Of a stretch of 64,000 nucleotides of DNA, positions 1-64,000 are shown in pieces. This DNA comes from an uncultured Erythrobacter sp. (lineage in GTDB: Bacteria > Pseudomonadota > Alphaproteobacteria > Sphingomonadales > Sphingomonadaceae): NCBI GenBank assembly GCA_947502815.1, contig CANNBH010000001.1, forward strand, positions 1,364,001-1,428,000, written 5' to 3'. A program made the position numbers and the translations under genes. The notes under the pieces are model-generated. The model did no database searches. It was not told the origin of the DNA and saw only the letters and a list, made by a program, of their open reading frames with translations. Positions within the stretch are counted from its first letter, which is position 1. The number at the start of each line of letters is the position of its first letter.

Positions 1-1443
1 GACCAGGGCTGGCGCCTTTTCGATATCTAAGCGTGATAGCGCGTCGCCGCGCGCAGCATCGCCAAATGAGGCCCTGTACCCGTCCCGTTTGGCCCGGTCG
101 ATGGTGTCGGGATCCGAATCCAGAATGACGTAGGGCTGATTATGCGTGACGAGCATATCCGCGATCAATCGTCCAACACGGCCCCCGCCAATGATAATGG
201 TGCGCGCGTCGTGTTCGTCTTCTTCAGGCAATTCAGGCACAGCCTCGACTCTGCGCGCGATGACGCGTCCCAATTTGGCCAGCACGGGCGTGATGGTGAG
301 GCCAATGGCGGTCACGATTTGCCAGAATTGCGCCGTTTCTGTGTCGATCACCAACGCACTTGTCGCGGCGGCCAGCACAATCAATGTCGTCTCGCTGGGG
401 CTGGCCATGAGCACGCCAGTCTCTGTCGCCGTGCTACGCCGCGCGCCCATCATCTTGAGCAAGCAGCCGGTTACGATTGCCTTGAACACCAGGACGCCAA
501 TAACGGCAGCAAAAATCTCACCCAGATTGCGCCAGATTTCCATCACGTCGATGCTCATGCCGATTGTGATGAGGAACACGCCAAGCGCGAGGCCCTTAAA
601 CGGTTGCATGATCGATTCTACTTCGCCGTGATACTCAGTCTCTGCGATAAGCAGGCCCGCGATCAACGCCCCCACAATCGGCGAAAGCCCGGTCGCAGCG
701 GTGGCAAGGCTGGCGCCGATGACGACAAGCAGGGAGGCCGCAAGGAACAGCTCAGGGCTTTTGGTTCGCGCCGCTTGGCTAAACAGACGGGGCAGAGCGA
801 AACGGCCAATGACAAGCAGCGCGAGGATCACCAACCCGCCTTGGATCAAGGTCGAAGTCAATTCTCCGACCCCATCCGCAGAAGCGGTCGGCGCAAGCGC
901 GCCAAGGATGAAGATGATCGGGACAATCATAATGTCCTCGAACAGCAGCATCGACAACGCCGCGCGGCCGACGGGGGATTTGGTCCCGGATATCGGGAGC
1001 ACAATGGCAGTGGAAGAAAAGGCGAGGGCAAAGCCAAGCGCGAGCGCCGCGGTTGTGCTCATTCCGCTGTAATATCCAAAGAATGCTGCTGAGACGCTGC
1101 CAATGATTAGCAGTTCAAGGCTGCCCAATCCGAACACCAATTTACGCAACTGCCAGAGGCGATTGAATGACAGTTCCAACCCAATGGCGAACAGCAGCAG
1201 GATGATCCCAAAGTCCGCGAATGGCGTTAATCGGTCAGGATCAGAGATGGTCACATGGCTTAGCCAAGGGACCTGTTCCACTAACGTGCCCAGACCGTAG
1301 GGGCCAACGAGAATACCGATAAGAATGAACCCAATAATGGGTGTGATCCGGAACCGGGCGAAGACCGGTATCACAATCCCTGCAGCCCCAAGGATCACCA
1401 GGGCATCGGACATTACCGGGGAAAGGGTGAGTTCGCCTGCCAT
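1..1443 (-). CDS. Kef-type monovalent cation:proton antiporter (CPA2) with TrkA-N domain, 3' end cut by window
   Basis: This gene is absent from the ORF track because it runs off the window; I read it on the minus strand from the ATG at 1443. About 481 residues are visible. Roughly residues 5-390 form a polytopic membrane domain with CPA2 signatures (GPYGLG near residue 55, a LLFAIGLELS helix, a GFALAFSSTA helix). A cytoplasmic TrkA-N/RCK Rossmann domain begins near residue 410 (IIIGGGRVGRL). By family, such proteins exchange K+ or Na+ for H+ across the inner membrane, gated by nucleotide or thiol ligands. The ion cannot be read from sequence, and kefB versus kefC is not assigned. The long plus-strand ORFs at 142-1300 are antisense shadows. 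Confidence 0.88.
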   Translation of the reverse strand, partial: MAGELTLSPVMSDALVILGAAGIVIPVFARFRITPIIGFILIGILVGPYGLGTLVEQVPWLSHVTISDPDRLTPFADFGIILLLFAIGLELSFNRLWQLRKLVFGLGSLELLIIGSVSAAFFGYYSGMSTTAALALGFALAFSSTAIVLPISGTKSPVGRAALSMLLFEDIMIVPIIFILGALAPTASADGVGELTSTLIQGGLVILALLVIGRFALPRLFSQAARTKSPELFLAASLLVVIGASLATAATGLSPIVGALIAGLLIAETEYHGEVESIMQPFKGLALGVFLITIGMSIDVMEIWRNLGEIFAAVIGVLVFKAIVTGCLLKMMGARRSTATETGVLMASPSETTLIVLAAATSALVIDTETAQFWQIVTAIGLTITPVLAKLGRVIARRVEAVPELPEEDEHDARTIIIGGGRVGRLIADMLVTHNQPYVILDSDPDTIDRAKRDGYRASFGDAARGDALSRLDIEKAPALV

Positions 1444-1496
1444 GTGCTCAGATTAGCGTCCCTGTGGGGCTGTGTCACTCATTGCTGCAAGAAACA

Positions 1497-1530
1497 CAAA
1501 GGGCGATCATTCGATTGAATGATCGCCCTG
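1497..1530 (-). terminator. Intrinsic terminator downstream of icd
   Basis: A perfect 12-bp stem (GGGCGATCATTC / GAATGATCGCCC) with a 4-nt loop lies at 1501-1528. On the minus strand it is followed by a T-rich TTTGTGTTTC tract. It sits between the icd stop and the start of the antiporter gene, so it most likely ends icd transcription. Confidence 0.75.
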
Positions 1531-1598
1531 AAGCCGTCTCTATCAATCGCGCACTAGGCACTTAGAGACGTGTAGGAAAGTGAATAACCTTGAGGGAC

Positions 1599-2819
1599 TT
1601 ACGCCCAGTTCTTCATCTCAGTTTCGAGGTTCTGAACGATCGCTTCGAAGAACTGCTCTGTTGTCAGCCAGTTCTGGCTTGGGCCAATAAGCAGCGCCAG
1701 ATCCTTTGTCATCTGACCGTTTTCAACCGTCTTAATGCAAACCCGTTCGAGTGTTTCAGCGAATTTGACAACATCTGGGGTCTCATCGAACTTGCCGCGA
1801 TACATCAATCCGCGCGTCCACGCGAAGATCGAAGCAATCGGGTTGGTCGAGGTCGCTTTGCCTTGCTCGTGCTGGCGGAAGTGACGGGTAACGGTACCGT
1901 GTGCTGCTTCGGCTTCGATGGTTTTACCATCTGGCGTCATCAGAACCGACGTCATCAAACCGAGCGAGCCGAAGCCCTGAGCGACCGTATCCGACTGAAC
2001 ATCGCCGTCGTAGTTCTTACAAGCCCAAACGAACTTACCGCTCCATTTAAGAGCTGAGGCCACCATATCATCGATCAAACGGTGTTCGTAGGTGATGCCA
2101 GCTTCTTCGAACTTGTCCTTAAACTCGTTTTCAAAGACTTCTTCGAACAGATCTTTGAAACGACCATCATAGGCCTTCATGATCGTGTTCTTGGTCGACA
2201 GATACACTGGCCATTTGCGGTCCAAGCCATAGTTCATCGATGCACGCGCAAAAGCGCGGATCGAATCGTCTAGGTTGTACATAGCCATCGCAACACCGGA
2301 AGATTCGAACTCGAACACTTCAAAGTCGAGCTTCGTGCCGTCGGTTCCTTCGTAAACCAGGCGCAGTTTACCGGGGCCGGGGATCAGCGTGTCGGTTGCG
2401 CGATATTGGTCACCAAAGGCATGGCGGCCAACAACGATTGGGTCGGTCCAGCCCGGCACCAAACGCGGCACATTGTCGATCACGATAGGCTCGCGGAAAA
2501 CCACACCGCCTAGGATGTTGCGGATTGTGCCGTTGGGTGAACGCCACATCTTCTTAAGGTCAAACTCTTCAACGCGCTCTTCATCAGGGGTGATGGTCGC
2601 ACATTTGACGCCTACGCCATGTTCTTTGATCGCGTTGGCCGCATCGACCGTGATCTGATCGTCGGTCTCATCGCGCTTTTCGATCGAAAGATCGTAATAT
2701 TTGAGGTCAACATCGAGGTAAGGGAGGATCAGACGCTCCCGGATCCATTGCCAGATGATCTTTGTCATCTCATCGCCGTCGAGTTCGACAACTGGGTTTT
2801 TAACCTGAATTTTTTGCAT
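1599..2819 (-). CDS. icd: NADP-dependent isocitrate dehydrogenase
   Basis: The 406-residue protein matches the homodimeric eukaryote-like (type II) NADP-IDH family in length and motifs. It opens with a [17 protein letters not shown] start and has the substrate-binding [12 protein letters not shown] stretch near residue 95. C-terminal motifs include [11 protein letters not shown] and [10 protein letters not shown], which carries NADP contacts. It oxidatively decarboxylates isocitrate to 2-oxoglutarate in the TCA cycle, in the cytoplasm. The ATG at 2819 is the natural start, since the family motif begins immediately. It appears to be a single-gene transcription unit ending at the hairpin at 1501-1528. 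Confidence 0.97.
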
Positions 2820-3240
2820 GGCTAGCGCCTCATCCTTTTGGACTGAATGTACACAACAGCGATGTCTGATGTGATCCCTGCAGGGGGCTCTAGCAGAGGT
2901 AGACGCGGGCGCAAGACCGGTGGCGCGCCTATCGCAAAAAGTCGCGATTGAAGCGCAAAACTGGTCCCCAATATGCCCGTAATCGCGGGAGCAAAGCGCG
3001 CTTCACGCAGGTTTGGAGACATGGACCGCATGTTACACGGTCCAAGGGTGCTTTTTCGCAAGCCCGATTGGGGGCGCAAAGTCCGTGCGCCTGCGGTCTG
3101 TTGCGGCGCAAGAGAGCTGAGAATTGGCGGTTTTTGGAGGGTTTGTCACGCCTTTGCGCATACAGGCTGCGACGCGTGTAGGAAAGCGGTCCACCCTAGG
3201 GTGGATGTCTCATTCAAATTCGTTCAAATTGGGGGACGAA
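2820..3240. other. Intergenic region between icd and tRNA-Val; no convincing gene
   Basis: 421 bases hold the icd promoter region and the downstream region of the minus-strand tRNA-Val. The small ORFs here lack family motifs and overlap each other on both strands. Visible structure: a 7-bp hairpin (TGGACCG at 3022-3028 with CGGTCCA at 3038-3044) followed by CTTTTT on the plus strand, the 16-bp palindrome at 3190-3205, and a short direct repeat of TTCAAATT at 3213-3230. Confidence 0.6.
3190..3205. repeat. 16-bp perfect palindrome downstream of tRNA-Val
   Basis: TCCACCCTAGGGTGGA is its own reverse complement. It lies 36 bases beyond the tRNA-Val 3' end in the direction of transcription. It could be the stem of a weak terminator or processing hairpin, or a dyad operator; no long T-run follows it. 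Confidence 0.45.
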
Positions 3241-3315
3241 TGGTGGGCGTAGAGAGAGTTGAACTCCCGACCCCTACGATGTCAACATAGTGCTCTACCA
3301 CTGAGCTATACGCCC
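3241..3315 (-). tRNA. tRNA-Val (anticodon GAC)
   Basis: Read on the minus strand it folds as a complete cloverleaf. A 7-bp acceptor stem (GGGCGTA / TACGCCC) is present, with a D-arm containing AGTGGTAGA. The anticodon stem is CTATG/CGTAG around loop TTGACAT, giving anticodon GAC, and a GTTCAAC T-loop follows. The 3' CCA is encoded (TGG at 3241-3243 on the plus strand). Length is 75 nt including CCA. Confidence 0.96.
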
Positions 3316-3443
3316 ACGCGTTCGTCAATTGCGCTTCGTCTGCTGGTGCATCGAAGCGAAGCGGGCAACTAGCGAAGGCTTACATATTGTGCAAGCGATT
3401 CGTGAATTGATCGCGGATTGGTTTGAGATGCCGGTCCGGCGGC

Positions 3444-3842
3444 TTAGATGCTGGCTTGCTGCTGGTCCTCAAACATGCGTTCTACCTCCAACACCAGATC
3501 GCGCAGGTGGAACGGTTTTGAGAGGACTTTCGCATGCGGTTGTTCGCGGCTCGCGCGCAGCGACACGGCGGCAAAACCGGTGATGAACATCACCTTGGTG
3601 CGCGGGCTTACCTCTGCGCAGCGTTGGGCCAATTCAATCCCGTCCATTTCCGGCATAACAATGTCGGACAAGAGCAGGTCAAATTCTTCGTTTTCAAGCA
3701 GCGGCACGGCGTCTGTGCCGCGATCGACGCTGCTGACCTGATAACCCGCTTTGGTAAGGGCACGCTCAAGATAAGAGCGCATCGCTTCTTCATCTTCGGC
3801 AAGGAGGATACGGGGACCGGTTGGATCGGATTGCAATGTCAT
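3444..3842 (-). CDS. cpdR: Single-domain response regulator CpdR
   Basis: This stand-alone receiver domain has 132 residues from the ATG at 3842. The ORF track extends to a TTG at 3932, but the extra 30 residues lie before the family start. Phosphoacceptor Asp is D60 (LLLSDIVMPEMDG), with T88 (FITGFAA) and K109 (VLSKPFHLRD), and an acidic AEDEE near residue 15. The FITGFAAV and AKVLSKPFHLRDLV strings are typical of CpdR. By family, unphosphorylated CpdR primes ClpXP for cell-cycle substrates such as PdeA, and CckA-ChpT controls its phosphorylation. Three TTAA half-sites lie upstream at 3936-3965 but not at canonical CtrA spacing. Confidence 0.88.
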   Translation of the reverse strand: MTLQSDPTGPRILLAEDEEAMRSYLERALTKAGYQVSSVDRGTDAVPLLENEEFDLLLSDIVMPEMDGIELAQRCAEVSPRTKVMFITGFAAVSLRASREQPHAKVLSKPFHLRDLVLEVERMFEDQQQASI

Positions 3843-4260
3843 AAGAGCTTTATAGCGGAGTTCACTTAAGAAATCTTTCCCATTTGGCGGCTGATTTGCG
3901 GTGTGACCTGTTTCGAGACGCAGTGCTTTCAATGCTTAACTCTTTGGCTTTAAATACGCGCTTAACGCACAGCCGGCATCTCCGTATCAATGCGAGGGAT
4001 AGGCCCAATTTGACCAATCGCGGCAAGGCCTTGGTTAGAGAGCCGATAGAGAAGCTTTGACTTGAAACGCCAAAGCGGGCAGCAAACTGGCCATGCGGTT
4101 AACGCCAACAAACACCGATCCTAACGGCAGCGGGCGAAGCGCTCATGAAGAACTGCCAGAAAAATCAACCGCGCCGGATGGTGAGGCGATCAGCCGGTCC
4201 GATGGCGCATTTTCCGGCGATCTCGTCACGACGCGCGGCGGGGCCGTAGGTGGATCGTTG
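3843..4260. other. Divergent intergenic region between cpdR and the amidohydrolase gene
   Basis: This holds the cpdR promoter region and the 5' region of the plus-strand amidohydrolase gene. The amidohydrolase ORF stays open back to an ATG at 4093. The 56 residues this would add are polar, low in complexity and unlike the family, so I treat 4093-4260 as leader. The TTAA cluster at 3936-3965 stands out against the GC-rich background. No RNA gene is seen. Confidence 0.5.
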
Positions 4261-5205
4261 ATGTCGGCCACCTCAAAATCTGCGCCCACACCGGCTTTTG
4301 TCCATGTTGCGCCGCGCTCTATGCCGCTGCCCGTTTTGATTGCTGTGCCGCATGCTGGGCGGGTCTATCCCGGAGAAACATTGGCGCAGATGCGTGATGC
4401 GCAGCTCAGCCAATTGCGCCTGGAAGATCGGTATATTGACCGGGTTGGGGTGGAGACCGCGCGTGCAACGGGAACCGGGCTGTTGGTGGCTCAGGCTCCG
4501 CGCGCAATGCTTGATCTGAACCGCGCCGATGATGATGTGGACTGGGATATGGTCGCGGGTCCGTATCGCCGGACAGAAAAACCGCAGCCGCGTCTGAGTG
4601 GATCAAACGCGCGCGCGCGCAGTGGGCTGGGGCTGGTGCCGCGCCGACTGCCCGGTTTTGGTGAAATTTGGCGCAGTAAATTACCGCGAGAAGAGCTCGA
4701 TCAGAGGATCGATACAATTCACCGGCCCTATCATGAATTTTTGGCCCGCGAGTTGAAACGAATCCGTGATGCGTGGGGTGCGGCCTTGTTGATTGACCTG
4801 CATTCCATGCCGCCATTGCGGCGCTCTCCAAAGAACACGGGCAATGGCGGTGGACATTTATCCCCGCCGCCGCCGCAAATTGTTCTTGGCGACAGGTTTG
4901 GTGCTTCGTGTCATTCGGGGCTGGTCACGCGCGCCTTTCGCTATCTTGAAGGGCGGGGCTGTGCCGCCGCGCACAACCGGCCCTATGCAGGCGGCTATGT
5001 GCTGGATCGCCATGCTTCTCCAGCGCGCAACATTCATGCGATTCAAGTCGAAGTGTGCCGCTCCACCTATCTCGATGATGCCTTGTCTGAGCCGACCGAC
5101 GCGGTGAAACCTTTGGTCACAATGCTGGCAGGGCTGGTGCGCGAATTGGGTGCGGAAACGGCCGGGCTGGGTACAGGTGGGCAGATCGCTCAGGCTGCTG
5201 AATAA
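4261..5205 (+). CDS. N-formylglutamate amidohydrolase family protein
   Basis: The family core starts soon after the chosen ATG with PLPVLIAVPHAGRVYP. LEDRYIDRVG and a PRAMLDLNRADDDVDW segment follow, then IDLHSMPP and PYAGGYVLDRH, all characteristic of the FGase (HutG-like) zinc hydrolases. Members hydrolyse N-formylglutamate or similar N-formyl/N-acyl acids. No histidine-degradation genes lie nearby, so the substrate here is uncertain. The start at 4261 (314 aa) has an AGGTGG 8 bases upstream. The ATG at 4093 (370 aa) has no clear ribosome-binding site but cannot be excluded. It is monocistronic, with no terminator immediately after its stop. Confidence 0.85.
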   Translation: MSATSKSAPTPAFVHVAPRSMPLPVLIAVPHAGRVYPGETLAQMRDAQLSQLRLEDRYIDRVGVETARATGTGLLVAQAPRAMLDLNRADDDVDWDMVAGPYRRTEKPQPRLSGSNARARSGLGLVPRRLPGFGEIWRSKLPREELDQRIDTIHRPYHEFLARELKRIRDAWGAALLIDLHSMPPLRRSPKNTGNGGGHLSPPPPQIVLGDRFGASCHSGLVTRAFRYLEGRGCAAAHNRPYAGGYVLDRHASPARNIHAIQVEVCRSTYLDDALSEPTDAVKPLVTMLAGLVRELGAETAGLGTGGQIAQAAE

Positions 5206-5287
5206 ATTCGGCACGATCAACATCGCGCGCGGCGCGGTCTCTCCGACGCAGCTTTCTCAATCGCAGCAATGCATCGATACGGAGGAG

Positions 5288-5337
5288 GCAAAAAAAGCCA
5301 CCTCGCGTCTGTCAAAGGGGGGCGACAGCGAGGTGGC
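5288..5337 (-). terminator. Strong intrinsic terminator of the candidate sRNA
   Basis: A 10-bp stem GCCACCTCGC/GCGAGGTGGC (5297-5306 with 5328-5337) is extended by TGTC/GACA across a 3-nt bulge. On the minus strand it is followed by TTTTTTT (5296-5290). No annotated minus-strand gene ends here, because sapC already has its own terminator at 5418-5454. That implies an extra minus-strand transcript. Confidence 0.75.
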
Positions 5338-5401
5338 CAGGTTCAGGGAGGATCCGCCCGAAGGCTTTTCCACAAGGCGGCTCATGAGGGAAAAACCGCC
5401 T
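5288..5401 (-). ncRNA. Candidate trans-acting small RNA, about 110 nt
   Basis: On the minus strand a predicted start near 5401 is followed by hairpin 1 (GGCGG...CCGCC), then a perfect GCC-TTCG-GGC tetraloop hairpin. Next is an unpaired GGATCCTCCCTGAACC segment with an anti-Shine-Dalgarno-like TCCTCCC. A long GC-rich hairpin ending in seven Ts closes it. A TTGATC-N17-TATCTA promoter lies just upstream. This architecture is typical of Hfq-type regulatory RNAs that block ribosome-binding sites. The overlapping 62-aa minus-strand ORF (5257-5445) has no coding features and reads through the terminator. I do not recognise an RNA family; this is structural inference. Confidence 0.55.
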
Positions 5402-5438
5402 ATGATGTATAGATAAGAAAAGAGCGGGGCGCGATCAA
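5400..5438 (-). promoter_or_regulatory. Predicted sigma-70 promoter of the candidate sRNA
   Basis: On the minus strand, TTGATC (5438-5433) and TATCTA (5415-5410) are separated by exactly 17 bases and followed 7-10 bases later by the first G of the RNA. The spacer lies inside the sapC terminator hairpin, so the two signals overlap. Confidence 0.45.
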
Positions 5439-5454
5439 GTCGCACCCCGCTCTT
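5418..5454. terminator. Bidirectional terminator downstream of sapC
   Basis: AAAGAGCGGGG at the left pairs with CCCCGCTCTTT at the right, with an inner GCGA/TCGC, giving a long stem flanked by A-rich and T-rich sides. It lies 89 bases beyond the sapC stop and can act in both directions. Confidence 0.75.
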
Positions 5455-5542
5455 TCTTTGTCCAAAATGGCGGTATTGGTGTTAGGTGCAGGCACCTAAA
5501 GTATCGGTAACACTCGCCGAATTATTGGTTTTGCGCCCGCTC

Positions 5543-6325
5543 TTAAACTGCCGGAGTAGCCGGTGTCTGAGTTGGGACTTTGCCTTGTGCAGATTGACGT
5601 TCAAACAAAGCGCGCATCAGGTTCATCGAGAACAATTGAGCGTGGATCAGCATCATCATGCCGTTCTTGTTCAATGAGTGCACGGTTTCTTCTGGCAATT
5701 CGCGCAGCTTTTTTTCGTCAACCATCTGAAAACCGCGATAGACGAATGGTGTGTCAGGCATGTCGTTGCGGGTGATCGCAATTTCGCCGTCCATCAAAAT
5801 GTCGAGCTTCTTCAACTCTTCGAGGAACGCTTTCGTGCGTTGGCCCGATTCTTCGAAGCGCTTACAAAATTCCAGCACGCCCTGTGTGTATTCGGTTGGA
5901 TTTTCACCATCGAACAACACTTGGCCGTCGTCGGTTTTGCCCACAACGCCCGATTGCGGATCAAAGCAAAGCGACATGTCATCGCTTTCTTTGTTCAGCT
6001 TGGCGAGGATGAAGGGATAGCGGCGGATATAGGCAGGCACGTAAACGCCTGCCTCCAACTTGCCATCGTCTGCGATGAAGGTGTTGACGCCTTCGTTCAG
6101 ACCCATCAGCGCGATCGGGAGAGGGTTGTCTCCGGCTGTGAATACAACGGGATAGTTGCGCTGTGCGTCGACAAATTCATCGACGGTGAGCGGGATAGCA
6201 TGCGTGTTCGCGAGGAACCCGGCATCGTCGAAACTGCTGACTTTCCAATCGCCGTGATCGCGGCTGTTGAGTGGGAGCAGGTCTTTGTAGAACAAAGGAA
6301 GTTGCGGCTGCGGCGCGGTGGCCAT
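5543..6325 (-). CDS. SapC family protein
   Basis: The 260-residue protein matches the alphaproteobacterial SapC family. It has an N-terminal LNSRDHGDWKV segment, IPLTVDEFVDAQRNYPVVF near residues 42-60, and EAGVYVPAYIRRYPFIL near residue 90. The name comes from a Campylobacter S-layer export gene, and the biochemical role in sphingomonads is not established. I see no signal peptide or membrane helix, so it is probably cytosolic or peripheral. It is a single gene transcribed toward the bidirectional hairpin at 5418-5454. Confidence 0.85.
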   Translation of the reverse strand: MATAPQPQLPLFYKDLLPLNSRDHGDWKVSSFDDAGFLANTHAIPLTVDEFVDAQRNYPVVFTAGDNPLPIALMGLNEGVNTFIADDGKLEAGVYVPAYIRRYPFILAKLNKESDDMSLCFDPQSGVVGKTDDGQVLFDGENPTEYTQGVLEFCKRFEESGQRTKAFLEELKKLDILMDGEIAITRNDMPDTPFVYRGFQMVDEKKLRELPEETVHSLNKNGMMMLIHAQLFSMNLMRALFERQSAQGKVPTQTPATPAV

Positions 6326-6480
6326 GGGAATATCTCCGAAGATTAGCGGATGAAAACTGTGATTGCGGCCGATTCTTGGGCGTTGCTTGCGCTTCCCCCA
6401 CCCGCCGAATGCGGCGCTTTAGTCGGTGAATGGGGCTGGCGCAAGGCTGCGCGCATTTATGCCGTCTATAGGCCTGCGCA

Positions 6481-7941
6481 TTAGGCCGTCTTTTGCACGT
6501 TTTCTGGCGGCACCAGCTTGCCTGGGTTGAGGATATTATCCGGGTCGAGCGCCCGTTTTACAGCGCGCATCATGGACAAGGCCACCGGATCACCCAATCG
6601 GCCCAATTCATCGACTTTCATCTGGCCGATACCGTGTTCTGCGCTGATGGAGCCGCCCCATTGGGTGACCAAATCATGCACGCGGGCGCTGATTGTTTTG
6701 CCGGGACCGTCTTCCCAAATGCCGGGCTCCGCTCCCTTTGGTGCGAGCACGTGGAAGTGGACATTGCCATCGCCCAAATGGCCAAAAGCCGCCGCGATTG
6801 TGCCGTGGAATTCGTGCTCAATTTTCTCGGATGCAGAGAGGATGAATTCCGGCATTTTTTCAACCGGAACGGATATATCATGCTGCATCGCGGGCCCCAA
6901 AGCGCGCTCTGCGGCGGAAATTGAATCGCGCAATGTCCACAATTCTTCGATCTGGCGTTCATTTGCGGCGATCATGGCATCTTCGATCAAACCGTCCTCT
7001 GCGGCCGCCGCGAGCTCATTTTCGAGCCGTTCGCGCAGCGCAGCCTCATCATTATCGAACACGGCGCATTCAATCAGCGCGTTCCATTCATGCCGCGCGG
7101 AAAGCGGCGCGCGCGCATCGGGAAGCAAGGCCAGCACGCTGTCGAGGCAATGGGCAGGGACCACTTCAAACCCTTCGAGCGGTTCGCCAATGGCCCGGTC
7201 CACCCGCCGCAGCAAAGCGCGTGCGTCTGCAATCGAGGGCAATCCCACCCACGCGGTGACCCGGCCGCGCGGTGCGGGCTGCAATTTGAGCGTTGCGGCG
7301 GTGACAATCCCCAGCGTCCCCTCCGAACCGATCAACATCTGTTTAAGGTCAAAGCCGCGGTTGTCTTTCTTAAGCGCGGAGAGACCGTCAAACACCTGTC
7401 CGTCAGCCAAGACAGCCTCAATCCCCACGACCTGCGCGCGCATTGTCCCATGGCGCAGCACCTGCGTGCCGCCGGCGTTGGTGGAGATAAGCCCGCCGAT
7501 CGTCGCCGAACCCTTGCCGCCCAATGTCAGTGGAAAGCGTAGACCCGCTGCGTCGGCCGCTTCGTGAAAAACCTGCAAGATGACGCCCGCTTCGCACACC
7601 GCCTGCGCCCCATCCGCATCCAACGCGCGAATTGCGTTCATCCGCCTAAGCGACAGGATAATCGCCGTGCCGCTATCATCGGGCGTCGCCCCGCCTGCCA
7701 TGCCGCTGTTCCCGCCTTGCGGGACGATGGGAACCTGGTGACGCGCGCACAATTTGACCAGATCGGCCACTTCCTGAGTCGAGGCCGGGGAGGCCAGCGC
7801 AACGGCTTTCCCGGAGTATCGCCCGCGCCAATCGGTTAGCCACGCTGTCAAATCCTCGGGATCTTGCGAAAACCCTTTCGGACCCAGCAGCCCGGCGGCA
7901 TCGGATAGGAATGTACTGATTGTGTCAGAGGGCGTCGTCAT
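6481..7941 (-). CDS. FAD-binding oxidoreductase of the D-2-hydroxyacid dehydrogenase type
   Basis: The VAO-type FAD-binding domain is clear: VPIVPQGGNSGMAGG near residue 70, then GGLISTNAGGTQVLRHG and IGSEGTLGIVTAATL. The C-terminal FAD-oxidase cap contains FGHLGDGNVHFHV and SAEHGIGQMK, the signature of D-lactate and D-2-hydroxyglutarate dehydrogenases. It should oxidise a D-2-hydroxyacid and pass electrons to a carrier; the exact substrate is unknown. I chose the ATG at 7941 (486 aa). The track ORF extends to 8040, but the added 33 residues are not part of the family. Confidence 0.9.
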   Translation of the reverse strand: MTTPSDTISTFLSDAAGLLGPKGFSQDPEDLTAWLTDWRGRYSGKAVALASPASTQEVADLVKLCARHQVPIVPQGGNSGMAGGATPDDSGTAIILSLRRMNAIRALDADGAQAVCEAGVILQVFHEAADAAGLRFPLTLGGKGSATIGGLISTNAGGTQVLRHGTMRAQVVGIEAVLADGQVFDGLSALKKDNRGFDLKQMLIGSEGTLGIVTAATLKLQPAPRGRVTAWVGLPSIADARALLRRVDRAIGEPLEGFEVVPAHCLDSVLALLPDARAPLSARHEWNALIECAVFDNDEAALRERLENELAAAAEDGLIEDAMIAANERQIEELWTLRDSISAAERALGPAMQHDISVPVEKMPEFILSASEKIEHEFHGTIAAAFGHLGDGNVHFHVLAPKGAEPGIWEDGPGKTISARVHDLVTQWGGSISAEHGIGQMKVDELGRLGDPVALSMMRAVKRALDPDNILNPGKLVPPENVQKTA

Positions 7942-8125
7942 TGTGGCGGCTATGCCACACTCCTGTCCGATTCTGCCAGCAATTTGGCAGTTTACGGCGG
8001 GGCCGGGCAAATGAGATGGTTCAGTTAAGCCAGCGTTCAATCATATTCGCTAGCTGTCCAGACCAATCGCTGCGGCTTTTGCGAAGCAAGGCCCGCAGTG
8101 TCCATGTAAGGAAACCCGCCGCGCA

Positions 8126-8728
8126 ATGCCCAGCTTGCTTGCCCTTTCCGCGCCCTTTGCGCTGATCCTGCCCTTGTTGGGGCAGAGTTCGGCGTTGACG
8201 GTGCCGCAAGAGCAGGAACAGCAGGATGGCATAGCGGCCACGGTGCCATCGCCCCCCGATTATGATGTTCCTGCAGAGGGCCCCTATTCTCCCGCGCGGC
8301 AGGCGTCGTCGCCGCTTGATGCCTTTTATGCTGGGCAAGTCACCCGCCAGGCACGGATCGAACAGCGCGTTATCATTCGCATCACGCCGCGCCGATCGGC
8401 CAATCGCAACGAATTGCTCGCAAACTTGCCTCAGCGCGGGCTCAACACTCGGTTCGAAGAGCGCGAGATTGATCGCTGCCTGCCCGTCAGCTCAATCGCC
8501 GCTGTCCAGACAGGCAATGGCAACCGCCTGTTGCTTTACCTATCCGACCGCCGAATGATCACGGTAAACCTCGAACGCGCCTGCCGGGCGAGCCAGTTTT
8601 ATTCCGGCTTTTACGTTGAGCGTAACGAGGACGGGCGTTTCTGTGTGGGGCGGGATAAATTGCAGTCGCGCAGCGGCGCCAAATGCGAAGTGGAACGCAT
8701 GCGCCAATTGGTCGAAATCCGCGATTGA
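8126..8728 (+). CDS. Conserved hypothetical secreted protein
   Basis: The 200-residue protein begins with a hydrophobic signal-like segment (residues 3-23, ending near SALT). A proline-rich linker (about 25-60) follows, then a globular region. The latter has IEQRVIIRITPRR and IAAVQTGNGNRLLLYLSDRRMITVNLERAC, plus four cysteines (near residues 121, 151, 172 and 189) that could form two disulfides. I do not recognise a named family. It probably acts in the periplasm or envelope. It lies divergently from the FAD oxidoreductase and upstream of a helicase gene with a 212-base gap. Confidence 0.7.
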   Translation: MPSLLALSAPFALILPLLGQSSALTVPQEQEQQDGIAATVPSPPDYDVPAEGPYSPARQASSPLDAFYAGQVTRQARIEQRVIIRITPRRSANRNELLANLPQRGLNTRFEEREIDRCLPVSSIAAVQTGNGNRLLLYLSDRRMITVNLERACRASQFYSGFYVERNEDGRFCVGRDKLQSRSGAKCEVERMRQLVEIRD

Positions 8729-8940
8729 AACTTGCCGGCCGGTAAGGGACGGTGCTCCATAGGCTTGAGACCTTAGTTTTCTGCCTTTGCCATAGGGCGG
8801 GGCGTTTTCCCGGCGCTCTGGCCTAATTCTTGACTTTTCACCCATTTTTCGCCAGTTGCGGCGACGTCGGTCAGCGGGTTTTCCCAACCGACAATCAAAC
8901 AGGCGGTTTTCCCGCCCTTTATCCGGACATTTTGAAACGC

Positions 8941-10422
8941 ATGACATTCGCCGATCTCGGCCTCTCACCTGAATTGCTCAAGGCCGTCGAAGACGCTGGC
9001 TATACTGAGCCGACCGCTATCCAAGCGGAAGCCATTCCCGCCGTTTTGATGATGAAAGACATCATCGGGATCGCGCAGACCGGCACAGGCAAAACCGCCA
9101 GCTTCGTCCTTCCTATGATCGATGTGATGGCCTCTGGCCGCCGCCGCGCACTGATGCCGCGTTCGCTCATTCTTGAGCCGACCCGCGAATTGGCCGCACA
9201 GGTTGCAGAAAACTTTGAAAAATATGGCAAGAACCATGACCTGAAAATGGCGCTGCTTATTGGCGGCGTCCAAATGGGCGATCAGGTTAAAGCGTTGAAC
9301 GAAGGCGTGGACGTTTTGATCGCGACGCCGGGCCGTTTGATGGACCTGTTCGAACGGGGCAAAATCCTGCTCAATGGCTGCGAATTGCTGGTCATTGATG
9401 AAGCGGACCGGATGCTCGACATGGGCTTTATCCCTGATATCGAATTCATCTGTTCTAAGCTGCCCGAAACGCGCCAGACCATGCTGTTTTCGGCAACGAT
9501 GCCGCCGCCAATCGCGAAACTGGCCAAGACTTTCCTCAGCAATCCCAAACGGATTGAGACAGCGCGCGCGGCGACGACGAACAAAGATATCACCGCGTTC
9601 AAGGTCAATGTTGAACAGCGCGCGAAACTTTCGACATTGGAATGGTTGCTTAAAAACGACCATGTCGAAACCGCGATTGTTTTCTCCAACAAGAAAACAA
9701 TGGTCCGCGAACTCAACAAGAAATTGCAAAGCAATGGTTTCCGCAGCGGCGAAATCCATGGCGACATCGATCAGAACACGCGCCAGAAAGAGCTGGAACG
9801 GTTCAAATCGGGCGACATCAACATTCTGGTCGCCTCAGACGTGGCCGCACGCGGGCTCGACATCAAAGGCGTGAGCCATGTGTTCAATTACGACACGCCG
9901 TGGCACCCCGATGATTACGTTCACCGCATTGGCCGCACTGGCCGCGCCGGGGCAAAAGGTCGCGCCTTCACATTCGTGACAAAATCTGATGCCGAAGCGA
10001 TCGAGAACGTCGAAAAGCTGACCGGGAGCCCGATCAAAGTCTTTGGCAAAAGCGACGTAAGGGTTGAACTGGCTGAACCCGCCGCCAAGACGAGCGGGCG
10101 CACGTCTGAAGAGACGGCCGCGGACGAAAAAGACACCGGCGAGACACGCGAAGACAGACCGCGCCGTTCACGCAATCGCAAGCGCGACGATGACAGCGCA
10201 GGCGAAGCACCGCGCGAGCGCAAGCCCCGCCGTGCGAAAGAAGAAACCCGTGAACGCGCGCCTAAGCCGCAAGACAAGTCTGAGCGTTCAGAGGAAGCGG
10301 CCGAGGCAAAGCCTGAAAGCAAGCCGCGCTCTCGCCGCCGCGATCAGGACGACACACCTGTGCCGGCGGGTGAGTGGAATGGTCCCAAGCCCGGATTCTT
10401 GGATATGGGCTTTAAGGAGTAG
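8941..10422 (+). CDS. DEAD-box ATP-dependent RNA helicase (RhlE-like)
   Basis: The start at 8941 (MTFADLGLSPELLKAVEDAG) is the family start; the track ORF is open 37 codons further upstream but not homologous there. All core motifs are present: Q-motif, AQTGTGKT (I), PTRELAAQ (Ia), ATPGR (Ib), DEADRMLDMGF (II), SAT (III), then VFSNKK, ASDVAARGLDI (V) and HRIGRTGRAG (VI). The C-terminal 120 residues are a low-complexity Arg/Glu/Lys tail like those that give such helicases RNA affinity. Likely roles are ribosome assembly and RNA turnover, perhaps in the cold. A 212-base leader precedes it, in which I see no strong fold. Confidence 0.94.
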   Translation: MTFADLGLSPELLKAVEDAGYTEPTAIQAEAIPAVLMMKDIIGIAQTGTGKTASFVLPMIDVMASGRRRALMPRSLILEPTRELAAQVAENFEKYGKNHDLKMALLIGGVQMGDQVKALNEGVDVLIATPGRLMDLFERGKILLNGCELLVIDEADRMLDMGFIPDIEFICSKLPETRQTMLFSATMPPPIAKLAKTFLSNPKRIETARAATTNKDITAFKVNVEQRAKLSTLEWLLKNDHVETAIVFSNKKTMVRELNKKLQSNGFRSGEIHGDIDQNTRQKELERFKSGDINILVASDVAARGLDIKGVSHVFNYDTPWHPDDYVHRIGRTGRAGAKGRAFTFVTKSDAEAIENVEKLTGSPIKVFGKSDVRVELAEPAAKTSGRTSEETAADEKDTGETREDRPRRSRNRKRDDDSAGEAPRERKPRRAKEETRERAPKPQDKSERSEEAAEAKPESKPRSRRRDQDDTPVPAGEWNGPKPGFLDMGFKE

Positions 10423-10446
10423 CGCGCCCTTGGTTTAGGGATTGCT

Positions 10447-10977
10447 CTAAGGAACCGCGATCATATGGGCGATCATGCGGTTGCCTTCAAAGACCGCGCG
10501 GTCTTCCACATTGGTATCGTCGACAAAGACAAAATCGAACACGCCATCGGCGTTGCTGTCGCTGTGCAGCATGACGATGTACATATCGCCGCTATCAGGC
10601 GCGGGATTCAAGGTGATCGAAACGTCTTTGTTCGTCCCGCTTTCAACAAAGCTGTAGCCCGCGACATAATCGCCATTGGGTGCGCCATCGATAAACGGAT
10701 GCATGACAAGCCAACCATCGCTTTCGATATGCACTTCTGCAAATGTTAGCGTTGTGCCGTCGCCCCGGCGCAGATAGGCGCGGTCTTGGGTGATGCGCTT
10801 TTCTGTGTAGGTCCTATCCTCATCGCTGCGAGCGACATCCTCTACCTTGATCCAATTCGCTTCACCATTTCCAAGGGTGATGCCGCTGGAACTATCCTGC
10901 GCGGTCACGGATGGTGTTAGAAACGCCGCCGCTGTCAAAACCGCGCCCCATTGCAGCAAGCCTCTGTCCATCGTCAT
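10447..10977 (-). CDS. Secreted DUF7282-like hypothetical protein
   Basis: The 176-residue protein has an N-terminal signal sequence (QWGAVLTAAAFLTPSVTAQ, cleavage near residue 27). One beta-rich domain follows, with DGWLVMHPFIDGAPNGDYVAG and MYIVMLHSDSNADGVFDFV. The GWLVxHp motif and calcium-loop-like D-N-A-D-G-V-F-D resemble DUF7282 domains of exported proteins. Function is unknown. It converges with the helicase gene (24-base gap) and lies downstream of pcrA on the same strand. Confidence 0.65.
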   Translation of the reverse strand: MTMDRGLLQWGAVLTAAAFLTPSVTAQDSSSGITLGNGEANWIKVEDVARSDEDRTYTEKRITQDRAYLRRGDGTTLTFAEVHIESDGWLVMHPFIDGAPNGDYVAGYSFVESGTNKDVSITLNPAPDSGDMYIVMLHSDSNADGVFDFVFVDDTNVEDRAVFEGNRMIAHMIAVP

Positions 10978-11052
10978 CCCCTCTCATTCTCTATAGGGGC
11001 AATCTGGCATAACCTGCAGCAAAGCGAAAGTGAGGGTGTGAGGTGGTAGGTC

Positions 11053-13380
11053 TCACCCCGCCAAAGTCACAAAACTATCAATCACGCGCTTTTCGCCGGC
11101 TTCTTCAAACTGGATCGTCAGCTTGTTGCCTTCCTGATCGATCACGCACCCCGTGCCGAATTTTGCATGCTGGACCATCGCGCCGATCGTTATGTCGCTT
11201 CGCGGTTTTGCGGCAAAACTGGCGGCGGAGCGGCCCGGTTCTGCCAGCCGCTGTTGCTGTGTTTCATACCCGGTGGAAACGGCGCGCCGCCATCCGGGGC
11301 CGCGCGTTTGCGCGCGGTCGGGGCGGTCGCGGGCGACATGGGCAAAGGGATCTTCGTTTTCGGACCAGTTTGCCCGCCACAAGGATTCGCCGCCTGACAT
11401 GGTGCTTTCCTGATCGATGTGTTCATCCGGCAGTTCTTCGATAAAACGGGAAGGGATGGAGCTGGTCCATTGGCCGTAAATTCGCCGGTTCGCCGCATGC
11501 AGGATGATGCATTGCCGCCGCGCGCGCGTGATCGCGACATAGGCGAGGCGGCGTTCCTCTTCGAGACTGGCGAGGCCCCCTTCGTCGATAGCGCGCTGGC
11601 TGGGGAAGACGCCTTCCTCCCAACCGACGCAGAACACATTGTCAAACTCCAGGCCCTTCGCGCCGTGGATGGTCATAATTGTCACGGTTTCCTCTGAATC
11701 GCCGCGATCATTGTCCATGACCAGGCTGACATGTTCGAGGAAATCGCCCAGCGTTTCATATTCCTCCATGGCCCGTGCGAGTTCGGAAAGGTTTTCTGCC
11801 CGGCCCGCGCTTTCTGCGCTGCGGTCGTTCGACAGCATGTCGTTATACCCGCTCTCATCCAAGACGAGCCGCAGCAGGTCAGCTGGCGTCATGACTTCGG
11901 CCGCCTCGCGCCAGCTTAGGAAATAGCGCAGCAATCCGCCGATTGTGTTGGCCGCACGCTTGGGCAATTCATCGCTGTCCGCCAATTGCAGTGATGCAGC
12001 GGCCAGCGGCTGCTGCGTCGCGCGCGCGTGTTGGTGCATTTTTTCGAGCGTCTTGGAGCCGAGCCCGCGTTTGGGTTGATTGTAAATCCGCTCAAACGCC
12101 AGATCATCTTGCGGCTGCGCAATGACGCGCAGATAGGCAAGGGCATCGCGAATTTCTGCGCGCTCGTAGAAACGAAACCCGCCGATGATCCGGTAATTGA
12201 CGCCAATTTGGATAAAGCGATCTTCAAATTCGCGCGTTTGATATTGGGCGCGCACGAGGATCGCGATCCGATCAAGCGGCGCGCCTTCGCGTTCAAGCCG
12301 CTCAATCTCTTCACCAACCCGGCGCGCTTCCTCTGGAGCATCCCACACGCCGATCACGCGGACTTTATCGCCGCCCGTCGTCTCTGTCCAAAGCGTCTTT
12401 TCATGGCGTTCGCTGTTGGCGCCAATCAATCCCGATGCCGCGCCCAGAATATGCGGGGTGGAGCGGTAATTCTGTTCCAACCTAACCACATGCGCGCCGG
12501 GAAAATCCTTTTCAAACCGCAGGATATTGGCAACCTCTGCCCCGCGCCATGAATAGATGGATTGATCATCGTCGCCGACCACGCAAATGTTCTTGTGGCT
12601 TTGCGCAAGCAGGCGCAGCCACAGATATTGGACCGCGTTGGTGTCCTGATATTCATCGACAAGGATGTATTTAAAGCGGCTCTGATATTCCGCCAAAACG
12701 TCGTTGTGCGCGCGAAAAATGTTGAGCACATGCAGCATCAGATCGCCAAAATCGCACGCATTCAGCGCCTTCATCCGGTCCTGATACTGCTTGTACATCT
12801 CTTGACCGCGACCATTGGCATAGGCCTCGCTTTCGCCTGCGTCCAAATCGTCTGGGTTCAAACCCCGGTTCTTCCACTTGTCGATCAGGCCAGCCAATTG
12901 CCGGGCAGGCCAGCGTTTATCGTCAATCTCATTGGTGGCGATAAGCTGTTTGAGCAGCCGCAATTGATCGTCGGTGTCGATGATGGTGTAGTTCGATTGC
13001 AATCCGACCAATTCGGCATGGCGGCGCAGCATTTTGGCGCAGATCGAATGGAACGTGCCAAGCCATTGTATCCCCTCGCTGCCGGGCCCCAAATGTTGCC
13101 CGACCCGGTCGCGCATTTCCCGCGCGGCCTTATTGGTGAAGGTCACGCACAAAATCTGGCTGGGCCAAGCGCGCCGCATCGCCACCAAATGCGCCAATCG
13201 CGCGGTGAGGGCGGCGGTTTTTCCGGTGCCAGCCCCGGCGAGCATCAAAACGGGACCTTCGGTGGTGAGCACAGCGTCGCGTTGCGGCGAGTTGAGCTGC
13301 GCCGCATACGCCGGAATGGTTTCGCTAGGCGCGCTTTCAGCAAGGCCGGAAGGGCTGGACAGGGTAGAGTTTTCGCTCAT
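11053..13380 (-). CDS. UvrD/PcrA/Rep-type 3'-5' DNA helicase
   Basis: This superfamily 1A helicase has 775 residues from the ATG at 13380; the 24 residues upstream in the track ORF are not part of the family. Motifs: LNSPQRDAV (Q), GAGTGKTAALTARLAHL (I), VTFTNKAAREM (Ia), LVDEYQDTN (II), VGDDDQSIYSWRGA (III), LEQNYRST (IV), TIHGAKGLEFDNVF (V) and AITRARRQ (VI). The C-terminus (GAMVQHAKFGTGCVID and following) is the PcrA/UvrD Tudor-like tail that contacts RNA polymerase. Roles are nucleotide excision and mismatch repair and removal of RecA or stalled polymerase. uvrD or pcrA is likely; I leave the symbol open. Confidence 0.95.
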   Translation of the reverse strand: MSENSTLSSPSGLAESAPSETIPAYAAQLNSPQRDAVLTTEGPVLMLAGAGTGKTAALTARLAHLVAMRRAWPSQILCVTFTNKAAREMRDRVGQHLGPGSEGIQWLGTFHSICAKMLRRHAELVGLQSNYTIIDTDDQLRLLKQLIATNEIDDKRWPARQLAGLIDKWKNRGLNPDDLDAGESEAYANGRGQEMYKQYQDRMKALNACDFGDLMLHVLNIFRAHNDVLAEYQSRFKYILVDEYQDTNAVQYLWLRLLAQSHKNICVVGDDDQSIYSWRGAEVANILRFEKDFPGAHVVRLEQNYRSTPHILGAASGLIGANSERHEKTLWTETTGGDKVRVIGVWDAPEEARRVGEEIERLEREGAPLDRIAILVRAQYQTREFEDRFIQIGVNYRIIGGFRFYERAEIRDALAYLRVIAQPQDDLAFERIYNQPKRGLGSKTLEKMHQHARATQQPLAAASLQLADSDELPKRAANTIGGLLRYFLSWREAAEVMTPADLLRLVLDESGYNDMLSNDRSAESAGRAENLSELARAMEEYETLGDFLEHVSLVMDNDRGDSEETVTIMTIHGAKGLEFDNVFCVGWEEGVFPSQRAIDEGGLASLEEERRLAYVAITRARRQCIILHAANRRIYGQWTSSIPSRFIEELPDEHIDQESTMSGGESLWRANWSENEDPFAHVARDRPDRAQTRGPGWRRAVSTGYETQQQRLAEPGRSAASFAAKPRSDITIGAMVQHAKFGTGCVIDQEGNKLTIQFEEAGEKRVIDSFVTLAG

Positions 13381-13686
13381 GGCAGTAGGTGAACAATTAG
13401 AGAACAAGTTATCATATGGCAAGATCGCATATTGCCAGCAAACTTGCACCACAGGCGCCGCTTACGTCCCCGGAAATTTGCCCCAAAGTTCCGCAATCTT
13501 CGCTTCACCACGTTTTTGCCCCACCTCTCGCCAAGCCGTGTTTGCCGCGCGGCACAGGTGTGGGCGAGCTGTTTCAAAGGTCTGGAATTGCTGCTATTTA
13601 AACGTGTGTCCGGAGCAGGGGGAACCGTCTCGCCGGATTGGTCCATGTTCGTTCACGCTTGGGATTGGTCAATAGGAGAACCCCCA
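13381..13686. other. Divergent intergenic region upstream of pcrA/uvrD and the 123-aa gene
   Basis: 306 bases between two divergent genes. The plus-strand ORFs opening at 13416-13638 have no recognisable motifs, and the real gene begins at the ATG at 13687 with TAGGAG at 13671. I see no RNA fold worth calling. Confidence 0.5.
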
Positions 13687-14058
13687 ATGCGTACTTCCCA
13701 CATATACCTGTTTGGTGTCGCAATCGCGACGGTCGCCCTTGTCGCGTCTGCACCCAGTGCGGCATCGCCCAACGTCATCCCCGTAATTGTCCAAGCGGGG
13801 ACGGAGGCGAGCCCCGACATGAGCGCCGAGCAACGCGCCGAATTCAGCAGCTGGCCCAGTGAACAGCAGGCGCAATATGAATTGTGGCCCGCCGAAACAC
13901 AGGGATATTACTGGACGCTGCCGCGGCCTCGTCAAATTCTATTCTGGCAGCTTAGCGATGAGGACAAGATCGCTCTCACCGCGATGACCGGGCCTGAACG
14001 CGACAGTGCGTGGAGCCAGATCGAACAGCGCGCTGTGAAGCCGCCGACTGACGGGTAA
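13687..14058 (+). CDS. Small secreted hypothetical protein
   Basis: The true start is the ATG at 13687, preceded by TAGGAG and followed by a classic signal peptide (YLFGVAIATVALVASAPSAA, cleavage near residue 27). The mature part of about 95 residues is rich in Trp, Gln and Glu (SSWPSEQQAQYELWPAETQ, then PRPRQILFWQLSDEDK) with no cysteines. I recognise no family. It is a likely periplasmic protein on its own transcript, facing the rsmD-rluB pair. Confidence 0.65.
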   Translation: MRTSHIYLFGVAIATVALVASAPSAASPNVIPVIVQAGTEASPDMSAEQRAEFSSWPSEQQAQYELWPAETQGYYWTLPRPRQILFWQLSDEDKIALTAMTGPERDSAWSQIEQRAVKPPTDG

Positions 14059-14116
14059 GCCCGCCCGAACTCCCTCCCGCGCTATGGTGGTCAAGCGGGG
14101 AGGTGCCAGCGCCCTC

Positions 14117-14707
14117 TCACATATCGGCGATTGGCGTTTCGGAGCCGGGTGTTTCGGTGGGGGCGGGCTCTCGCTGTAACAGCGTGAGCCTGCCCTTACC
14201 GATCCGGCGCGATGTATCGATGGTAAAGCCTTTGATATCGGGCTCTTCGTTAAACGCTGTTTCTAGCGCGATCCATGTCGCATCGCTGATCCAATCGAGG
14301 CGCAGCAATCGGTCGAGCGCAACCTCGCCTGCGCCTGTGTTATAGGGCGGATCGATCAGCATCAGGTCCACCGGCTCCCGCGCGGGGCGCATTTGCATAA
14401 CAGACCCGGTTTCAACCGTGCAGCGCGCGCGCGCATCCAGCGTGTCAATATTGGCGCGGATCGTGTCCACCGCGGCCCGGTCTTGCTCCACAAACAGGCA
14501 ATGCGCCGCGCCGCGCGATAGAGCCTCCAGCCCCAAGGCTCCCGACCCAGCGAACAGATCGGCGACGCGCAATTCTTCAAAACTGCCAAGCCTGCTGGTT
14601 AGCATGGAAAACAGAGTTTCGCGCGTGCGGTCGGCCGTGGGACGGGTTGCGTCGCCTTTCGGCGCGGATATTTTGCGCCCCCTCCATTCACCCGCGATAA
14701 TCCTCAT
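14117..14707 (-). CDS. rsmD: 16S rRNA (guanine(966)-N(2))-methyltransferase
   Basis: The 196-residue Rossmann methyltransferase opens with MRIIAGEWRGRKI, then has the RPTADRTRETLFSML RsmD signature. DLFAGSGALGLEALSRG binds S-adenosylmethionine, and LIDPPYNTG is the catalytic NPPY-type motif near residue 118. It methylates N2 of G966 in 16S rRNA during 30S assembly. It is translationally coupled to rluB: the rluB stop overlaps this ATG by 4 bases (ATGA), so the pair is one operon for rRNA modification. Confidence 0.95.
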   Translation of the reverse strand: MRIIAGEWRGRKISAPKGDATRPTADRTRETLFSMLTSRLGSFEELRVADLFAGSGALGLEALSRGAAHCLFVEQDRAAVDTIRANIDTLDARARCTVETGSVMQMRPAREPVDLMLIDPPYNTGAGEVALDRLLRLDWISDATWIALETAFNEEPDIKGFTIDTSRRIGKGRLTLLQREPAPTETPGSETPIADM

Positions 14708-15492
14708 TTGCGTGAACCCTTTAGAGTAGAGACAAACCGGTCGAGATCGCCTTTGCGAATTTGCACCGCTTGGCCGCGGCCCAGATCGGCCAGTTCAAAT
14801 GGGCCATAGGCAGTGCGGATCAGGCGGTTTACCTCAAGACCCAGGTGTTCAAGTACCCGGCGCACCTCGCGGTTTTTGCCTTCGGTGATGGACATTTCGA
14901 TCCATTGATTGCGGCCGCCCGATTTGCTGGTGCTGCGTTCTTTGTTGGCGTCGATGGAGCCATAGCGCACGCCGTCGATTTCTATCCCTTCGGCAAGCGC
15001 TTCCAATTCTTCCTGAGCGACATCGCCAAAGACGCGGGCGCGGTAGGTGCGCGGAATACCGCTAGCGGGCAATTCCATCTGGCGTTTCAACCCGCCATCA
15101 TTGGTGAGCAACAACAGGCCTTCGGTGTTAAGATCCAGCCTGCCAATCGGCATCAACCGCGGCGTGCTTTTGGGCAGCGCGTTGACGAGCGCATCGTAGA
15201 TCGTCGGGCGTCCAGTGAAGTCCCGCTCTGCCGTAAGCAGTCCAGTTGGCTTGTGAAACGCAAACAGCTGCGATGGCTCAACCGGGCCAACCGGCTTTCC
15301 ATCGACGCTTACGCCGCTGAGGCTGGTGAGGAAGGTTGCGGGTGTTTCGACCGGTTTGCCATGAAGCGTGATGCGGCGATCATCAATCATCCGTTCCACT
15401 TCGCGGCGGCTGGCAATTCCAGCGCGGGCGAGCAATTTGGCGATACGGTCGCCCTCTGGACGATCTTCGGATTTTGATGGGTTGGTTGGCAT
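14704..15492 (-). CDS. rluB: 23S rRNA pseudouridine synthase, RluB/RsuA family
   Basis: The 262-residue protein has an N-terminal S4 RNA-binding domain (RIAKLLARAGIASRREVERMI). The RsuA/RluB catalytic core follows, with FHKPTGLLTA and the catalytic Asp in MPIGRLDLNTEGLLLLTND. The family makes pseudouridine at 2605 of 23S rRNA (RluB) or related sites. RluB is inferred from its pairing with rsmD and its length, but RsuA or RluE specificity cannot be excluded. It is the first gene of the two-gene operon with rsmD. Confidence 0.88.
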   Translation of the reverse strand: MPTNPSKSEDRPEGDRIAKLLARAGIASRREVERMIDDRRITLHGKPVETPATFLTSLSGVSVDGKPVGPVEPSQLFAFHKPTGLLTAERDFTGRPTIYDALVNALPKSTPRLMPIGRLDLNTEGLLLLTNDGGLKRQMELPASGIPRTYRARVFGDVAQEELEALAEGIEIDGVRYGSIDANKERSTSKSGGRNQWIEMSITEGKNREVRRVLEHLGLEVNRLIRTAYGPFELADLGRGQAVQIRKGDLDRFVSTLKGSRK

Positions 15493-15606
15493 GGCGCGCG
15501 GCTACGCTCTTGGGACGACTATCGCAAGTGGTGTGTCACGCGCGTGCCATGCGCTGGCATAGCCGGGCCGGTGTGCGAATGGCGGCAGTCATAGTGATAG
15601 CCAAGA

Positions 15607-16767
15607 TCAATCGGCTGCACTCAATATGTCGCCGACAATCGCATCAAACCGGGCAATACCGCCTTCTAAAGTGCCCAAAGTCAGCTCTTTAACCGCGCCG
15701 CTTTCCAGCCCTTGCTGCCCCAATTCGGCTGCGCGAAAATCCTCGCTGGCAAAAACCCCGCCATCGAGCAGGTTCCAACTGCGCTCCCAATGATCGCGCG
15801 CTTTGTCTGTCTTGGGCTCTTCGGGGATGAGCATAAAATCCTCCACCAAAGTGTGATTGTGCGATTGCGGCATCAACACCATGATGTTCACATAATCGGG
15901 GCTGGGCACGATTATGGTGCCGGGGATAAGCTGGTACGCAAAGGTCACAAGTCGCCGCATCGCGCCCATATCGGACAGGTCGACATTCCCCATTTCTTCA
16001 AGCCGCCCAACCGCAGAGCGCATGTGGGGTCCGACAAAATCACCCGCTGTGACGCCGTCTTTGAAAAAAGGACCAATCGTATCGGCATGAAGGCGCGTCA
16101 CATGATAGCTTTCGAGGAAGGCATCCATGATCAGCTTCCAATTGCCTTTCACACTGTGCGTTTTGCGCCGGAACAGGTGGGCAGAGGGCATTCCAAAGGC
16201 CGAGAAATCCTCGCTAATCAAGCGGGCATCGGCGAAATCTGCGCCTTGATCCGGTGAAAACCAGATCAATCCGCCTGCTTCCATGCTGGGCAATTCGACA
16301 AGGCTGTGATCGCCTTTGTTGAGGTTTGGAAAGGTTTCAGGCCGGGGCAGGGCGAGCAGTTTGCCATCCAGCTTGTATGTCCAGGCGTGATAGGGACACA
16401 CCAGCCGCTTGGCGCATTGAACGCTGTCCCCTTCAACCAGCCGCGTTCCGCGATGTTGGCATACATTCAAAAAGACATGCGCGGTGCCGTCCGCGTCGCG
16501 GGTGATAAGCAAGGGCCTGCCCGTTGCGTCGTGCGGCACCGCCATGCCCGGCTGAGGCAACAACGCGCTGGGCGCGATAACCTGTGCCAGCCGATCAAAC
16601 AGCCCTGCCTTTTCGCGTTTGAAATGCTCCGGGTCGGTGTAACGGGCCGCCGGAACGGTTCCAATCGCATCAGATCCGCGTGTTTTTCCGTCCCGAATGG
16701 CATGAGCGAGTGCCAATTGGCCCTCAGTTGCGCGCAATATGGGTAAATCTGTTGCTGGCGCGTTCAT
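15607..16767 (-). CDS. Rieske 2Fe-2S aromatic ring-hydroxylating oxygenase alpha subunit
   Basis: From the ATG at 16767 the protein has 386 residues. The N-terminal Rieske domain shows CQHRGTRLV and CPYHAWTYKLDG, the C-x-H...C-x2-H cluster ligands. The C-terminal SRPBCC catalytic domain has ESYHVTRLHADTIGP, the His-x4-His mononuclear iron ligands. Family members hydroxylate or demethylate aromatic or quaternary amine substrates. No reductase or beta subunit gene is adjacent, so partner and substrate are unknown. It diverges from the AmpG-like transporter gene with an 86-base gap. The track ORF start at 16833 adds non-homologous residues. Confidence 0.9.
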   Translation of the reverse strand: MNAPATDLPILRATEGQLALAHAIRDGKTRGSDAIGTVPAARYTDPEHFKREKAGLFDRLAQVIAPSALLPQPGMAVPHDATGRPLLITRDADGTAHVFLNVCQHRGTRLVEGDSVQCAKRLVCPYHAWTYKLDGKLLALPRPETFPNLNKGDHSLVELPSMEAGGLIWFSPDQGADFADARLISEDFSAFGMPSAHLFRRKTHSVKGNWKLIMDAFLESYHVTRLHADTIGPFFKDGVTAGDFVGPHMRSAVGRLEEMGNVDLSDMGAMRRLVTFAYQLIPGTIIVPSPDYVNIMVLMPQSHNHTLVEDFMLIPEEPKTDKARDHWERSWNLLDGGVFASEDFRAAELGQQGLESGAVKELTLGTLEGGIARFDAIVGDILSAAD

Positions 16768-16853
16768 GACGGCTTTCCTATCCCCTCTATCCGGCTGTAG
16801 TGTCGCACAGCTTCGCGCGAACGCAAATCGCATCGCGCATCAGCGGAGGAAAA

Positions 16854-18566
16854 ATGTCAAAAGCCGCATTGAATGACGAAACCGGAATCTCGCGCTGGAT
16901 GGTTCTGCTTGGCTCTCTGAGGCAGCCAAAGACCGGCTATATGCTGATCTTTGGCTTTGCATCGGGCCTGCCATACGCGCTTTTGCTCGGCACGCTTTAT
17001 GCGTGGCTGACCGATGCCGAAGTGGATGTGGAGACGATGGGGGTCTTTTCCCTGATCGGCCTCGCTTATGCGTTTAAGTTCCTTTGGTCCCCTGCGCTCG
17101 ACCGGGTTGATGTCCCGATTTTGAAGCGGCTGGGTAAGCGCAAGCAATGGATCGTCACCGCGCAATTGTTGCTGGGCGTGATTTTGGTCGTACTATCTTT
17201 CCTTAACCCGCTGACATCGCTTGGCATGTTCTCTTTGCTCGCTGGGATTGGCGCCTTTGCCAGCGCGACTCAGGACGTGGTGGTCGATGCGTGGCGGGTT
17301 GATGTTGCCGATGAAAAGGCGACGATCGATATCCTCTCAACCGTCTATCAAATGGGCTACCGTACGGCGGCGTTGGTTGGCGGTGCGCTGGCGCTGTTTA
17401 TGGCGGAACGGCTGGGTTGGCCTGCGGTTTACGCTTCCATGGGCGGCATATTGTTGGTGGTTGGTTTCCTCGGCTTGTTTGCCCCGGATGCAGAACGCAG
17501 TGAGCAAGCGATGGCCGATGAACGCTCCAACCTGCTTACCTTGCGCGAACCGGGCCAGTTGCAGCCAAAAGTGCGTGCCTATGCATTGGGCGCGGTTGCG
17601 CTGCTGTGGGGCTGGGCATTGATTACGGTTTTGGTGTTCATGGTCCGCTCGCTCAATTCCGATCCCGATGCCCGGCCCGACAGCACCGCCTTTGTCAGCA
17701 CGATGGGGCCCTTGATCGTGATCGCCACGGTGGTGATCCCCAGCTTGATTGCGGGCGGGCTGGAATGGCTGCGCAAAAAGGGGCGCTATGTCGTGACCGA
17801 AAACGTGCCGGCAAAAAGCGGTTTCGACACCGCGCTTGACCACGGATACCGCGCGTTGATCCTGCCATTGGCGGAGATTATCGGGCGGCTGCGCTGGGCG
17901 GCAATTCTGGTGATTGCGCTGGTTCTGACCTACCGGATCACCGATGCGATTTGGGGCAGCTTTGCCTATCCGTTTTACCTCGGTGAGCTTGAATACACCA
18001 AGGATGAGGTCGCGATTGCGTCCAAGTTCTTCGGTGTTGGCGCGCTGCTTTTGGGCCTTGCGCTGGGCGGGTTGCTGCTGACGGTAATCGGCCGGATGAC
18101 CACGTTGACTTTGGGTGCGTTGATCGCGGCTTTGACCAACTTGCTTTACGCTGACCTCGCCATTGGCGGTGCGCGGATGCAGGCGGCCAGCGATGCGATA
18201 GGCTTCACATGGCTGACCGGATTGTTCGGCGCGGATGAGCGCCTGTCGAAATTGATGCTGACCATCGGGATGGAAAACATCGCGGTCGGCATCGCGGGCG
18301 CGGCTTTCGTCGCTTACCTGTCTAGCATCGTCGCCAAGGGGTACAGCGCAGTTCAATACGCCTTGCTATCATCGCTAACGTTGCTGGTGGGCACATTGGG
18401 CCGCCCAGCGTTGGGGCAGATGATTGAGGAACGCGGCTATTACGACGTGTTTATCCTGACGACGCTGATAGGTCTGTTCGCGGTTGTATTGTGCCTGATC
18501 GAATGGGTGCGGATTATCCGTTCGGGCCGCGCAGAGAACGCGCCGCCGCCAGAGCCAGAAGCCTAA
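16854..18566 (+). CDS. AmpG-like MFS transporter
   Basis: The start ATG at 16854 has a strong GGAGGA 6 bases upstream; the track ORF start at 16800 is ignored. The 570-residue protein is an inner-membrane MFS protein with about 12-14 helices. It opens with PKTGYMLIFGFASGLPYALLLGTLYAWLTD, typical of the AmpG muropeptide permease family, then FKFLWSPALDRVDVP and GAFASATQDVVVDAWRVD. AmpG imports anhydromuropeptides for cell-wall recycling. A large central loop (about 220-330) makes it longer than E. coli AmpG, so another substrate is possible. Its stop overlaps the convergent folC stop by 4 bases. Confidence 0.85.
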   Translation: MSKAALNDETGISRWMVLLGSLRQPKTGYMLIFGFASGLPYALLLGTLYAWLTDAEVDVETMGVFSLIGLAYAFKFLWSPALDRVDVPILKRLGKRKQWIVTAQLLLGVILVVLSFLNPLTSLGMFSLLAGIGAFASATQDVVVDAWRVDVADEKATIDILSTVYQMGYRTAALVGGALALFMAERLGWPAVYASMGGILLVVGFLGLFAPDAERSEQAMADERSNLLTLREPGQLQPKVRAYALGAVALLWGWALITVLVFMVRSLNSDPDARPDSTAFVSTMGPLIVIATVVIPSLIAGGLEWLRKKGRYVVTENVPAKSGFDTALDHGYRALILPLAEIIGRLRWAAILVIALVLTYRITDAIWGSFAYPFYLGELEYTKDEVAIASKFFGVGALLLGLALGGLLLTVIGRMTTLTLGALIAALTNLLYADLAIGGARMQAASDAIGFTWLTGLFGADERLSKLMLTIGMENIAVGIAGAAFVAYLSSIVAKGYSAVQYALLSSLTLLVGTLGRPALGQMIEERGYYDVFILTTLIGLFAVVLCLIEWVRIIRSGRAENAPPPEPEA

Positions 18567-19855
18567 TCCGGTATCTCGTCGTTGAGTTTTAGCGCCTCGC
18601 CCGCGAGGTAGAGCGAACCTGCGATGAGAATCGGGAGGCCGTCATCTGGAACCTTCAGCACAGCATCCCGGAGGTCTTTACGCGGTATAGCGCTGTCACC
18701 GAACGCGCTTGGCGGGTGGCTATCGTGATTGGGCACTGGAACCACCGAGATGCTTCGTATGCGGTCCTCCAACGGATCCAACAACGCTCGCGGATCTTTC
18801 GCTTCGAGCATTCCGATAACCAGATGCAAGTGGCCTTCAAATGCGGCGGAGATCGCCGCTCCAGCGCTGGGATTATGTCCGCCGTCGAGCCAGACCAGCC
18901 GGGGGGGCACCCCGTCAAACAAAGGGCCTTCAAGCATGGACTGTAGACGTGCCGACCATCGTGCATTTTTAAGCCCCTCCTGGATCGACCTTGCACTGAC
19001 ATCGAAGGGGCCAGCATCAAGAAGAGCAATCGCGAGACTTGCGTTTGCTATCTGATGTTCGCCGGTTAACCAGGGCTTTGGGAGTCGCAACGATCCACGT
19101 TTTTTCGATAGATGATCAAACCCATTTGCATGGCTCTGATTTGTCCATGGCGCCACCGCGACTGCGCCAACTTTCTCAGCTTGCGCAAACGTAGCAGCTT
19201 CGCTGTCTGGTGTTTGGTCTAGAAATGCAAAAGGCACCCCAGCTTTGAGGATGCCTGCCTTCTCAAACGCAATCCGCGCCATTGGCTCTTTCGGCACGCC
19301 ATCTTCTGGCGCGAGCAGGAACTTCTCGTGATCAATCCCCAGCGCCGCAATCCCGCAGGCCGCGACCGCATCCGCTTCCAGCACATTGGTCGCATCGAAC
19401 CTGCCGCCAAGCCCGACCTCCACCACGCAGGCATCGGCTGGGGTTCGCGAAAAGGCGAGGAAGGCGGCGGCGATTGTCACTTCGAAAAAACTGGGGGCGA
19501 GGTCTTCGCCTTTATCCAGCACTTCGTTGAGAATCGCGGCCAATTCCTCATCCGAAATCAGCGTTCCGGCGATCCGAATCCGTTCATTGTAACGCACCAA
19601 ATGCGGAGACGTCGTGACATGCACCCGCTTGCCGTCCGCTTCCAACATCGCGCGCAGAAAGGCGCAGACGGAGCCTTTGCCATTGGTCCCTGCAATGTGG
19701 AACACGGGCGGCAATTTGCGATGTGGGTTGCCCAAACGCTCCATTAAAGCGCGGATCGTCTCCAGCCCCAGCCGCCCTTGCGGGACGCTGAGTGCGGACA
19801 GCCGGTCCAACTGCGCCTGAACGCGGGCATCATCTGATCGCCCGAAATCCAGCAT
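18563..19855 (-). CDS. folC: Bifunctional folylpolyglutamate synthase / dihydrofolate synthase
   Basis: The 430-residue Mur-ligase-type enzyme has P-loop HIAGTNGKGSVCAFL near residue 52, VTTSPHLVRYNERIRI, and EVGLGGRFDATNVL. In the C-terminal half, LDGGHNPSAG contacts the amino acid substrate. It adds glutamate to dihydropteroate and folates. It is the last gene of the trpF-trpB-orf-trpA-accD-folC run, 6 bases after accD. The trp-accD-folC order is common in alphaproteobacteria. Confidence 0.94.
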   Translation of the reverse strand: MLDFGRSDDARVQAQLDRLSALSVPQGRLGLETIRALMERLGNPHRKLPPVFHIAGTNGKGSVCAFLRAMLEADGKRVHVTTSPHLVRYNERIRIAGTLISDEELAAILNEVLDKGEDLAPSFFEVTIAAAFLAFSRTPADACVVEVGLGGRFDATNVLEADAVAACGIAALGIDHEKFLLAPEDGVPKEPMARIAFEKAGILKAGVPFAFLDQTPDSEAATFAQAEKVGAVAVAPWTNQSHANGFDHLSKKRGSLRLPKPWLTGEHQIANASLAIALLDAGPFDVSARSIQEGLKNARWSARLQSMLEGPLFDGVPPRLVWLDGGHNPSAGAAISAAFEGHLHLVIGMLEAKDPRALLDPLEDRIRSISVVPVPNHDSHPPSAFGDSAIPRKDLRDAVLKVPDDGLPILIAGSLYLAGEALKLNDEIPD

Positions 19856-19861
19856 GGGATT

Positions 19862-20713
19862 TTAGGCCGCTTCAGATGGCTGGAGGTAATCGAGCACGCC
19901 CGCGAGCGTCTCTTTCAGCTCATGCCGGGGCACAACCATATCGACCATGCCGTGCTTGTGCAGATATTCGGCGCGCTGGAACCCTTCGGGCAATTGTTCG
20001 CGGATCGTGTCTTGGATCACGCGCTGTCCGGCAAAGCCGATCAGGCAGCCGGGCTCTGCAATATGGACATCGCCCAGCATCGCATAGCTGGCCGTGACGC
20101 CGCCCGTGGTCGGGTCGGTTAGGATAACGATATAGGGCAGGCCCGCCGCCTTTAAACGCCGGGTCATAACGGTCGCACGCGGCATTTGCATAAGGGACAA
20201 AATCCCCTCCTGCATCCGCGCGCCGCCCGCCGCTGTGACGACGACATAGGGGCACTTGCGGGTCAGCGCGCGCTCTGCGCCGGCGCAAAACGCCATCCCC
20301 ACCGCCATGCCCATGGAGCCGCCCATGAAAGAGAAATCTTGCACGCCCACAACTGCCGGGCTTCCGCTGATGGTGCCAGAGCCGACGACAAACGCATCGT
20401 TATGCGGGTTCGCGGCGCGCGCGGCTTTCAATCGGTCGGTGTATTTCTTGGAATCTTTGAATTTCAGCGGGTCTTCGGTCACTTCTGGAGTGGCGACGAG
20501 GTCATACCCATCATCCAGCAGCAGGTGCAGCCGCGCATCCGCGCCAATCCGCCCGTGGTGATCGCACCGGGGACACACGCACAGATTTTCCTCATATTCA
20601 GCCACAAACAGCATTTCCTGACAGGATTTGCATTTGATCCAGAGGTCTTTTTCCGTGCTCTTCTTATCGGCGTTAAAGCCCAGAGAATTGCGGACGCGGT
20701 TGAACCAGTTCAT
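19862..20713 (-). CDS. accD: Acetyl-CoA carboxylase carboxyltransferase subunit beta
   Basis: The 283-residue protein carries an N-terminal zinc ribbon (CKSCQEMLF and CPRCDHH). The crotonase-like carboxyltransferase fold follows, with [26 protein letters not shown]-type [12 protein letters not shown] and [16 protein letters not shown]. Together with AccA it transfers the carboxyl from biotin to acetyl-CoA to form malonyl-CoA, the first step of fatty acid synthesis. It lies 25 bases downstream of trpA and 6 upstream of folC, in one operon. Confidence 0.97.
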
Positions 20714-20738
20714 TTCGTTTTTCCCTTTGGTGCGCGCG

Positions 20739-21521
20739 TCAGACTTTGGCGGCCTTGATCGCGCTGACCATGGCTGATGTTAGCTCTTGTAGCTTGGCGG
20801 GGGCGTCCTTGCCAAATTCGCCGCACAATTCAACTAGAGCCGAACCGACGACGACCCCGTCTGCGTGAGCGGCAATGGCGGCGGCTTGTTCCGGGGTGCG
20901 CACGCCAAAACCAACCGCAACGGGCAGGTCGGTTGCGGCTTTCAATTTGCCAACGGCCTCTTCGATGGCGGCGGTGGCGGCTTGTTGTTTGCCCGTGATC
21001 CCTGCGACGGAAACGTAATAGAGAAACCCGCCAGAGCCATCGAGCACATGCGGCAATCGCGCGGCGTCGGTGGTGGGGGTGGCAAGGCGGATGGGGGCAA
21101 TCCCTTTGGCACGCAGAGCCGGGCCGAGCGCTTGATCTTCTTCCGGCGGAATATCGACGCAGATGACGCCATCAACGCCAGCGTCGGACGCAGATTGCGC
21201 AAACCATTCCGGCCCGCGCCGGATCATCGGATTGGCATATCCCATCAGGATAAGCGGAATGTCCGGGTGCCGCGCGCGAAAATCTGTCGCGATCTGCAAG
21301 ACATCGGCGGTGGTCGTCCCTGCGCCAAGGCTGCGAAGGTTCGCGCTTTGAATCGCAGGACCATCGGCCATCGGATCGGTAAAGGGCATGCCGAGCTCAA
21401 TCACGTCCGCGCCGCCAGCAACGAGCGCGTCGAGGTTGGCGGCGGTATCGCCATCACCAGCGGTGATGAACGCGACGAAAGCGGCGTGGGGTTTTGCGAA
21501 GGCGGATTGGAGGCGGGTCAT
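20739..21521 (-). CDS. trpA: Tryptophan synthase alpha chain
   Basis: The 260-residue TIM barrel has the catalytic Glu in [17 protein letters not shown] near residue 43 and the catalytic Asp in [35 protein letters not shown] forms the phosphate-binding loop. It cleaves indole-3-glycerol phosphate to indole, channelled to TrpB. Unusually, its ATG overlaps by 4 bases (ATGA, 21518-21521) the stop of a 178-aa membrane-protein gene rather than following trpB directly. Confidence 0.97.
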
Positions 21522-22054
21522 TTGAGCCTACTGAAAACGAGTTCGCCGGCTTTCAAAAATGCCAAAACAAGCGAAATCAGACAGAACGGAAATACGAGAA
21601 ATTCTATAAGGTAACCACTTCGAGGAGTGCACAAAAAGCCAAAAGTGCTGCCAGACACACTTACCGAGGTTGGTTCTGGTGACCAGCAAGAGAGCCATTC
21701 GGTGAATCCAGAAAGTATTATTCCTAAGCCAAGCATCCCTGCAAAAAAGCTTAACAAAACAGCGCGATATGAAAATAGAAATCGCTGCTTCTTCTGCGGA
21801 TTACCCTCCTTCACCAAGGCATCGCAAACATGCCAAACTAAAATCGGGAAAGTGAACAAACCAACGCCGATAAGTGGACCCAGAGGTGAATTGAGATAGC
21901 CGTAGGCGAAATCCAATCCGTACGGTCGCCCGTCGTACCATGCCGGGGTCCTGATAGCATCGCCGGTCACAACTAAAGCTAAGAATGCAAACGTAATTAG
22001 CACAATACTAATCGTGACTTGGTCGAGTTTTGGATTGAATGCCATTGCTCTCAT
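21518..22054 (-). CDS. Hypothetical four-helix membrane protein inserted between trpB and trpA
   Basis: From the ATG at 22054 the protein has 178 residues and about four membrane helices: residues 15-32, 57-77, 96-116 and 146-168. A short loop in between carries two cysteines. No family is recognised. GGAG inside the trpB 3' end sits 8 bases before the ATG, which follows the trpB stop by 2 bases. The track start, a TTG at 22060, overlaps that stop. The stop overlaps the trpA ATG by 4 bases. By hand count, 21541-21900 is about 45% GC against roughly 60% around it, so I infer recent acquisition into the operon. It has no apparent role in tryptophan synthesis. Confidence 0.8.
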   Translation of the reverse strand: MRAMAFNPKLDQVTISIVLITFAFLALVVTGDAIRTPAWYDGRPYGLDFAYGYLNSPLGPLIGVGLFTFPILVWHVCDALVKEGNPQKKQRFLFSYRAVLLSFFAGMLGLGIILSGFTEWLSCWSPEPTSVSVSGSTFGFLCTPRSGYLIEFLVFPFCLISLVLAFLKAGELVFSRLK

Positions 22055-22056
22055 GC

Positions 22057-23295
22057 TCAAATCTCCACTCCCAGCTTTTCAGCCACGGTGAAGATGTCCT
22101 TATCGCCGCGCCCGCACAGGTTCATGCAAATGATCTCATCCTCGCGCATCATAGGCGCGCGTTTGGCGACGGCGGCCAGCGCATGTGACGGCTCCAGCGC
22201 AGGGATAATCCCCTCGGTCCGGCAGAGGAGCTGGAATCCTTCCAATGCCTCGTCATCCGTCACGGCGGTGTATTCGACCCGTCCGCTTTCTTTCAGCCAT
22301 GCGTGTTCTGGGCCGATGCCGGGGTAGTCGAGGCCTGCGCTGATCGAGTGGCCTTCGGTGATCTGGCCGTCTTCGTCTTGCAGCAGATAGGTTTTGTTGC
22401 CGTGGAGCACGCCGGGTGCACCGCCCAACAGGCTCGCCGCATGATCGTCGCCGTCCAGCCCGTGGCCCGCCGCCTCGACGCCGAGCATTTTTACGTCGGC
22501 ATCGTCTAGGAACGGGTGGAACAGGCCCAGCGCGTTTGATCCGCCGCCAATACAGGCGATCAGCAGGTCGGGCTGGCGTCCGGCGCGGGTGAGCATTTGC
22601 GCGCGCGCTTCTGTGCCGATCACGCTTTGGAAATCACGCACCATCTCCGGGTAGGGATGCGGGCCGGCTGCGGTGCCGATGATGTAGAATGTGTCGTGCA
22701 CATTCGCGACCCAATCGCGCAGCCCTTCGTTCATGGCGTCCTTCAAAGTCGCGCCGCCGCTGGTCACGGGCACGACTTCTGCGCCCAGCAATTTCATGCG
22801 GAACACATTGGGCGATTGGCGCTTTACGTCCTCTGCGCCCATGTAAATCACGCAAGGCAGACCAAACCGCGCGCACACAGTCGCGGTGGCAACGCCGTGC
22901 TGCCCCGCGCCTGTTTCCGCGATGATCCGCGTTTTGCCCATGCGCATCGCGAGCAATATCTGCCCAATGCAATTGTTGATCTTGTGCGCGCCGGTGTGGT
23001 TCAGCTCATCACGCTTGAACCAGATTTGAGCGCCGTGGCCGGGGGCTGCATCCTTGCGCAGCTCCTCTGTCAGGCGCTCTGCAAAATAGAGGGGGGAAGG
23101 GCGGCCCACATAATGTTCTAGCAAATCGTCAAACTGCGCCGCAAACGCCGGATCGGCCTGCGCGGCACGATATTCCCGCTCCAGATCAAGGATCAGCGGC
23201 ATCAGCGTTTCGGCGACATAGCGCCCGCCAAATTCGCCAAAATGGCCGCGGTCATCGGGTTGGTTCTTGAATGAGTTTGGTGGCGTGTCGTTCAT
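22057..23295 (-). CDS. trpB: Tryptophan synthase beta chain
   Basis: The 412-residue PLP enzyme shows [15 protein letters not shown] at the N-terminus and the PLP lysine in [30 protein letters not shown] follows, with [12 protein letters not shown] for phosphate binding. It condenses indole with serine to form tryptophan. It starts 9 bases after trpF ends. Downstream it runs into the 178-aa membrane gene, with only 2 bases between the stop and that gene's ATG. Confidence 0.97.
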
Positions 23296-23304
23296 AGGGA
23301 TTCT

Positions 23305-23943
23305 CTAAGCATTTAGAGCCGCTTTGCAGAACGCGGCGATCCTGTCCATGTCCTTCACACCCGGCGCGCTTTCAACACCGGATGAGACATCGACAAGCGG
23401 GGCATCAGTGGCGCGGATGGCCTGCGCCACATTGTCTGGGGTGAGGCCCCCTGCGAGGCCCCATGGGACGCGGTGGTCAAAGCCTTTGAGCAGGCTCCAA
23501 TCAAACGTGGCGCCTGTCCCGCCGGGCACATCGGGCCGCGCGTTCAGCGGGGGCGCATCATACAGCAGCCGGTCCACTTTGCCTTTGAACTGAGCGGCTT
23601 CATTGAGCGTTTCGATGCTGCGCACACCCATAGCGCGCCACACTTCGATGCCGAATTTCGCGCGCACTGCCGCGGTGTAATCGGGCGTTTCTGCACCGTG
23701 AAACTGGACAATATCGGGCTGCACCGCTGCAATCGCGCGTTCGGCGGCATCAGGGGCTGCGTTCACCAGCAACAGGACCGATTTGACGCTCTTTGGCACA
23801 CAGCCGCGCAATTCCGCCGCTGCCTCCAGCGAAAGATGGCGCGCGCTTTTCTCAAAATGCATCAGGCCAATATGGCTGGCCCCCGCATCGGCTGCGGCGG
23901 CGATGGTTTCTGGAGTGGAGAGGCCGCAGATTTTGGTGAGCAT
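23305..23943 (-). CDS. trpF: Phosphoribosylanthranilate isomerase
   Basis: The real start is the ATG at 23943 (MLTKICGLSTPETI). The track ORF adds 52 non-homologous residues. The 212-residue TIM barrel contains the catalytic Cys in KICGL, an IVQFHGAETPDY strand, and the catalytic Asp with phosphate-binding loop in PLVDVSSGVESAPGVKD. It isomerises phosphoribosylanthranilate in tryptophan synthesis. It heads the trpF-trpB-orf-trpA-accD-folC operon. The 182 bases upstream hold no Trp-rich leader peptide that I can see. Confidence 0.95.
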   Translation of the reverse strand: MLTKICGLSTPETIAAAADAGASHIGLMHFEKSARHLSLEAAAELRGCVPKSVKSVLLLVNAAPDAAERAIAAVQPDIVQFHGAETPDYTAAVRAKFGIEVWRAMGVRSIETLNEAAQFKGKVDRLLYDAPPLNARPDVPGGTGATFDWSLLKGFDHRVPWGLAGGLTPDNVAQAIRATDAPLVDVSSGVESAPGVKDMDRIAAFCKAALNA

Positions 23944-24125
23944 AATCAGGTCAGTCGTTTCGAGCGCTTTGCCCAACGGAATAGGCAACGGTGTTGGGCA
24001 CAGGCAGAAATGATGCAGCGATAGCGAGCATCTGCCCGTGTGTAGCGCGAAGGCTTGCGCTTTCACAGAAATTCTAGGACGATCACTGGGAAAATTCACT
24101 TAGAAAATTCACCGGGGACCGATCC

Positions 24126-24596
24126 ATGTCACTTCATATGCACATCAAATTTCTCATCGCGGCTTTGGCCGGATTGTTGCTGGCGGCCTGCAATCCCATG
24201 GCGCAATTGGAAGGGGCAGAGCAGCAAATCGCCGAATTCCACGCGACCTACAACGAAGGGGACGCGCGCGCGCTTTACGGGGCCACCGCTCAGGAATTTC
24301 GCGACGTTACGCCGATTGGCGATATGAATGAACTGGTTGCGTTTGTCACAGAACGGATGGGCAAAGTCGAAAGCGCCGAAAGGGCGGGTTTCAACGTCAA
24401 TTCAGAAAACGGCGTTACCCGGACGACCGTCACCATGACCACCCAATTTGAGAAAGGCGAAGCAACAGAAACCTTTGTGTTTCAAGGAGGCGGCGAAGAC
24501 ATGGGATTGGTCGGTTGGAACGTGGATTCGCCCAATTTTCAGGATGATGCCGACCAGCAAGCAGAAGCAGAAGGCGAGACTGAGGTCGCTGACTAA
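24126..24596 (+). CDS. Small lipoprotein, NTF2-like/DUF4019-like
   Basis: The 156-residue protein has a signal peptide and lipobox (LAGLLLAAC, Cys near residue 22). A predicted alpha+beta domain follows, with QIAEFHATYNEGDARALYGA and a TTVTMTTQFEKGEATETFVFQ strand region. This resembles the small NTF2-like DUF3887/DUF4019 lipoproteins. The acidic C-terminal tail is low complexity. The start could be the ATG at 24126 or the in-frame ATG at 24138. It is on the plus strand, between the minus-strand pyrF and trpF, breaking what would otherwise be a continuous run. Function unknown. Confidence 0.7.
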   Translation: MSLHMHIKFLIAALAGLLLAACNPMAQLEGAEQQIAEFHATYNEGDARALYGATAQEFRDVTPIGDMNELVAFVTERMGKVESAERAGFNVNSENGVTRTTVTMTTQFEKGEATETFVFQGGGEDMGLVGWNVDSPNFQDDADQQAEAEGETEVAD

Positions 24597-24607
24597 AGCT
24601 CAGGCTT

Positions 24608-25282
24608 TTAAAGCGTCGCTTCGATCGCCCGCGCTGCGGCTGCAGGATCATCGGCGCGGCTGATTGGGCGGCCGATCACCAGAACGCTTGCACCATCATC
24701 GCGGGCGCTGCGCGGGGTCACGGTGCGTTTCTGATCGCCGGTTTTGCTGCCCGCAGGACGCAAGCCGGGAACGACGAAAAATCCGTCTTTCCATTGTTTG
24801 CGCACGTCACCGACCTCTTGGCCGCTGCACACAATCCCATCGAGGCCAGATGTGTGCGCCAATTCTGCCAGGCGCATCACATGGTCATGCGGTGTGCCAC
24901 CGACGCCTGTGTTTTTGAGATCGCGTTCATCAAGGCTGGTGAGCATGGTGACGGCGACGACTTTGCAGCCTTCTGCTGCCGCTGCCTTTGCATCTTCCAT
25001 CATCGCCCGACCGCCGCTGGCGTGGACGGTGACAATCTTTGGCTCGTAAACATGCACAGCCTGCATTGCGCCCGCGACCGTGTTGGGAATGTCGTGGAAT
25101 TTCAGATCAAGGAAGATCGGCAGGCCCATATGCGCGATTTCGTGCACGCCGTGCGGGCCGTGCGCGCAATAGAATTCAAGGCCCAATTTGATCCCGCCAA
25201 TATGCGCCTTCACCTTATTGATCAGCGCTTTCGCTGGCTCAATCTGGGGGACATCAAGGGCGAGATAAATCGGGTTGCTCAT
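24608..25282 (-). CDS. pyrF: Orotidine 5'-phosphate decarboxylase
   Basis: The 224-residue TIM barrel starts with IYLALDVPQ and contains the catalytic FLDLKFHDIPNTVAGA (Asp-Lys-Asp array). The phosphate-binding GLRPAGSKTGDQKR follows, with the C-terminal VIGRPISRADDPAAAARAI. It makes UMP from OMP in pyrimidine synthesis. Its ATG overlaps the lapA stop by 4 bases (ATGA), so lapA-pyrF is one transcript. Confidence 0.96.
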   Translation of the reverse strand: MSNPIYLALDVPQIEPAKALINKVKAHIGGIKLGLEFYCAHGPHGVHEIAHMGLPIFLDLKFHDIPNTVAGAMQAVHVYEPKIVTVHASGGRAMMEDAKAAAAEGCKVVAVTMLTSLDERDLKNTGVGGTPHDHVMRLAELAHTSGLDGIVCSGQEVGDVRKQWKDGFFVVPGLRPAGSKTGDQKRTVTPRSARDDGASVLVIGRPISRADDPAAAARAIEATL

Positions 25283-25668
25283 ACGGTCCCGCCTGCAGGA
25301 GTGTTTCCGGCCGCTGGGGTCAGACTGTCCTCAGCTTTTGCCGGGTTTTCCACAGGCTTACCCCCAGATGCGGGCGTGGCCGTATCAGCCGCCGTCGCGC
25401 CTGGATCGGGCCGATGCGCCAATGCGTTCGATTTGATCGAAGCCTCAAGGCTGCGAACCCGGCGATCTAGGCTCCATTTAACGCTGCGGTGGTACAGCCA
25501 CATCGGCACAAGGCCCAGCAGGAAAGCCACGATCACCAAAACCGGCACCTTCGTTTCCAAAACGAGGTTCTCCCAAAGGTTCACCTCGACCGTGTCCCAG
25601 TTGAAGAACGAAAATGTCAGGATCCCAAACAGGATCATGACCCAGATGATTGTGCGGACAATCTGCAT
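25279..25668 (-). CDS. lapA: LapA domain-containing (DUF1049) inner-membrane protein
   Basis: The 129-residue protein has two membrane helices (about residues 5-23 and 42-62) flanking the NWDTVEVNLWEN segment typical of the LapA/YciS domain. A short cytoplasmic coiled coil (SVKWSLDRRVRSLEASI) and a Pro/Ala-rich tail follow. In E. coli LapA and LapB regulate LPS synthesis through LpxC. In alphaproteobacteria a short LapA protein often precedes pyrF or trpF, as here. The same regulatory role is inferred only. Confidence 0.85.
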   Translation of the reverse strand: MQIVRTIIWVMILFGILTFSFFNWDTVEVNLWENLVLETKVPVLVIVAFLLGLVPMWLYHRSVKWSLDRRVRSLEASIKSNALAHRPDPGATAADTATPASGGKPVENPAKAEDSLTPAAGNTPAGGTV

Positions 25669-25746
25669 CGTAAGAGATCCCTTTAAAGCCGAATGTTCGT
25701 GGGCGTGAGATTAGGGTTTTTCGCCAAGGAGTCTAGCGCGCGGCCA

Positions 25747-27072
25747 TCACCCAAACACGCGGGCGAAAATCGTGTCGACATGTTTGAAGTGATATTCGAG
25801 GTCGAATTTCTCTTCCAATTGCTCATGCGAAAGGGCCGCTGTGACTTCTTCATCGCCTTTTAGCAGCTCTAGCAAAGACAGCGCGCCGTTCGATTCCCAA
25901 ACCTTCATCGCGTTGCGTTGAACCAGTCGGTAGGCGTCTTCGCGGCTGACGCCAGCTTGGGTTAGGGCGAGCAGCACGCGCTGTGAATGGACGAGGCCGC
26001 CCATTGCATCCATGTTGCTCTGCATCCGTTCAGGATAGATCAGCAGCTTTTCGACCACACCGGTCAGCCGGGCGAGCGCAAAATCGAGTGTGATTGTCGC
26101 ATCGGGGCCGATAAAACGCTCAACCGAAGAATGCGAAATGTCCCGCTCATGCCAAAGCGCAACGTTTTCCAGCGCGGGCAAGGCATAGGCGCGGATCATG
26201 CGCGCTTGACCGGTGAGGTTTTCTGTCAGGATCGGGTTGCGTTTATGCGGCATAGCGCTCGACCCTTTTTGGCCGGGTGAGAAATATTCCTCAGCCTCCA
26301 AAACTTCGGTGCGCTGCAAATGGCGAACTTCAACCGCCAGCCGCTCAATTGATCCTGCGATAACGGCGAGGGTGGAGAAATACATCGCATGGCGATCACG
26401 CGGGATGACCTGCGTGCTGACTGGTTCCACTGAAAGGCCCAGTTGCTCTGCTACATAGGCTTCGACTTCGGGATCAATATTGGCAAAGGTGCCGACCGCG
26501 CCCGACACCGCACAGGTGGCGATTTCTTTGCGCGCAGCGACCAGTCGATCACGGCAGCGGTCAAATTCGGCATAGGCCTGCGCCAATTTCAGACCGAATG
26601 TCACCGGTTCTGCGTGGATACCGTGGCTGCGCCCGATTGTGGGGGTGAATTTGTGCTCTTCTGCGCGGGTTTTGATCGCGGCAAGCAGAGCGTCCAAATC
26701 GTCCAAAAGCATGTCTGTCGCGCGCGCCAATTGCACCGCCAGCGTGGTGTCGAGCACGTCAGAGCTCGTCATCCCTTGGTGCATAAAGCGCGCTTCGCCG
26801 GTGTATCCAGCAGCATCGACTTGCTCTGCAACCCATGTCAGGAATGCGATGACGTCATGTTTGGTAACCGCCTCTATCGCGTCGATTGCCTCAACGTCGA
26901 TTTTCGGGTTTGTCGCCCACCAATCCCACAAAGCTTTGCCAGCTGACGTTGGGACAACGCCCATTTCACCAAGCTTTTGAGTCGCATGCGCCTCAATCTC
27001 AAACCAGATGCGGAATTTGGCTTCGGGTTCCCACAATGCTGACATTGCGGGGCGGGCATAGCGCGGGACCAT
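25747..27072 (-). CDS. purB: Adenylosuccinate lyase
   Basis: The 441-residue protein belongs to the fumarase/aspartase superfamily. It begins VPRYARPAMSALWEPEAKFRIW and carries the GMTSSDVLDT loop, THR-region equivalent GRSHGIHAEP and the superfamily signature SSAMPHKRNP. It cleaves SAICAR and adenylosuccinate in purine synthesis. The gene stands alone, divergent from the DoxX-NDH fusion across a 278-base region. Confidence 0.96.
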   Translation of the reverse strand: MVPRYARPAMSALWEPEAKFRIWFEIEAHATQKLGEMGVVPTSAGKALWDWWATNPKIDVEAIDAIEAVTKHDVIAFLTWVAEQVDAAGYTGEARFMHQGMTSSDVLDTTLAVQLARATDMLLDDLDALLAAIKTRAEEHKFTPTIGRSHGIHAEPVTFGLKLAQAYAEFDRCRDRLVAARKEIATCAVSGAVGTFANIDPEVEAYVAEQLGLSVEPVSTQVIPRDRHAMYFSTLAVIAGSIERLAVEVRHLQRTEVLEAEEYFSPGQKGSSAMPHKRNPILTENLTGQARMIRAYALPALENVALWHERDISHSSVERFIGPDATITLDFALARLTGVVEKLLIYPERMQSNMDAMGGLVHSQRVLLALTQAGVSREDAYRLVQRNAMKVWESNGALSLLELLKGDEEVTAALSHEQLEEKFDLEYHFKHVDTIFARVFG

Positions 27073-27350
27073 GATTGGCGTTCCTTGGGGTGCGGCCTGT
27101 GTTTGCGGCCTGAGTGTGTGGACAGTCGACTAGCTTTCGCCGAGAGCGCAGCTATTCTGGCGAGGCGCACTTGGCAAGAGGGAGGGGCCGTGTGCGCGGC
27201 ACGCTGTCCACGAATATGGGCATAGGATCGTGCAGGCTCGTCGATGCTTGCAGCAGAACGGGCGCATCTTTCCCCAGAGTTTGGTTCTGTAGCGAGGCTT
27301 TGTAACCTGTTCATTCGGCGGAGCGAATGGCGCATTAGGAGGAACAATCT

Positions 27351-29591
27351 ATGTCCAGCGCATCGCAAACGGGCGGTCAGGCTATCGCTGTGTCACAAAG
27401 GGATGGGTCTGCATCGCAGGGCGGTCCCGAAAAATTGCAGGAAGAACGCTATTCGCCGTTTGTCCGGGTGACATTGCGCCGCTGGTCGAAATGGTATCTC
27501 GACGGGACAGAAACATTCTGGCCGTTCACTGATGTGATCATTCGCTTCTTTATCGGGATGTGGTTCTTTCGGTCAGGTCTGGTGAAGGCCGCCGATTGGG
27601 AAACTGCGGTCTTTCTGGCGACATTTGAATATCCGGTCAGTTGGATGGAGCCGGTCACAGCGGCCGGCGTCGGTCTGACGATTGAATTGCTCGGTCCGAT
27701 ATTGCTGATCGCAGGGTTTTTCACCCGCCCCGCCGCTTTGGCGATGGCGGTGCTCACTATCGTGTCGCAAGCGGTCTATATCTCCACCACGACCAATCTC
27801 TTTATCAGCGCGATGTTGATCTGGTATGTTTCTCACGGAGCGGGCGCATTGTCGCTCGACCGGGTGTTGGCGTCCGGTTTGAAAGCCAGCGCCTTGCCGC
27901 TTGCCCGGCCGATAATTCAGTTTTGGAACTGGCAGCGGGTGCATATCGCGCCCATTGTGATGGCTGTGATCCGGATCTGGATAGGCGTCACGTTGCTCGC
28001 CCATGCGGGGGTGATTGCGCCCAGCGTGGTGATCCAAACTTGGTTGCCCACTACGATTTTCAGCGGGTTTCCCGATTGGCTGGCCCTTGTTGCGGCGGCG
28101 TTTTTCTTCACCGGTTTTGGCGCCGTGATTGTCTCTTACGGTTTGTTTATCCTGATCGCGGTGTTCATAATTGCGGGTGCGCATCCCAATGTGACCTTGT
28201 TCCCATTCCTGTTCCTATCGCTTTACGAAGCGCGCGGGGCTGGGGTTTTGTCTGTAGACAGAGCCATCCTTGCGTGGATGGAAAAGAACATTCTGTTTGA
28301 TCGGGAATATTCCGAAATACCGGATCGTTGGCCCCATATTGTGGTGGTCGGTGCCGGGTTCGGCGGGCTGGCGGCTGTGGCCAAATTGAAGCGTTTGCCG
28401 GTGCGCATCACGATCATCGACAAACGCAATTATCATCTGTTTCAGCCGCTGCTTTATCAAATCGCAACCGCGACACTGAACCCGTCTGACATCGCAACCC
28501 CGATCCGCAGCCTGTTCAAAGGCGATGGCAATGTGCGGGTTCTGAAAGGCGAAGTGGGCGCGATTGATGCGGCCGGCAAAACCGTAACCTACAATGGCGA
28601 CAGAATGCTTTGCTATGACCGTTTGGTTCTCGCAACCGGGGCAACGCACAGCTATTTTGGGCGCGATGAATGGGGCCCCTATGCGCCCGGGCTAAAGACG
28701 GTGGAGGACGGTGTCGCGGTGCGCGCCTCGATCCTCAACGCGTTTGAAGAGGCCGAGGCATCGGACGATCCAGAACGGATCAAGCGCCTGTTGACCTTTG
28801 TTATCGTAGGCGCGGGGCCAACCGGCGTAGAATTGGCCGGCGCGATTGCAGAACTGTCCCGCGTCAGTGTGGAGCGGGAATTCCGAACAGTTGATCCTTC
28901 GACAGCGCGCGTCATTCTGGTCCAATCGGGCCCGCGCATCCTGCCGGCTTTCCCCGAAGAGCTGTCCCACAAGGCGGCTCGGTCGCTGGAGGAGCTTGGT
29001 GTGGAGATCCGGACAGGGGGCCGGGTGACCGAAATTGCAGAGGCGCATGTGCGCATTGGCGATGGCACGGTGATAGAGACAGAGACGGTGCTTTGGGCGG
29101 CCGGTGTTGCGGCATCACCTGCCGCGAAATGGCTGGGTGCAAAAGCGGATCGGTCCGGGCGCGCCATTGTCAATGAACGGATGCGGGTGTTGGACAGCGA
29201 CGAACAGCCGCTTTCCGATATCTTTGCCATTGGCGATACCGCCGATAGCAAGGCGTGGGATGGCAATTCGGTTCCCGGCTTGGCCCCGGCGGCAAAGCAG
29301 GCGGGCGCCTATGTTTCGACCGTGATAGAGGCGGAATTGCTGGGCAAGAAATGCCCTGGATCATTTGTCTACAAACACCAAGGCAGCTTGGCGACGATCG
29401 GGCGCAAATCGGCGGTGGCGGATTTTGGGTTCTTCAAATTGTCCGGCGCGCTAGCGTGGTGGCTTTGGGGGGTGGTCCATGTCGGGTTTCTCACCGGAAC
29501 GCGAAACCGTCTTTTGGTGATGGTGAATTGGGCTTGGAATTTCTTTGCCAAGCATTCCGGCGTGCGCCTGATCACCGAAAAACAGAGCTGA
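27351..29591 (+). CDS. Fusion of two DoxX-like membrane domains to a type II NADH dehydrogenase
   Basis: The 746-residue protein starts at an ATG with AGGAGGAACAATCT before it. Residues about 45-170 form a DoxX-like four-helix unit (DVIIRFFIGMWFFRSGLVK, then ELLGPILLIAGFFTRP). Residues about 200-300 look like a second one (VIRIWIGVTLLAHAG). From residue 324 a full NDH-2 follows: VVVGAGFGGLAAVAKL binds FAD, IDKRNYHLFQPLLYQIAT is the family signature, IVGAGPTGVELAGAIAEL binds NADH, and the C-terminal membrane-anchor region is present. NDH-2 transfers electrons from NADH to quinone without proton pumping. Fusion to DoxX suggests a membrane-anchored oxidoreductase coupled to quinone or thiosulfate/redox chemistry. 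Confidence 0.9.
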   Translation: MSSASQTGGQAIAVSQRDGSASQGGPEKLQEERYSPFVRVTLRRWSKWYLDGTETFWPFTDVIIRFFIGMWFFRSGLVKAADWETAVFLATFEYPVSWMEPVTAAGVGLTIELLGPILLIAGFFTRPAALAMAVLTIVSQAVYISTTTNLFISAMLIWYVSHGAGALSLDRVLASGLKASALPLARPIIQFWNWQRVHIAPIVMAVIRIWIGVTLLAHAGVIAPSVVIQTWLPTTIFSGFPDWLALVAAAFFFTGFGAVIVSYGLFILIAVFIIAGAHPNVTLFPFLFLSLYEARGAGVLSVDRAILAWMEKNILFDREYSEIPDRWPHIVVVGAGFGGLAAVAKLKRLPVRITIIDKRNYHLFQPLLYQIATATLNPSDIATPIRSLFKGDGNVRVLKGEVGAIDAAGKTVTYNGDRMLCYDRLVLATGATHSYFGRDEWGPYAPGLKTVEDGVAVRASILNAFEEAEASDDPERIKRLLTFVIVGAGPTGVELAGAIAELSRVSVEREFRTVDPSTARVILVQSGPRILPAFPEELSHKAARSLEELGVEIRTGGRVTEIAEAHVRIGDGTVIETETVLWAAGVAASPAAKWLGAKADRSGRAIVNERMRVLDSDEQPLSDIFAIGDTADSKAWDGNSVPGLAPAAKQAGAYVSTVIEAELLGKKCPGSFVYKHQGSLATIGRKSAVADFGFFKLSGALAWWLWGVVHVGFLTGTRNRLLVMVNWAWNFFAKHSGVRLITEKQS

Positions 29592-29610
29592 TCGCGCGCG
29601 CGATTGCGGC

Positions 29611-30396
29611 TTAAAGCAATCCGCGGGCGCGCAGGCTAACATGGCCTTCGCGCCCGACAATGACGTGATCGTGCAACGTCACGCCCATCAACCTGCCTGC
29701 TTCGGCGATTTTGTGAGTGATTTGGATATCGGCGCGGCTGGGATCGGGATTGCCGCTGGGATGGTTGTGAACAAGGATCAGCGCCGTTGCCCCGACATCC
29801 AATGCCCGGCGGATCACCTCGCGCGGGTGGATCGCGGCCTCGTCGATTGAGCCTTCTGCGGCGTGATGATCATCGATCAGGCGGTTTTTGCTGTCGAGAT
29901 ACAGCACCCGAACGCGTTCCACCGTCAAATGCGCCATATCGATAGAGAGATAATCTATCAGCGTCTGCCAAGAACCCAGCACCGGCTTCTCTGAAATCTC
30001 ACTGCGAGCCATTCTGCGGGCCGCGATCGCGACGCTTTTCAAGGCGGCGGCGCTGGTCTGGCCTACACCTGTGACCTGTTGCAGCGCGCCGGGATCGGCG
30101 TTCAGAACGCCTGCCAGCGTTCCAAACCGCGCCAGCAAAGCCTTTGCGACAGGTTTCGTGTCGCCCTGCTTTATCGCGGCGAACAAGAGGTATTCGAGCA
30201 CTTCGTAATCGGCCAACGCCTCAGCGCCGCCCCGCAAAAGGCGTTCCCTCAACCGTGCGCGGTGGCCTTTGCCGGCCGCTTTGCTCGAATCAGAGGTGGG
30301 CGTGCCGGTTGGATGGTCATCGGACGCAGGTTTAGGCTCGCCGTCGGCGACGAAATCGAAACTGTCTTCAGATTGTGGCAATCTGCGCCTCACCAC
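29611..30396 (-). CDS. radC: RadC family JAB-domain protein
   Basis: The 261-residue protein has an N-terminal UPF0758 helix-hairpin-helix region (GHRARLRERLLRGGAEALADYEVLEYLL). A JAB/MPN metalloprotease-like domain follows, with ILVHNHPSGNPDPSRADI (His-x-His-x10-Asp zinc motif). Despite the name, a role in DNA repair is not well supported and the substrate is unknown. The start is a GTG (30396 or 30393); no ATG occurs near. It is convergent with the DoxX-NDH gene and its 5' end is divergent from ydbH. Confidence 0.9.
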   Translation of the reverse strand: MVRRRLPQSEDSFDFVADGEPKPASDDHPTGTPTSDSSKAAGKGHRARLRERLLRGGAEALADYEVLEYLLFAAIKQGDTKPVAKALLARFGTLAGVLNADPGALQQVTGVGQTSAAALKSVAIAARRMARSEISEKPVLGSWQTLIDYLSIDMAHLTVERVRVLYLDSKNRLIDDHHAAEGSIDEAAIHPREVIRRALDVGATALILVHNHPSGNPDPSRADIQITHKIAEAGRLMGVTLHDHVIVGREGHVSLRARGLL

Positions 30397-30455
30397 CTGT
30401 TTTGTTTGACCAGTTTATTGCCTTTCCTAGGCGATCCGCGCAAGTGAAGACAGAC

Positions 30456-33400
30456 ATGTCCCAGGCAAAGCCGCCTTTAAATGATCCCCAAGACACGGCC
30501 TCGCAGACTGGCGCGGCCGCGCACGGCGACGATGCGTTGCGCGGGCCGGGTATGTGGCCGGTGCGATGGCGGTGGCGCATCAGCCTTATCTTTCTCGCGT
30601 TTTTGCTGATCGTCTTTGCGATTCTGTGGTTTAGCCGCGAACAGATTGCAGGATCCTTGATCGATGATGCAATCGCCGAAAGCGGGCTGGAGGTGTCCTA
30701 TGAGATTGCAGAGATCGGAGCGCGGCAGCAAGTTTTAGGCAATGTCGTGGTGGGCGATCCGTCTGCACCTGATCTGACTGCTGAACGCGTCGTGGTCGAT
30801 ATCGGCTACGCTTTGGGTACGCCTGAAATTGCGCGGGTCGAATTGGTCAATCCGCGCCTATACGGATCATACCGCGACGGAGTTTTCAGCCTCGGCACGC
30901 TTGACCCGCTGGTCTTTGCAGAAAGTGATGAGCCCGCTGGATTGCCGGGCATCAATGTCGCGCTCGTGGATGGCCGCGCCGCCATCCAAAGCGATTTTGG
31001 CGATATCGGCATAAAGATCGATGGGGCAGGGGCCTTGGATGATGGCTTTGCCGGGAAAATCGCGGCAACTGCGCCTGAATTGAGTGTGCAAGGGTGCAGC
31101 GCGCAAGGCGCCACGCTTTACGGTGATGTCACAACATCCGATGGCGAATTGCGCTTTGATGGGCCGGTCAGGTTGCGCGATGCCCGCTGTGCGGACGGGC
31201 GGATCGGCTCGGCGGATATTGCCGCTTTGATCGCGCTCAGCCCTGATTTTACCTCTGTGGACGCGGCGCTTAATTTTGAGGCGGAGACGCTGAGCCTTGG
31301 CGAAGCGGGGCTGGCCGCGCTTGGCGGCAGCACCGACCTAACGTGGACCTTTGGCGCCAATAATGGCCCGAATGATAGCGTTTCAGATAGCAGCGGGGCA
31401 AAAAGCGGATTGGTCCTGCGCCATGAATGGGCCGGCAGCCGGTTTGACACATCCGCTTTCAAATTGGCCGAAATATCTCTCGATGGCACGTTGCGCGCTG
31501 CGTCCGATTTCTCCCGTGCGGATTGGAATGCGCAATTGCGCGGGGGCGGGGCGCAGATCGCGCTTGGCGACAATGATACTTTGGCCTCGGCGCGCGGCGC
31601 GTTGGAAGGGACATTGCTGCAATCGCTTTTGGTAAAGTTTGAACGCGGATTGGCCCAATCCGTGCGCGGCGGCAGCGTGGCTGGCGATGTAACCATGCGC
31701 AGCAATGAAGACGGCGCGAGCGTTATTGTCCCAGAGGCCCGCCTGCGCAGCGCAGCGGGGGAAACGGTGTTGGCGGTCTCGCGGCTTAGCTATGGCAGCA
31801 ATGGCCGGATTTCTGGCAATATCCTGACCGGGGGCAGCGATATGCCGAGGATCAATGGGCGAATGGAGCAGGTCGCCGGCGGCGATCTCGCGCTGCGAAT
31901 GATCATGGCGGAATATCGCGCGGGCGAAGACGCGCTTGCGATACCCCGCTTGCAAGTGCTTCAGGATCGCAGCGGAAATGTTCGCTTTAACGGCCAGGTG
32001 CTGGCTGATGGCGCGCTACCCGGCGGCTGGGTAAAAGGATTGTCTGTGCCGATTGAGGGAAGCTGGTCCAGCGCCGCTGGCCTTGCGATCGGGCGGCAAT
32101 GCACTCAGATCCGCGTGGCGCAGCTGACCTATGCTGCGCTCACTTTGCAAGAACGATCCACTGAGCTGTGCCCTGCAGATGCGCGCGCGATGGTTCGGTA
32201 TGACGATGCATTGCAAATCGCGGTTGCGGTGGATGATCTGCAGCTTACCGGTGCGCTCTCTGGCACCCCCACAAGTGTGGCTGCGCAGCGCGCTGTGTTG
32301 CAATATCCCGGCCCCTTTGTTGTCGAAGGGCTCGACGCCCAAATCGGCGCGCCTGATAGCGCGATACGCATGTCCTTCGCCGCCCTCGAAGGGGACATTG
32401 GTGAAACGATCACGGGCAACTTTACTGGCGGCGCAGCGGCGATGGATGTCGTGCCGCTCGATCTGTCTGGCATTTCGGGGGAATGGTCTTTCGATGATGG
32501 CGTTCTAAACCTTTCTCAGACCGATCTTGTGCTCACGGAACGGACCGGACCGGGCCTTGCGGCGGAGCAACGATTTGAACCCTTAATCGCGCAAGGGGCG
32601 ACCCTGCAGCTGGCGGACAACCGCATCACAGCCTCTGCCGATCTGCGCGAGCCCAAGAGCGGCGGTTTGGTCACGAATTTGCAGATCAACCACAATCTTT
32701 CAGACAGCACCGGTCGGGCGGATATTGACGTGCCCGGCATCCGTTTCGGTGATGCATTGCAGCCGTCTGATCTTAGCTATCTAACCAGCGGAGTGATCGC
32801 ACTGGCGCAAGGGACAGTGCGCGGGGAAGGGCTGATCGAATGGACGGCGGATGACATTGAAAGTTCGGGAGCGTTCCGCACCGATGGCTTTGATTTCGCA
32901 GCGGCCTTCGGGCCGGTTCGCGACGTCAGTGGAGAGATTGTCTTCACCGATCTCATCAACTTAACGACAGCGCCGTCGCAAGTGGTCAATATCGGTTCGG
33001 TCAATCCGGGTGTTGAGGCGCTCGGCGGGCGAGTCGTCTATTCTCTCACCGATGGCAACAAGGTGACGCTGGAGGATGGGCGGTGGCCCTTCATGGGCGG
33101 CGAATTGATCCTTCGCCCGGCGGAGCTCATCTACGGCGGCAAAGGAAGCCAGCATTATATTTTCGAGCTTGTAGGTCTAGATGCCGCAAGCTTTGTCGCT
33201 CAGATGGAGATGGGGAATTTAGGGGCTAGCGGGAAGTTTGATGGAACAATCCCGATTGTGTTTGATCCGCTTGGCAATGGCTTCATTCAACGCGGCATGC
33301 TCATCTCTCGGTCGCCCGGAGGCAATGTCTCCTATGTGGGTGAACTGACATATGAAGATTTGGGCACGATGGGCAATTACGCGTTTCAGACGCTGCGATC

Positions 33401-33779
33401 GCTAGATTACAACCAAATGAGCATCGAACTGAACGGCAGTCTTGCCGGTGAAATCATAACCAATTTTCAGATTGACGGCGTTCGCCAAGGCGCTGGCACC
33501 AGCCAGAATTTCGTCACTCGCGAACTTGCCAAGCTGCCGATCCGTTTCAAAATCAATGTGCGATCTGACAATTTCTACACGCTGGCATTGATTGTTAGAG
33601 GGATTTTTGATCCCCGTGTTTTTGCCAGTGCCGTTGATACCGATGCTTTGGGACTGGAGGGGGCGACATTCCGCATCCCCGATCCTGAAGAGCCCTCTCA
33701 ATCCACCGCACCAGCTGGCGAATTACAACGCCGCGATGAATCCACCGTTCAACCTTCAGAAAGCGAAGATCTGCCATGA
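30456..33779 (+). CDS. ydbH: YdbH family AsmA-like intermembrane lipid transport protein
   Basis: From the ATG at 30456 the protein has 1107 residues. One N-terminal membrane helix (ISLIFLAFLLIVFAILWF, about residues 35-55) anchors a very long beta-rich periplasmic region. The C-terminal DctA-YdbH domain (about 880-1075) includes FMGGELILRPAELIYGG and SVNPGVEALGGRVVYSL. In E. coli, YdbH is one of three AsmA-like bridges (with TamB and YhdP) that carry phospholipids to the outer membrane. The ynbE and ydbL partners follow directly, which supports the assignment. The earlier track start at 30375 overlaps radC and is not used. Confidence 0.92.
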   Translation: MSQAKPPLNDPQDTASQTGAAAHGDDALRGPGMWPVRWRWRISLIFLAFLLIVFAILWFSREQIAGSLIDDAIAESGLEVSYEIAEIGARQQVLGNVVVGDPSAPDLTAERVVVDIGYALGTPEIARVELVNPRLYGSYRDGVFSLGTLDPLVFAESDEPAGLPGINVALVDGRAAIQSDFGDIGIKIDGAGALDDGFAGKIAATAPELSVQGCSAQGATLYGDVTTSDGELRFDGPVRLRDARCADGRIGSADIAALIALSPDFTSVDAALNFEAETLSLGEAGLAALGGSTDLTWTFGANNGPNDSVSDSSGAKSGLVLRHEWAGSRFDTSAFKLAEISLDGTLRAASDFSRADWNAQLRGGGAQIALGDNDTLASARGALEGTLLQSLLVKFERGLAQSVRGGSVAGDVTMRSNEDGASVIVPEARLRSAAGETVLAVSRLSYGSNGRISGNILTGGSDMPRINGRMEQVAGGDLALRMIMAEYRAGEDALAIPRLQVLQDRSGNVRFNGQVLADGALPGGWVKGLSVPIEGSWSSAAGLAIGRQCTQIRVAQLTYAALTLQERSTELCPADARAMVRYDDALQIAVAVDDLQLTGALSGTPTSVAAQRAVLQYPGPFVVEGLDAQIGAPDSAIRMSFAALEGDIGETITGNFTGGAAAMDVVPLDLSGISGEWSFDDGVLNLSQTDLVLTERTGPGLAAEQRFEPLIAQGATLQLADNRITASADLREPKSGGLVTNLQINHNLSDSTGRADIDVPGIRFGDALQPSDLSYLTSGVIALAQGTVRGEGLIEWTADDIESSGAFRTDGFDFAAAFGPVRDVSGEIVFTDLINLTTAPSQVVNIGSVNPGVEALGGRVVYSLTDGNKVTLEDGRWPFMGGELILRPAELIYGGKGSQHYIFELVGLDAASFVAQMEMGNLGASGKFDGTIPIVFDPLGNGFIQRGMLISRSPGGNVSYVGELTYEDLGTMGNYAFQTLRSLDYNQMSIELNGSLAGEIITNFQIDGVRQGAGTSQNFVTRELAKLPIRFKINVRSDNFYTLALIVRGIFDPRVFASAVDTDALGLEGATFRIPDPEEPSQSTAPAGELQRRDESTVQPSESEDLP

Positions 33780-34009
33780 ATAAGGTCAAGTTACATGCCG
33801 CAAGGGCGATTATCGGACGCAAAGCCGGGAATGTATCGAGCGTTGGTCTTGCCCTTGCGATCATGATTGCTCTGCCGGGTTGCATCAACGTTAACGCTCC
33901 CGAAGAGGCGATTGTGATCGAATTAAACGTCAATATTGAGGCGCGCCTTTTGGTTGAATTGGCCGAAGATGCGAGCAACACAATTGATGAGAATGCGGAT
34001 ATTTTTTGA
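33776..34009 (+). CDS. ynbE: YnbE family lipoprotein
   Basis: The 77-residue protein has a lipobox near residue 36 (IMIALPGC). A short mature part follows with CINVNAPEEAIVIELNVNIE, the conserved YnbE sequence, expected to form beta strands that extend the YdbH bridge at the outer membrane. Its N-region before the hydrophobic segment is longer than usual, so a later start is possible. Its ATG overlaps the ydbH stop by 4 bases (ATGA), indicating coupled synthesis. Confidence 0.9.
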   Translation: MNKVKLHAARAIIGRKAGNVSSVGLALAIMIALPGCINVNAPEEAIVIELNVNIEARLLVELAEDASNTIDENADIF

Positions 34010-34067
34010 TCCAGCCTGCGCAAACGCCGCGCACGCTTAATGAATGCCCGAAAGGGTCTGGAGTACA

Positions 34068-34463
34068 ATGACGATGACTTTGACAGGTAAAACCTTGCTT
34101 GCCGCTGCCGCCGCTGCCGCCGTCCTGACAGGCGTTGCCGCGCCAGCGCAGGCCCAGCGCGACCCCGCTTATGCCGCTGCGCGTGCTAACGGCCAAGTTG
34201 GTGAACAAACCAATGGCTATTTGGGAATTGTGGGTACCGCCACGCCAGAGCTTCAGCGTTTGGTCAACAATATCAATATCCGCAGGCGCGCCGTTTATAC
34301 AGAAAGAGTCGCCGATACAGGCTCAACTATTGAGGCCTATGCGACAACCGCCGGGTGTCAGGCGATCATGCGCACATCCCCGGGGGAAAAGTATCAGGGC
34401 CCTGATGGCTCGTGGCAAACGCGCACTTCGGCCCCGCCAGAGCGCCTGTCTATCTGTCCATAA
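34068..34463 (+). CDS. ydbL: YdbL family periplasmic protein (DUF1318)
   Basis: I start at the ATG at 34068, which has CTGGAG upstream; the track start 24 bases earlier lacks one. The 131-residue protein has a signal peptide ending AQAQ. A DUF1318 domain follows: DPAYAAARANGQVGEQTNGYLG and RRAVYTERVADTGSTIEAYATTAGCQAI. In E. coli, YdbL is a periplasmic chaperone that prevents YnbE from multimerising wrongly and so tunes the YdbH-YnbE bridge. It is third in the ydbH-ynbE-ydbL operon. Confidence 0.92.
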   Translation: MTMTLTGKTLLAAAAAAAVLTGVAAPAQAQRDPAYAAARANGQVGEQTNGYLGIVGTATPELQRLVNNINIRRRAVYTERVADTGSTIEAYATTAGCQAIMRTSPGEKYQGPDGSWQTRTSAPPERLSICP

Positions 34464-34579
34464 GGGAAACTTGCGCGCCCACGCACCATTGACTTGAGAA
34501 TTGCCCTCTTCTAGGGGGCAGTCGCCCTCGGCGGGCACCTCTATGCTACGTGTCTCGCTTATCCTAATAGGAAGCATGC

Positions 34580-34906
34580 ATGAGCGACGAGAAACCCGCC
34601 CGAGAACCTATCGTTGAGGATGCGCGTATTGACGCGCTCGAAGCGCGGTTGAAAGCCGCACGCGAGCGCGAAGATAAACGCAACAAACCGGTGGTGCAGG
34701 GAGCCGACGCGAACTATCGCAGCGGTAACCGAGTGCTGGCGGATTTACTCGGCGGCATTCTTGGTGGCACGGTCATTGGCTGGGCGTTTGATGCGCTTGT
34801 CGGGACTTTGCCTTGGGGTCTGTTGGTTGGTTTGTTCCTCGGAATAGGCCTTGCCTTCAGGAACATTATTAGCGGCGCAAACACGCGCTCTGACGACCCA
34901 TCTTAG
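34580..34906 (+). CDS. atpI: ATP synthase protein I
   Basis: The 108-residue protein has a cytoplasmic charged N-terminus and two membrane helices (about residues 53-72 and 76-95). The sequence NRVLADLLGGILGGTVIGWAFDAL is typical of alphaproteobacterial AtpI. AtpI assists c-ring assembly and perhaps Mg2+ uptake. It starts at the ATG at 34580 with AGGAAG before it and heads the F0 gene run atpI-atpB-atpE-atpF'-atpF. The F1 genes are not in the window, as is usual for alphaproteobacteria. Confidence 0.92.
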   Translation: MSDEKPAREPIVEDARIDALEARLKAAREREDKRNKPVVQGADANYRSGNRVLADLLGGILGGTVIGWAFDALVGTLPWGLLVGLFLGIGLAFRNIISGANTRSDDPS

Positions 34907-34954
34907 GTCATTTTTTCAGAGCGCGTTTTTACAGGTTTTAGGGATAAAGAGATC

Positions 34955-35743
34955 GTGGCAGCCGAAGAAGGCAAAGTCGATCCGATGAAGCAGTTTCAGA
35001 TTGAGCCATTGTTTGGTTCAACTTGGGATATTGCTGGATTCAACATCGCGTTCACCAATTCCGCATTGTGGATGGCCATCACGGTCGTCTTGCTTTGGGC
35101 GTTTGTTTTCGGCGGCATGAAGCGTGAGCTGGTGCCGGGCCGCTGGCAGATGGCTGTCGAAACCTTCACGGGTTTTATCGACGATATGCTTGAGGCGAAC
35201 ATTGGCAAAGAAGGGCGCAAATATGTGCCCTATGTCTTTAGTCTGTTCATGTTCATCCTGTTCGCGAACCTTCTGGGCCTGATGCCGGTTGGCATCATTC
35301 CCGGCGTCCATGCTTTCACATTCACCAGTCACTTTACGGTCACCGGCGTTCTTGCAGTGATCAGTTTCTCGATCGTTTTGATCGTGGGTTTCTGGAAGCA
35401 CGGCATCAAATTCTTCACGCTGTTTGTGCCGCATGGCACGCCGCTCCCGATGATCCCTGCGATATTCTTGATTGAGCTGTTCTCCTTCATGATCCGCCCA
35501 TTCAGCCTCGCATTGCGGCTGTTCGTGGCGATGATGGCTGGGCACGTCTTGCTGAAAGTTCTGTCGAGCTTTGTGATCGACGGGGCCAATTACAGCATCG
35601 GTACGACGTTGATCGTTGCGCTCCCAAGCTTTGCCTTGATGGTCGCGATTAGCGCGCTCGAAATTCTGGTCGCGGGCATTCAGGCCTACGTCTTTGCATT
35701 GCTTACGTCGCTGTACATCAACGACGCAGAGCACCTTCACTAA
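34955..35743 (+). CDS. atpB: F0F1 ATP synthase subunit a
   Basis: The 262-residue protein starts with a GTG at 34955; an ATG 10 codons later is a weaker alternative. It has five to six membrane helices, the conserved LLGLMPVG and the proton-channel Arg helix in PFSLALRLFVAMMAGHVLL. The C-terminal helix carries LEILVAGIQAYVFALLTSLYI. It forms the proton half-channels against the c-ring in the inner membrane. It lies 48 bases downstream of atpI. Confidence 0.97.
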   Translation: MAAEEGKVDPMKQFQIEPLFGSTWDIAGFNIAFTNSALWMAITVVLLWAFVFGGMKRELVPGRWQMAVETFTGFIDDMLEANIGKEGRKYVPYVFSLFMFILFANLLGLMPVGIIPGVHAFTFTSHFTVTGVLAVISFSIVLIVGFWKHGIKFFTLFVPHGTPLPMIPAIFLIELFSFMIRPFSLALRLFVAMMAGHVLLKVLSSFVIDGANYSIGTTLIVALPSFALMVAISALEILVAGIQAYVFALLTSLYINDAEHLH

Positions 35744-35793
35744 TTTTCACAACTTACCTTTCCAACAGATTTGATTTTTAAGGAGTTTTTACA

Positions 35794-36021
35794 ATGGAAG
35801 CAGAAGCAGCCAAGCTCGTAGGCGCAGGCCTTGCAGCAATCGGTGCCGGTATGGCAGCCATCGGCGTTGGTAACGTCTTTGGTTCGTTCCTCGAAAGCGC
35901 GCTGCGCAATCCTGGTGCGGCTGATGGTCAACAGGGCCGTCTTTTCATCGGCTTCGCCGCGGCTGAACTTCTCGGTCTTCTGGCATTTGTTGTTGCCATG
36001 ATCCTGATCTTCGTTGCCTAA
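35794..36021 (+). CDS. atpE: F0F1 ATP synthase subunit c
   Basis: The 75-residue hairpin protein has two helices joined by the polar loop ALRNPGAADGQQG. The ion-carrying glutamate lies in FAAAELLGLLAFVVA on helix 2. Helix 1 is Gly/Ala-rich (GAGLAAIGAGMAAIGVG), which packs the ring. The sequence is the proton-type alphaproteobacterial form, with no extra polar sodium ligands that I can see. A strong AAGGAG precedes the ATG, fitting the high c-subunit demand. Confidence 0.97.
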   Translation: MEAEAAKLVGAGLAAIGAGMAAIGVGNVFGSFLESALRNPGAADGQQGRLFIGFAAAELLGLLAFVVAMILIFVA

Positions 36022-36109
36022 TTAGGCGGACGAAATTGTGTGGGCCGGTTCGCGCATGCGGGGACCGGCCTCTCAACCCCTCTATTATTGAACGCTCAGG
36101 CCCCAAATT

Positions 36110-36604
36110 ATGCCTCAGATAGCCCAGCTAGCCGAGTTTTATGCCAGCCAGATTTTCTGGGTTTTGGTGTTTTTCGGCACTACATTCTTCGTCATCGGTC
36201 GCGGTATGGTCCCCAAAGTGATGGGCACTGTGGCGGTGCGTGATAAGCAGATCGCTGATGACCTTGCCGCTGCGCAAGGTGCCCGCGATGCCGCTGATCA
36301 GCAGGAAGAGGCATGGCGTGAGCGTGAAAATGAGAACCGCGCCAAAGCACAGGCTCTGATCGGCGAAGCAAAGGCGAAGGCCGCTGCAACGTCGGAAAAG
36401 AAGCTCACCGCTGCGCAAAAGCGTCTCGACACAAAGCTTGCTAAGGCGGAAACCGCGATCGAGGCGGCTCGCACAGAGGCAATGGCCGAAGTCGAAGGCG
36501 TTGCAGCGGAGGCCACTCAAGACATCGTCTCCCGGCTTGCCGGCGCCAAAGTGGACAAGCGCACCGCGCGGTCCGCTGTGAAGAAAGCACTTGCACATGG
36601 TTGA
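36110..36604 (+). CDS. F0F1 ATP synthase subunit b'
   Basis: The 164-residue protein has an N-terminal membrane helix (IFWVLVFFGTTFFVIG) and a long charged alpha-helical stalk (AWRERENENRAKAQALIGEAKAKA). Of the two b-type subunits it is the b' form by its position directly after atpE and its FYASQIFWVLVFF start. With subunit b it forms the peripheral stalk. Its end overlaps atpF by 8 bases. No good ribosome-binding site is seen before its ATG. Confidence 0.9.
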   Translation: MPQIAQLAEFYASQIFWVLVFFGTTFFVIGRGMVPKVMGTVAVRDKQIADDLAAAQGARDAADQQEEAWRERENENRAKAQALIGEAKAKAAATSEKKLTAAQKRLDTKLAKAETAIEAARTEAMAEVEGVAAEATQDIVSRLAGAKVDKRTARSAVKKALAHG

Positions 36605-37112
36605 TCTCATTTCGCTCACCGTCGCTGATGGGCCGGCCGCGTTCGGTCTGGACAGCTATCAATGGGTGTCGATTGCGATGCTTGTTTTGATTGCTGTTTT
36701 CATTTGGAAGAAAGTGCCCGGTCTGATCACCGGGGGGCTCGACTCCAAGATTGCAGAAATCAAACAGCAGCTTGATGAGGCGAAAGCCCTGCGCGCCGAA
36801 GCGGAGACTCTTCGCGACGAATATGCCGGAAAGATCGCAGGCGCTGAAAAAGACGCCGAAGCTATGATGGAAGGCGCTCAGCGCGAAGCCGACGCCATTC
36901 TGACCAAGGCTGAAGAAGACAGCGCCGCCATGGTTGAGCGTCGCAAGCGTATGGCAGACGACAAAATCGCCGCCGCAGAACGCGAAGCGATTGTTGGTGT
37001 CCGCACAGCCGCCGCCAACGCTGCTGCAACAGCATCGCGTGCTCTTATCGCTGAACGCCATGATGGCGATGCGGACAAGACGCTGGCCGACGAAGTGATC
37101 GCCGCGCTGTAA
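36597..37112 (+). CDS. atpF: F0F1 ATP synthase subunit b
   Basis: The ATG at 36597 (MVDLISLTVADG) is preferred over the upstream TTG in the track, giving 171 residues. One membrane helix (VSIAMLVLIAVFIWKKVPG) is followed by the stator helix (KIAEIKQQLDEAKALRAEAE). Its first 8 bases overlap the end of the b' gene. It is the last F0 gene and is followed by the hairpin at 37144-37168. Confidence 0.95.
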   Translation: MVDLISLTVADGPAAFGLDSYQWVSIAMLVLIAVFIWKKVPGLITGGLDSKIAEIKQQLDEAKALRAEAETLRDEYAGKIAGAEKDAEAMMEGAQREADAILTKAEEDSAAMVERRKRMADDKIAAAEREAIVGVRTAAANAAATASRALIAERHDGDADKTLADEVIAAL

Positions 37113-37143
37113 CGCATTCGGCGAGCACCAAATTATTAGGGAA

Positions 37144-37168
37144 GGGCGGTCCGATGGGCCGCCTTTTT
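37144..37168 (+). terminator. Terminator of the atp F0 operon
   Basis: GGCGGTCC-GAT-GGGCCGCC forms an 8-bp stem with one G-U pair and a 3-base loop, then TTTTT. Sequence and flanks (TTTTTCGTATG) closely match the rplS terminator at 52106-52135. Confidence 0.85.
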
Positions 37169-37183
37169 CGTATGTGAGCGGAG

Positions 37184-38164
37184 TTAAGAGCCGGGCTCAA
37201 ACACCACTTTGCCGACCAGCTCGCGATTGGCCATCGCCTCAAATCCCTCTCGCCATGCAGTCAAGGGGATGCGCCGATCGACAGCGGGAGTGATCCTGCC
37301 CGCGCTCGCCAATTCAGCAATCGCAGCGTTGATAGCGCGCCCGCGTTCGGGAAAGCGCCGTGCGTATTCACCCGCGCGAAGCCCCACGATGGAAAATCCC
37401 TTGATCAGGGGGATGTTGGTTGCGACCTCTGCAATCCTGCCGCTGGTAAAGCCCACCACAACAAGCTTCCCCGCAAAGGCAACGCAGCGGGTCGATTCGT
37501 CGAAGACATCGCCGCCAACCGGGTCAAACACGATATCGCACAGCGCCCCTCCGGTGATCTCTGCCACTGTCTCGCGAAAGCGGCCATCGGCATGGATTAC
37601 CGTTTCGGGCTGGGCCAATTCCCGGATCGCATCGCATTTCTCTGAAACCCCGGTCGCAGCGATGACGCGCGCGCCCATCGTTTTGGCAAGGTCACACGCG
37701 GCAAGGCCCACGCCGCCGCTTGCGCCGTGGATGAGCACCCATTGGCCAGCCTTCAATCCGCTCAATTCGATGAGGCCAGTGTATGCCGTTGAATAGGCCG
37801 CACCCATTGCGGCGGCGGCGGCGAAACCCACACCGTCAGGCATTGGCGAAACGCCGCGCACGGGCAGGTTGGCGATCTCTGCAAAAGCGCCAACCTTATT
37901 GCCGCCCACCACCCTGTCTCCCGGCGCAAAGCCGCTGCCAGGTTCCGCCTCGATCACTTCGCCGGCGCATTCTAAGCCGCTGGTGAACGGCACGTCGGGT
38001 TTGAATTGATAATCCCCGCGGGTCATCAGGAGATCGGGAAAATTAAGCGAGGCGGCGCGAATGCGCACCAACACTTCGCCGGGCCCGCGCACGGGTTCCG
38101 CAATATCGGTCAGCGAAACGCCTGACAGGTCGCCTGAGAGCGTTTCGACGCGTAGGGCCTGCAT
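37184..38164 (-). CDS. NADPH:quinone oxidoreductase family protein (zinc-independent MDR)
   Basis: The 326-residue protein has the GroES-like domain (MQALRVETLSGDL, RIRAASLNFPDLLMTRGDYQFKP). The Rossmann domain has VLIHGASGGVGLAACDLAKTMGARVIAATG for NADPH. Zinc ligands of the alcohol dehydrogenases are absent, which fits the quinone oxidoreductase (Qor-like) branch of the MDR superfamily. The substrate is not predictable. It lies 5 bases downstream of gloB on the same strand, so the two may share a transcript. Confidence 0.9.
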   Translation of the reverse strand: MQALRVETLSGDLSGVSLTDIAEPVRGPGEVLVRIRAASLNFPDLLMTRGDYQFKPDVPFTSGLECAGEVIEAEPGSGFAPGDRVVGGNKVGAFAEIANLPVRGVSPMPDGVGFAAAAAMGAAYSTAYTGLIELSGLKAGQWVLIHGASGGVGLAACDLAKTMGARVIAATGVSEKCDAIRELAQPETVIHADGRFRETVAEITGGALCDIVFDPVGGDVFDESTRCVAFAGKLVVVGFTSGRIAEVATNIPLIKGFSIVGLRAGEYARRFPERGRAINAAIAELASAGRITPAVDRRIPLTAWREGFEAMANRELVGKVVFEPGS

Positions 38165-38169
38165 AGCGC

Positions 38170-38925
38170 CTAAAAATTGTCCTTGGCCGCTCTAAGAGCT
38201 GCGAAAGTCTCATGCGGTGCATTGCCGCCCCATTTTGCCATCATCGCCGGATCATCGGCGCGCAGGAACGGGTTGGTGGCAAGCTCTCGTTTCAGAACTG
38301 TCGGCACAGTCCATTCGCCGCGCGCGCGCTTTGCGTCGATCTCTGCGCAATATTCCTGAAGGTCCGCATTGTGGGGATCGGCGTGGAGCGCGAATTTCGC
38401 GTTCGCTTGGGTGTATTCATGCGCGCAATAGAGCACGGTCGCGGTGGAGAGGCGCTTGATCCGTTCTAGGCTGCTCCAAAACTGCTTGGGTTCGCCCTCA
38501 AACATCCGGCCGCAACCCAGTGCGAACACGCTGTCTCCGACAAAGGCGATGCCTTCTTCGACCACGTGGAATGCGATGTGGCCGTTGGTGTGGCCCGAAA
38601 CGTCGATAACATCCGCGCGGTGTTCGCCCAGATTGACCGTGTCACCATGGCTGACGACGCGGTCGATGGGGGACAGCTTCTCAACTTCTTTGGGAGCCAG
38701 AACACGCGCGCCGGTTGCCGCGACGATCTCTGCATTGCCGCCGGCGTGATCGGGGTGCCAATGGGTGTTCCAAATATGGGTGATGGTCCACCCCTTTGCC
38801 TCTGCCTGTTTCAGATACTCTTTGGCATCAGGCGTATCGATCGCGGCGGTTTCATCCGTGACCGAATTGTGGAGCAGGAATCCGTAATTGTCGGACAGGC
38901 ACGGGAATTGGTGAACTGTGAGCAT
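38170..38925 (-). CDS. gloB: Hydroxyacylglutathione hydrolase (glyoxalase II)
   Basis: The 251-residue metallo-beta-lactamase-fold enzyme has the NTHWHPDHAGGN metal-binding motif near residue 54. VSGHTNGHIAFHV, VGDSVFALGCGRMFEG and LYCAHEYTQANAKFA all match glyoxalase II. It hydrolyses S-lactoylglutathione to lactate and glutathione, detoxifying methylglyoxal. It starts at the ATG at 38925, 31 bases from the rpsA terminator, and is followed by a quinone oxidoreductase gene. Confidence 0.95.
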   Translation of the reverse strand: MLTVHQFPCLSDNYGFLLHNSVTDETAAIDTPDAKEYLKQAEAKGWTITHIWNTHWHPDHAGGNAEIVAATGARVLAPKEVEKLSPIDRVVSHGDTVNLGEHRADVIDVSGHTNGHIAFHVVEEGIAFVGDSVFALGCGRMFEGEPKQFWSSLERIKRLSTATVLYCAHEYTQANAKFALHADPHNADLQEYCAEIDAKRARGEWTVPTVLKRELATNPFLRADDPAMMAKWGGNAPHETFAALRAAKDNF

Positions 38926-38956
38926 AGACTGATTGTATCAGGTTGCGGCCAAGAGA

Positions 38957-38992
38957 AAAGGCCCGCCTGCATCGCTGCAGACGGGCCTTTAT
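38957..38992 (-). terminator. Terminator of rpsA
   Basis: AAAGGCCCG-c-CTGCA pairs with TGCAG-a-CGGGCCTTT around a TCGC loop, with one internal mismatch. On the minus strand it is followed by a TTTTCTCTT tract. It separates rpsA from gloB. Confidence 0.85.
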
Positions 38993-39107
38993 GTTTTCGC
39001 CTCAAGTGCCGGGAGCTGCATCCGCAGCCTTGGCTATCCTCGGCCCTTGCGGGCCTGCGGACGGCCAGTCGGCCTTGCGAACCCTCCGGGTCCGAGTTTC
39101 GCTAAGA

Positions 39108-40817
39108 TCAGTCTTCGTTCTTCTTGAGCGCTTCGCCCAAGATATCGCCAAGCGAAGCACCGCTGTCGGATGAACCGAACTGCTGCACTGCTTCTTTCTC
39201 TTCGGCAACTTGACGCGCCTTGATCGAGAAGTTTGGTTTTTTCGAACGGTCGAAACCGATGACCATTGCGTCGATCTTGCTTCCGACTTGGAAACGATCA
39301 GGACGTTGCTCGTCGCGGTCGCGGCCAAGATCCGAACGCTTGATGAAGCCTGTCGCGCCGTCGTCGCCAACTTGCACTTCGAGGCCGCCATCGCGCACTT
39401 CGAGAACAGTAACCGTAACGGTTTGGTTCTTCTTCAGCGAGCCAGCTGCGGCTGCACCTGCTTCGGTAGGAGCGCCCTTTTCGAGCTGCTTCATGCCAAG
39501 GCTGATGCGTTCTTTTTCAACGTCAACGTCGAGAACGACCGCTTTGACTTCTTCACCCTTGCGGTGGAGAGCCAATGCGTCTTCGCCCGAGATGCCCCAA
39601 GCGATGTCGGACATGTGGACCATGCCATCGACATCCCCGTCGAGGCCAATGAACAGACCGAATTCGGTCGCGTTCTTGACTTCGCCGGCAACTTCCGCGC
39701 CCACTGGGAACTTCTCTGCGAATTCGTCCCAAGGATTGCGCTGAGCCTGTTTGAGGCCAAGCGAAATACGACGCTTTTCGCTGTCGACTTCGAGGACGAT
39801 AACGTCGACTTCTTCCGAAGTGCTGACGATCTTTCCAGGGTGAACGTTCTTCTTGGTCCAGCTCATTTCTGAAACGTGGACAAGACCTTCGATGCCCGCT
39901 TCCAGTTCAACGAACGCACCGTATTCGGTGATGTTCGTCACGTTACCGGTCAACTTCATGTCGACAGGGTATTTAGCAGCAACGCCATCCCATGGATCGC
40001 TTTCAAGCTGCTTCATGCCAAGCGAGATACGCTGAGTTTCGGCGTTGATGCGCACGATCTGAACTTTGACAGTCTGACCTATTTCGATGATCTCGCTGGG
40101 GTGGTTGACCCGCTTGTAGCTCATATCGGTGACGTGCAGCAGGCCGTCGATACCGCCGAGGTCCACGAACGCGCCGTAATCGGTGATGTTCTTGACCACG
40201 CCTTCGATGACTTGGCCTTCGGTCAAGTCGTTGATCAGCTCGCTGCGCTGTTCTGCGCGTGTTTCTTCAAGAATGGCGCGGCGCGAAACAACGATGTTGC
40301 CGCGGCGGCGGTCCATTTTGAGGATTTGGAAAGGCTGAGGCACTTCCATAAGCGGTGTGACGTCGCGCACAGGGCGGATGTCGACTTGTGAGCCGGGAAG
40401 AAAAGCCACGGCGCCGTCGAGGTCGACTGTGAAGCCGCCTTTGACGCGGCCAAAGATACGGCCTTCAACGCGGGCGCTTTCGCCAAATTCACTTTCAAGC
40501 TTGTCCCAAGCGGCTTCGCGGCGTGCGCGGTCGCGGCTGAGCATGGCTTCGCCGTCGGCGTTTTCTACGCGATCGACATACACTTCGACTTCGTCACCGA
40601 CGCTAAGGCCGTGATCATCGTCGCCGCGGGCAAATTCTTTGAGGTTGACGCGGCCTTCGCTTTTAAGGCCCACATCGATGATGGCGCTACCGGCTTCGAT
40701 CGCGGTAACAGTGCCTTTAACAACGCGGCCTTCAAAGCCTCCGTCGCCGGCGCCGCCGAGTTGTTCGTTAAGAAGCGCTTCGAAATCGTCGCGCGTTGGG
40801 TTTGGTGCAGTTGCCAT
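39108..40817 (-). CDS. rpsA: 30S ribosomal protein S1
   Basis: From the ATG at 40817 (MATAPNPTRDDFEALL) the protein has 569 residues. A GTG 13 codons upstream is possible but less likely. Six S1 OB-fold repeats are visible, for example EGVVKNITDYGAFVDLGGIDGLLHVTDMS and GNVTNITEYGAFVELEAGIEGLVHVSEMSW. The acidic C-terminal end is LGDILGEALKKNED. S1 binds mRNA on the 30S subunit and helps start translation. cmk usually lies just upstream, but here a plus-strand lipoprotein gene separates them. Confidence 0.97.
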   Translation of the reverse strand: MATAPNPTRDDFEALLNEQLGGAGDGGFEGRVVKGTVTAIEAGSAIIDVGLKSEGRVNLKEFARGDDDHGLSVGDEVEVYVDRVENADGEAMLSRDRARREAAWDKLESEFGESARVEGRIFGRVKGGFTVDLDGAVAFLPGSQVDIRPVRDVTPLMEVPQPFQILKMDRRRGNIVVSRRAILEETRAEQRSELINDLTEGQVIEGVVKNITDYGAFVDLGGIDGLLHVTDMSYKRVNHPSEIIEIGQTVKVQIVRINAETQRISLGMKQLESDPWDGVAAKYPVDMKLTGNVTNITEYGAFVELEAGIEGLVHVSEMSWTKKNVHPGKIVSTSEEVDVIVLEVDSEKRRISLGLKQAQRNPWDEFAEKFPVGAEVAGEVKNATEFGLFIGLDGDVDGMVHMSDIAWGISGEDALALHRKGEEVKAVVLDVDVEKERISLGMKQLEKGAPTEAGAAAAGSLKKNQTVTVTVLEVRDGGLEVQVGDDGATGFIKRSDLGRDRDEQRPDRFQVGSKIDAMVIGFDRSKKPNFSIKARQVAEEKEAVQQFGSSDSGASLGDILGEALKKNED

Positions 40818-41156
40818 AGGTTTAGGCGTTTCCTGTGTCGTTTTGCTACCGGCCACCGGTTTTGAGTTTTCACTCTTTCCGGGGTCTTTAAACTGCCTCC
40901 CTCACACGATTGCGGGGGCTAGCAGGGCAAGAGGCCGTCGTCTCCGCAATGCCGAATGCGATTGCGCAGGTTCTTTCAACCAGAAATGATTGTGAGAACG
41001 GCCGCGCGCCTAGGCGAAGACAGGGGCAAAAGCAAGGGAAATCCCAGAGAGCGCTGGCTTGTGACTGGCTTTTGGAAGGGGCGTCAAAACGGTTTTAACC
41101 AAATCGCGCTATGCCACCGGCTGATGAAACACATCCGCAAGACCAGGGGCAGTGAC
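40818..41156. other. Divergent intergenic region between rpsA and a lipoprotein gene
   Basis: 339 bases hold the rpsA leader and promoter on one side and the 5' region of the lipoprotein gene on the other. A plus-strand frame is open from 40956, but the lipoprotein signal peptide begins only at 41157. I see no recognisable S1-autoregulatory fold or RNA gene. Confidence 0.5.
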
Positions 41157-41750
41157 ATGAATTGTAAAAGGCGCAACGAACGAGCTTGGGCAGTGCTCGC
41201 GATTGCCGGTCTTGCGCTGTCGGCTTGCGGAGGCGGAGGCGGCGGCGGTGACCGCGTCTATGATCTGGCGGCAAACGATGCGCGCTCCAAGATTTCGGGC
41301 AAGCAATCCTCCTACAAAGTTGGCGAAGACACCCGCACGATGCGGGTCGCGTCCTCTGGCGCGAATGGCTTGCGCGTGACGCTTCCCCATGCGGGCAGCT
41401 TCGAGAGCGCTTGTTTGATCACATTCGAGCAAGTCAGCGAAAGCCAGACCCGCATTACGCCGGATTGCGGCGGCGCCAGCAGCACGGCGGGCGACACTCT
41501 GATGGCGTTTTTCGAGATGGAGATTGACGCCCATGTCCGCAAAATGCTGACCGGCGCGCCGATTGATGGTGAGAAAATGGCGCGTCAGCAAGTCTTGCTG
41601 ATCGCCGCAAATGCCAGCTCTATCGTCAAGGAAGGCGGCGAGGACTTCGAGCTTGAAGAGCGCGCCCGAGACGCAACGATCCGCCGAGTTGAAAACCAGC
41701 AAGAGGGCTGGGGCGATGACGCTGCTGCCGCTGATGGCTGGGGTAATTAG
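41157..41750 (+). CDS. Hypothetical lipoprotein
   Basis: The start is the ATG at 41157; the frame is open upstream but without signal features. The 197-residue protein has a signal peptide with lipobox LALSAC followed by a run of seven glycines, a flexible linker. The mature domain contains two cysteines (ESACLITFEQ and TPDCGG) that could form a disulfide. It ends in an acidic, Trp/Gly-rich tail (EGWGDDAAAADGWGN). No family recognised. It lies between rpsA and cmk on the opposite strand. Confidence 0.7.
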   Translation: MNCKRRNERAWAVLAIAGLALSACGGGGGGGDRVYDLAANDARSKISGKQSSYKVGEDTRTMRVASSGANGLRVTLPHAGSFESACLITFEQVSESQTRITPDCGGASSTAGDTLMAFFEMEIDAHVRKMLTGAPIDGEKMARQQVLLIAANASSIVKEGGEDFELEERARDATIRRVENQQEGWGDDAAAADGWGN

Positions 41751-41819
41751 AGCTTTGGCTTGAGCTGGAGCTTAGCCTCCGGCTCGCTCAACTCCCAAAT
41801 CGATCGAGCGCGAGCTAGC

Positions 41820-42452
41820 TCACCCGAGCGCCCGCTCAACCGCTTTGCGGACGACGTCAAACGCGGCATTACGGTCAAAGCTCGTGGTGTCGATGATCAT
41901 CGCGTCTGGCGCGGCCTTTAACGGCGCGTCCTTGCGATTAATGTCGCGCGCATCGCGGTTTACGACGTCGCGCTCAATTTCGGACAGAGGGATTTCCTCT
42001 TCGTGGTCGATGTGTTTGTCGACCATTTCGAGCCAGCGCCTCCGCGCCCGTTCTTGAACACTGGCGGTGATAAACAGTTTTACGTCAGCATCGGGCGCTA
42101 TGACGGTGCCGATGTCGCGTCCGTCGAGGACCGCTCCGCCCGGCTGCTCGGCAAAGGCGCGCTGGCGTTCAAACAAGGCCTTGCGCACACCGGGATGGAC
42201 CGACACACGGCTTGCCAATCCGCCGGTTTCTTCGCTGCGCAGAATGTCATCTTGCATCAATTCATCGGGGAAGGTGCAGGCGGCAAGGGCGTCATCAGCG
42301 TTGTCAGGATCGCCGCCGTTGATCGCAACCTGCCGCCCGACGGCGCGGTACAGCAATCCGGTGTCGAGATAGGGCACGCCAAAATGCTCCGCGATCTGCT
42401 TGGCCAAAGTGCCTTTGCCCGATGCGGTCGGTCCATCAACGGCGATAATCAT
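41820..42452 (-). CDS. cmk: Cytidylate kinase
   Basis: The 210-residue P-loop kinase begins MIIAVDGPTASGKGTLAKQIAEHFG. VLDGRDIGTVIAPDADVKLFITAS contacts CMP, and the lid segment ERARRRWLEM follows. It phosphorylates CMP and dCMP. It follows a 94-aa membrane-protein gene with a 4-base ATGA overlap and is the last gene of the aroA-orf-orf-cmk run. Confidence 0.96.
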   Translation of the reverse strand: MIIAVDGPTASGKGTLAKQIAEHFGVPYLDTGLLYRAVGRQVAINGGDPDNADDALAACTFPDELMQDDILRSEETGGLASRVSVHPGVRKALFERQRAFAEQPGGAVLDGRDIGTVIAPDADVKLFITASVQERARRRWLEMVDKHIDHEEEIPLSEIERDVVNRDARDINRKDAPLKAAPDAMIIDTTSFDRNAAFDVVRKAVERALG

Positions 42453-42733
42453 GGTGCTGTTTCCCCACTTCTGTCGTCGGGCTTCCTAACACGCAGAGCC
42501 TTCACCAATCCATAGATCGCAATGGCTGCCCAAAACCCTTCGAGCACCAGACTGGGCCAATTGGTGTGCACGACCAAACTGATCGTGAGCAGCGCCGCGC
42601 CGGTTAGGTTGGTCCCGTGCAGGATATAAGGATTGGGCGTATCGACATAAGTCAAATAGGCATAGGCGCCGATGATGCAGGCTGTGCCGAAGAAGCCGAT
42701 CATCGAGTAAATGTCTAGCGGGGTTCCGGTCAT
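42449..42733 (-). CDS. Small membrane protein, CBU_0592-like
   Basis: The 94-residue protein has three predicted helices (about residues 8-27, 39-57 and 60-80). The sequence YSMIGFFGTACIIGAYAYLT followed by GTNLTGAALLTISL is reminiscent of the small CBU_0592-type membrane family. It has no known function. Its start overlaps the stop of the upstream 69-aa gene by one base (TAATG) and its stop overlaps the cmk ATG by 4. Confidence 0.75.
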   Translation of the reverse strand: MTGTPLDIYSMIGFFGTACIIGAYAYLTYVDTPNPYILHGTNLTGAALLTISLVVHTNWPSLVLEGFWAAIAIYGLVKALRVRKPDDRSGETAP

Positions 42734-42942
42734 TAGTCTTTTGGCTCCGCCAATGGTTTCTCCGAAATCGGTTTTGTCAGCGTTCGGCCCGTTAAAACTA
42801 TGATTACAAGCGCGGCAATAACTAGGCCGCCACCGTTCTGGTCCCAGGCAGCTTCGAACCCGCCGCGTTTCACTATCATTCCCACTACGACAAACAGCCC
42901 TATACCCAGGATAATAGCTGCGGATTTGATTTTTAGTTTCAT
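42733..42942 (-). CDS. Tiny two-helix membrane protein
   Basis: The 69-residue protein has two hydrophobic helices (residues 8-24 and 39-51) joined by the polar loop KRGGFEAAWDQNGGG, with a charged C-terminus. No family recognised. Its ATG overlaps the aroA stop by 4 bases (42939-42942), and its stop overlaps the next ORF by one base. These overlaps are the main support that it is a real gene. Confidence 0.65.
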   Translation of the reverse strand: MKLKIKSAAIILGIGLFVVVGMIVKRGGFEAAWDQNGGGLVIAALVIIVLTGRTLTKPISEKPLAEPKD

Positions 42943-44270
42943 TGTGGTGCCCTAGCTAGCAGTTCCATAAATGTCGGAAAGCTTGTGGCAATCGGTGCCG
43001 TATCGTCGACACAGACACCGTCGCGGCTTGCCAACCCCGCAACGGCCATCGCCATCGCAATGCGGTGATCGAGCTTCGTCTCTACGCTTGCGCTGTCTGG
43101 TGTGCCGGGAATTGGGTCGCCACTCGTGCCGTGAATGACGAGGCCGTCCTCGTTCTCTTCCAGCGATACACCCGCCAGCGTCAGCGCGTTGGCCATGGTC
43201 GCCAATCGGTCGCTTTCCTTGACGCGCAGTTCTTCGAGGCCTGTCGTCCGGGTCGTCCCTTTGGCCAGAGCCGCTGCCACGAACAAGACTGGAAATTCAT
43301 CGACCATGCTGGGCACGATCGCGGGATCAACATCAATGCCGGTTAGTGCGGAGTGCCGCACGCGCAAGTCCGCCACGGGTTCGCCGCCGACTTCGCGCGG
43401 GTCCACCTCTTCGATGTTTCCGCCCATTTGGCGCAGCACGGTGACAATTCCGGCGCGGGTTGCGTTCAATCCGACGTTTTCGATCAAAAGATCGCTGCCC
43501 GGCACGATCAACGCCGCGACGATAAAGAACGCCGCCGATGATGGGTCGCCGGGCACGACGACATTCTGCGGCTTCAGATCCGCTTCACCGTGGATCGCAA
43601 TGACGCGTTCTGGTCCGTTTGGGCCAGCCTCCTCGCCAATCTCCAAGGTCGCGCCAAATCCAGTGAGCATGCGTTCGGTGTGATCGCGGGTTGCAATCGG
43701 TTCGATCACACGGGTGATGCCCGGCGTGTTGAGCCCGGCCAGCAAAACCGCGCTTTTGACCTGCGCGCTGGCCACAGGAAGGCGGTAGGTGATGGGAACG
43801 GCCGGAGATGCGCCGCGCAGCATCAAGGGCAGAGTGCCCCCTTGGGATGCCTCAAACGTTGCACCCATCAGGCTCAACGGGCCAATCACGCGGTTCATTG
43901 GACGGCCGGAGAGACTCGCATCGCCCGTAAAGGTCGCCGTAATCGCGTGGCTGGCCAGCAATCCCATCATCAACCGTGTTGATGTGCCCGAATTGCCCAT
44001 GTCTAGAGCCTGATGAGGCTCAAGCAATGAACCCAATCCCGCGCCATGGACGCGCCATTCACCATCGGGTGCGCGCTGAATATCCGCGCCCAATTGCCGA
44101 ATGGCCGCGGCTGTTGCGAGGACGTCTTCTCCCTCGAGCAAGCCGGTGATGCGGCTTTCGCCCACAGCAAGTCCTGCAAACATCAACGATCTGTGGCTGA
44201 TCGATTTGTCGCCGGGGACGCGGATAGTGCCGCTGAGGGCACCGCTCGAAGTGAAGGTTTGAATAGGCAT
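42939..44270 (-). CDS. aroA: 3-phosphoshikimate 1-carboxyvinyltransferase (EPSP synthase)
   Basis: The real start is the ATG at 44270 (MPIQTFTSSGALSGTIRVPGDKSISHR); the track ORF adds 64 unrelated residues. The 443-residue protein has the substrate motifs PGDKSISHRSLMF, NSGTSTRLMMG, VDEFPVLFVAAALAKG and KESDRLATMANAL. It transfers enolpyruvate from PEP to shikimate-3-phosphate in aromatic amino acid synthesis. Residue pattern NSGTSTRLMMG suggests a class II-like enzyme, but glyphosate sensitivity cannot be judged here. It heads the operon through two small membrane genes to cmk. Confidence 0.96.
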   Translation of the reverse strand: MPIQTFTSSGALSGTIRVPGDKSISHRSLMFAGLAVGESRITGLLEGEDVLATAAAIRQLGADIQRAPDGEWRVHGAGLGSLLEPHQALDMGNSGTSTRLMMGLLASHAITATFTGDASLSGRPMNRVIGPLSLMGATFEASQGGTLPLMLRGASPAVPITYRLPVASAQVKSAVLLAGLNTPGITRVIEPIATRDHTERMLTGFGATLEIGEEAGPNGPERVIAIHGEADLKPQNVVVPGDPSSAAFFIVAALIVPGSDLLIENVGLNATRAGIVTVLRQMGGNIEEVDPREVGGEPVADLRVRHSALTGIDVDPAIVPSMVDEFPVLFVAAALAKGTTRTTGLEELRVKESDRLATMANALTLAGVSLEENEDGLVIHGTSGDPIPGTPDSASVETKLDHRIAMAMAVAGLASRDGVCVDDTAPIATSFPTFMELLARAPQ

Positions 44271-44421
44271 TTCAGCGGCGGTCTTTGACAGCGCCGTGGC
44301 CCTATGGCAAGGCGCGCTCCAATTCAGGTCAGCCCTTGATTCCGGGCCGACCCGGTCCAATACAATGTCTTCCAATTTTGAGCGTTCGTCACGCGGCGAA
44401 CCAATCCAAGGATACCAACAC

Positions 44422-44766
44422 ATGGCGAAGCCAGAATGGGGCACCAAGCGTTCCTGCCCCAAATGCGGGGAACGCTTTTACGATCTGGGCAAAGATGATC
44501 CGGTTACCTGCATCGAATGCGGTGAAACCTGGGATCCAGAACCCGTGCTGAAATCGAAACAGCCTATCCCGTTCGAAGCGGCCAAGAAGAAAGACGGCGA
44601 GGCAGACACCGATCTTGCGGCCGACGATACAGATGATGAACTGAAAGACATCGAAAACATCGACGACGAAGAAGATTCGCCCGATAACGATGTTGATCTC
44701 GGCGGCGACGATGACCTTGGCGTGACCAAGGGCAAAGGCGACGATGAAGGCGCTGCAGAAATCTGA
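44422..44766 (+). CDS. TIGR02300 (FYDLN acid) family protein
   Basis: The start is the ATG at 44422 (MAKPEWGTKR). The 114-residue protein has a small zinc ribbon (CPKCGERFYDLGKDDPVTCIECG). After it comes a very acidic, disordered tail of Asp/Glu blocks (DDTDDELKDIENIDDEED). This layout defines the TIGR02300 family of alphaproteobacteria, whose function is unknown. Zinc binding by the two CxxC pairs is inferred. It is divergent from aroA with a 151-base gap. Confidence 0.92.
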   Translation: MAKPEWGTKRSCPKCGERFYDLGKDDPVTCIECGETWDPEPVLKSKQPIPFEAAKKKDGEADTDLAADDTDDELKDIENIDDEEDSPDNDVDLGGDDDLGVTKGKGDDEGAAEI

Positions 44767-44976
44767 TTTGGTCGCAGCGCATCAGCGCTGCGATTTCCTC
44801 GCGCAACCGGCCTAGTGGCCGCGTTGCTGCGGGGGCCCAGTCAGGCTTTGCGATTTGGCAGTTCCGGATCGCGACATAAATTGCTTGCGTTTCCCAAGGG
44901 ACAGCCATAGAGCGCGCGTCTCTTGCGAAAGCAGGGCTGTGATCCCATCTTTACAGGGGTCACAAATTGATGAGAT

Positions 44977-45052
44977 GGGGCCTTAGCTCAGCTGGGAGAG
45001 CGCAACACTGGCAGTGTTGAGGTCAGCGGTTCGATCCCGCTAGGCTCCACCA
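44977..45052 (+). tRNA. tRNA-Ala (anticodon GGC)
   Basis: A complete cloverleaf is present: acceptor GGGGCCT / AGGCTCC, a GCTCAGCTGGGAGAGC D-arm, and anticodon stem CAACA/TGTTG around CTGGCAG with anticodon GGC. The T-arm is GCGGTTCGATCCCGC. CCA is encoded at 45050-45052. Length 76 nt. Confidence 0.97.
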
Positions 45053-45182
45053 TCGAAACATATTTTATGGGTTTCCTTTCAAGGAGGCTCAGCACGCTGG
45101 CCAACGAGGTTTCGTTCGCCGGCGTTTTTCGCGTTTATCGGGCGGTCCTGAGTTTGGACCGTTTGAGAGGAGTTTGAAGACG

Positions 45183-46703
45183 ATGTTTGACAATCTGTCC
45201 GACCGCTTAGGTGGAGTCTTCGACCGGCTGAAAGGCCGCGGCGCGCTTAAAGAACAAGACGTGCGTGATGCGATGCGCGAAGTGCGCGTGGCTCTGCTCG
45301 AAGCGGACGTGGCTCTGCCAGTTGCGCGCCGTTTCATTGACGCGGTTACTGAAAAGGCTGTTGGGCAAAACGTTCTCGGCTCGGTCACTCCGGGTCAGCA
45401 AGTGGTCAAGATCGTCCATGACGAACTGGTCGCAATGCTGTCAGGCGACAGCGAAGGCGTTGACGATCATGGCGCGGTTGAGGGGTTGAACCTCGAAGCC
45501 AAGCCGCCGGTTGTCGTCATGATGGTTGGTTTGCAGGGCTCTGGTAAGACCACCACGACCGCCAAACTCGGCAAATTGATCCGCGAAAAGCATGGCAAGA
45601 AAGCCATGATGGCATCGCTCGACGTCAATCGCCCGGCTGCGCAAGAGCAGTTGGCCGTGCTTGGCGAACAAGTCGATATTGCGACCCTGCCGATTGTGGC
45701 GGGCCAACAGCCGGTTGATATTGCGCGGCGTGCGATGGAATCGGCGCGGCTTCAGAACTTCGATGTGCTGTTGCTCGATACCGCTGGCCGTTTGCACGTT
45801 GACGAAGCCTTGATGGCGGAAATGAAGGCGGTCTCCAGCGTTTCGGCCCCTACCGAAGTGCTGCTCGTCGTCGATGCCCTAACGGGTCAGGACGCGGTCA
45901 ATGTCGCGCAAAGCTTCTCTGGCGAAGTGCCGCTGACCGGTGTGGTCCTCACCCGGATGGACGGCGATGCGCGCGGCGGTGCGGCTTTGTCGATGCGCGC
46001 CGTTACGGGCAAGCCGATCAAATTTGCAGGGACCGGCGAAAAACTGGACGCGATCGAAGCGTTCCGGCCCAGCTCTGTTGCGGACCGCATTCTTGGCATG
46101 GGCGACGTTGTCAGCCTGGTCGAAAAAGCCGCCGCAACGATCAAAGAAGACGAAGCGGCCAAGCTTGCTGAGAACTTTGAAAAGGGCAAATTCGATCTCG
46201 ATGATCTGCGTATGCAATTGAAGCAAATGCAGAATATGGGCGGCCTTGGCATGCTCGCAGGCATGATGCCGGGTATGAAAAAGGCAAAGGCCGCGATGGC
46301 CGCGTCAAATATGGACGACAAGGTTTTGGTCCATATGGATGCGATCATTGGGTCAATGACGTCCAAAGAACGCTCAAACCCCAATCTGATGAATGCCAAA
46401 CGGAAAAAGCGCGTGGCAGCAGGCAGCGGCACCGATGTTCAATCGGTCAACAAGGTGCTCAAAATGCATCAGGAAATGGGCCGCGCGATGAAGCAGCTTA
46501 AGAAAATGGGCGGCCTGAAAAGCCTCGCTGCGATGTTCGGCGGCGGTGGCGGCGGTATGGGCGGCGGCGCAGGTGGCGGTATGCCTCCCGGTATGGGCGG
46601 GGGCGGTTTGCCCGGCCTTGGCGGGCCCGGCGGCATGGGTGGCGGAATGGGCGGAGGAATGCCCCCAGGGCTCCCCGGCTTAGGCGGTCCTAAAAAGAAA
46701 TAA
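45183..46703 (+). CDS. ffh: Signal recognition particle protein Ffh
   Basis: The ATG at 45183 (MFDNLSDRLGGVFDRLKGRG) has GGAG upstream; the track TTG start is 9 bases earlier. The 506-residue protein has the N-domain, G1 GLQGSGKTTTTAKLG, DTAGRLHVDEALM (G3) and TRMDGDARGGAALS (G4 region). The Met-rich M domain (about 310-445) binds 4.5S RNA and signal peptides. A final 60-residue tail is almost entirely Gly, Met and Pro (GGGMPPGMGGGG type). Ffh with FtsY targets inner-membrane proteins to the Sec translocon. It precedes rpsP by 51 bases. Confidence 0.97.
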   Translation: MFDNLSDRLGGVFDRLKGRGALKEQDVRDAMREVRVALLEADVALPVARRFIDAVTEKAVGQNVLGSVTPGQQVVKIVHDELVAMLSGDSEGVDDHGAVEGLNLEAKPPVVVMMVGLQGSGKTTTTAKLGKLIREKHGKKAMMASLDVNRPAAQEQLAVLGEQVDIATLPIVAGQQPVDIARRAMESARLQNFDVLLLDTAGRLHVDEALMAEMKAVSSVSAPTEVLLVVDALTGQDAVNVAQSFSGEVPLTGVVLTRMDGDARGGAALSMRAVTGKPIKFAGTGEKLDAIEAFRPSSVADRILGMGDVVSLVEKAAATIKEDEAAKLAENFEKGKFDLDDLRMQLKQMQNMGGLGMLAGMMPGMKKAKAAMAASNMDDKVLVHMDAIIGSMTSKERSNPNLMNAKRKKRVAAGSGTDVQSVNKVLKMHQEMGRAMKQLKKMGGLKSLAAMFGGGGGGMGGGAGGGMPPGMGGGGLPGLGGPGGMGGGMGGGMPPGLPGLGGPKKK

Positions 46704-46754
46704 GTTCACGAAATCTATCAAATTCAAATGTTTAATCTCGAAAGGTAATATCCA

Positions 46755-47273
46755 ATGGCAATTTCACTCCGTCTGTCGCGTGGCGGCGCGAAGAAGCGTC
46801 CTTACTACCGCATCGTGGCTGCCGACAGCCGCAGCCCGCGTGATGGTAAGTATCTGGAGCAAATCGGCACCTACAACCCGCTGCTCGCCAAAGACGACGA
46901 GAACCGCGTCAAGCTGATCGAAGATCGCGTGCGTTACTGGATCGGCGTTGGCGCACAGCCTTCGGACCGTGTTCTGCGTTTCCTCGATGCAGCTGGCATC
47001 ATGGAGCGCACCGCGCGCAACAATCCGAACAAAGCGAAGCCCGGCGAGAAAGCGACCGAGCGCGCTGAAGAGAAGGCTGAAAAGGCTAAGGAAGCTGAAG
47101 AAGCGGCAAAAGCTGCTGAAGAAGAAGCCAAGGCCACTGCTGAGGCGCCTGCTGAAGTAGAGCCAGCCGCTGAAGAAGCCGCACCTGAGGCACCTGCCGA
47201 AGAAGCAGCGCCAGAAGCTGCTGCCGAAGAAGCGCCTGCTGAAGACGCTGGCGAAGACAAAGCTGAGGGTTAA
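46755..47273 (+). CDS. rpsP: 30S ribosomal protein S16 with long Ala/Glu tail
   Basis: Residues 1-80 are canonical S16 ([31 protein letters not shown]). The remaining 90 residues are a low-complexity Ala/Glu/Lys/Pro extension ([23 protein letters not shown]). Alphaproteobacterial S16 proteins often have some extension, but this one is more than the length of the core domain. AAGGTAATATCC precedes the ATG. It opens the rpsP-rimM-trmD-rplS block. Confidence 0.97.
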
Positions 47274-47353
47274 GCCCAGCGGGTTCATGGTTGGGTCTGC
47301 CGAAACGCAAATGCGCGGATCGGCAGGCCCAGCGTGAACCGAAACACACTGCT

Positions 47354-47857
47354 GTGTCCGACGAACTCATCATCCTTGCCGCGGTAACTGGCGCTCATGG
47401 CGTGTCAGGGGAAGTGCGCCTGAAATTGCTGGGCGAGGGGCTTGAGGCCTTGCGTCAGCATTCCGTTTTCAACGGCGGCGCTCTCACTCTCAAAAAAGTC
47501 CGCTCTGACAACAAAGGCGGCGCGATCGCGCGCTTTGCCGAAGTGCAGGGCCGCAATGCAGCGGAAAAAATGCGCGGCACGACCATCGGTGTTGAGCGTG
47601 ATGAGTTGCCCTCCTTGGACGAGGGAGAATATTACCACCGCGATTTGATCGACCTCACCGCTCAAACTGATGCGGGCGACCCTTTGGGCAGCGTCACTGC
47701 GGTGGAGAATTTTGGCGCGACAGACATTGTGGAGATCACCCTCGATCCGCCTCCGGAGAAAGGGATGAAGACCCTGATGGTCCCGATGACCAAGGCCGCC
47801 GTTCTGGATTGGGACGACACGCGGCTTGTGATTTCCAAGGATTTCGCCGACCAATAG
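47354..47857 (+). CDS. rimM: 16S rRNA processing protein RimM
   Basis: No ATG is available; I choose the GTG at 47354 (MSDELIILAAVTGAHGVSGEVRLK). The track begins at a TTG 63 bases earlier, which would add 21 residues not in the family. The 167-residue protein has the RimM N-domain (GAHGVSGEVRLKLLGEG) and the C-terminal PRC barrel (EYYHRDLIDLTAQT, then MKTLMVPMTKAAVLDWD). It assists 30S head assembly by binding S19. The next ORF starts 5 bases after its stop, where trmD would normally be. Confidence 0.93.
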   Translation: MSDELIILAAVTGAHGVSGEVRLKLLGEGLEALRQHSVFNGGALTLKKVRSDNKGGAIARFAEVQGRNAAEKMRGTTIGVERDELPSLDEGEYYHRDLIDLTAQTDAGDPLGSVTAVENFGATDIVEITLDPPPEKGMKTLMVPMTKAAVLDWDDTRLVISKDFADQ

Positions 47858-47862
47858 GCGGT

Positions 47863-48429
47863 ATGACCGCCGCGCCCGCCTTTGCCTCTGATCTCTGGAA
47901 GCGGCTCGCCGCTTATGAGGTGGGTCCAAAAGGCGCATCGCTTTCGTTCGCCGCGCGGCTTGCCCGAGAAAACCGGTGGAGCGAGGCGCATGCACAATTG
48001 GTGATCCAAGAATACAAACGGTTTTGCTATCTCGCTGTTACCGCAGGCCAACAAGTCACGCCGTCTGATGCGGTGGATCAAGTGTGGCACCTGCACCTGA
48101 CCTACAGCCGCGATTACTGGCAGGAATTTTGCCCCAATGTCCTTCGCGCTGATCTGCACCACGGGCCAACCGCTGGCGGGACAGTGGAGCGCGCGCGCTA
48201 TTACGATCAATACGCGGCCACGCTTGCGTCGTATGAAACCGCCTTTGATGCTGTTCCGCCAATCGATATTTGGCCCGATGCGGCGCGGCGTTTTGGGTTC
48301 GATCCAAAGGGGCTTCGCGTTAACCCGCAAGATGTTATGATCCTCGATAGGCGTTTTGCGATTGTTGGCGCAGCAGGGTGGATCGCTCTGGGCATTGTGA
48401 TTGCAGTTTTGGTTGGAGTGTTTGTCTGA
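47863..48429 (+). CDS. Glycine-rich-domain-containing-protein (GRDP)-like protein
   Basis: The 188-residue protein starts at the ATG at 47863. It contains DAVDQVWHLHLTYSRDYWQEFCPNV and LHHGPTAGG, the conserved core of the GRDP-like (PF07173-type) family. One C-terminal membrane helix (about residues 165-186) follows. In other bacteria this family commonly pairs with TIGR04222 membrane proteins, and here the next gene is one, beginning directly after this stop (TGAATG). Function unknown; a membrane complex of the two is inferred. It begins the accessory insert inside the rpsP-rplS operon. Confidence 0.8.
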   Translation: MTAAPAFASDLWKRLAAYEVGPKGASLSFAARLARENRWSEAHAQLVIQEYKRFCYLAVTAGQQVTPSDAVDQVWHLHLTYSRDYWQEFCPNVLRADLHHGPTAGGTVERARYYDQYAATLASYETAFDAVPPIDIWPDAARRFGFDPKGLRVNPQDVMILDRRFAIVGAAGWIALGIVIAVLVGVFV

Positions 48430-49242
48430 ATGGAGTTCTTTGCGTCTTATACCGGGGCTGATTTCCTAGCGTTTTACGCGGTGATGCTGGCGACATGCGT
48501 GTTTGCGGGCCTGTGGATCCCTGCCAATTTGCGCCCGGTGGGGCAGACTGGCCGCGTTAAAGAGCTTGAGGACCTCTCGGTTCTTTCTGGCGGGAACGAT
48601 CGGCATGCGACCGCCTTATTGACCAACCTTTTTGCGCGCGGCGGGGTGCAGTCTGAGGATAAGGTCCGTGTCCGTGTGGTGCAAAAAGATTTAGACGTCA
48701 GTGAGGCAGAGCGCACGATCCTTAAAGAGATCGGCACGCTAAAACTGGCCCATATTCGGAACTCTCTTAAACCCTATGCGCGCACAGTAGAGGAACGGTT
48801 GATCAACGGCGGCTTGCTGATGGATCAGGGGCAGAGATTGCAGCTTCGGGTGTTATCTCTCCTCCCGTACATCGTGATCATCGCAATTGGCGTGTATCGC
48901 CAACAGGCAGGCGCGGCCTTGGGCGAGCCCACGAATTTTCTGGTCGGATTTCTGCTGCTCACCTTTGGGCTTGGCATCATTCGCTTTGTTCGCTCGAATC
49001 CCCGCACTTTGGCTGGCAACGAAGCGCTGCACGCTGCTCAAACCGAAGCCGCACGGATACGCACTGCGCCCACTGCACCCGAAGCAGGCTTTGCCGTCGC
49101 CTTGTTTGGCACCGCCGTGCTGGTTGGTACCCCGTGGGAACCTGTTCACGCCATGCGAGGTGGCTGGGATGGCAGCAACGCTGGGGATGGCGTTGATGGC
49201 GGTGGCTGCGGAGGGGGCGGCTGCGGCGGTTGCGGCGGATAG
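48430..49242 (+). CDS. TIGR04222 domain-containing membrane protein
   Basis: The 270-residue protein has an N-terminal helix (about 10-30) and a cytoplasmic or periplasmic middle with LEDLSVLSGGNDRHATALLTNLFARGGV. Two further helices lie near 138-155 and 165-185. It ends in a Gly/Cys tail (GGGCGGGGCGGCGG). This is the hallmark layout of TIGR04222 proteins. The closely spaced C-terminal cysteines may bind metal or be modified; this is inference. Its ATG abuts the stop of the GRDP-like gene, so the pair is co-translated. Confidence 0.82.
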   Translation: MEFFASYTGADFLAFYAVMLATCVFAGLWIPANLRPVGQTGRVKELEDLSVLSGGNDRHATALLTNLFARGGVQSEDKVRVRVVQKDLDVSEAERTILKEIGTLKLAHIRNSLKPYARTVEERLINGGLLMDQGQRLQLRVLSLLPYIVIIAIGVYRQQAGAALGEPTNFLVGFLLLTFGLGIIRFVRSNPRTLAGNEALHAAQTEAARIRTAPTAPEAGFAVALFGTAVLVGTPWEPVHAMRGGWDGSNAGDGVDGGGCGGGGCGGCGG

Positions 49243-49264
49243 GGCGGGCGGTTAGAGGGCCGGT

Positions 49265-50218
49265 ATGACCAAACTCAACGTAGCAATTTGCCAAGCCGCG
49301 CCGATCCCGCTGGATTTCACCGGCGGGATTGATAAGGCGACCCGGCTGGCGCGCGAAGCGATCGAGGGCGGGGCGCAGTTCGTCGCGTTTGGAGAGACGT
49401 TTTTGGGCGGTTATCCGCTGTGGCTCGACGAAGCACCCGGCGCGGCTCTCTGGGATCATCCCGGCTCCAAGGCTCTGCATGCGATCATGCTGGATCAGGC
49501 GATCGTGCCGGGTGATGAGCGGCTGCTGCCCTTGCAGGAACTGTGCGATGCCACCGGCGCCTGTATCTCGCTGGGCGCGCATGAACGGGTGCGTCAGAGC
49601 CTTTACAACAACCAATTGATGTTCCGCCCCGGCGAAGCGCCTCTGGACCACCGTAAATTGGTGCCAACGCATGGCGAGCGGCTGATCTGGATGCGCGGGG
49701 ATGGATCGACCATCGGCGTGCATCAGGCGGAATGGGGCAAGGCGGGCAATTTGATCTGCTGGGAGCACTGGATGCCGCTGGCGCGCGCGGCGATGCACAA
49801 TCTGGGCGAGGCGGTCCATGTCGCAGCTTGGCCGACCGTGCGCGAGGAATATGCGCTGGCCTCGCGCCATTATGCGATGGAGGGCCGGTGCTTTGTGCTT
49901 GCGGCGGGGTTGGTGCAGCACCGCGATGATTTGTTTGATGGGCTAGAGCGAGTGGGCGGATCGGCCGAGGCGCTGGAGTTGTTTGAGGCGATTGAGAGCG
50001 ATGTGCTCAATCGCGGCCAATCAATGATCGCTGCGCCGGATGCGCGGGTTTTGGCCCAAGCAGGCGAGGGCGAGGAAATTTTGCACGCCGAGCTGGATTT
50101 GAGCGAGATCGGCGGCGGGCTGGCGAGCCTAGACACAGACGGCCATTATTCGCGGCCCGATGTGTTTGAATTGAATGTCGATACGCGGGCGAAGGATGGG
50201 GTGAAATGGGTGGGTTGA
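49265..50218 (+). CDS. Carbon-nitrogen hydrolase (nitrilase family)
   Basis: The 317-residue enzyme shows the catalytic triad Glu44 (FGETFLGGYPLW), Lys131 (HRKLVPTHGERLIW) and Cys165 (LICWEHWMP). It fits the nitrilase/cyanide-hydrolase branch, which cleaves nitriles to acids and ammonia; the substrate here is unknown. Its last 13 bases overlap the next small ORF, whose ATG (50206) lies inside the TGG of the nitrilase C-terminus. A second copy of its final 31 bases lies at 50625-50655, part of the tandem module before trmD. Confidence 0.92.
   Translation: MTKLNVAICQAAPIPLDFTGGIDKATRLAREAIEGGAQFVAFGETFLGGYPLWLDEAPGAALWDHPGSKALHAIMLDQAIVPGDERLLPLQELCDATGACISLGAHERVRQSLYNNQLMFRPGEAPLDHRKLVPTHGERLIWMRGDGSTIGVHQAEWGKAGNLICWEHWMPLARAAMHNLGEAVHVAAWPTVREEYALASRHYAMEGRCFVLAAGLVQHRDDLFDGLERVGGSAEALELFEAIESDVLNRGQSMIAAPDARVLAQAGEGEEILHAELDLSEIGGGLASLDTDGHYSRPDVFELNVDTRAKDGVKWVG
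50180..50210 (+). repeat. Nitrilase-tail repeat, copy 1 (in the intact gene)
   Basis: 31 bases encoding the nitrilase C-terminus ([10 protein letters not shown]) match 50625-50655 with 2 mismatches. Both copies end in the ATGGG that starts the following small membrane ORF. Confidence 0.9.
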
Positions 50219-50532
50219 TCGTTTCCGGTCTCGTCGCGGCAATTGTGGTCAGTGGCATTGTCATTGGAGTTTCAGTTGCAATTGGCTGGCTCGCGAATCG
50301 AGTTTTGCGTGATGCCTACGAACCGACCCTAGCTTTTATGACCTCTGGGATAGTGCCAGTTGGCTTGCTGGGTTGGAGTATCGTCAGCTTTTCCGTGGGC
50401 GATTGCTGCGAAACTGGTGCGCAGGCGCAGGGCGCTATCATGTCGATGATAGTGCACGCCGCCCTACTTCTTATCGCTTGGCCTCTTGGTTATAGGGCCA
50501 ATTTATGGGTGGTTGAACGTTCAAGAGCATGA
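50206..50532 (+). CDS. Small three-helix membrane protein, first of two in the trmD slot
   Basis: The 108-residue protein has three predicted helices (about 5-28, 44-64 and 77-98) with a GDCCET loop holding two adjacent cysteines. The ATG lies in the nitrilase tail, and the TGA overlaps the ATG of the duplicated trmD head (ATGA). Hand counts give about 54% GC, lower than the nitrilase. No family recognised. It has the same length and topology as the 105-aa ORF at 50651 and may be a diverged relative. Confidence 0.75.
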   Translation: MGGLIVSGLVAAIVVSGIVIGVSVAIGWLANRVLRDAYEPTLAFMTSGIVPVGLLGWSIVSFSVGDCCETGAQAQGAIMSMIVHAALLLIAWPLGYRANLWVVERSRA

Positions 50533-50603
50533 CCTTCGCCGTCCAAATCCTTACCCTTTACCCTGAGATGTTCCCCGGCTCGCTCGGTCAATCGCTTGCG
50601 GGC
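50529..50603 (+). repeat. trmD-head repeat, extra copy
   Basis: 75 bases equal to the first 25 codons of trmD (50968-51042) with 8 differences. Seven are synonymous third-position changes and one changes Ala5 to Val. Homology stops abruptly after GGC at 50603. Confidence 0.93.
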
Positions 50604-50624
50604 AACGCAAACAGGCCCGGTTTT

Positions 50625-50655
50625 GATACGCGGGCTAAGGATGGTGTGAAATGGG
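50625..50655 (+). repeat. Nitrilase-tail repeat, copy 2
   Basis: 29 of 31 bases match 50180-50210. It is read in the nitrilase frame within the chimeric ORF and supplies the ATG of the next membrane-protein gene. Confidence 0.9.
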
Positions 50656-50968
50656 GGTAATCTTACAACTCCTGCTAGGCGTGGTGGTCGTATCTGTTCT
50701 CGTCATCACGGTCAGCCTGATAACTTTGAAATCAAGGCGTGTGGCAAAGTGGACTTCAATTTTGGTCACCACTGCAGCGCCGCCACTCCTACTCCTTGCT
50801 ACCATTGCTGTGATCTTCGTCGGATCTGAGATCCCGGGAGGTGGAGGCTTCGCACTTGCATTCGCATTATGGGCTTCATTGATTTGGCTTCTGGCAGCAG
50901 CAATATTAACTCCATTATTGTTCTGGATGCTTGAAGCGCTTCCGATATTTTCCCGCTCTGAGTATTGA
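50651..50968 (+). CDS. Small three-helix membrane protein, second of two in the trmD slot
   Basis: The 105-residue protein has three predicted helices (about 4-26, 38-57 and 68-93). Hand-counted GC is about 50%, well below neighbours. Its ATG lies in the second nitrilase tail and its TGA shares one base with the trmD ATG (TGATG). The middle of the protein ([15 protein letters not shown]) loosely parallels VPVGLLGWSIVSFSVG in the first ORF. No family recognised. Confidence 0.75.
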
Positions 50969-51042
50969 TGACCTTCGCCGCCCAAATCCTCACCCTCTAT
51001 CCAGAGATGTTCCCCGGTTCGCTAGGCCAATCGCTTGCGGGC
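50968..51042 (+). repeat. trmD-head repeat, true 5' end of trmD
   Basis: The first 25 codons of trmD, 67 of 75 bases identical to 50529-50603. Offset between copies is 439 bases, against 445 for the nitrilase tails, because the two enclosed ORFs differ by 6 bases. Confidence 0.93.
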
Positions 51043-51717
51043 AAGGCGCTGGAGCGCGGTGATTGGACGTGTGACACTGTGCAAATGCGCGATTTTGCCA
51101 CCGACCGGCATCGCAGCGTCGATGACACGCCAGCGGGCGGCGGATCGGGGATGGTGCTGAAGGCGGACATCCTTGGCCAAGCGGTTGATCATGCGATTGC
51201 CGCGCAGCCCAATGCGCCAATCCTCGCCATGACGCCGCGCGGGAAACCGATCACTCAGGACCGTATCCGGGAGATCGCAAGCGGTCCCGGCGTCACGTTT
51301 TTGTGCGGGCGTTTTGAAGGATTTGATGAGCGCATTTTCGAGGCGCGGCCCCAAATTGAGCAGGTCAGCCTTGCCGATATCGTTTTATCGGGCGGAGAAG
51401 TGGCTGCGATTGCCATACTCGACGCTTGCATTCGCTTGCTTCCCGGCGTAATGGGCGCGGCTTATTCCGGTACTGAAGAGTCGTTCGAGGACGGCCTGCT
51501 TGAGTATCCGCAATACACCCGACCTCAAACATGGGAAGGGCGCACGATCCCCGAAGTGCTGCGATCGGGGGATCATGCGAAGATCGCTGCTTGGCGTAAA
51601 GCCATGGCAGAGGATCACACACGGTTACGCAGGCCGGACTTATGGGAGCGCTACGATGGCGCTCGGGTCCAGTCTGCCTCTGGCGCGCGGCGAAAAAATA
51701 AGGAACCGGACCAGTGA
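50968..51717 (+). CDS. trmD: tRNA (guanine(37)-N(1))-methyltransferase
   Basis: The start is the ATG at 50968 ([17 protein letters not shown]); the track ATG one codon earlier would start inside the previous stop region. The 249-residue SPOUT enzyme has [33 protein letters not shown], and the knot [22 protein letters not shown], with the catalytic Asp just before it. It makes m1G37 in tRNAs and is essential for reading-frame accuracy. It overlaps rplS by 4 bases (GTGA). Its start is coupled to the preceding small ORF rather than to rimM. Confidence 0.97.
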
Positions 51718-52082
51718 ATCTGATCCAGCAAATCGAAGCCGAAGAAATTGCCAAAGCGGCAAAAGATATTCCTGACTTTCAAGCGGGCGACACAGTGCGC
51801 GTCGGCGTGAAGGTTATTGAAGGCTCACGCGAGCGTATTCAGAACTTTGAAGGCGTTGTGATTGCGCGCTCTAACCGCAGCATCAACAGCAACTTCACCG
51901 TTCGCAAAATGAGCTTTGGCGAAGGTGTGGAACGTGTGTTCCCACTCTACGCCCCCATCGTCGACAGCATTACCGTGGTTCGCCGCGGTGTCGTGCGCCG
52001 TGCGAAGCTTTACTATCTGCGTGGCCGCACCGGTAAGCGTGCGCGTATCGCCGAACGCCGTGAGAACGCGCCAAAGGCGTAA
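51714..52082 (+). CDS. rplS: 50S ribosomal protein L19
   Basis: The GTG at 51714 overlaps the trmD TGA. The 122-residue protein has [50 protein letters not shown] and the C-terminal [19 protein letters not shown], all typical of L19, which sits at the 30S-50S interface. AAGGAACC lies upstream of the GTG. It ends the rpsP-rimM-insert-trmD-rplS block and is followed by a strong terminator. Confidence 0.97.
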
Positions 52083-52105
52083 GTCTCGCGCAACAGCGAA
52101 TTTGA

Positions 52106-52135
52106 AGGGCGGCTCCGATGGGGTCGCCCTTTTTC
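52106..52135 (+). terminator. Terminator of the rpsP-rplS operon
   Basis: AGGGCGGCTCC-GAT-GGGGTCGCCCT forms a long stem with one mismatch and a 3-base loop, followed by TTTTT. It resembles the atp operon terminator, including the GAT loop and the TTTTTCGTATG flank. Confidence 0.88.
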
Positions 52136-52210
52136 GTATGCGCCTCTTGCCAATCGCGCGGCGCATTGCGAGGAACACGGCAACCAATATTTCAAGGGGC
52201 CTGCCATTCC

Positions 52211-54448
52211 ATGCGCATACCGATAATCGCCGCTACCGTTTTGGGCGCTGTTGCCGTCCTTTCATCCAGTCCTGCCTTAGCGGATGCTCATATGACCGAA
52301 GCCACTCCCGAACTCACCTTTGAGCGCGTCTTTGCCTCGCCAAGCCTGAACGGCCCGACCCCGCGTCAGGCAAAGTTCTCTCCCGATGGCCGGTATCTCA
52401 CCTTGCTGCGCAACCGCGCCGACGATGCGTCGCGCTACGATCTTTGGGGCTTTGACCTCACGACCAGCGAATGGCGGATGCTGGTCGACAGCGAAGCCAT
52501 CGGTTCGGGCCGCGAATTGTCTGAAGATGAAAAGATGCAGCGCGAACGCGCGCGCGTCGGCGGGCTGTCCGGAATAATCTCATACCAATGGGCTCAGGAT
52601 GCCTCGGGCGTACTCGTGCCAATCGATGGCGACCTGTATTTTGCCAAATTGGACGGCACTGTCACGCGCCTGACCGACACCGAAGAAAGCGAGCTCAACC
52701 CTGCCTTGTCGAGCACATCGGCCTATGTCTCGTTCGTGCGCGAACGCCAATTGTGGGTTGGCGCTGTAGGTGAAGAGGCAACGCCGATCACTCCGAAAGA
52801 GGAAGACACGATCCGCTGGGGCGAGGCGGAATTTGTGGCGCAAGAAGAAATGGGCCGCCTGACCGGATATTGGTGGAGCCCGAATGATCTGCGCATCGCC
52901 GTGCAGCGCACCGACGAAGCCCCTGTGGGAATTGTCACGCGCGCCGCCATCGGCGCCACCGGCACGAAAGTGTTCGACCAACGCTATCCCGTGGCGGGCA
53001 GCGACAATGCGATTGTCGAGCTGTTCATCATGGACCCCGATGGCGGAAACCAGGTGAAGGTCGATTTGGGCGAAGAGACCGACATTTATATCGCCCGCGT
53101 CGATTGGGGGCCGGACGATTTCCTTTATGTCCAGCGTCAGAACCGCGAACAGACCGTGCTCGATATGCTCAAGGTTGATCCTGCCACCGGCGAAAGCACC
53201 GTGTGGTTCACCGAAACCGCCGCGCGCGATGATTATTGGATCAACCTGTCCGACAATTACCGTTTCCTGACCGATGGATCGCTGCTCTGGTGGTCAGAGC
53301 GTGATGGGTTCGGCAATTTCTACCGGTTTAGCGGGGATGAGTGGACACAACTCACCAGCCTGACCGAAGCTGCGACAGAGCTTGTCGGCGTGAACGAAGA
53401 GGACAATCAATTCTTCTATCGCGGTGTGAGCGGCGTCCTGACACAGCAAGTGTTTGGCGCGAGCCTTTCTGGAAATGCCGGATCGGAACAAATCACCGAT
53501 TCCGATTACACCAATTCGGCCAGCATGGACCCGACCGGCAAAATGCTGCTGATCAGTCGCTCTGCCTCCGATCAACCCACGCAAAGCTATCTTGCGACGC
53601 GGGCAGGGTCACGGATCACTTGGGTGGAGGAAAACGCGCTCTCCGAAGAGCATCCTTATACGCCATACCTTCTCAGTCATGCGATGCCCGAATACGGCAC
53701 GATAGAGGCAGAGGATGGCACGCCGCTGCATTACATGATGCTGAAACCGGACATGGAGCCGGGCAAGCAATATCCTGTGTTCTATTACCATTATTCTGGA
53801 CCGGGGCCGCAAATTGTGGATCGCGGCTGGGACAGCGCGCTGGCTCAGGCTGTGGTCGATCGCGGATATATCTGGTTTGCGCTGGACAACCGGGGCACCG
53901 CCAATCGCGGGGTCGATTTTGAACAGCCGCTTTACCGCGCAATGGGCGGGGTTGAAGTGCGCGATCAACGCAGCGGCGCAGAATTCCTGCAAACGCTGGA
54001 TTACGTCGATGCAGACAAGATCGCGATCTATGGCTGGTCCTATGGCGGATATATGACGCTGAAACAGCTGGAGGCCGATCCGGGCCTTTACGCTGCGGGT
54101 ATTTCCGGCGCGCCGGTTACCCGGTGGGAGCTGTATGACACCCACTACACCGAACGGTTTATGGGCGATCCGCGCGAAGTGCCTGAGGCATACGAAACAG
54201 CCAGCGCCATTCCCGATGCGACCAAAATCGCCGATCCGTTGCTCCTGATCCATGGGATGGCCGATGACAATGTGGTGTTTGAAAACTCATCAGAATTCAT
54301 CAGCGTTATGCAAGAAAACAACGTGCCGTTCGAGATGATGCTTTATCCCGGATACACGCACCGCGTATCGGGTGAGCAGATCAGCCCGCATATGTGGAAT
54401 TCAATCTTCCGCTTCCTAGAGGCGCATGGGGTTACGCCGCCAGAGTGA
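52211..54448 (+). CDS. Secreted S9 (DPP IV/prolyl oligopeptidase-like) serine peptidase
   Basis: I use the ATG at 52211 (MRIPIIAATVLGAVAVLSSS); the track start lies in the rplS terminator. The 745-residue protein has a signal peptide (cut near ALADA) and a DPP4-type beta-propeller (about 40-510, with FSPDGRYLTLLRN and WGEAEFVAQEEMGRLTGYWWSP). The alpha/beta hydrolase domain carries Ser610 in GWSYGGYM, Asp in HGMADDNVVF and His in YPGYTHR. It should release dipeptides after proline in the periplasm or outside. It stands alone, convergent with an alpha/beta hydrolase gene 14 bases away. Confidence 0.94.
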   Translation: MRIPIIAATVLGAVAVLSSSPALADAHMTEATPELTFERVFASPSLNGPTPRQAKFSPDGRYLTLLRNRADDASRYDLWGFDLTTSEWRMLVDSEAIGSGRELSEDEKMQRERARVGGLSGIISYQWAQDASGVLVPIDGDLYFAKLDGTVTRLTDTEESELNPALSSTSAYVSFVRERQLWVGAVGEEATPITPKEEDTIRWGEAEFVAQEEMGRLTGYWWSPNDLRIAVQRTDEAPVGIVTRAAIGATGTKVFDQRYPVAGSDNAIVELFIMDPDGGNQVKVDLGEETDIYIARVDWGPDDFLYVQRQNREQTVLDMLKVDPATGESTVWFTETAARDDYWINLSDNYRFLTDGSLLWWSERDGFGNFYRFSGDEWTQLTSLTEAATELVGVNEEDNQFFYRGVSGVLTQQVFGASLSGNAGSEQITDSDYTNSASMDPTGKMLLISRSASDQPTQSYLATRAGSRITWVEENALSEEHPYTPYLLSHAMPEYGTIEAEDGTPLHYMMLKPDMEPGKQYPVFYYHYSGPGPQIVDRGWDSALAQAVVDRGYIWFALDNRGTANRGVDFEQPLYRAMGGVEVRDQRSGAEFLQTLDYVDADKIAIYGWSYGGYMTLKQLEADPGLYAAGISGAPVTRWELYDTHYTERFMGDPREVPEAYETASAIPDATKIADPLLLIHGMADDNVVFENSSEFISVMQENNVPFEMMLYPGYTHRVSGEQISPHMWNSIFRFLEAHGVTPPE

Positions 54449-54462
54449 TTGGGCCTGATTGG

Positions 54463-55323
54463 CTACTCAGACAGCCACTCCAACGCCTTGGCCGCGACTT
54501 CGTCCGGGGCCTCAACCTGAGGGTAATGGCCAACGTTAGGAATAAGATGGTGGCGCGCATTCGGAAGGGTGCTGCGCCACCTGTCATAAGCATGCTTGCC
54601 CGACACCGGGTCGAGCGCGCCGTTGATCAGGCCGACCTTATCCTGAGCGGCGACCAGTGCCGCCTCCCATCGGTCCTTATGCGTGACCCGGTCCGCGATG
54701 TAGTGCAGCAGTTTGTGCGGGATGCGGTGGCCGGCATTGTGCGAAATGAAAGTCCAGAAGTCGTCTAGCTCCCCTTCGCTGGGCTGAGTGTTGGGGCCAA
54801 ACACTTCTGAAAAGCTGGTTCCAAAACCCTTTCGGCTAAACAACCAGCCAAGCAGAAATCCAAAGGGAGAAACGCCCAATTTTTGCATCGGGCGAGGGCG
54901 GTGTTGATCGGGGAATATCCCGCCGTTGAGGAACACCATTTGGCCGAGGCTCTGCGCGCCGGAGCCTTCCTGCTGCCGTGCCAGCAATTCCTGCCCGACC
55001 GAAACGCCGTAATCGTGCACCAAAGCATCGAATGCCCCGATCCGAAGATGGCTGAGCAAGGCTTCTTGAATGTCGGTTTGCAAATGGATGGAATACCCAT
55101 TCTTGGGCTTACCTGAGAGGCCAAAGCCCAGCATATCACACGCGATCAGATGGTGGTCTGCGCCCAATGTTTTCCACGTTGGCACCCAATCCCACGAGCA
55201 AGTGGGAAAGCCATGGACCAAGAGCAACGGCGGTGCAGCATTGTTTCCGCCGGTCCAATAGGCAATCTGATGCCCCTGATAGTCAAAATGCTTGGCCTTG
55301 GCGCGCCAGCTGTGCGTATCCAT
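54463..55323 (-). CDS. Alpha/beta hydrolase with Asp nucleophile (haloalkane dehalogenase/epoxide hydrolase type)
   Basis: The 286-residue protein has the oxyanion HGFPTCSWDW motif and DMLGFGLSGKP. The nucleophile elbow is HDYGVSVGQ, with Asp rather than Ser, which is typical of epoxide hydrolases and haloalkane dehalogenases. A cap domain follows, and the catalytic His is in NVGHYPQVEAPDEVA. The exact substrate is unknown. It is divergent from asd with an 88-base gap. Confidence 0.85.
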   Translation of the reverse strand: MDTHSWRAKAKHFDYQGHQIAYWTGGNNAAPPLLLVHGFPTCSWDWVPTWKTLGADHHLIACDMLGFGLSGKPKNGYSIHLQTDIQEALLSHLRIGAFDALVHDYGVSVGQELLARQQEGSGAQSLGQMVFLNGGIFPDQHRPRPMQKLGVSPFGFLLGWLFSRKGFGTSFSEVFGPNTQPSEGELDDFWTFISHNAGHRIPHKLLHYIADRVTHKDRWEAALVAAQDKVGLINGALDPVSGKHAYDRWRSTLPNARHHLIPNVGHYPQVEAPDEVAAKALEWLSE

Positions 55324-55411
55324 ATTCTCACCTTATCGCTTGCCAAGACACGCTAGGGGCGTCAGCGAGGCAGGCAAAGAAATTCGACAAATTCGAAGTG
55401 GAGTATGGAAA

Positions 55412-56437
55412 TTGGGTTACCGGGTGGCAGTCGTCGGCGCGACGGGCAATGTCGGGCGCGAAGTGATGCAAATCTTGGCGGAGCGTGAGTTCCCTTGTGA
55501 TGAGGTGGCCGCGGTCGCTTCGTCGCGTTCGCACGGGACCGAGGTTGAATTTGGCGACACGGGCAAGATGCTCAAATGCCAAAACATTGAATATTTCGAT
55601 TGGGCAGGGTGGGATATTGCCCTGTTCGCGGCAGGCAGCGGCCCAGCCAAAGAATACGCACCGAAAGCGGCAGCGGCTGGCTGCGTTGTGATCGACAATT
55701 CTTCGCTCTACCGCATGGACCCCGATGTCCCGCTGATCGTGCCAGAAGTGAACCCGGACGCGATTGACGGCTACACACAGCGCAACATTATCGCGAACCC
55801 CAATTGCTCCACGGCTCAGCTGGTCGTGGCTCTAAAGCCGCTTCACGACGCCGCAACGATCAAACGCGTCGTCGTCTCGACCTACCAATCGGTGTCGGGC
55901 GCGGGCAAAGCGGGCATGGATGAATTGTTCGAACAAAGCCGCGCTATCTTTGTCGGCGATCCGGTGGAACCGACAAAATTCACAAAGCAAATCGCTTTTA
56001 ACGTGATCCCGCACATTGATGTCTTCCTCGACGATGGTTCGACCAAAGAGGAATGGAAGATGATGGTCGAGACCAAGAAAATCCTCGATCCCAAGATCAA
56101 ACTCAACGCGACATGCGTGCGTGTGCCTGTTTTCGTGGGCCACGCCGAGGCGGTTAATATCGAGTTTGAAAAGGAACTGACCGCGGAACAAGCGCAAGAA
56201 ATTTTGCGCGAAGCCCCCGGCATTATGTTGATCGATAAACGTGAGGATGAAGGCTATGTCACGCCAGTCGAATGCGCAGGCGACGGCGCAACTTACATAA
56301 GCCGCGTTCGCGAAGATCCAACGGTTGAAAATGGCCTCACATTGTGGTGCGTATCGGACAATCTGCGCAAAGGGGCTGCATTGAACGCGGTGCAGATCGC
56401 TGAATTGCTGGGCCGCCGCCATTTGAAAAAGGGATAA
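55412..56437 (+). CDS. asd: Aspartate-semialdehyde dehydrogenase
   Basis: The start is a TTG at 55412 (MGYRVAVVGATGNVGREV), with GGAG 8 bases upstream; the 40 codons before it in the track are not homologous. The 341-residue enzyme has GATGNVG for NADP, SSRSHGTEVEFG, the active-site Cys in NPNCSTAQLV, the catalytic His in RVPVFVGHAEAV and the substrate Glu nearby. It makes aspartate semialdehyde for lysine, methionine and threonine synthesis. A TTG start may lower translation. It is followed 5 bases later by a lipoprotein gene. Confidence 0.95.
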   Translation: MGYRVAVVGATGNVGREVMQILAEREFPCDEVAAVASSRSHGTEVEFGDTGKMLKCQNIEYFDWAGWDIALFAAGSGPAKEYAPKAAAAGCVVIDNSSLYRMDPDVPLIVPEVNPDAIDGYTQRNIIANPNCSTAQLVVALKPLHDAATIKRVVVSTYQSVSGAGKAGMDELFEQSRAIFVGDPVEPTKFTKQIAFNVIPHIDVFLDDGSTKEEWKMMVETKKILDPKIKLNATCVRVPVFVGHAEAVNIEFEKELTAEQAQEILREAPGIMLIDKREDEGYVTPVECAGDGATYISRVREDPTVENGLTLWCVSDNLRKGAALNAVQIAELLGRRHLKKG

Positions 56438-56442
56438 TTCCG

Positions 56443-56985
56443 ATGCGTGTGCTTTTGATCGCGGCTCCATTGCTTGTCTTGACTGCATGCGATGATGGCT
56501 CTGTGCCTTCCCCGGAAGACCGTATGAACGGCGCGGGGGAAGTGGCAGCGATTGATGAAAGCCTCGTGTCGCTGCGCGGAGACGGAATGATCGTCGGGGC
56601 AGAGGCGTTTTACTTTGCCGCCGGTCAGACCGAAGTGGAAACCGCCTTGGCGGAGGCACTGGGCGAAGCGCGTGAGAACATCGAGCTGGATGAATGCGGT
56701 GCAGGCCCAATGGTGGCGACCAATTATCCCGGAGGCCTAACGGTCAATTTCCAAAATGGCAATTTGGCCGGATGGAGAGTGGATGAGGCGACCGACAATG
56801 TTGTTGTCTCATCTGATGTCGCCATCGGCACACCGCGCGCCGATTTGGAGGCGCTGTCCGGCTACAGCGTAATTCCCGACAGCACATTGGGCGAAGAATT
56901 TATTATTTCCGGCGAGGTCGCTGGCTTTGTCGAAGCAGACACTGTGTCGATGATCTATGCCGGGGTGCAGTGTTTTTTCAGGTGA
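56443..56985 (+). CDS. Hypothetical lipoprotein downstream of asd
   Basis: The 180-residue protein has a lipobox signal (LLVLTAC, Cys near residue 16). A mature domain follows with three repeat-like segments, including VGAEAFYFAAGQTEVETALAEALG and VTVNF-type TVNFQNGNLAGWRVDE. Two further cysteines occur (DECGAG and VQCFFR). No family recognised. It follows asd by 5 bases and is probably co-transcribed, but no functional link is apparent. Confidence 0.68.
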   Translation: MRVLLIAAPLLVLTACDDGSVPSPEDRMNGAGEVAAIDESLVSLRGDGMIVGAEAFYFAAGQTEVETALAEALGEARENIELDECGAGPMVATNYPGGLTVNFQNGNLAGWRVDEATDNVVVSSDVAIGTPRADLEALSGYSVIPDSTLGEEFIISGEVAGFVEADTVSMIYAGVQCFFR

Positions 56986-57021
56986 CCTGTATTTTCCGAT
57001 GATCCGGGCTAAGCTGGTCCC

Positions 57022-57672
57022 ATGACATTACATGCAGACCTGTTTTTCAGCTTTCGATCACCCTATTCCTACCTCGCAATCGGGCGGTATCGCGCGATGG
57101 CAGAGGAGCATGATCTCGACATAACCTTGCGCACTGTTTGGCCGATTGCCATCCGTGATCCGGATATCTTGTTCACCGGCAATCCCAACGCGCCTCGCTA
57201 CATCTTGATGGATTCGATGAGGGTCGCTCAGCATTTGGGCATCCCCTACCGCTGGCCGCGCCCCGATCCGGTGGCACAAAACCTGATGACGCGGGAAATC
57301 GCAAAGGATCAACCGATTATCCACCGCATCGCCCGTATGGGACAGGCCGCAACACGCAGGGGCAAAGGTTTGGTCTTTGCCGATGAGGTTTCACGCCTGA
57401 TATTCTCCGGTGAGGTCGATGGCTGGAACGAAGGGGACCATCTTGCGGGCGCTGCGTCGCGATCCGATCTTGACTTCGCCGAACTCGAAGCCGAGGTCGT
57501 GAACGACGCCGATGCTTTGGACGCAGAAATCGCCGAAAACCAAGCCGCGCTGGAAGCCGCCGGCCATTGGGGCGTGCCGACATTGGTGTTCGATGGTGAG
57601 CCCTTCTTTGGTCAAGACCGCATCGCGACGGCGCAATGGCGCATGGAGCAAAAGGGTTTGACGCGGCGGTGA
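57022..57672 (+). CDS. 2-hydroxychromene-2-carboxylate isomerase family protein (DsbA fold)
   Basis: The 216-residue protein begins LHADLFFSFRSPYSYLAIGRY, the HCCA isomerase/GST-kappa motif with the catalytic Ser. The C-terminal HWGVPTLVFDGEPFFGQDRI is the cis-Pro and substrate region of the DsbA-like fold. The family uses glutathione to isomerise chromene carboxylates in naphthalene degradation, but many members are general glutathione enzymes. It is the first of four genes joined by stop/start overlaps (GTGA into the GFA gene). Confidence 0.88.
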   Translation: MTLHADLFFSFRSPYSYLAIGRYRAMAEEHDLDITLRTVWPIAIRDPDILFTGNPNAPRYILMDSMRVAQHLGIPYRWPRPDPVAQNLMTREIAKDQPIIHRIARMGQAATRRGKGLVFADEVSRLIFSGEVDGWNEGDHLAGAASRSDLDFAELEAEVVNDADALDAEIAENQAALEAAGHWGVPTLVFDGEPFFGQDRIATAQWRMEQKGLTRR

Positions 57673-58106
57673 GTTTTGCCGGTGGATGCCAGTGCGGCGC
57701 TGTGCGCTACACCATCAGCGGTGAACTGCCATCGGCCTATGCGTGCCATTGCGGTGAGTGCAAAAAACAATCCGCGAGCGCGTTTTCGATCTCAATCCCG
57801 ATCTCTTTCGCGCGATTGAGCATTCTAGGCGCGCCAAAGATATTTGAAGTCACGGCCTATAGTGGGGCAGTGAAGCGGTGCTATTTCTGCCCGGAATGCG
57901 GGACGAGGCTGTGGCACCGGTCAAGCGCCTCACCCGATAGTGCAACATTGAAAGTGGGCACTTTGGATGATGGCAGAGAGCTGGCCCCGCAGTTTCACCT
58001 TTGGACTTCCAAGAAGCAGGCAGGCATTTTGCTTGATCCGGCAAGCGTGAAGTATGAAACGCAGCCGGACGATCTATTGGAATTGCGCGAGAGGATGCAG
58101 CATTGA
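57669..58106 (+). CDS. GFA family (glutathione-dependent formaldehyde-activating-like) protein
   Basis: The start is the GTG at 57669, overlapping the previous TGA; the track start lies inside the upstream gene. The 145-residue protein has zinc-binding cysteines in GGCQCGAVRY, CHCGECKKQS and FCPECGTRLWHRSS, as in the GFA fold. Despite the name, most members' reactions are unknown. It ends with a TTGA overlap into the hydrolase gene. Confidence 0.9.
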   Translation: MSFAGGCQCGAVRYTISGELPSAYACHCGECKKQSASAFSISIPISFARLSILGAPKIFEVTAYSGAVKRCYFCPECGTRLWHRSSASPDSATLKVGTLDDGRELAPQFHLWTSKKQAGILLDPASVKYETQPDDLLELRERMQH

Positions 58107-58867
58107 GTGGGCCATTGACCGATTGTTTTGAGAGCTTTGACGGGACGAAGCTTGCCATCCACCGCGAGGGCGAAGGGCGCACTGTTGTGCTCCTCCACGG
58201 TCTGTTTTCCTCGTCCAATATGAATTGGATCAAATGGGGGCACAGCGCGCGCTTTGCTGAGGCTGGGTATGAGGCGATCATGCTCGATTTCCGCGTGCAC
58301 GGGGATAGCGAAGCGCCGAATGACCCCGCCGCCTATCCCGGCGGTGTGCTGGTGCGCGATGTCGCGGCCTTGATTGAGCATCTCGGTCTTGGGCAAGGGG
58401 ATTATGATCTAGTCGGATTTTCACTCGGCGCTCGAACGGCGCTGCATGGCTGCGCCAGCGGCGTATTGAAACCGCGCAAACTGATCGCCTGCGGCATGGG
58501 AGTCGCGGGGCTTGCCGAATGGAGCAAGCGCGCTGGCTTTTTCAAACGGGTCATTGACGAATTTGACACGATAGAGCGCGGCGATCCGGCCTATCTATCA
58601 CGCCAGTTCCTAAAATCTCAGGGTGTGGACCGGGTCGCGGCGCGGCTTTTGCTGGATGCGATGGGCGACTTTGATCTGGCCAGCATCGACAACATCACCA
58701 TGCCCACCGCAGTGATTTGCGGAGAGAATGATCAGGACAATGGATCGGCCAGCGAACTTGCCGAATTGCTTCCCAACGCGTCCTATCAAGAAGTGCCCGG
58801 CGGCCATCTCGACAGCGCAACCAAACCCGAATTGGGCGCAGCAATTGTGGAGTTTTTGAGCGCATGA
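58103..58867 (+). CDS. Alpha/beta hydrolase
   Basis: The start is the TTG at 58103, overlapping the GFA stop (TTGA); no ATG occurs near. The 254-residue protein has VVLLHGLFSSSNMNW, a GFSLGARTALHG nucleophile elbow with Ser, and the catalytic Asp in CGENDQDNGS and His in VPGGHLDSATK. It is an esterase-type hydrolase with unknown substrate. It sits third in the four-gene overlapping cassette and ends with ATGA into the next gene. Confidence 0.85.
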   Translation: MSGPLTDCFESFDGTKLAIHREGEGRTVVLLHGLFSSSNMNWIKWGHSARFAEAGYEAIMLDFRVHGDSEAPNDPAAYPGGVLVRDVAALIEHLGLGQGDYDLVGFSLGARTALHGCASGVLKPRKLIACGMGVAGLAEWSKRAGFFKRVIDEFDTIERGDPAYLSRQFLKSQGVDRVAARLLLDAMGDFDLASIDNITMPTAVICGENDQDNGSASELAELLPNASYQEVPGGHLDSATKPELGAAIVEFLSA

Positions 58868-59385
58868 TGAGCATTTCCAAACGCTCAGCGATCATGTGGT
58901 GGGTGGGCGGTTTAATCGCCTTTGCGATCACAATCGGCTTTCACAACCCTTTGATCACTGACGGCGTACCGGGCGGGATTTCAGAACATCAAGCCGCCCC
59001 GGATGCAGCAACGGTGGATGCGATTCAGCAATCGTGGGATGCGGACGGCCTGCTGAATTCGGCGGCGCTGGCAATGATCACGGACCTCATTTTCATCGGG
59101 ATCTATGGGATCGGATGCGTGCTTGCTGGGATGTATTACCGGGGCAAAGGCGGCATTTTGTCGTTGCTTGGTTGGGCGGCTTTGGCATCCGGCGCGGTCT
59201 TTCTCGTCACAGATTACGGCGAAACCATTGCCCAAATCACGCAGTTGATGCGCTTTGCCGGCGACGATGGTTTGGCCTCATTTGCCTCAACCTTGCGTCC
59301 GATTAAGATGTTCACCTGGACGAGCGGATTTTTCACCGTGCTCGCCGCGCTGATCGTGGATCGCCTTTCGTCGAGAGCGGCTTGA
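58864..59385 (+). CDS. Hypothetical four-helix membrane protein
   Basis: The 173-residue protein has four predicted helices: about residues 10-28, 67-88, 95-115 and 147-167. The first extracytoplasmic loop is polar and carries ISEHQAAPDAATVDAI. No family is recognised; it is loosely DUF4386-like. Its ATG overlaps the hydrolase stop by 4 bases, so it is co-translated. Last gene of the cassette. Confidence 0.72.
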   Translation: MMSISKRSAIMWWVGGLIAFAITIGFHNPLITDGVPGGISEHQAAPDAATVDAIQQSWDADGLLNSAALAMITDLIFIGIYGIGCVLAGMYYRGKGGILSLLGWAALASGAVFLVTDYGETIAQITQLMRFAGDDGLASFASTLRPIKMFTWTSGFFTVLAALIVDRLSSRAA

Positions 59386-59446
59386 TTAGCGCGCGACGCG
59401 CGTTCAAAATCACATCATAAAAATTCACAACAGAGGACCGCGTCCC

Positions 59447-61324
59447 ATGAAATTTTCCAAATTTTCTTTGAAAGCTTCGGCGGCTGCGATCGCCGTATCG
59501 CTGGCCGCAACATCCGTTCCGGCTTTCGCCGACGCGCATATGGACGCTGATGCGACCGAAGAGGCCGCCGCGACTGAGTTCCCAATGACCCCGGAGGGCG
59601 CGTCAGATTTTATCGCTTCTGTTGAAGCGCAATTTGCCGATTTTTCGAAAACCTACGCGCATGTCTCCTGGCTTCAGGCGACCAACATCAACCACGATTC
59701 CAACACGCTCGCGTCGGAATACGGCGCGGAGCTGACTTTGATGAGCGTCGGTTTCGCGACCGAAGCGGCCAAATACGCGACTGTCGAAGGGCTCGACCCT
59801 GAGGTTGAGCGCAAGCTTGGCATGCTGCGTTACGGTATTGGCCTGCCGGCCCCGGCGCGCGATGGCGCGGCCGAAGAACTCTCGCAAATCGCCACCGATC
59901 TGGGCGCGCAATATGGGCAAGGGCGCGGCACTCTGAATGGTGAGGAAATCAACGGCTCCGATATCGAAGCGGAGATGGGCAATCTTGACCGGACGCCAGA
60001 GGAACTGGCCGAAATGTGGGCCAGCTGGCACGACAATGTCGGCGCGCCGATGCGTGAAGATTACACCCGCATGGTAACAATCGCCAACGAAGGCGCAGGC
60101 GAGCTTGGCTTTGACGATTTGGGCACGATGTGGCGGTCCGGCTATGACATGAGCCCAGAGGAATTCGCCGCCGATACAGAGCGCATGTGGCAGGAAGTCC
60201 GCCCGCTTTACGTCGCGCTGCACACCTATGTTCGCCGCAAACTCAACGAACATTACGGCGACGATGTGCAATCCGCGACCGGCCCCATTCGCGCTGATCT
60301 TTTGGGCAATATGTGGGCGCAAGAATGGGGCAACATCTACCCGCTCGTTGCTCCCGAAGGGGCAGGCGATATTGGCTATGACCTTACCGATTTGATCCAA
60401 GAGCGCGATCTGGACGCGGTTGAAATGACCCGCATCGGCGAACAGTTCTTCAGCTCGCTCGGCTTTGAGCCTTTGCCTGAAACATTCTGGGAGCGGTCGC
60501 AATTCGTCAAGCCCGCCGACCGCGAAGTGGTGTGCCACGCCAGCGCGTGGAACGTCGACAATGTGGACGATTTGCGCATCAAAATGTGCATCAAGCCCAA
60601 CGCTGATGACTTCATCACCATACACCATGAGCTTGGCCACAATTATTACCAGCGCGCCTATAATATGCAGGATTTCATGCATTTAACCGGCGCAAATGAT
60701 GGTTTTCACGAAGCGATTGGCGACACGATCGCCCTGTCGATTACGCCAGAATATCTGGTGCAAATCGGGATGCTCACCCCGGATCAAGTTCCCGATGCGG
60801 ATAAGGACATCGGCCTGCTTTTGCGTCAGGCGATGGATAAGGTTGCGTTCCTGCCGTTTGGATTGCTGATCGACCGCTACCGCTGGAGCCTGTTCGATGG
60901 ATCGGTAGCACCAGAAGATTACAACACCGCATGGACCGACATCCGCACCGAATATCAGGGCATCGTGCCCCCGGTTGAGCGTGCGGCGGATGGCTTTGAC
61001 CCCGGTGCGAAGTATCACGTACCCGGCAATGTCAGCTACACCCGCTATTTCCTTGCGCGCTTGCTGCAATTCCAATTCTACAAAGCCGCCTGCGATCAGG
61101 CCGGATGGGAAGGGCCGCTGCACCGCTGTTCCTTCTATGGCAGCGAAGAAGTGGGGCAGAACCTCAACGCGATGCTCGAACTGGGCGCGTCTGTGCCGTG
61201 GCCCGATGCGCTGGAGGCTTTCACCGGAGAACGCCAAATGAACGGCACCGCGATGGTCGAATATTTTGCTCCACTGATGGAGTGGCTTGAGGAGCAAAAC
61301 GAAGGCCAAGAAGCGGGCTGGTGA
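59447..61324 (+). CDS. Secreted M2 family metallopeptidase (ACE-like peptidyl-dipeptidase)
   Basis: The 625-residue protein has a signal peptide (AAAIAVSLAATSVPAFA). The all-helical M2 domain follows, with zinc site HHELGHNYYQ near residue 395 (HExxH) and the third ligand region GFHEAIGDTIALS. The family includes angiotensin-converting enzyme, which removes C-terminal dipeptides. The role is probably peptide scavenging in the periplasm, alongside the S9 peptidase upstream. Its stop overlaps the start of a beta-propeller lipoprotein gene (TGATG). Confidence 0.95.
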   Translation: MKFSKFSLKASAAAIAVSLAATSVPAFADAHMDADATEEAAATEFPMTPEGASDFIASVEAQFADFSKTYAHVSWLQATNINHDSNTLASEYGAELTLMSVGFATEAAKYATVEGLDPEVERKLGMLRYGIGLPAPARDGAAEELSQIATDLGAQYGQGRGTLNGEEINGSDIEAEMGNLDRTPEELAEMWASWHDNVGAPMREDYTRMVTIANEGAGELGFDDLGTMWRSGYDMSPEEFAADTERMWQEVRPLYVALHTYVRRKLNEHYGDDVQSATGPIRADLLGNMWAQEWGNIYPLVAPEGAGDIGYDLTDLIQERDLDAVEMTRIGEQFFSSLGFEPLPETFWERSQFVKPADREVVCHASAWNVDNVDDLRIKMCIKPNADDFITIHHELGHNYYQRAYNMQDFMHLTGANDGFHEAIGDTIALSITPEYLVQIGMLTPDQVPDADKDIGLLLRQAMDKVAFLPFGLLIDRYRWSLFDGSVAPEDYNTAWTDIRTEYQGIVPPVERAADGFDPGAKYHVPGNVSYTRYFLARLLQFQFYKAACDQAGWEGPLHRCSFYGSEEVGQNLNAMLELGASVPWPDALEAFTGERQMNGTAMVEYFAPLMEWLEEQNEGQEAGW

Positions 61325-62367
61325 TGATGCATTTTCTGGCGGCCGGAATCGTTGCACTTTCACTCGGGGCCTGCGCTCCGGGTGAGGGGGCAGAGGCGGA
61401 TGCTCTTGGGGTAAACCCGGAACGCCCGACGTTGTTTGTCGCGAACAAGCGCGGCAACACTTTGTCCAAGATCGACCTCCAAACAGGCGAGGAAGTTCTG
61501 CGCCGGGACAGCTGCACCAATCCGCATGAACTGGCGACGTCGCCTGATGGCATGCATGTGGCGCTGGCTTGCTATGGCGGGACAACGGTGGATGTTTTTC
61601 AGACCGATACGCTGGAAAGAGTGACCAGTTATGAACTGGGCCCGGATGCGCGGCCACACGGGATTGTTTGGCATCCCAACGGCAGCATCTATGTGACCGC
61701 AGAAGGGCAGCAAGCTGTCCTCCATATCCAGTCGCTGCGTTCTGGGCCTCGGAATAGTGCTGAGAACAGCTTCATTATACGGCATGACACCGGCAAAGCG
61801 GGCAGCCATATGATTGCGGTCGCGCCCGATGAAAGCGCGGCGTGGACCACTGATCTTGGATCACGCACCGTCACGCGTATTGATCTAGTAGGAGATGCAG
61901 CACCGCTATCCGTCACCGTCGGCGAAGAACCCGAAGGCATTGCGCTGGCGCCAGATGGCCAAACCCTGTGGGTCTCAGCGCGGGGATCGAACCAAGCCTT
62001 CGCGCTTGACCCGGTTACGATGGAAGTGCGCTCTACCATCGAGACGGGCCGCTTTCCCTTGCGCTTGGCGATCCGGCCTCAGGGCGACGTTGCAGTGACA
62101 TCGGACCTTGCAGATGGCGGTCTTAGCGTGATTGATCTCGCCAGCGCCGAAGTGATCCGTTCTATCGCGGTGTCTTCACCAGAAGAAGCTGAAGCGCGCC
62201 AACAGGTCACAATCCTGTGGTCGGGCGACGGCTCCAAGATCTACGTCGCAGAAACCGCCAGCAACACGATTGCCGAAGTCGACTATGCGACCGGCACCGT
62301 GTTGCGGCGGCTCCAAACCGGTGAGGGCGGGGACGGCCTCGCCATCCTGCCCTCACCGGTTATCTAA
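61324..62367 (+). CDS. YncE-like beta-propeller lipoprotein
   Basis: I start at the ATG at 61324, which shares a base with the M2 stop; the track GTG is one codon earlier. The 347-residue protein has a lipobox (ALSLGAC, Cys near 17). About six propeller blades follow, with repeated TLFVANKRGNTLSKIDLQTGEE, LATSPDG and PDGQTLWVSARGS units. YncE-type propellers bind ligands or partner proteins in the envelope. Coupling to the M2 gene suggests a joint role, which is inference. It converges with amn by an 8-base overlap. Confidence 0.85.
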   Translation: MMHFLAAGIVALSLGACAPGEGAEADALGVNPERPTLFVANKRGNTLSKIDLQTGEEVLRRDSCTNPHELATSPDGMHVALACYGGTTVDVFQTDTLERVTSYELGPDARPHGIVWHPNGSIYVTAEGQQAVLHIQSLRSGPRNSAENSFIIRHDTGKAGSHMIAVAPDESAAWTTDLGSRTVTRIDLVGDAAPLSVTVGEEPEGIALAPDGQTLWVSARGSNQAFALDPVTMEVRSTIETGRFPLRLAIRPQGDVAVTSDLADGGLSVIDLASAEVIRSIAVSSPEEAEARQQVTILWSGDGSKIYVAETASNTIAEVDYATGTVLRRLQTGEGGDGLAILPSPVI

Positions 62368-63808
62368 ACGGCGGTTCGTTAAAGGCGCGCAATTTGCGGC
62401 TGTGCAACCGGTCGCCTTCATCGCGCAGGCTGGCCACGGCTTGCAGGCCGATCTGAAGGTGGGCTGCGATAGCCTCTTCGTAGAATTTGTTGGCCTGTCC
62501 GGGCAGTTTGATTTCGCCATGAAGCGGCTTATCCGAGACGCAGAGCAATGTGCCGTAAGGGACGCGGAAACGGTATCCTTGCGCAGCGATCGTGGCGCTT
62601 TCCATCTCCACCGCAATCGCGCGGCTTTGGGAGAAACGCTTGGCGCTGGAGGAATAATGCAATTCCCAATTGCGATCATCTGTGGTGACAACGGTGCCTG
62701 TGCGCATGCGCTGTTTCAGGTTCGCGCCTTGGACGCCGGAAACCTGCTCAGCGGCAACGGCAAGGGCTTGCTGCACCTCTGCAATCGGGGGGATAGGAAT
62801 CTCTGGCGGCAGGACATTGTCGAGCACATGGTCATCGCGCAAATAGGCGTGCGCCAACACGAAATCGCCGATCTTTTGGCTGGAGCGGACGCCGCCGCAG
62901 TGGCCAATCATCATCCAAGCATGCGGGCGCAGAACCGCCAAGTGATCGCAAATCGTCTTTGCATTGGATGGACCAACGCCGATGTTCACCAAAGTGATGC
63001 CGCGATTGTCCGCGCGCTTTAGGTGATAGGCTGGCATCTGGTGCTTGCGCCACGCGGTGTCGTTGAGCTGTTCTTGAGCATCTTCCGCTGGGTCAGAGAT
63101 GTCCAAACCCCCGGCACCCGTTAAGCCGGTGTAGCCTGTGCCGCGATCATTGGGACCGATCTGTTTCGCACCCCAATTGACGAATTCGTCGACATAGCGG
63201 TGGTAGTTGGTGAACAGGATAAAGTCCTGAAAATCTTCAACCTTTGTGCCGGTGTAATGCGCAAGCCGCGCGAGTGAATAATCGGTGCGCAATCCATCGA
63301 AAAGCGACAGCGGCATATCCGCATCGTCATCAAATTCGATCCCGTCGGCCAGTTCATCGCCAATCAATGCCAGATCGGTTGAGGGGAAATGCTGCGCGAT
63401 CTCAGACGGAGCAATCCCTTGCATGGCCGCGCCCGCTTCGCCGTCGAGGACATAGGGGAACGGGATCTCTTGGCGAGAGCGTTCAACCGTCACATCCACT
63501 TCATATTCGCCCGCAATAATTTCAAGCTGTTCCGCCAGATACCGCGCGAACAAATCGGGCCGTGTGATCGTGGTTGTATAGGTCCCCATCATCTCCAATC
63601 GGCCAAACGCACGGCTGCGGTCTTTTGGTTCGCCCACTCCCGAATAATGCAGGGTCAATTGTGGATAGGCGTAGCTGCCGTCCTCGCGCTTTCGCTTAGG
63701 CGGGATGGCGCCCGATTGACCAAAGGCGATCACGTCGCTGCGTAAGGCGCTGACGGCGTCGCTGTAATGTTGCTGCAATTGTTCGAGGATGGTGGAAATT
63801 GGGGTCAT
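62360..63808 (-). CDS. amn: AMP nucleosidase
   Basis: The 482-residue protein has the N-terminal AMN domain (KREDGSYAYPQLTLHYSG and TGTYTTTITRPDLF-like MMGTYTTTITRPDLF). A C-terminal purine-nucleoside phosphorylase-type domain follows, with LVNIGVGPSNAKTICDHLAVLRPH and AVEMESATIAAQGYRFRVPYGTLLCVSD. It hydrolyses AMP to adenine and ribose-5-phosphate, tuning the adenylate pool. It is a single gene; its 3' end overlaps the YncE-like gene. Confidence 0.93.
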   Translation of the reverse strand: MTPISTILEQLQQHYSDAVSALRSDVIAFGQSGAIPPKRKREDGSYAYPQLTLHYSGVGEPKDRSRAFGRLEMMGTYTTTITRPDLFARYLAEQLEIIAGEYEVDVTVERSRQEIPFPYVLDGEAGAAMQGIAPSEIAQHFPSTDLALIGDELADGIEFDDDADMPLSLFDGLRTDYSLARLAHYTGTKVEDFQDFILFTNYHRYVDEFVNWGAKQIGPNDRGTGYTGLTGAGGLDISDPAEDAQEQLNDTAWRKHQMPAYHLKRADNRGITLVNIGVGPSNAKTICDHLAVLRPHAWMMIGHCGGVRSSQKIGDFVLAHAYLRDDHVLDNVLPPEIPIPPIAEVQQALAVAAEQVSGVQGANLKQRMRTGTVVTTDDRNWELHYSSSAKRFSQSRAIAVEMESATIAAQGYRFRVPYGTLLCVSDKPLHGEIKLPGQANKFYEEAIAAHLQIGLQAVASLRDEGDRLHSRKLRAFNEPPFR

Positions 63809-63910
63809 TCAGTTCGCCTTGCTTGTTAAATCATTGGGTTCAAAGGGCCGCGTGGGCCAATATTTGCGTTGGTTAGCGCATAAGATGGTGTCTCTCATGT
63901 GCTTTTACAA

Positions 63911-63948
63911 AAAGGGCGCAGAGATCGAATGATCCCCGCGCCCGTTTT
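63911..63948. terminator. Terminator between the last partial gene and amn
   Basis: GGGCGC (63914-63919) pairs with GCGCCC (63938-63943), with an inner GATC/GATC pair around GAAT. The minus-strand side has TTTTTGTAAAAG and the plus side has GTTTTTC. It most likely terminates the minus-strand gene ending at 63970. Confidence 0.7.
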
Positions 63949-63969
63949 TCTGACAGAAGAAAGCGACGT

Positions 63970-64000
63970 TTATGCGTCGTCTTCTGACTTTTCTTCAGCT
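63970..64000 (-). CDS. 3' end of an unidentified minus-strand gene
   Basis: Reading the minus strand from the window edge gives A-E-E-K-S-E-D-D-A then TAA (63972-63970). It is followed at once by the hairpin at 63914-63943. Only 9 codons are visible, so no product can be named. The acidic C-terminus and adjacent terminator are the only support. Confidence 0.4.
   Translation of the reverse strand, partial: AEEKSEDDA

Follow-up and report, generated by a model that had tools for sequence, protein, structure and literature searches.

In rhizobia and Caulobacter, the αr8 circuit controls carbon storage and starvation. Its RNAs are represented by MmgR of Sinorhizobium meliloti and SisA-D of Caulobacter crescentus, and the corresponding Rfam family, RF00519, carries the name 'suhB'. 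The Cuckoo/CcsR RNAs and αr14 (NfeR1) share CCUCC anti-Shine-Dalgarno motifs with the RNA described below; in them, the motif is located in hairpin loops. The αR8 RNAs usually adjoin the gene for N-formylglutamate amidohydrolase (FGase), as SisA does in Caulobacter, and their hallmark is the 10-mer UUUCCUCCCU, which is single-stranded and follows a weak hairpin (PMC12559287). SisA, encoded beside FGase, represses mRNAs via this core with Hfq, and compensatory mutations demonstrate the pairing (PMC12559287). In the sphingomonad Sphingopyxis granuli TFA, the 61-nt SuhB binds to the thnR 5′ UTR with Hfq and represses thnR (PMC6563040).

We analyzed a 64,000-nucleotide stretch of DNA (the window) from an uncultured Erythrobacter sp. 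A small RNA gene of about 114 nt occupies positions 5290–5403 of its minus strand. A covariance model (R1), built from the copies in 22 congeners, matches 5292–5403 with 78.3 bits, and the 3′ end was placed at a U run. Transcription would start near 5403, judging from the position of the −10 element. The RNA is very probably the sphingomonad ortholog of αr8 (MmgR/SisA, RF00519), located at the ancestral place convergent with FGase and equipped with its own promoter and terminator, and its core would block Shine-Dalgarno regions with Hfq. The FGase gene (PF05013; 4093–5205, plus strand), which is linked to αr8 across the class, is the convergent neighbor, and sapC (PF07277; 5543–6325, minus strand) is located upstream on the same strand as the RNA. 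A DNA search of the genus added 22 loci (23 with the window) in which the genes are arranged as FAD-oxidase, sapC, RNA, and FGase. Of 36 further loci, 33 have the RNA flanked by both sapC and FGase; each of the remaining three has one of these two genes (L157 is at a contig end). Together with a tRNA gene (3244–3315, minus strand), FGase and αr8 form a block (3244–5403 in the window) that is kept across much of the class (L100–L128 and L204–L213); a tRNA upstream of FGase recurs in many αr8-positive loci of the class. The sphingomonads have a gene for a receiver-domain protein between the tRNA and FGase (3444–3932 in the window).

The initial annotation of this DNA had not recognized a family for the RNA and had proposed an Rfam search. 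The search gave nothing at the site at the gathering cut-off, but RF00519 was the best sub-threshold match: it scored 25.4 bits (cut-off 41), with E = 0.007 when 901 bases were searched. The match loses its significance in larger searches (E = 0.49 in 62 kb). The sphingomonad FGase-locus copies tested also scored at most 36 bits against RF00519. The window RNA has no Rfam match to Cuckoo/CcsR or αr14. The 41-bit cut-off is a database threshold and not a biological trait, and homology was tested by locus, model, and intermediates. FGase loci were compared across the class because the literature places αR8 next to FGase. Among 28 FGase loci belonging to other families, 16 have an RF00519 match above the cut-off (46–75 bits). 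Like the window RNA, each of these 16 copies lies downstream of FGase and is encoded on the other strand. R1, which contains no such sequences, recovers 15 of the 16 at the same place and on the same strand, with E values from 6e-7 to 0.3. It detects nothing in the 12 FGase loci without αr8, nor in a further 12 loci that carry the other suhB-type RNA. Scores in the sister families of the order range from 35 to 67 bits; 9 of 11 loci are above the Rfam cut-off, and FGase lies alongside in 9 of 11. Intermediate sequences such as UGCCCCCUGUGGGCGUUUCCUCCCUGAACUUGAGCCACUC are present in these families, where the full UUUCCUCCCU is followed by the GAAC of the window. Within the window's own family, a locus from a different genus (L101) has FGase alongside and already shows the window-type sequence. 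The shared locus, the recovery by R1, and the graded intermediates thus identify the window RNA as an αr8 ortholog at the ancestral locus. It is a divergent, Rfam-invisible member of a known family and not a new kind of RNA. Sequence drift is the reason why Rfam does not detect the sphingomonad form, and this lineage needs its own Rfam model or a wider seed.

The window RNA shares with αr8 the FGase-convergent locus and the order of hairpin, UCCUCCCU core, and terminator. Eight of the ten bases of the αr8 10-mer are present in the window (GAUCCUCCCU), and two differ. Hairpin 2 is also preceded by a 5′ hairpin in the folds of most class-level FGase-linked αr8 copies; therefore, hairpin 1 is not a sphingomonad invention. 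The Rfam model of RF00519 (77 positions) begins only with hairpin 2 and does not include the 5′ hairpin. The differences involve the core flank, which is GAACCUUGGCCACC in sphingomonads (GAACCUGGCCACC in the window) and AGACUUGGGCC in αr8, and the stem of hairpin 2, which is GCCC/GGGC in αr8, whereas its sequence is free in sphingomonads. The sphingomonad RNA is also longer (about 100–114 nt) than MmgR (77 nt). Unlike αr8 elsewhere, the sphingomonad form has a constant CCCUCAU in the loop of hairpin 1 (53 of 59 sequences). In the alignments, this loop and the GAACC(U)UGGCCACC flank are the sphingomonad-specific traits.

The initial annotation had described a TTGATC-N17-TATCTA promoter, a short 5′ hairpin, a UUCG tetraloop hairpin, an unpaired UCCUCCC, and a 14-bp terminator with seven Us, and all of these elements were found in place on the minus strand. 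The −35 element (TTGATC, with a conserved CTTGA) is at 5438–5433, and the −10 element (TATCTA) is at 5415–5410 after a 17-nt spacer; both are supported by the ortholog alignment. Stem-loop 1 spans 5401–5375, with the CCCUCAU loop at 5390–5384, and all 8 of its pairs covary. Stem-loop 2, with a C(UUCG)G loop, spans 5365–5356; it has 3 to 4 pairs in the window species, and all 6 consensus pairs covary in the family. The anti-Shine-Dalgarno core UCCUCCCUGAACC, which is the αr8 core, follows at 5352–5340 and begins with UCCUCCC (5352–5346). CUCCCUGAAC is kept exactly in 52 of 59 aligned sequences. The core is mostly unpaired in the orthologs, but the minimum free energy fold of the window species pairs its first three bases (UCC) with an upstream GGA. 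The intrinsic terminator (5338–5290) has a conserved 5′ arm, GGCCACCUCG. Its seven Us are present at 5296–5290, but the stem (5338–5296) consists of 16 pairs with a 3-nt bulge and not of 14 bp. In the 59-sequence alignment, 98.7% of the terminator cells are paired and the U tract is present, in agreement with the Rho-independent terminator of αr8. The terminator loop (5317–5322 in the window; L041–L049) is a C run in part of the genus, an extra C-rich loop that is absent from most other genera. The stem was also considered as an FGase terminator read on the plus strand; this was rejected because no U tract follows it on that strand.

The single-sequence fold is more stable than those of dinucleotide shuffles, of which 1 in 200 was equally good (z = −3.3). 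This score alone is only suggestive, and the comparative data are decisive. Compensatory changes in relatives, the absence of which would have refuted the candidate according to the initial annotation, were found. In the 23 syntenic orthologs, 93.4% of the cells pair and both-side changes occur in 19 of 27 pairs, and none of 500 shuffles reaches any of the observed measures. The covariation score is 0.446, compared with 0.06–0.10 for slid-structure controls. When other genera were added (59 sequences), 95.2% of the cells were paired, both-side changes occurred in 20 of 27 pairs, and 283 double-changed cells were observed versus 84 in shuffles; again, no shuffle reached the observed values. All three hairpins covary. 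Hairpins 1 and 2 have stems whose sequences vary from species to species, yet nearly all of the sequences form them when folded singly. Because the alignment was fitted to the R1 structure, it is biased in that direction; the shuffled controls, the slid controls, and the folds of single sequences speak against an artefact. On MAFFT alignments, RNAalifold recovered no more than the terminator and a portion of the upstream hairpin because stems of free sequence were misaligned, and model-fitted alignments were consequently used.

With R1, a copy was detected in 174 of the 201 genomes of the family and in 87 of its 96 genera; this is a lower bound because strict filters were applied. The RNA is single-copy in every genome listed by this search. 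An exact scan for the core and the terminator arm in 84,980 species genomes gave at least 119 stretches. Among the 80 matches listed, all but two are from sphingomonad-named genomes, and the two are one alphaproteobacterial assembly and one labelled Actinobacteria, which is perhaps mislabelled. Based on these comparisons of sequence, the RNA is a real small RNA gene in most sphingomonads.

The position of the RNA directly downstream of sapC, on the same strand and with this adjacency conserved in the family, raises the question of whether it is derived from the sapC 3′ UTR, or is merely the distal terminator of that transcript, without its own promoter. A hairpin (5456–5418, minus strand) intervenes between the two and has a weak U tract in many orthologs, which would fit such an origin. 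This hairpin was listed as a terminator-like site in a scan for terminators, while the bulged terminator of the small RNA was not, and it is probably the terminator or the 3′ end of sapC. The sequence of its stem varies freely between species; thus, it looks like an RNA hairpin and not a protein-binding site. It is weaker elsewhere in the family (z below −2 in 39 of 57). The −35 box of the small RNA lies in the loop of this sequence-variable hairpin, a nested terminator-promoter arrangement, and TTGA is at or next to the apex of the strong hairpin in nearly all of the 23 orthologs of the genus. A strong hairpin between sapC and the RNA speaks against such an origin, as does the conservation of the CTTGA/TATYTA promoter in surroundings that are not conserved. 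The intergenic sequences of the genus can be aligned across both the promoter and the RNA; in this genus alignment, the TTG of the −35 element and the second and fifth bases (A and T) of the −10 element are invariant. A recognizable promoter is present in 57 of 59 sequences; these positions are the best of a restricted search, and their spacing statistics lean to the consensus, but the genus alignment is free of that bias. A strict E. coli-type sigma-70 scan of the window site found 0 promoters (1.3 expected). It misses this one because the conserved form is CTTGAA-N17-TATYTA. Moreover, αr8 stays with FGase across the class, and two genomes (L142 and L156) keep the RNA with FGase but have no detectable sapC. 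We therefore regard an origin from the sapC transcript as unlikely.

The other neighbor suggests that the RNA could act mainly in cis, by antisense pairing with the FGase transcript at its 3′ end, because the convergent RNA lies about 85 bases past the FGase stop codon and this position is kept across the class. However, conservation is strongest in the anti-Shine-Dalgarno core and in the arm of the terminator, the hairpins covary although antisense pairing does not need them, and the published relative SisA works in trans on many mRNAs (PMC12559287). A mainly cis-acting RNA is thus very unlikely. We give slightly less credence still to convergent anatomy, in which an unrelated anti-Shine-Dalgarno RNA resembles αr8. 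The motif is short, such RNAs are common in alphaproteobacteria, and all of the sphingomonad FGase-locus copies tested are below the Rfam cut-off; nevertheless, the locus and orientation are those of αr8, R1 recovers the class-level αr8, and the graded intermediates largely refute convergence. The least probable reading, which has almost no weight, is a small protein encoded by a 42-codon frame from an AUG in the loop of hairpin 1. The frame is open in the window, as the 3′ part of an ORF at 5257–5445, but the AUG is not conserved and the frame would run through the terminator. It shifts between orthologs because the length of hairpin 2 varies; this reading was rejected because the frame is not conserved in the ortholog alignment.

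The initial proposal of a small RNA with an anti-Shine-Dalgarno core similar to alphaproteobacterial trans-acting RNAs is supported by conservation, covariation, synteny, and family membership. As an αr8 ortholog, the RNA would be transcribed from its own housekeeping-type promoter (CTTGAT-N17-TATCTA) and would end at its own terminator, with two hairpins preceding the core UCCUCCCUGAACC. By analogy with its characterized relatives, the most likely mechanism is Hfq-assisted pairing of the core with the Shine-Dalgarno regions of several mRNAs, which would block ribosome binding and repress translation. The constant CCCUCAU loop may be a second pairing site. The Hfq gene is present in the same genome; it is a single open frame of 208 codons with two Hfq domains (G000:C1:1651347-1651772; L188 and L189). 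A genome-wide search for core complements (GGTTCAGGGAGGA, at most 2 mismatches) gave 53 sites versus 27 for a reversed control. Among 29 inspected core-complementary sites, there was no convincing ribosome binding site of a recognizable gene, and this search for extended core complementarity thus gave no convincing target set. A more tentative view, which is possible but which we do not favor, is that the sphingomonad RNA is a functionally distinct, Rfam-invisible αr8 regulator that acts beside the SuhB-type RNAs. The CCCUCAU loop and the GAACC-extended core would then be its pairing sites, and its transcription would be tied to sapC, because the hairpin that ends sapC has the −35 box in its loop.

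An FGase-linked αr8 RNA is now identified in a large and environmentally important family, in which annotation at the Rfam threshold reports only other suhB-type RNAs. The covariance model and the exact coordinates allow us to ask whether the αr8 circuit works in sphingomonads. Matches above the RF00519 cut-off were found in 96 of 121 family genomes, often several in each, and the inspected ones belong to a second type. The genome of the window also has this second, Rfam-positive suhB-type RNA, at G000:C1:347712-347785 (45.8 bits), with the core UCCUCUCCCAAACUU. Like the window RNA, SuhB of Sphingopyxis granuli TFA is a suhB-type regulatory RNA of a sphingomonad; it acts at a 5′ UTR with the help of Hfq, as the window RNA would, but it differs in being annotated from the genome and only 61 nt long. 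For these two reasons, it is probably of the second, Rfam-positive UCCUCUCCCAAAACUU type, which is often multi-copy. The second suhB-type RNA (L001, 1420–1574) is preceded by TTGCA..TGCAAC and TTTCGCACTTGC-like boxes. These boxes are common to its paralogs in many sphingomonad genomes, which suggests a common regulator.
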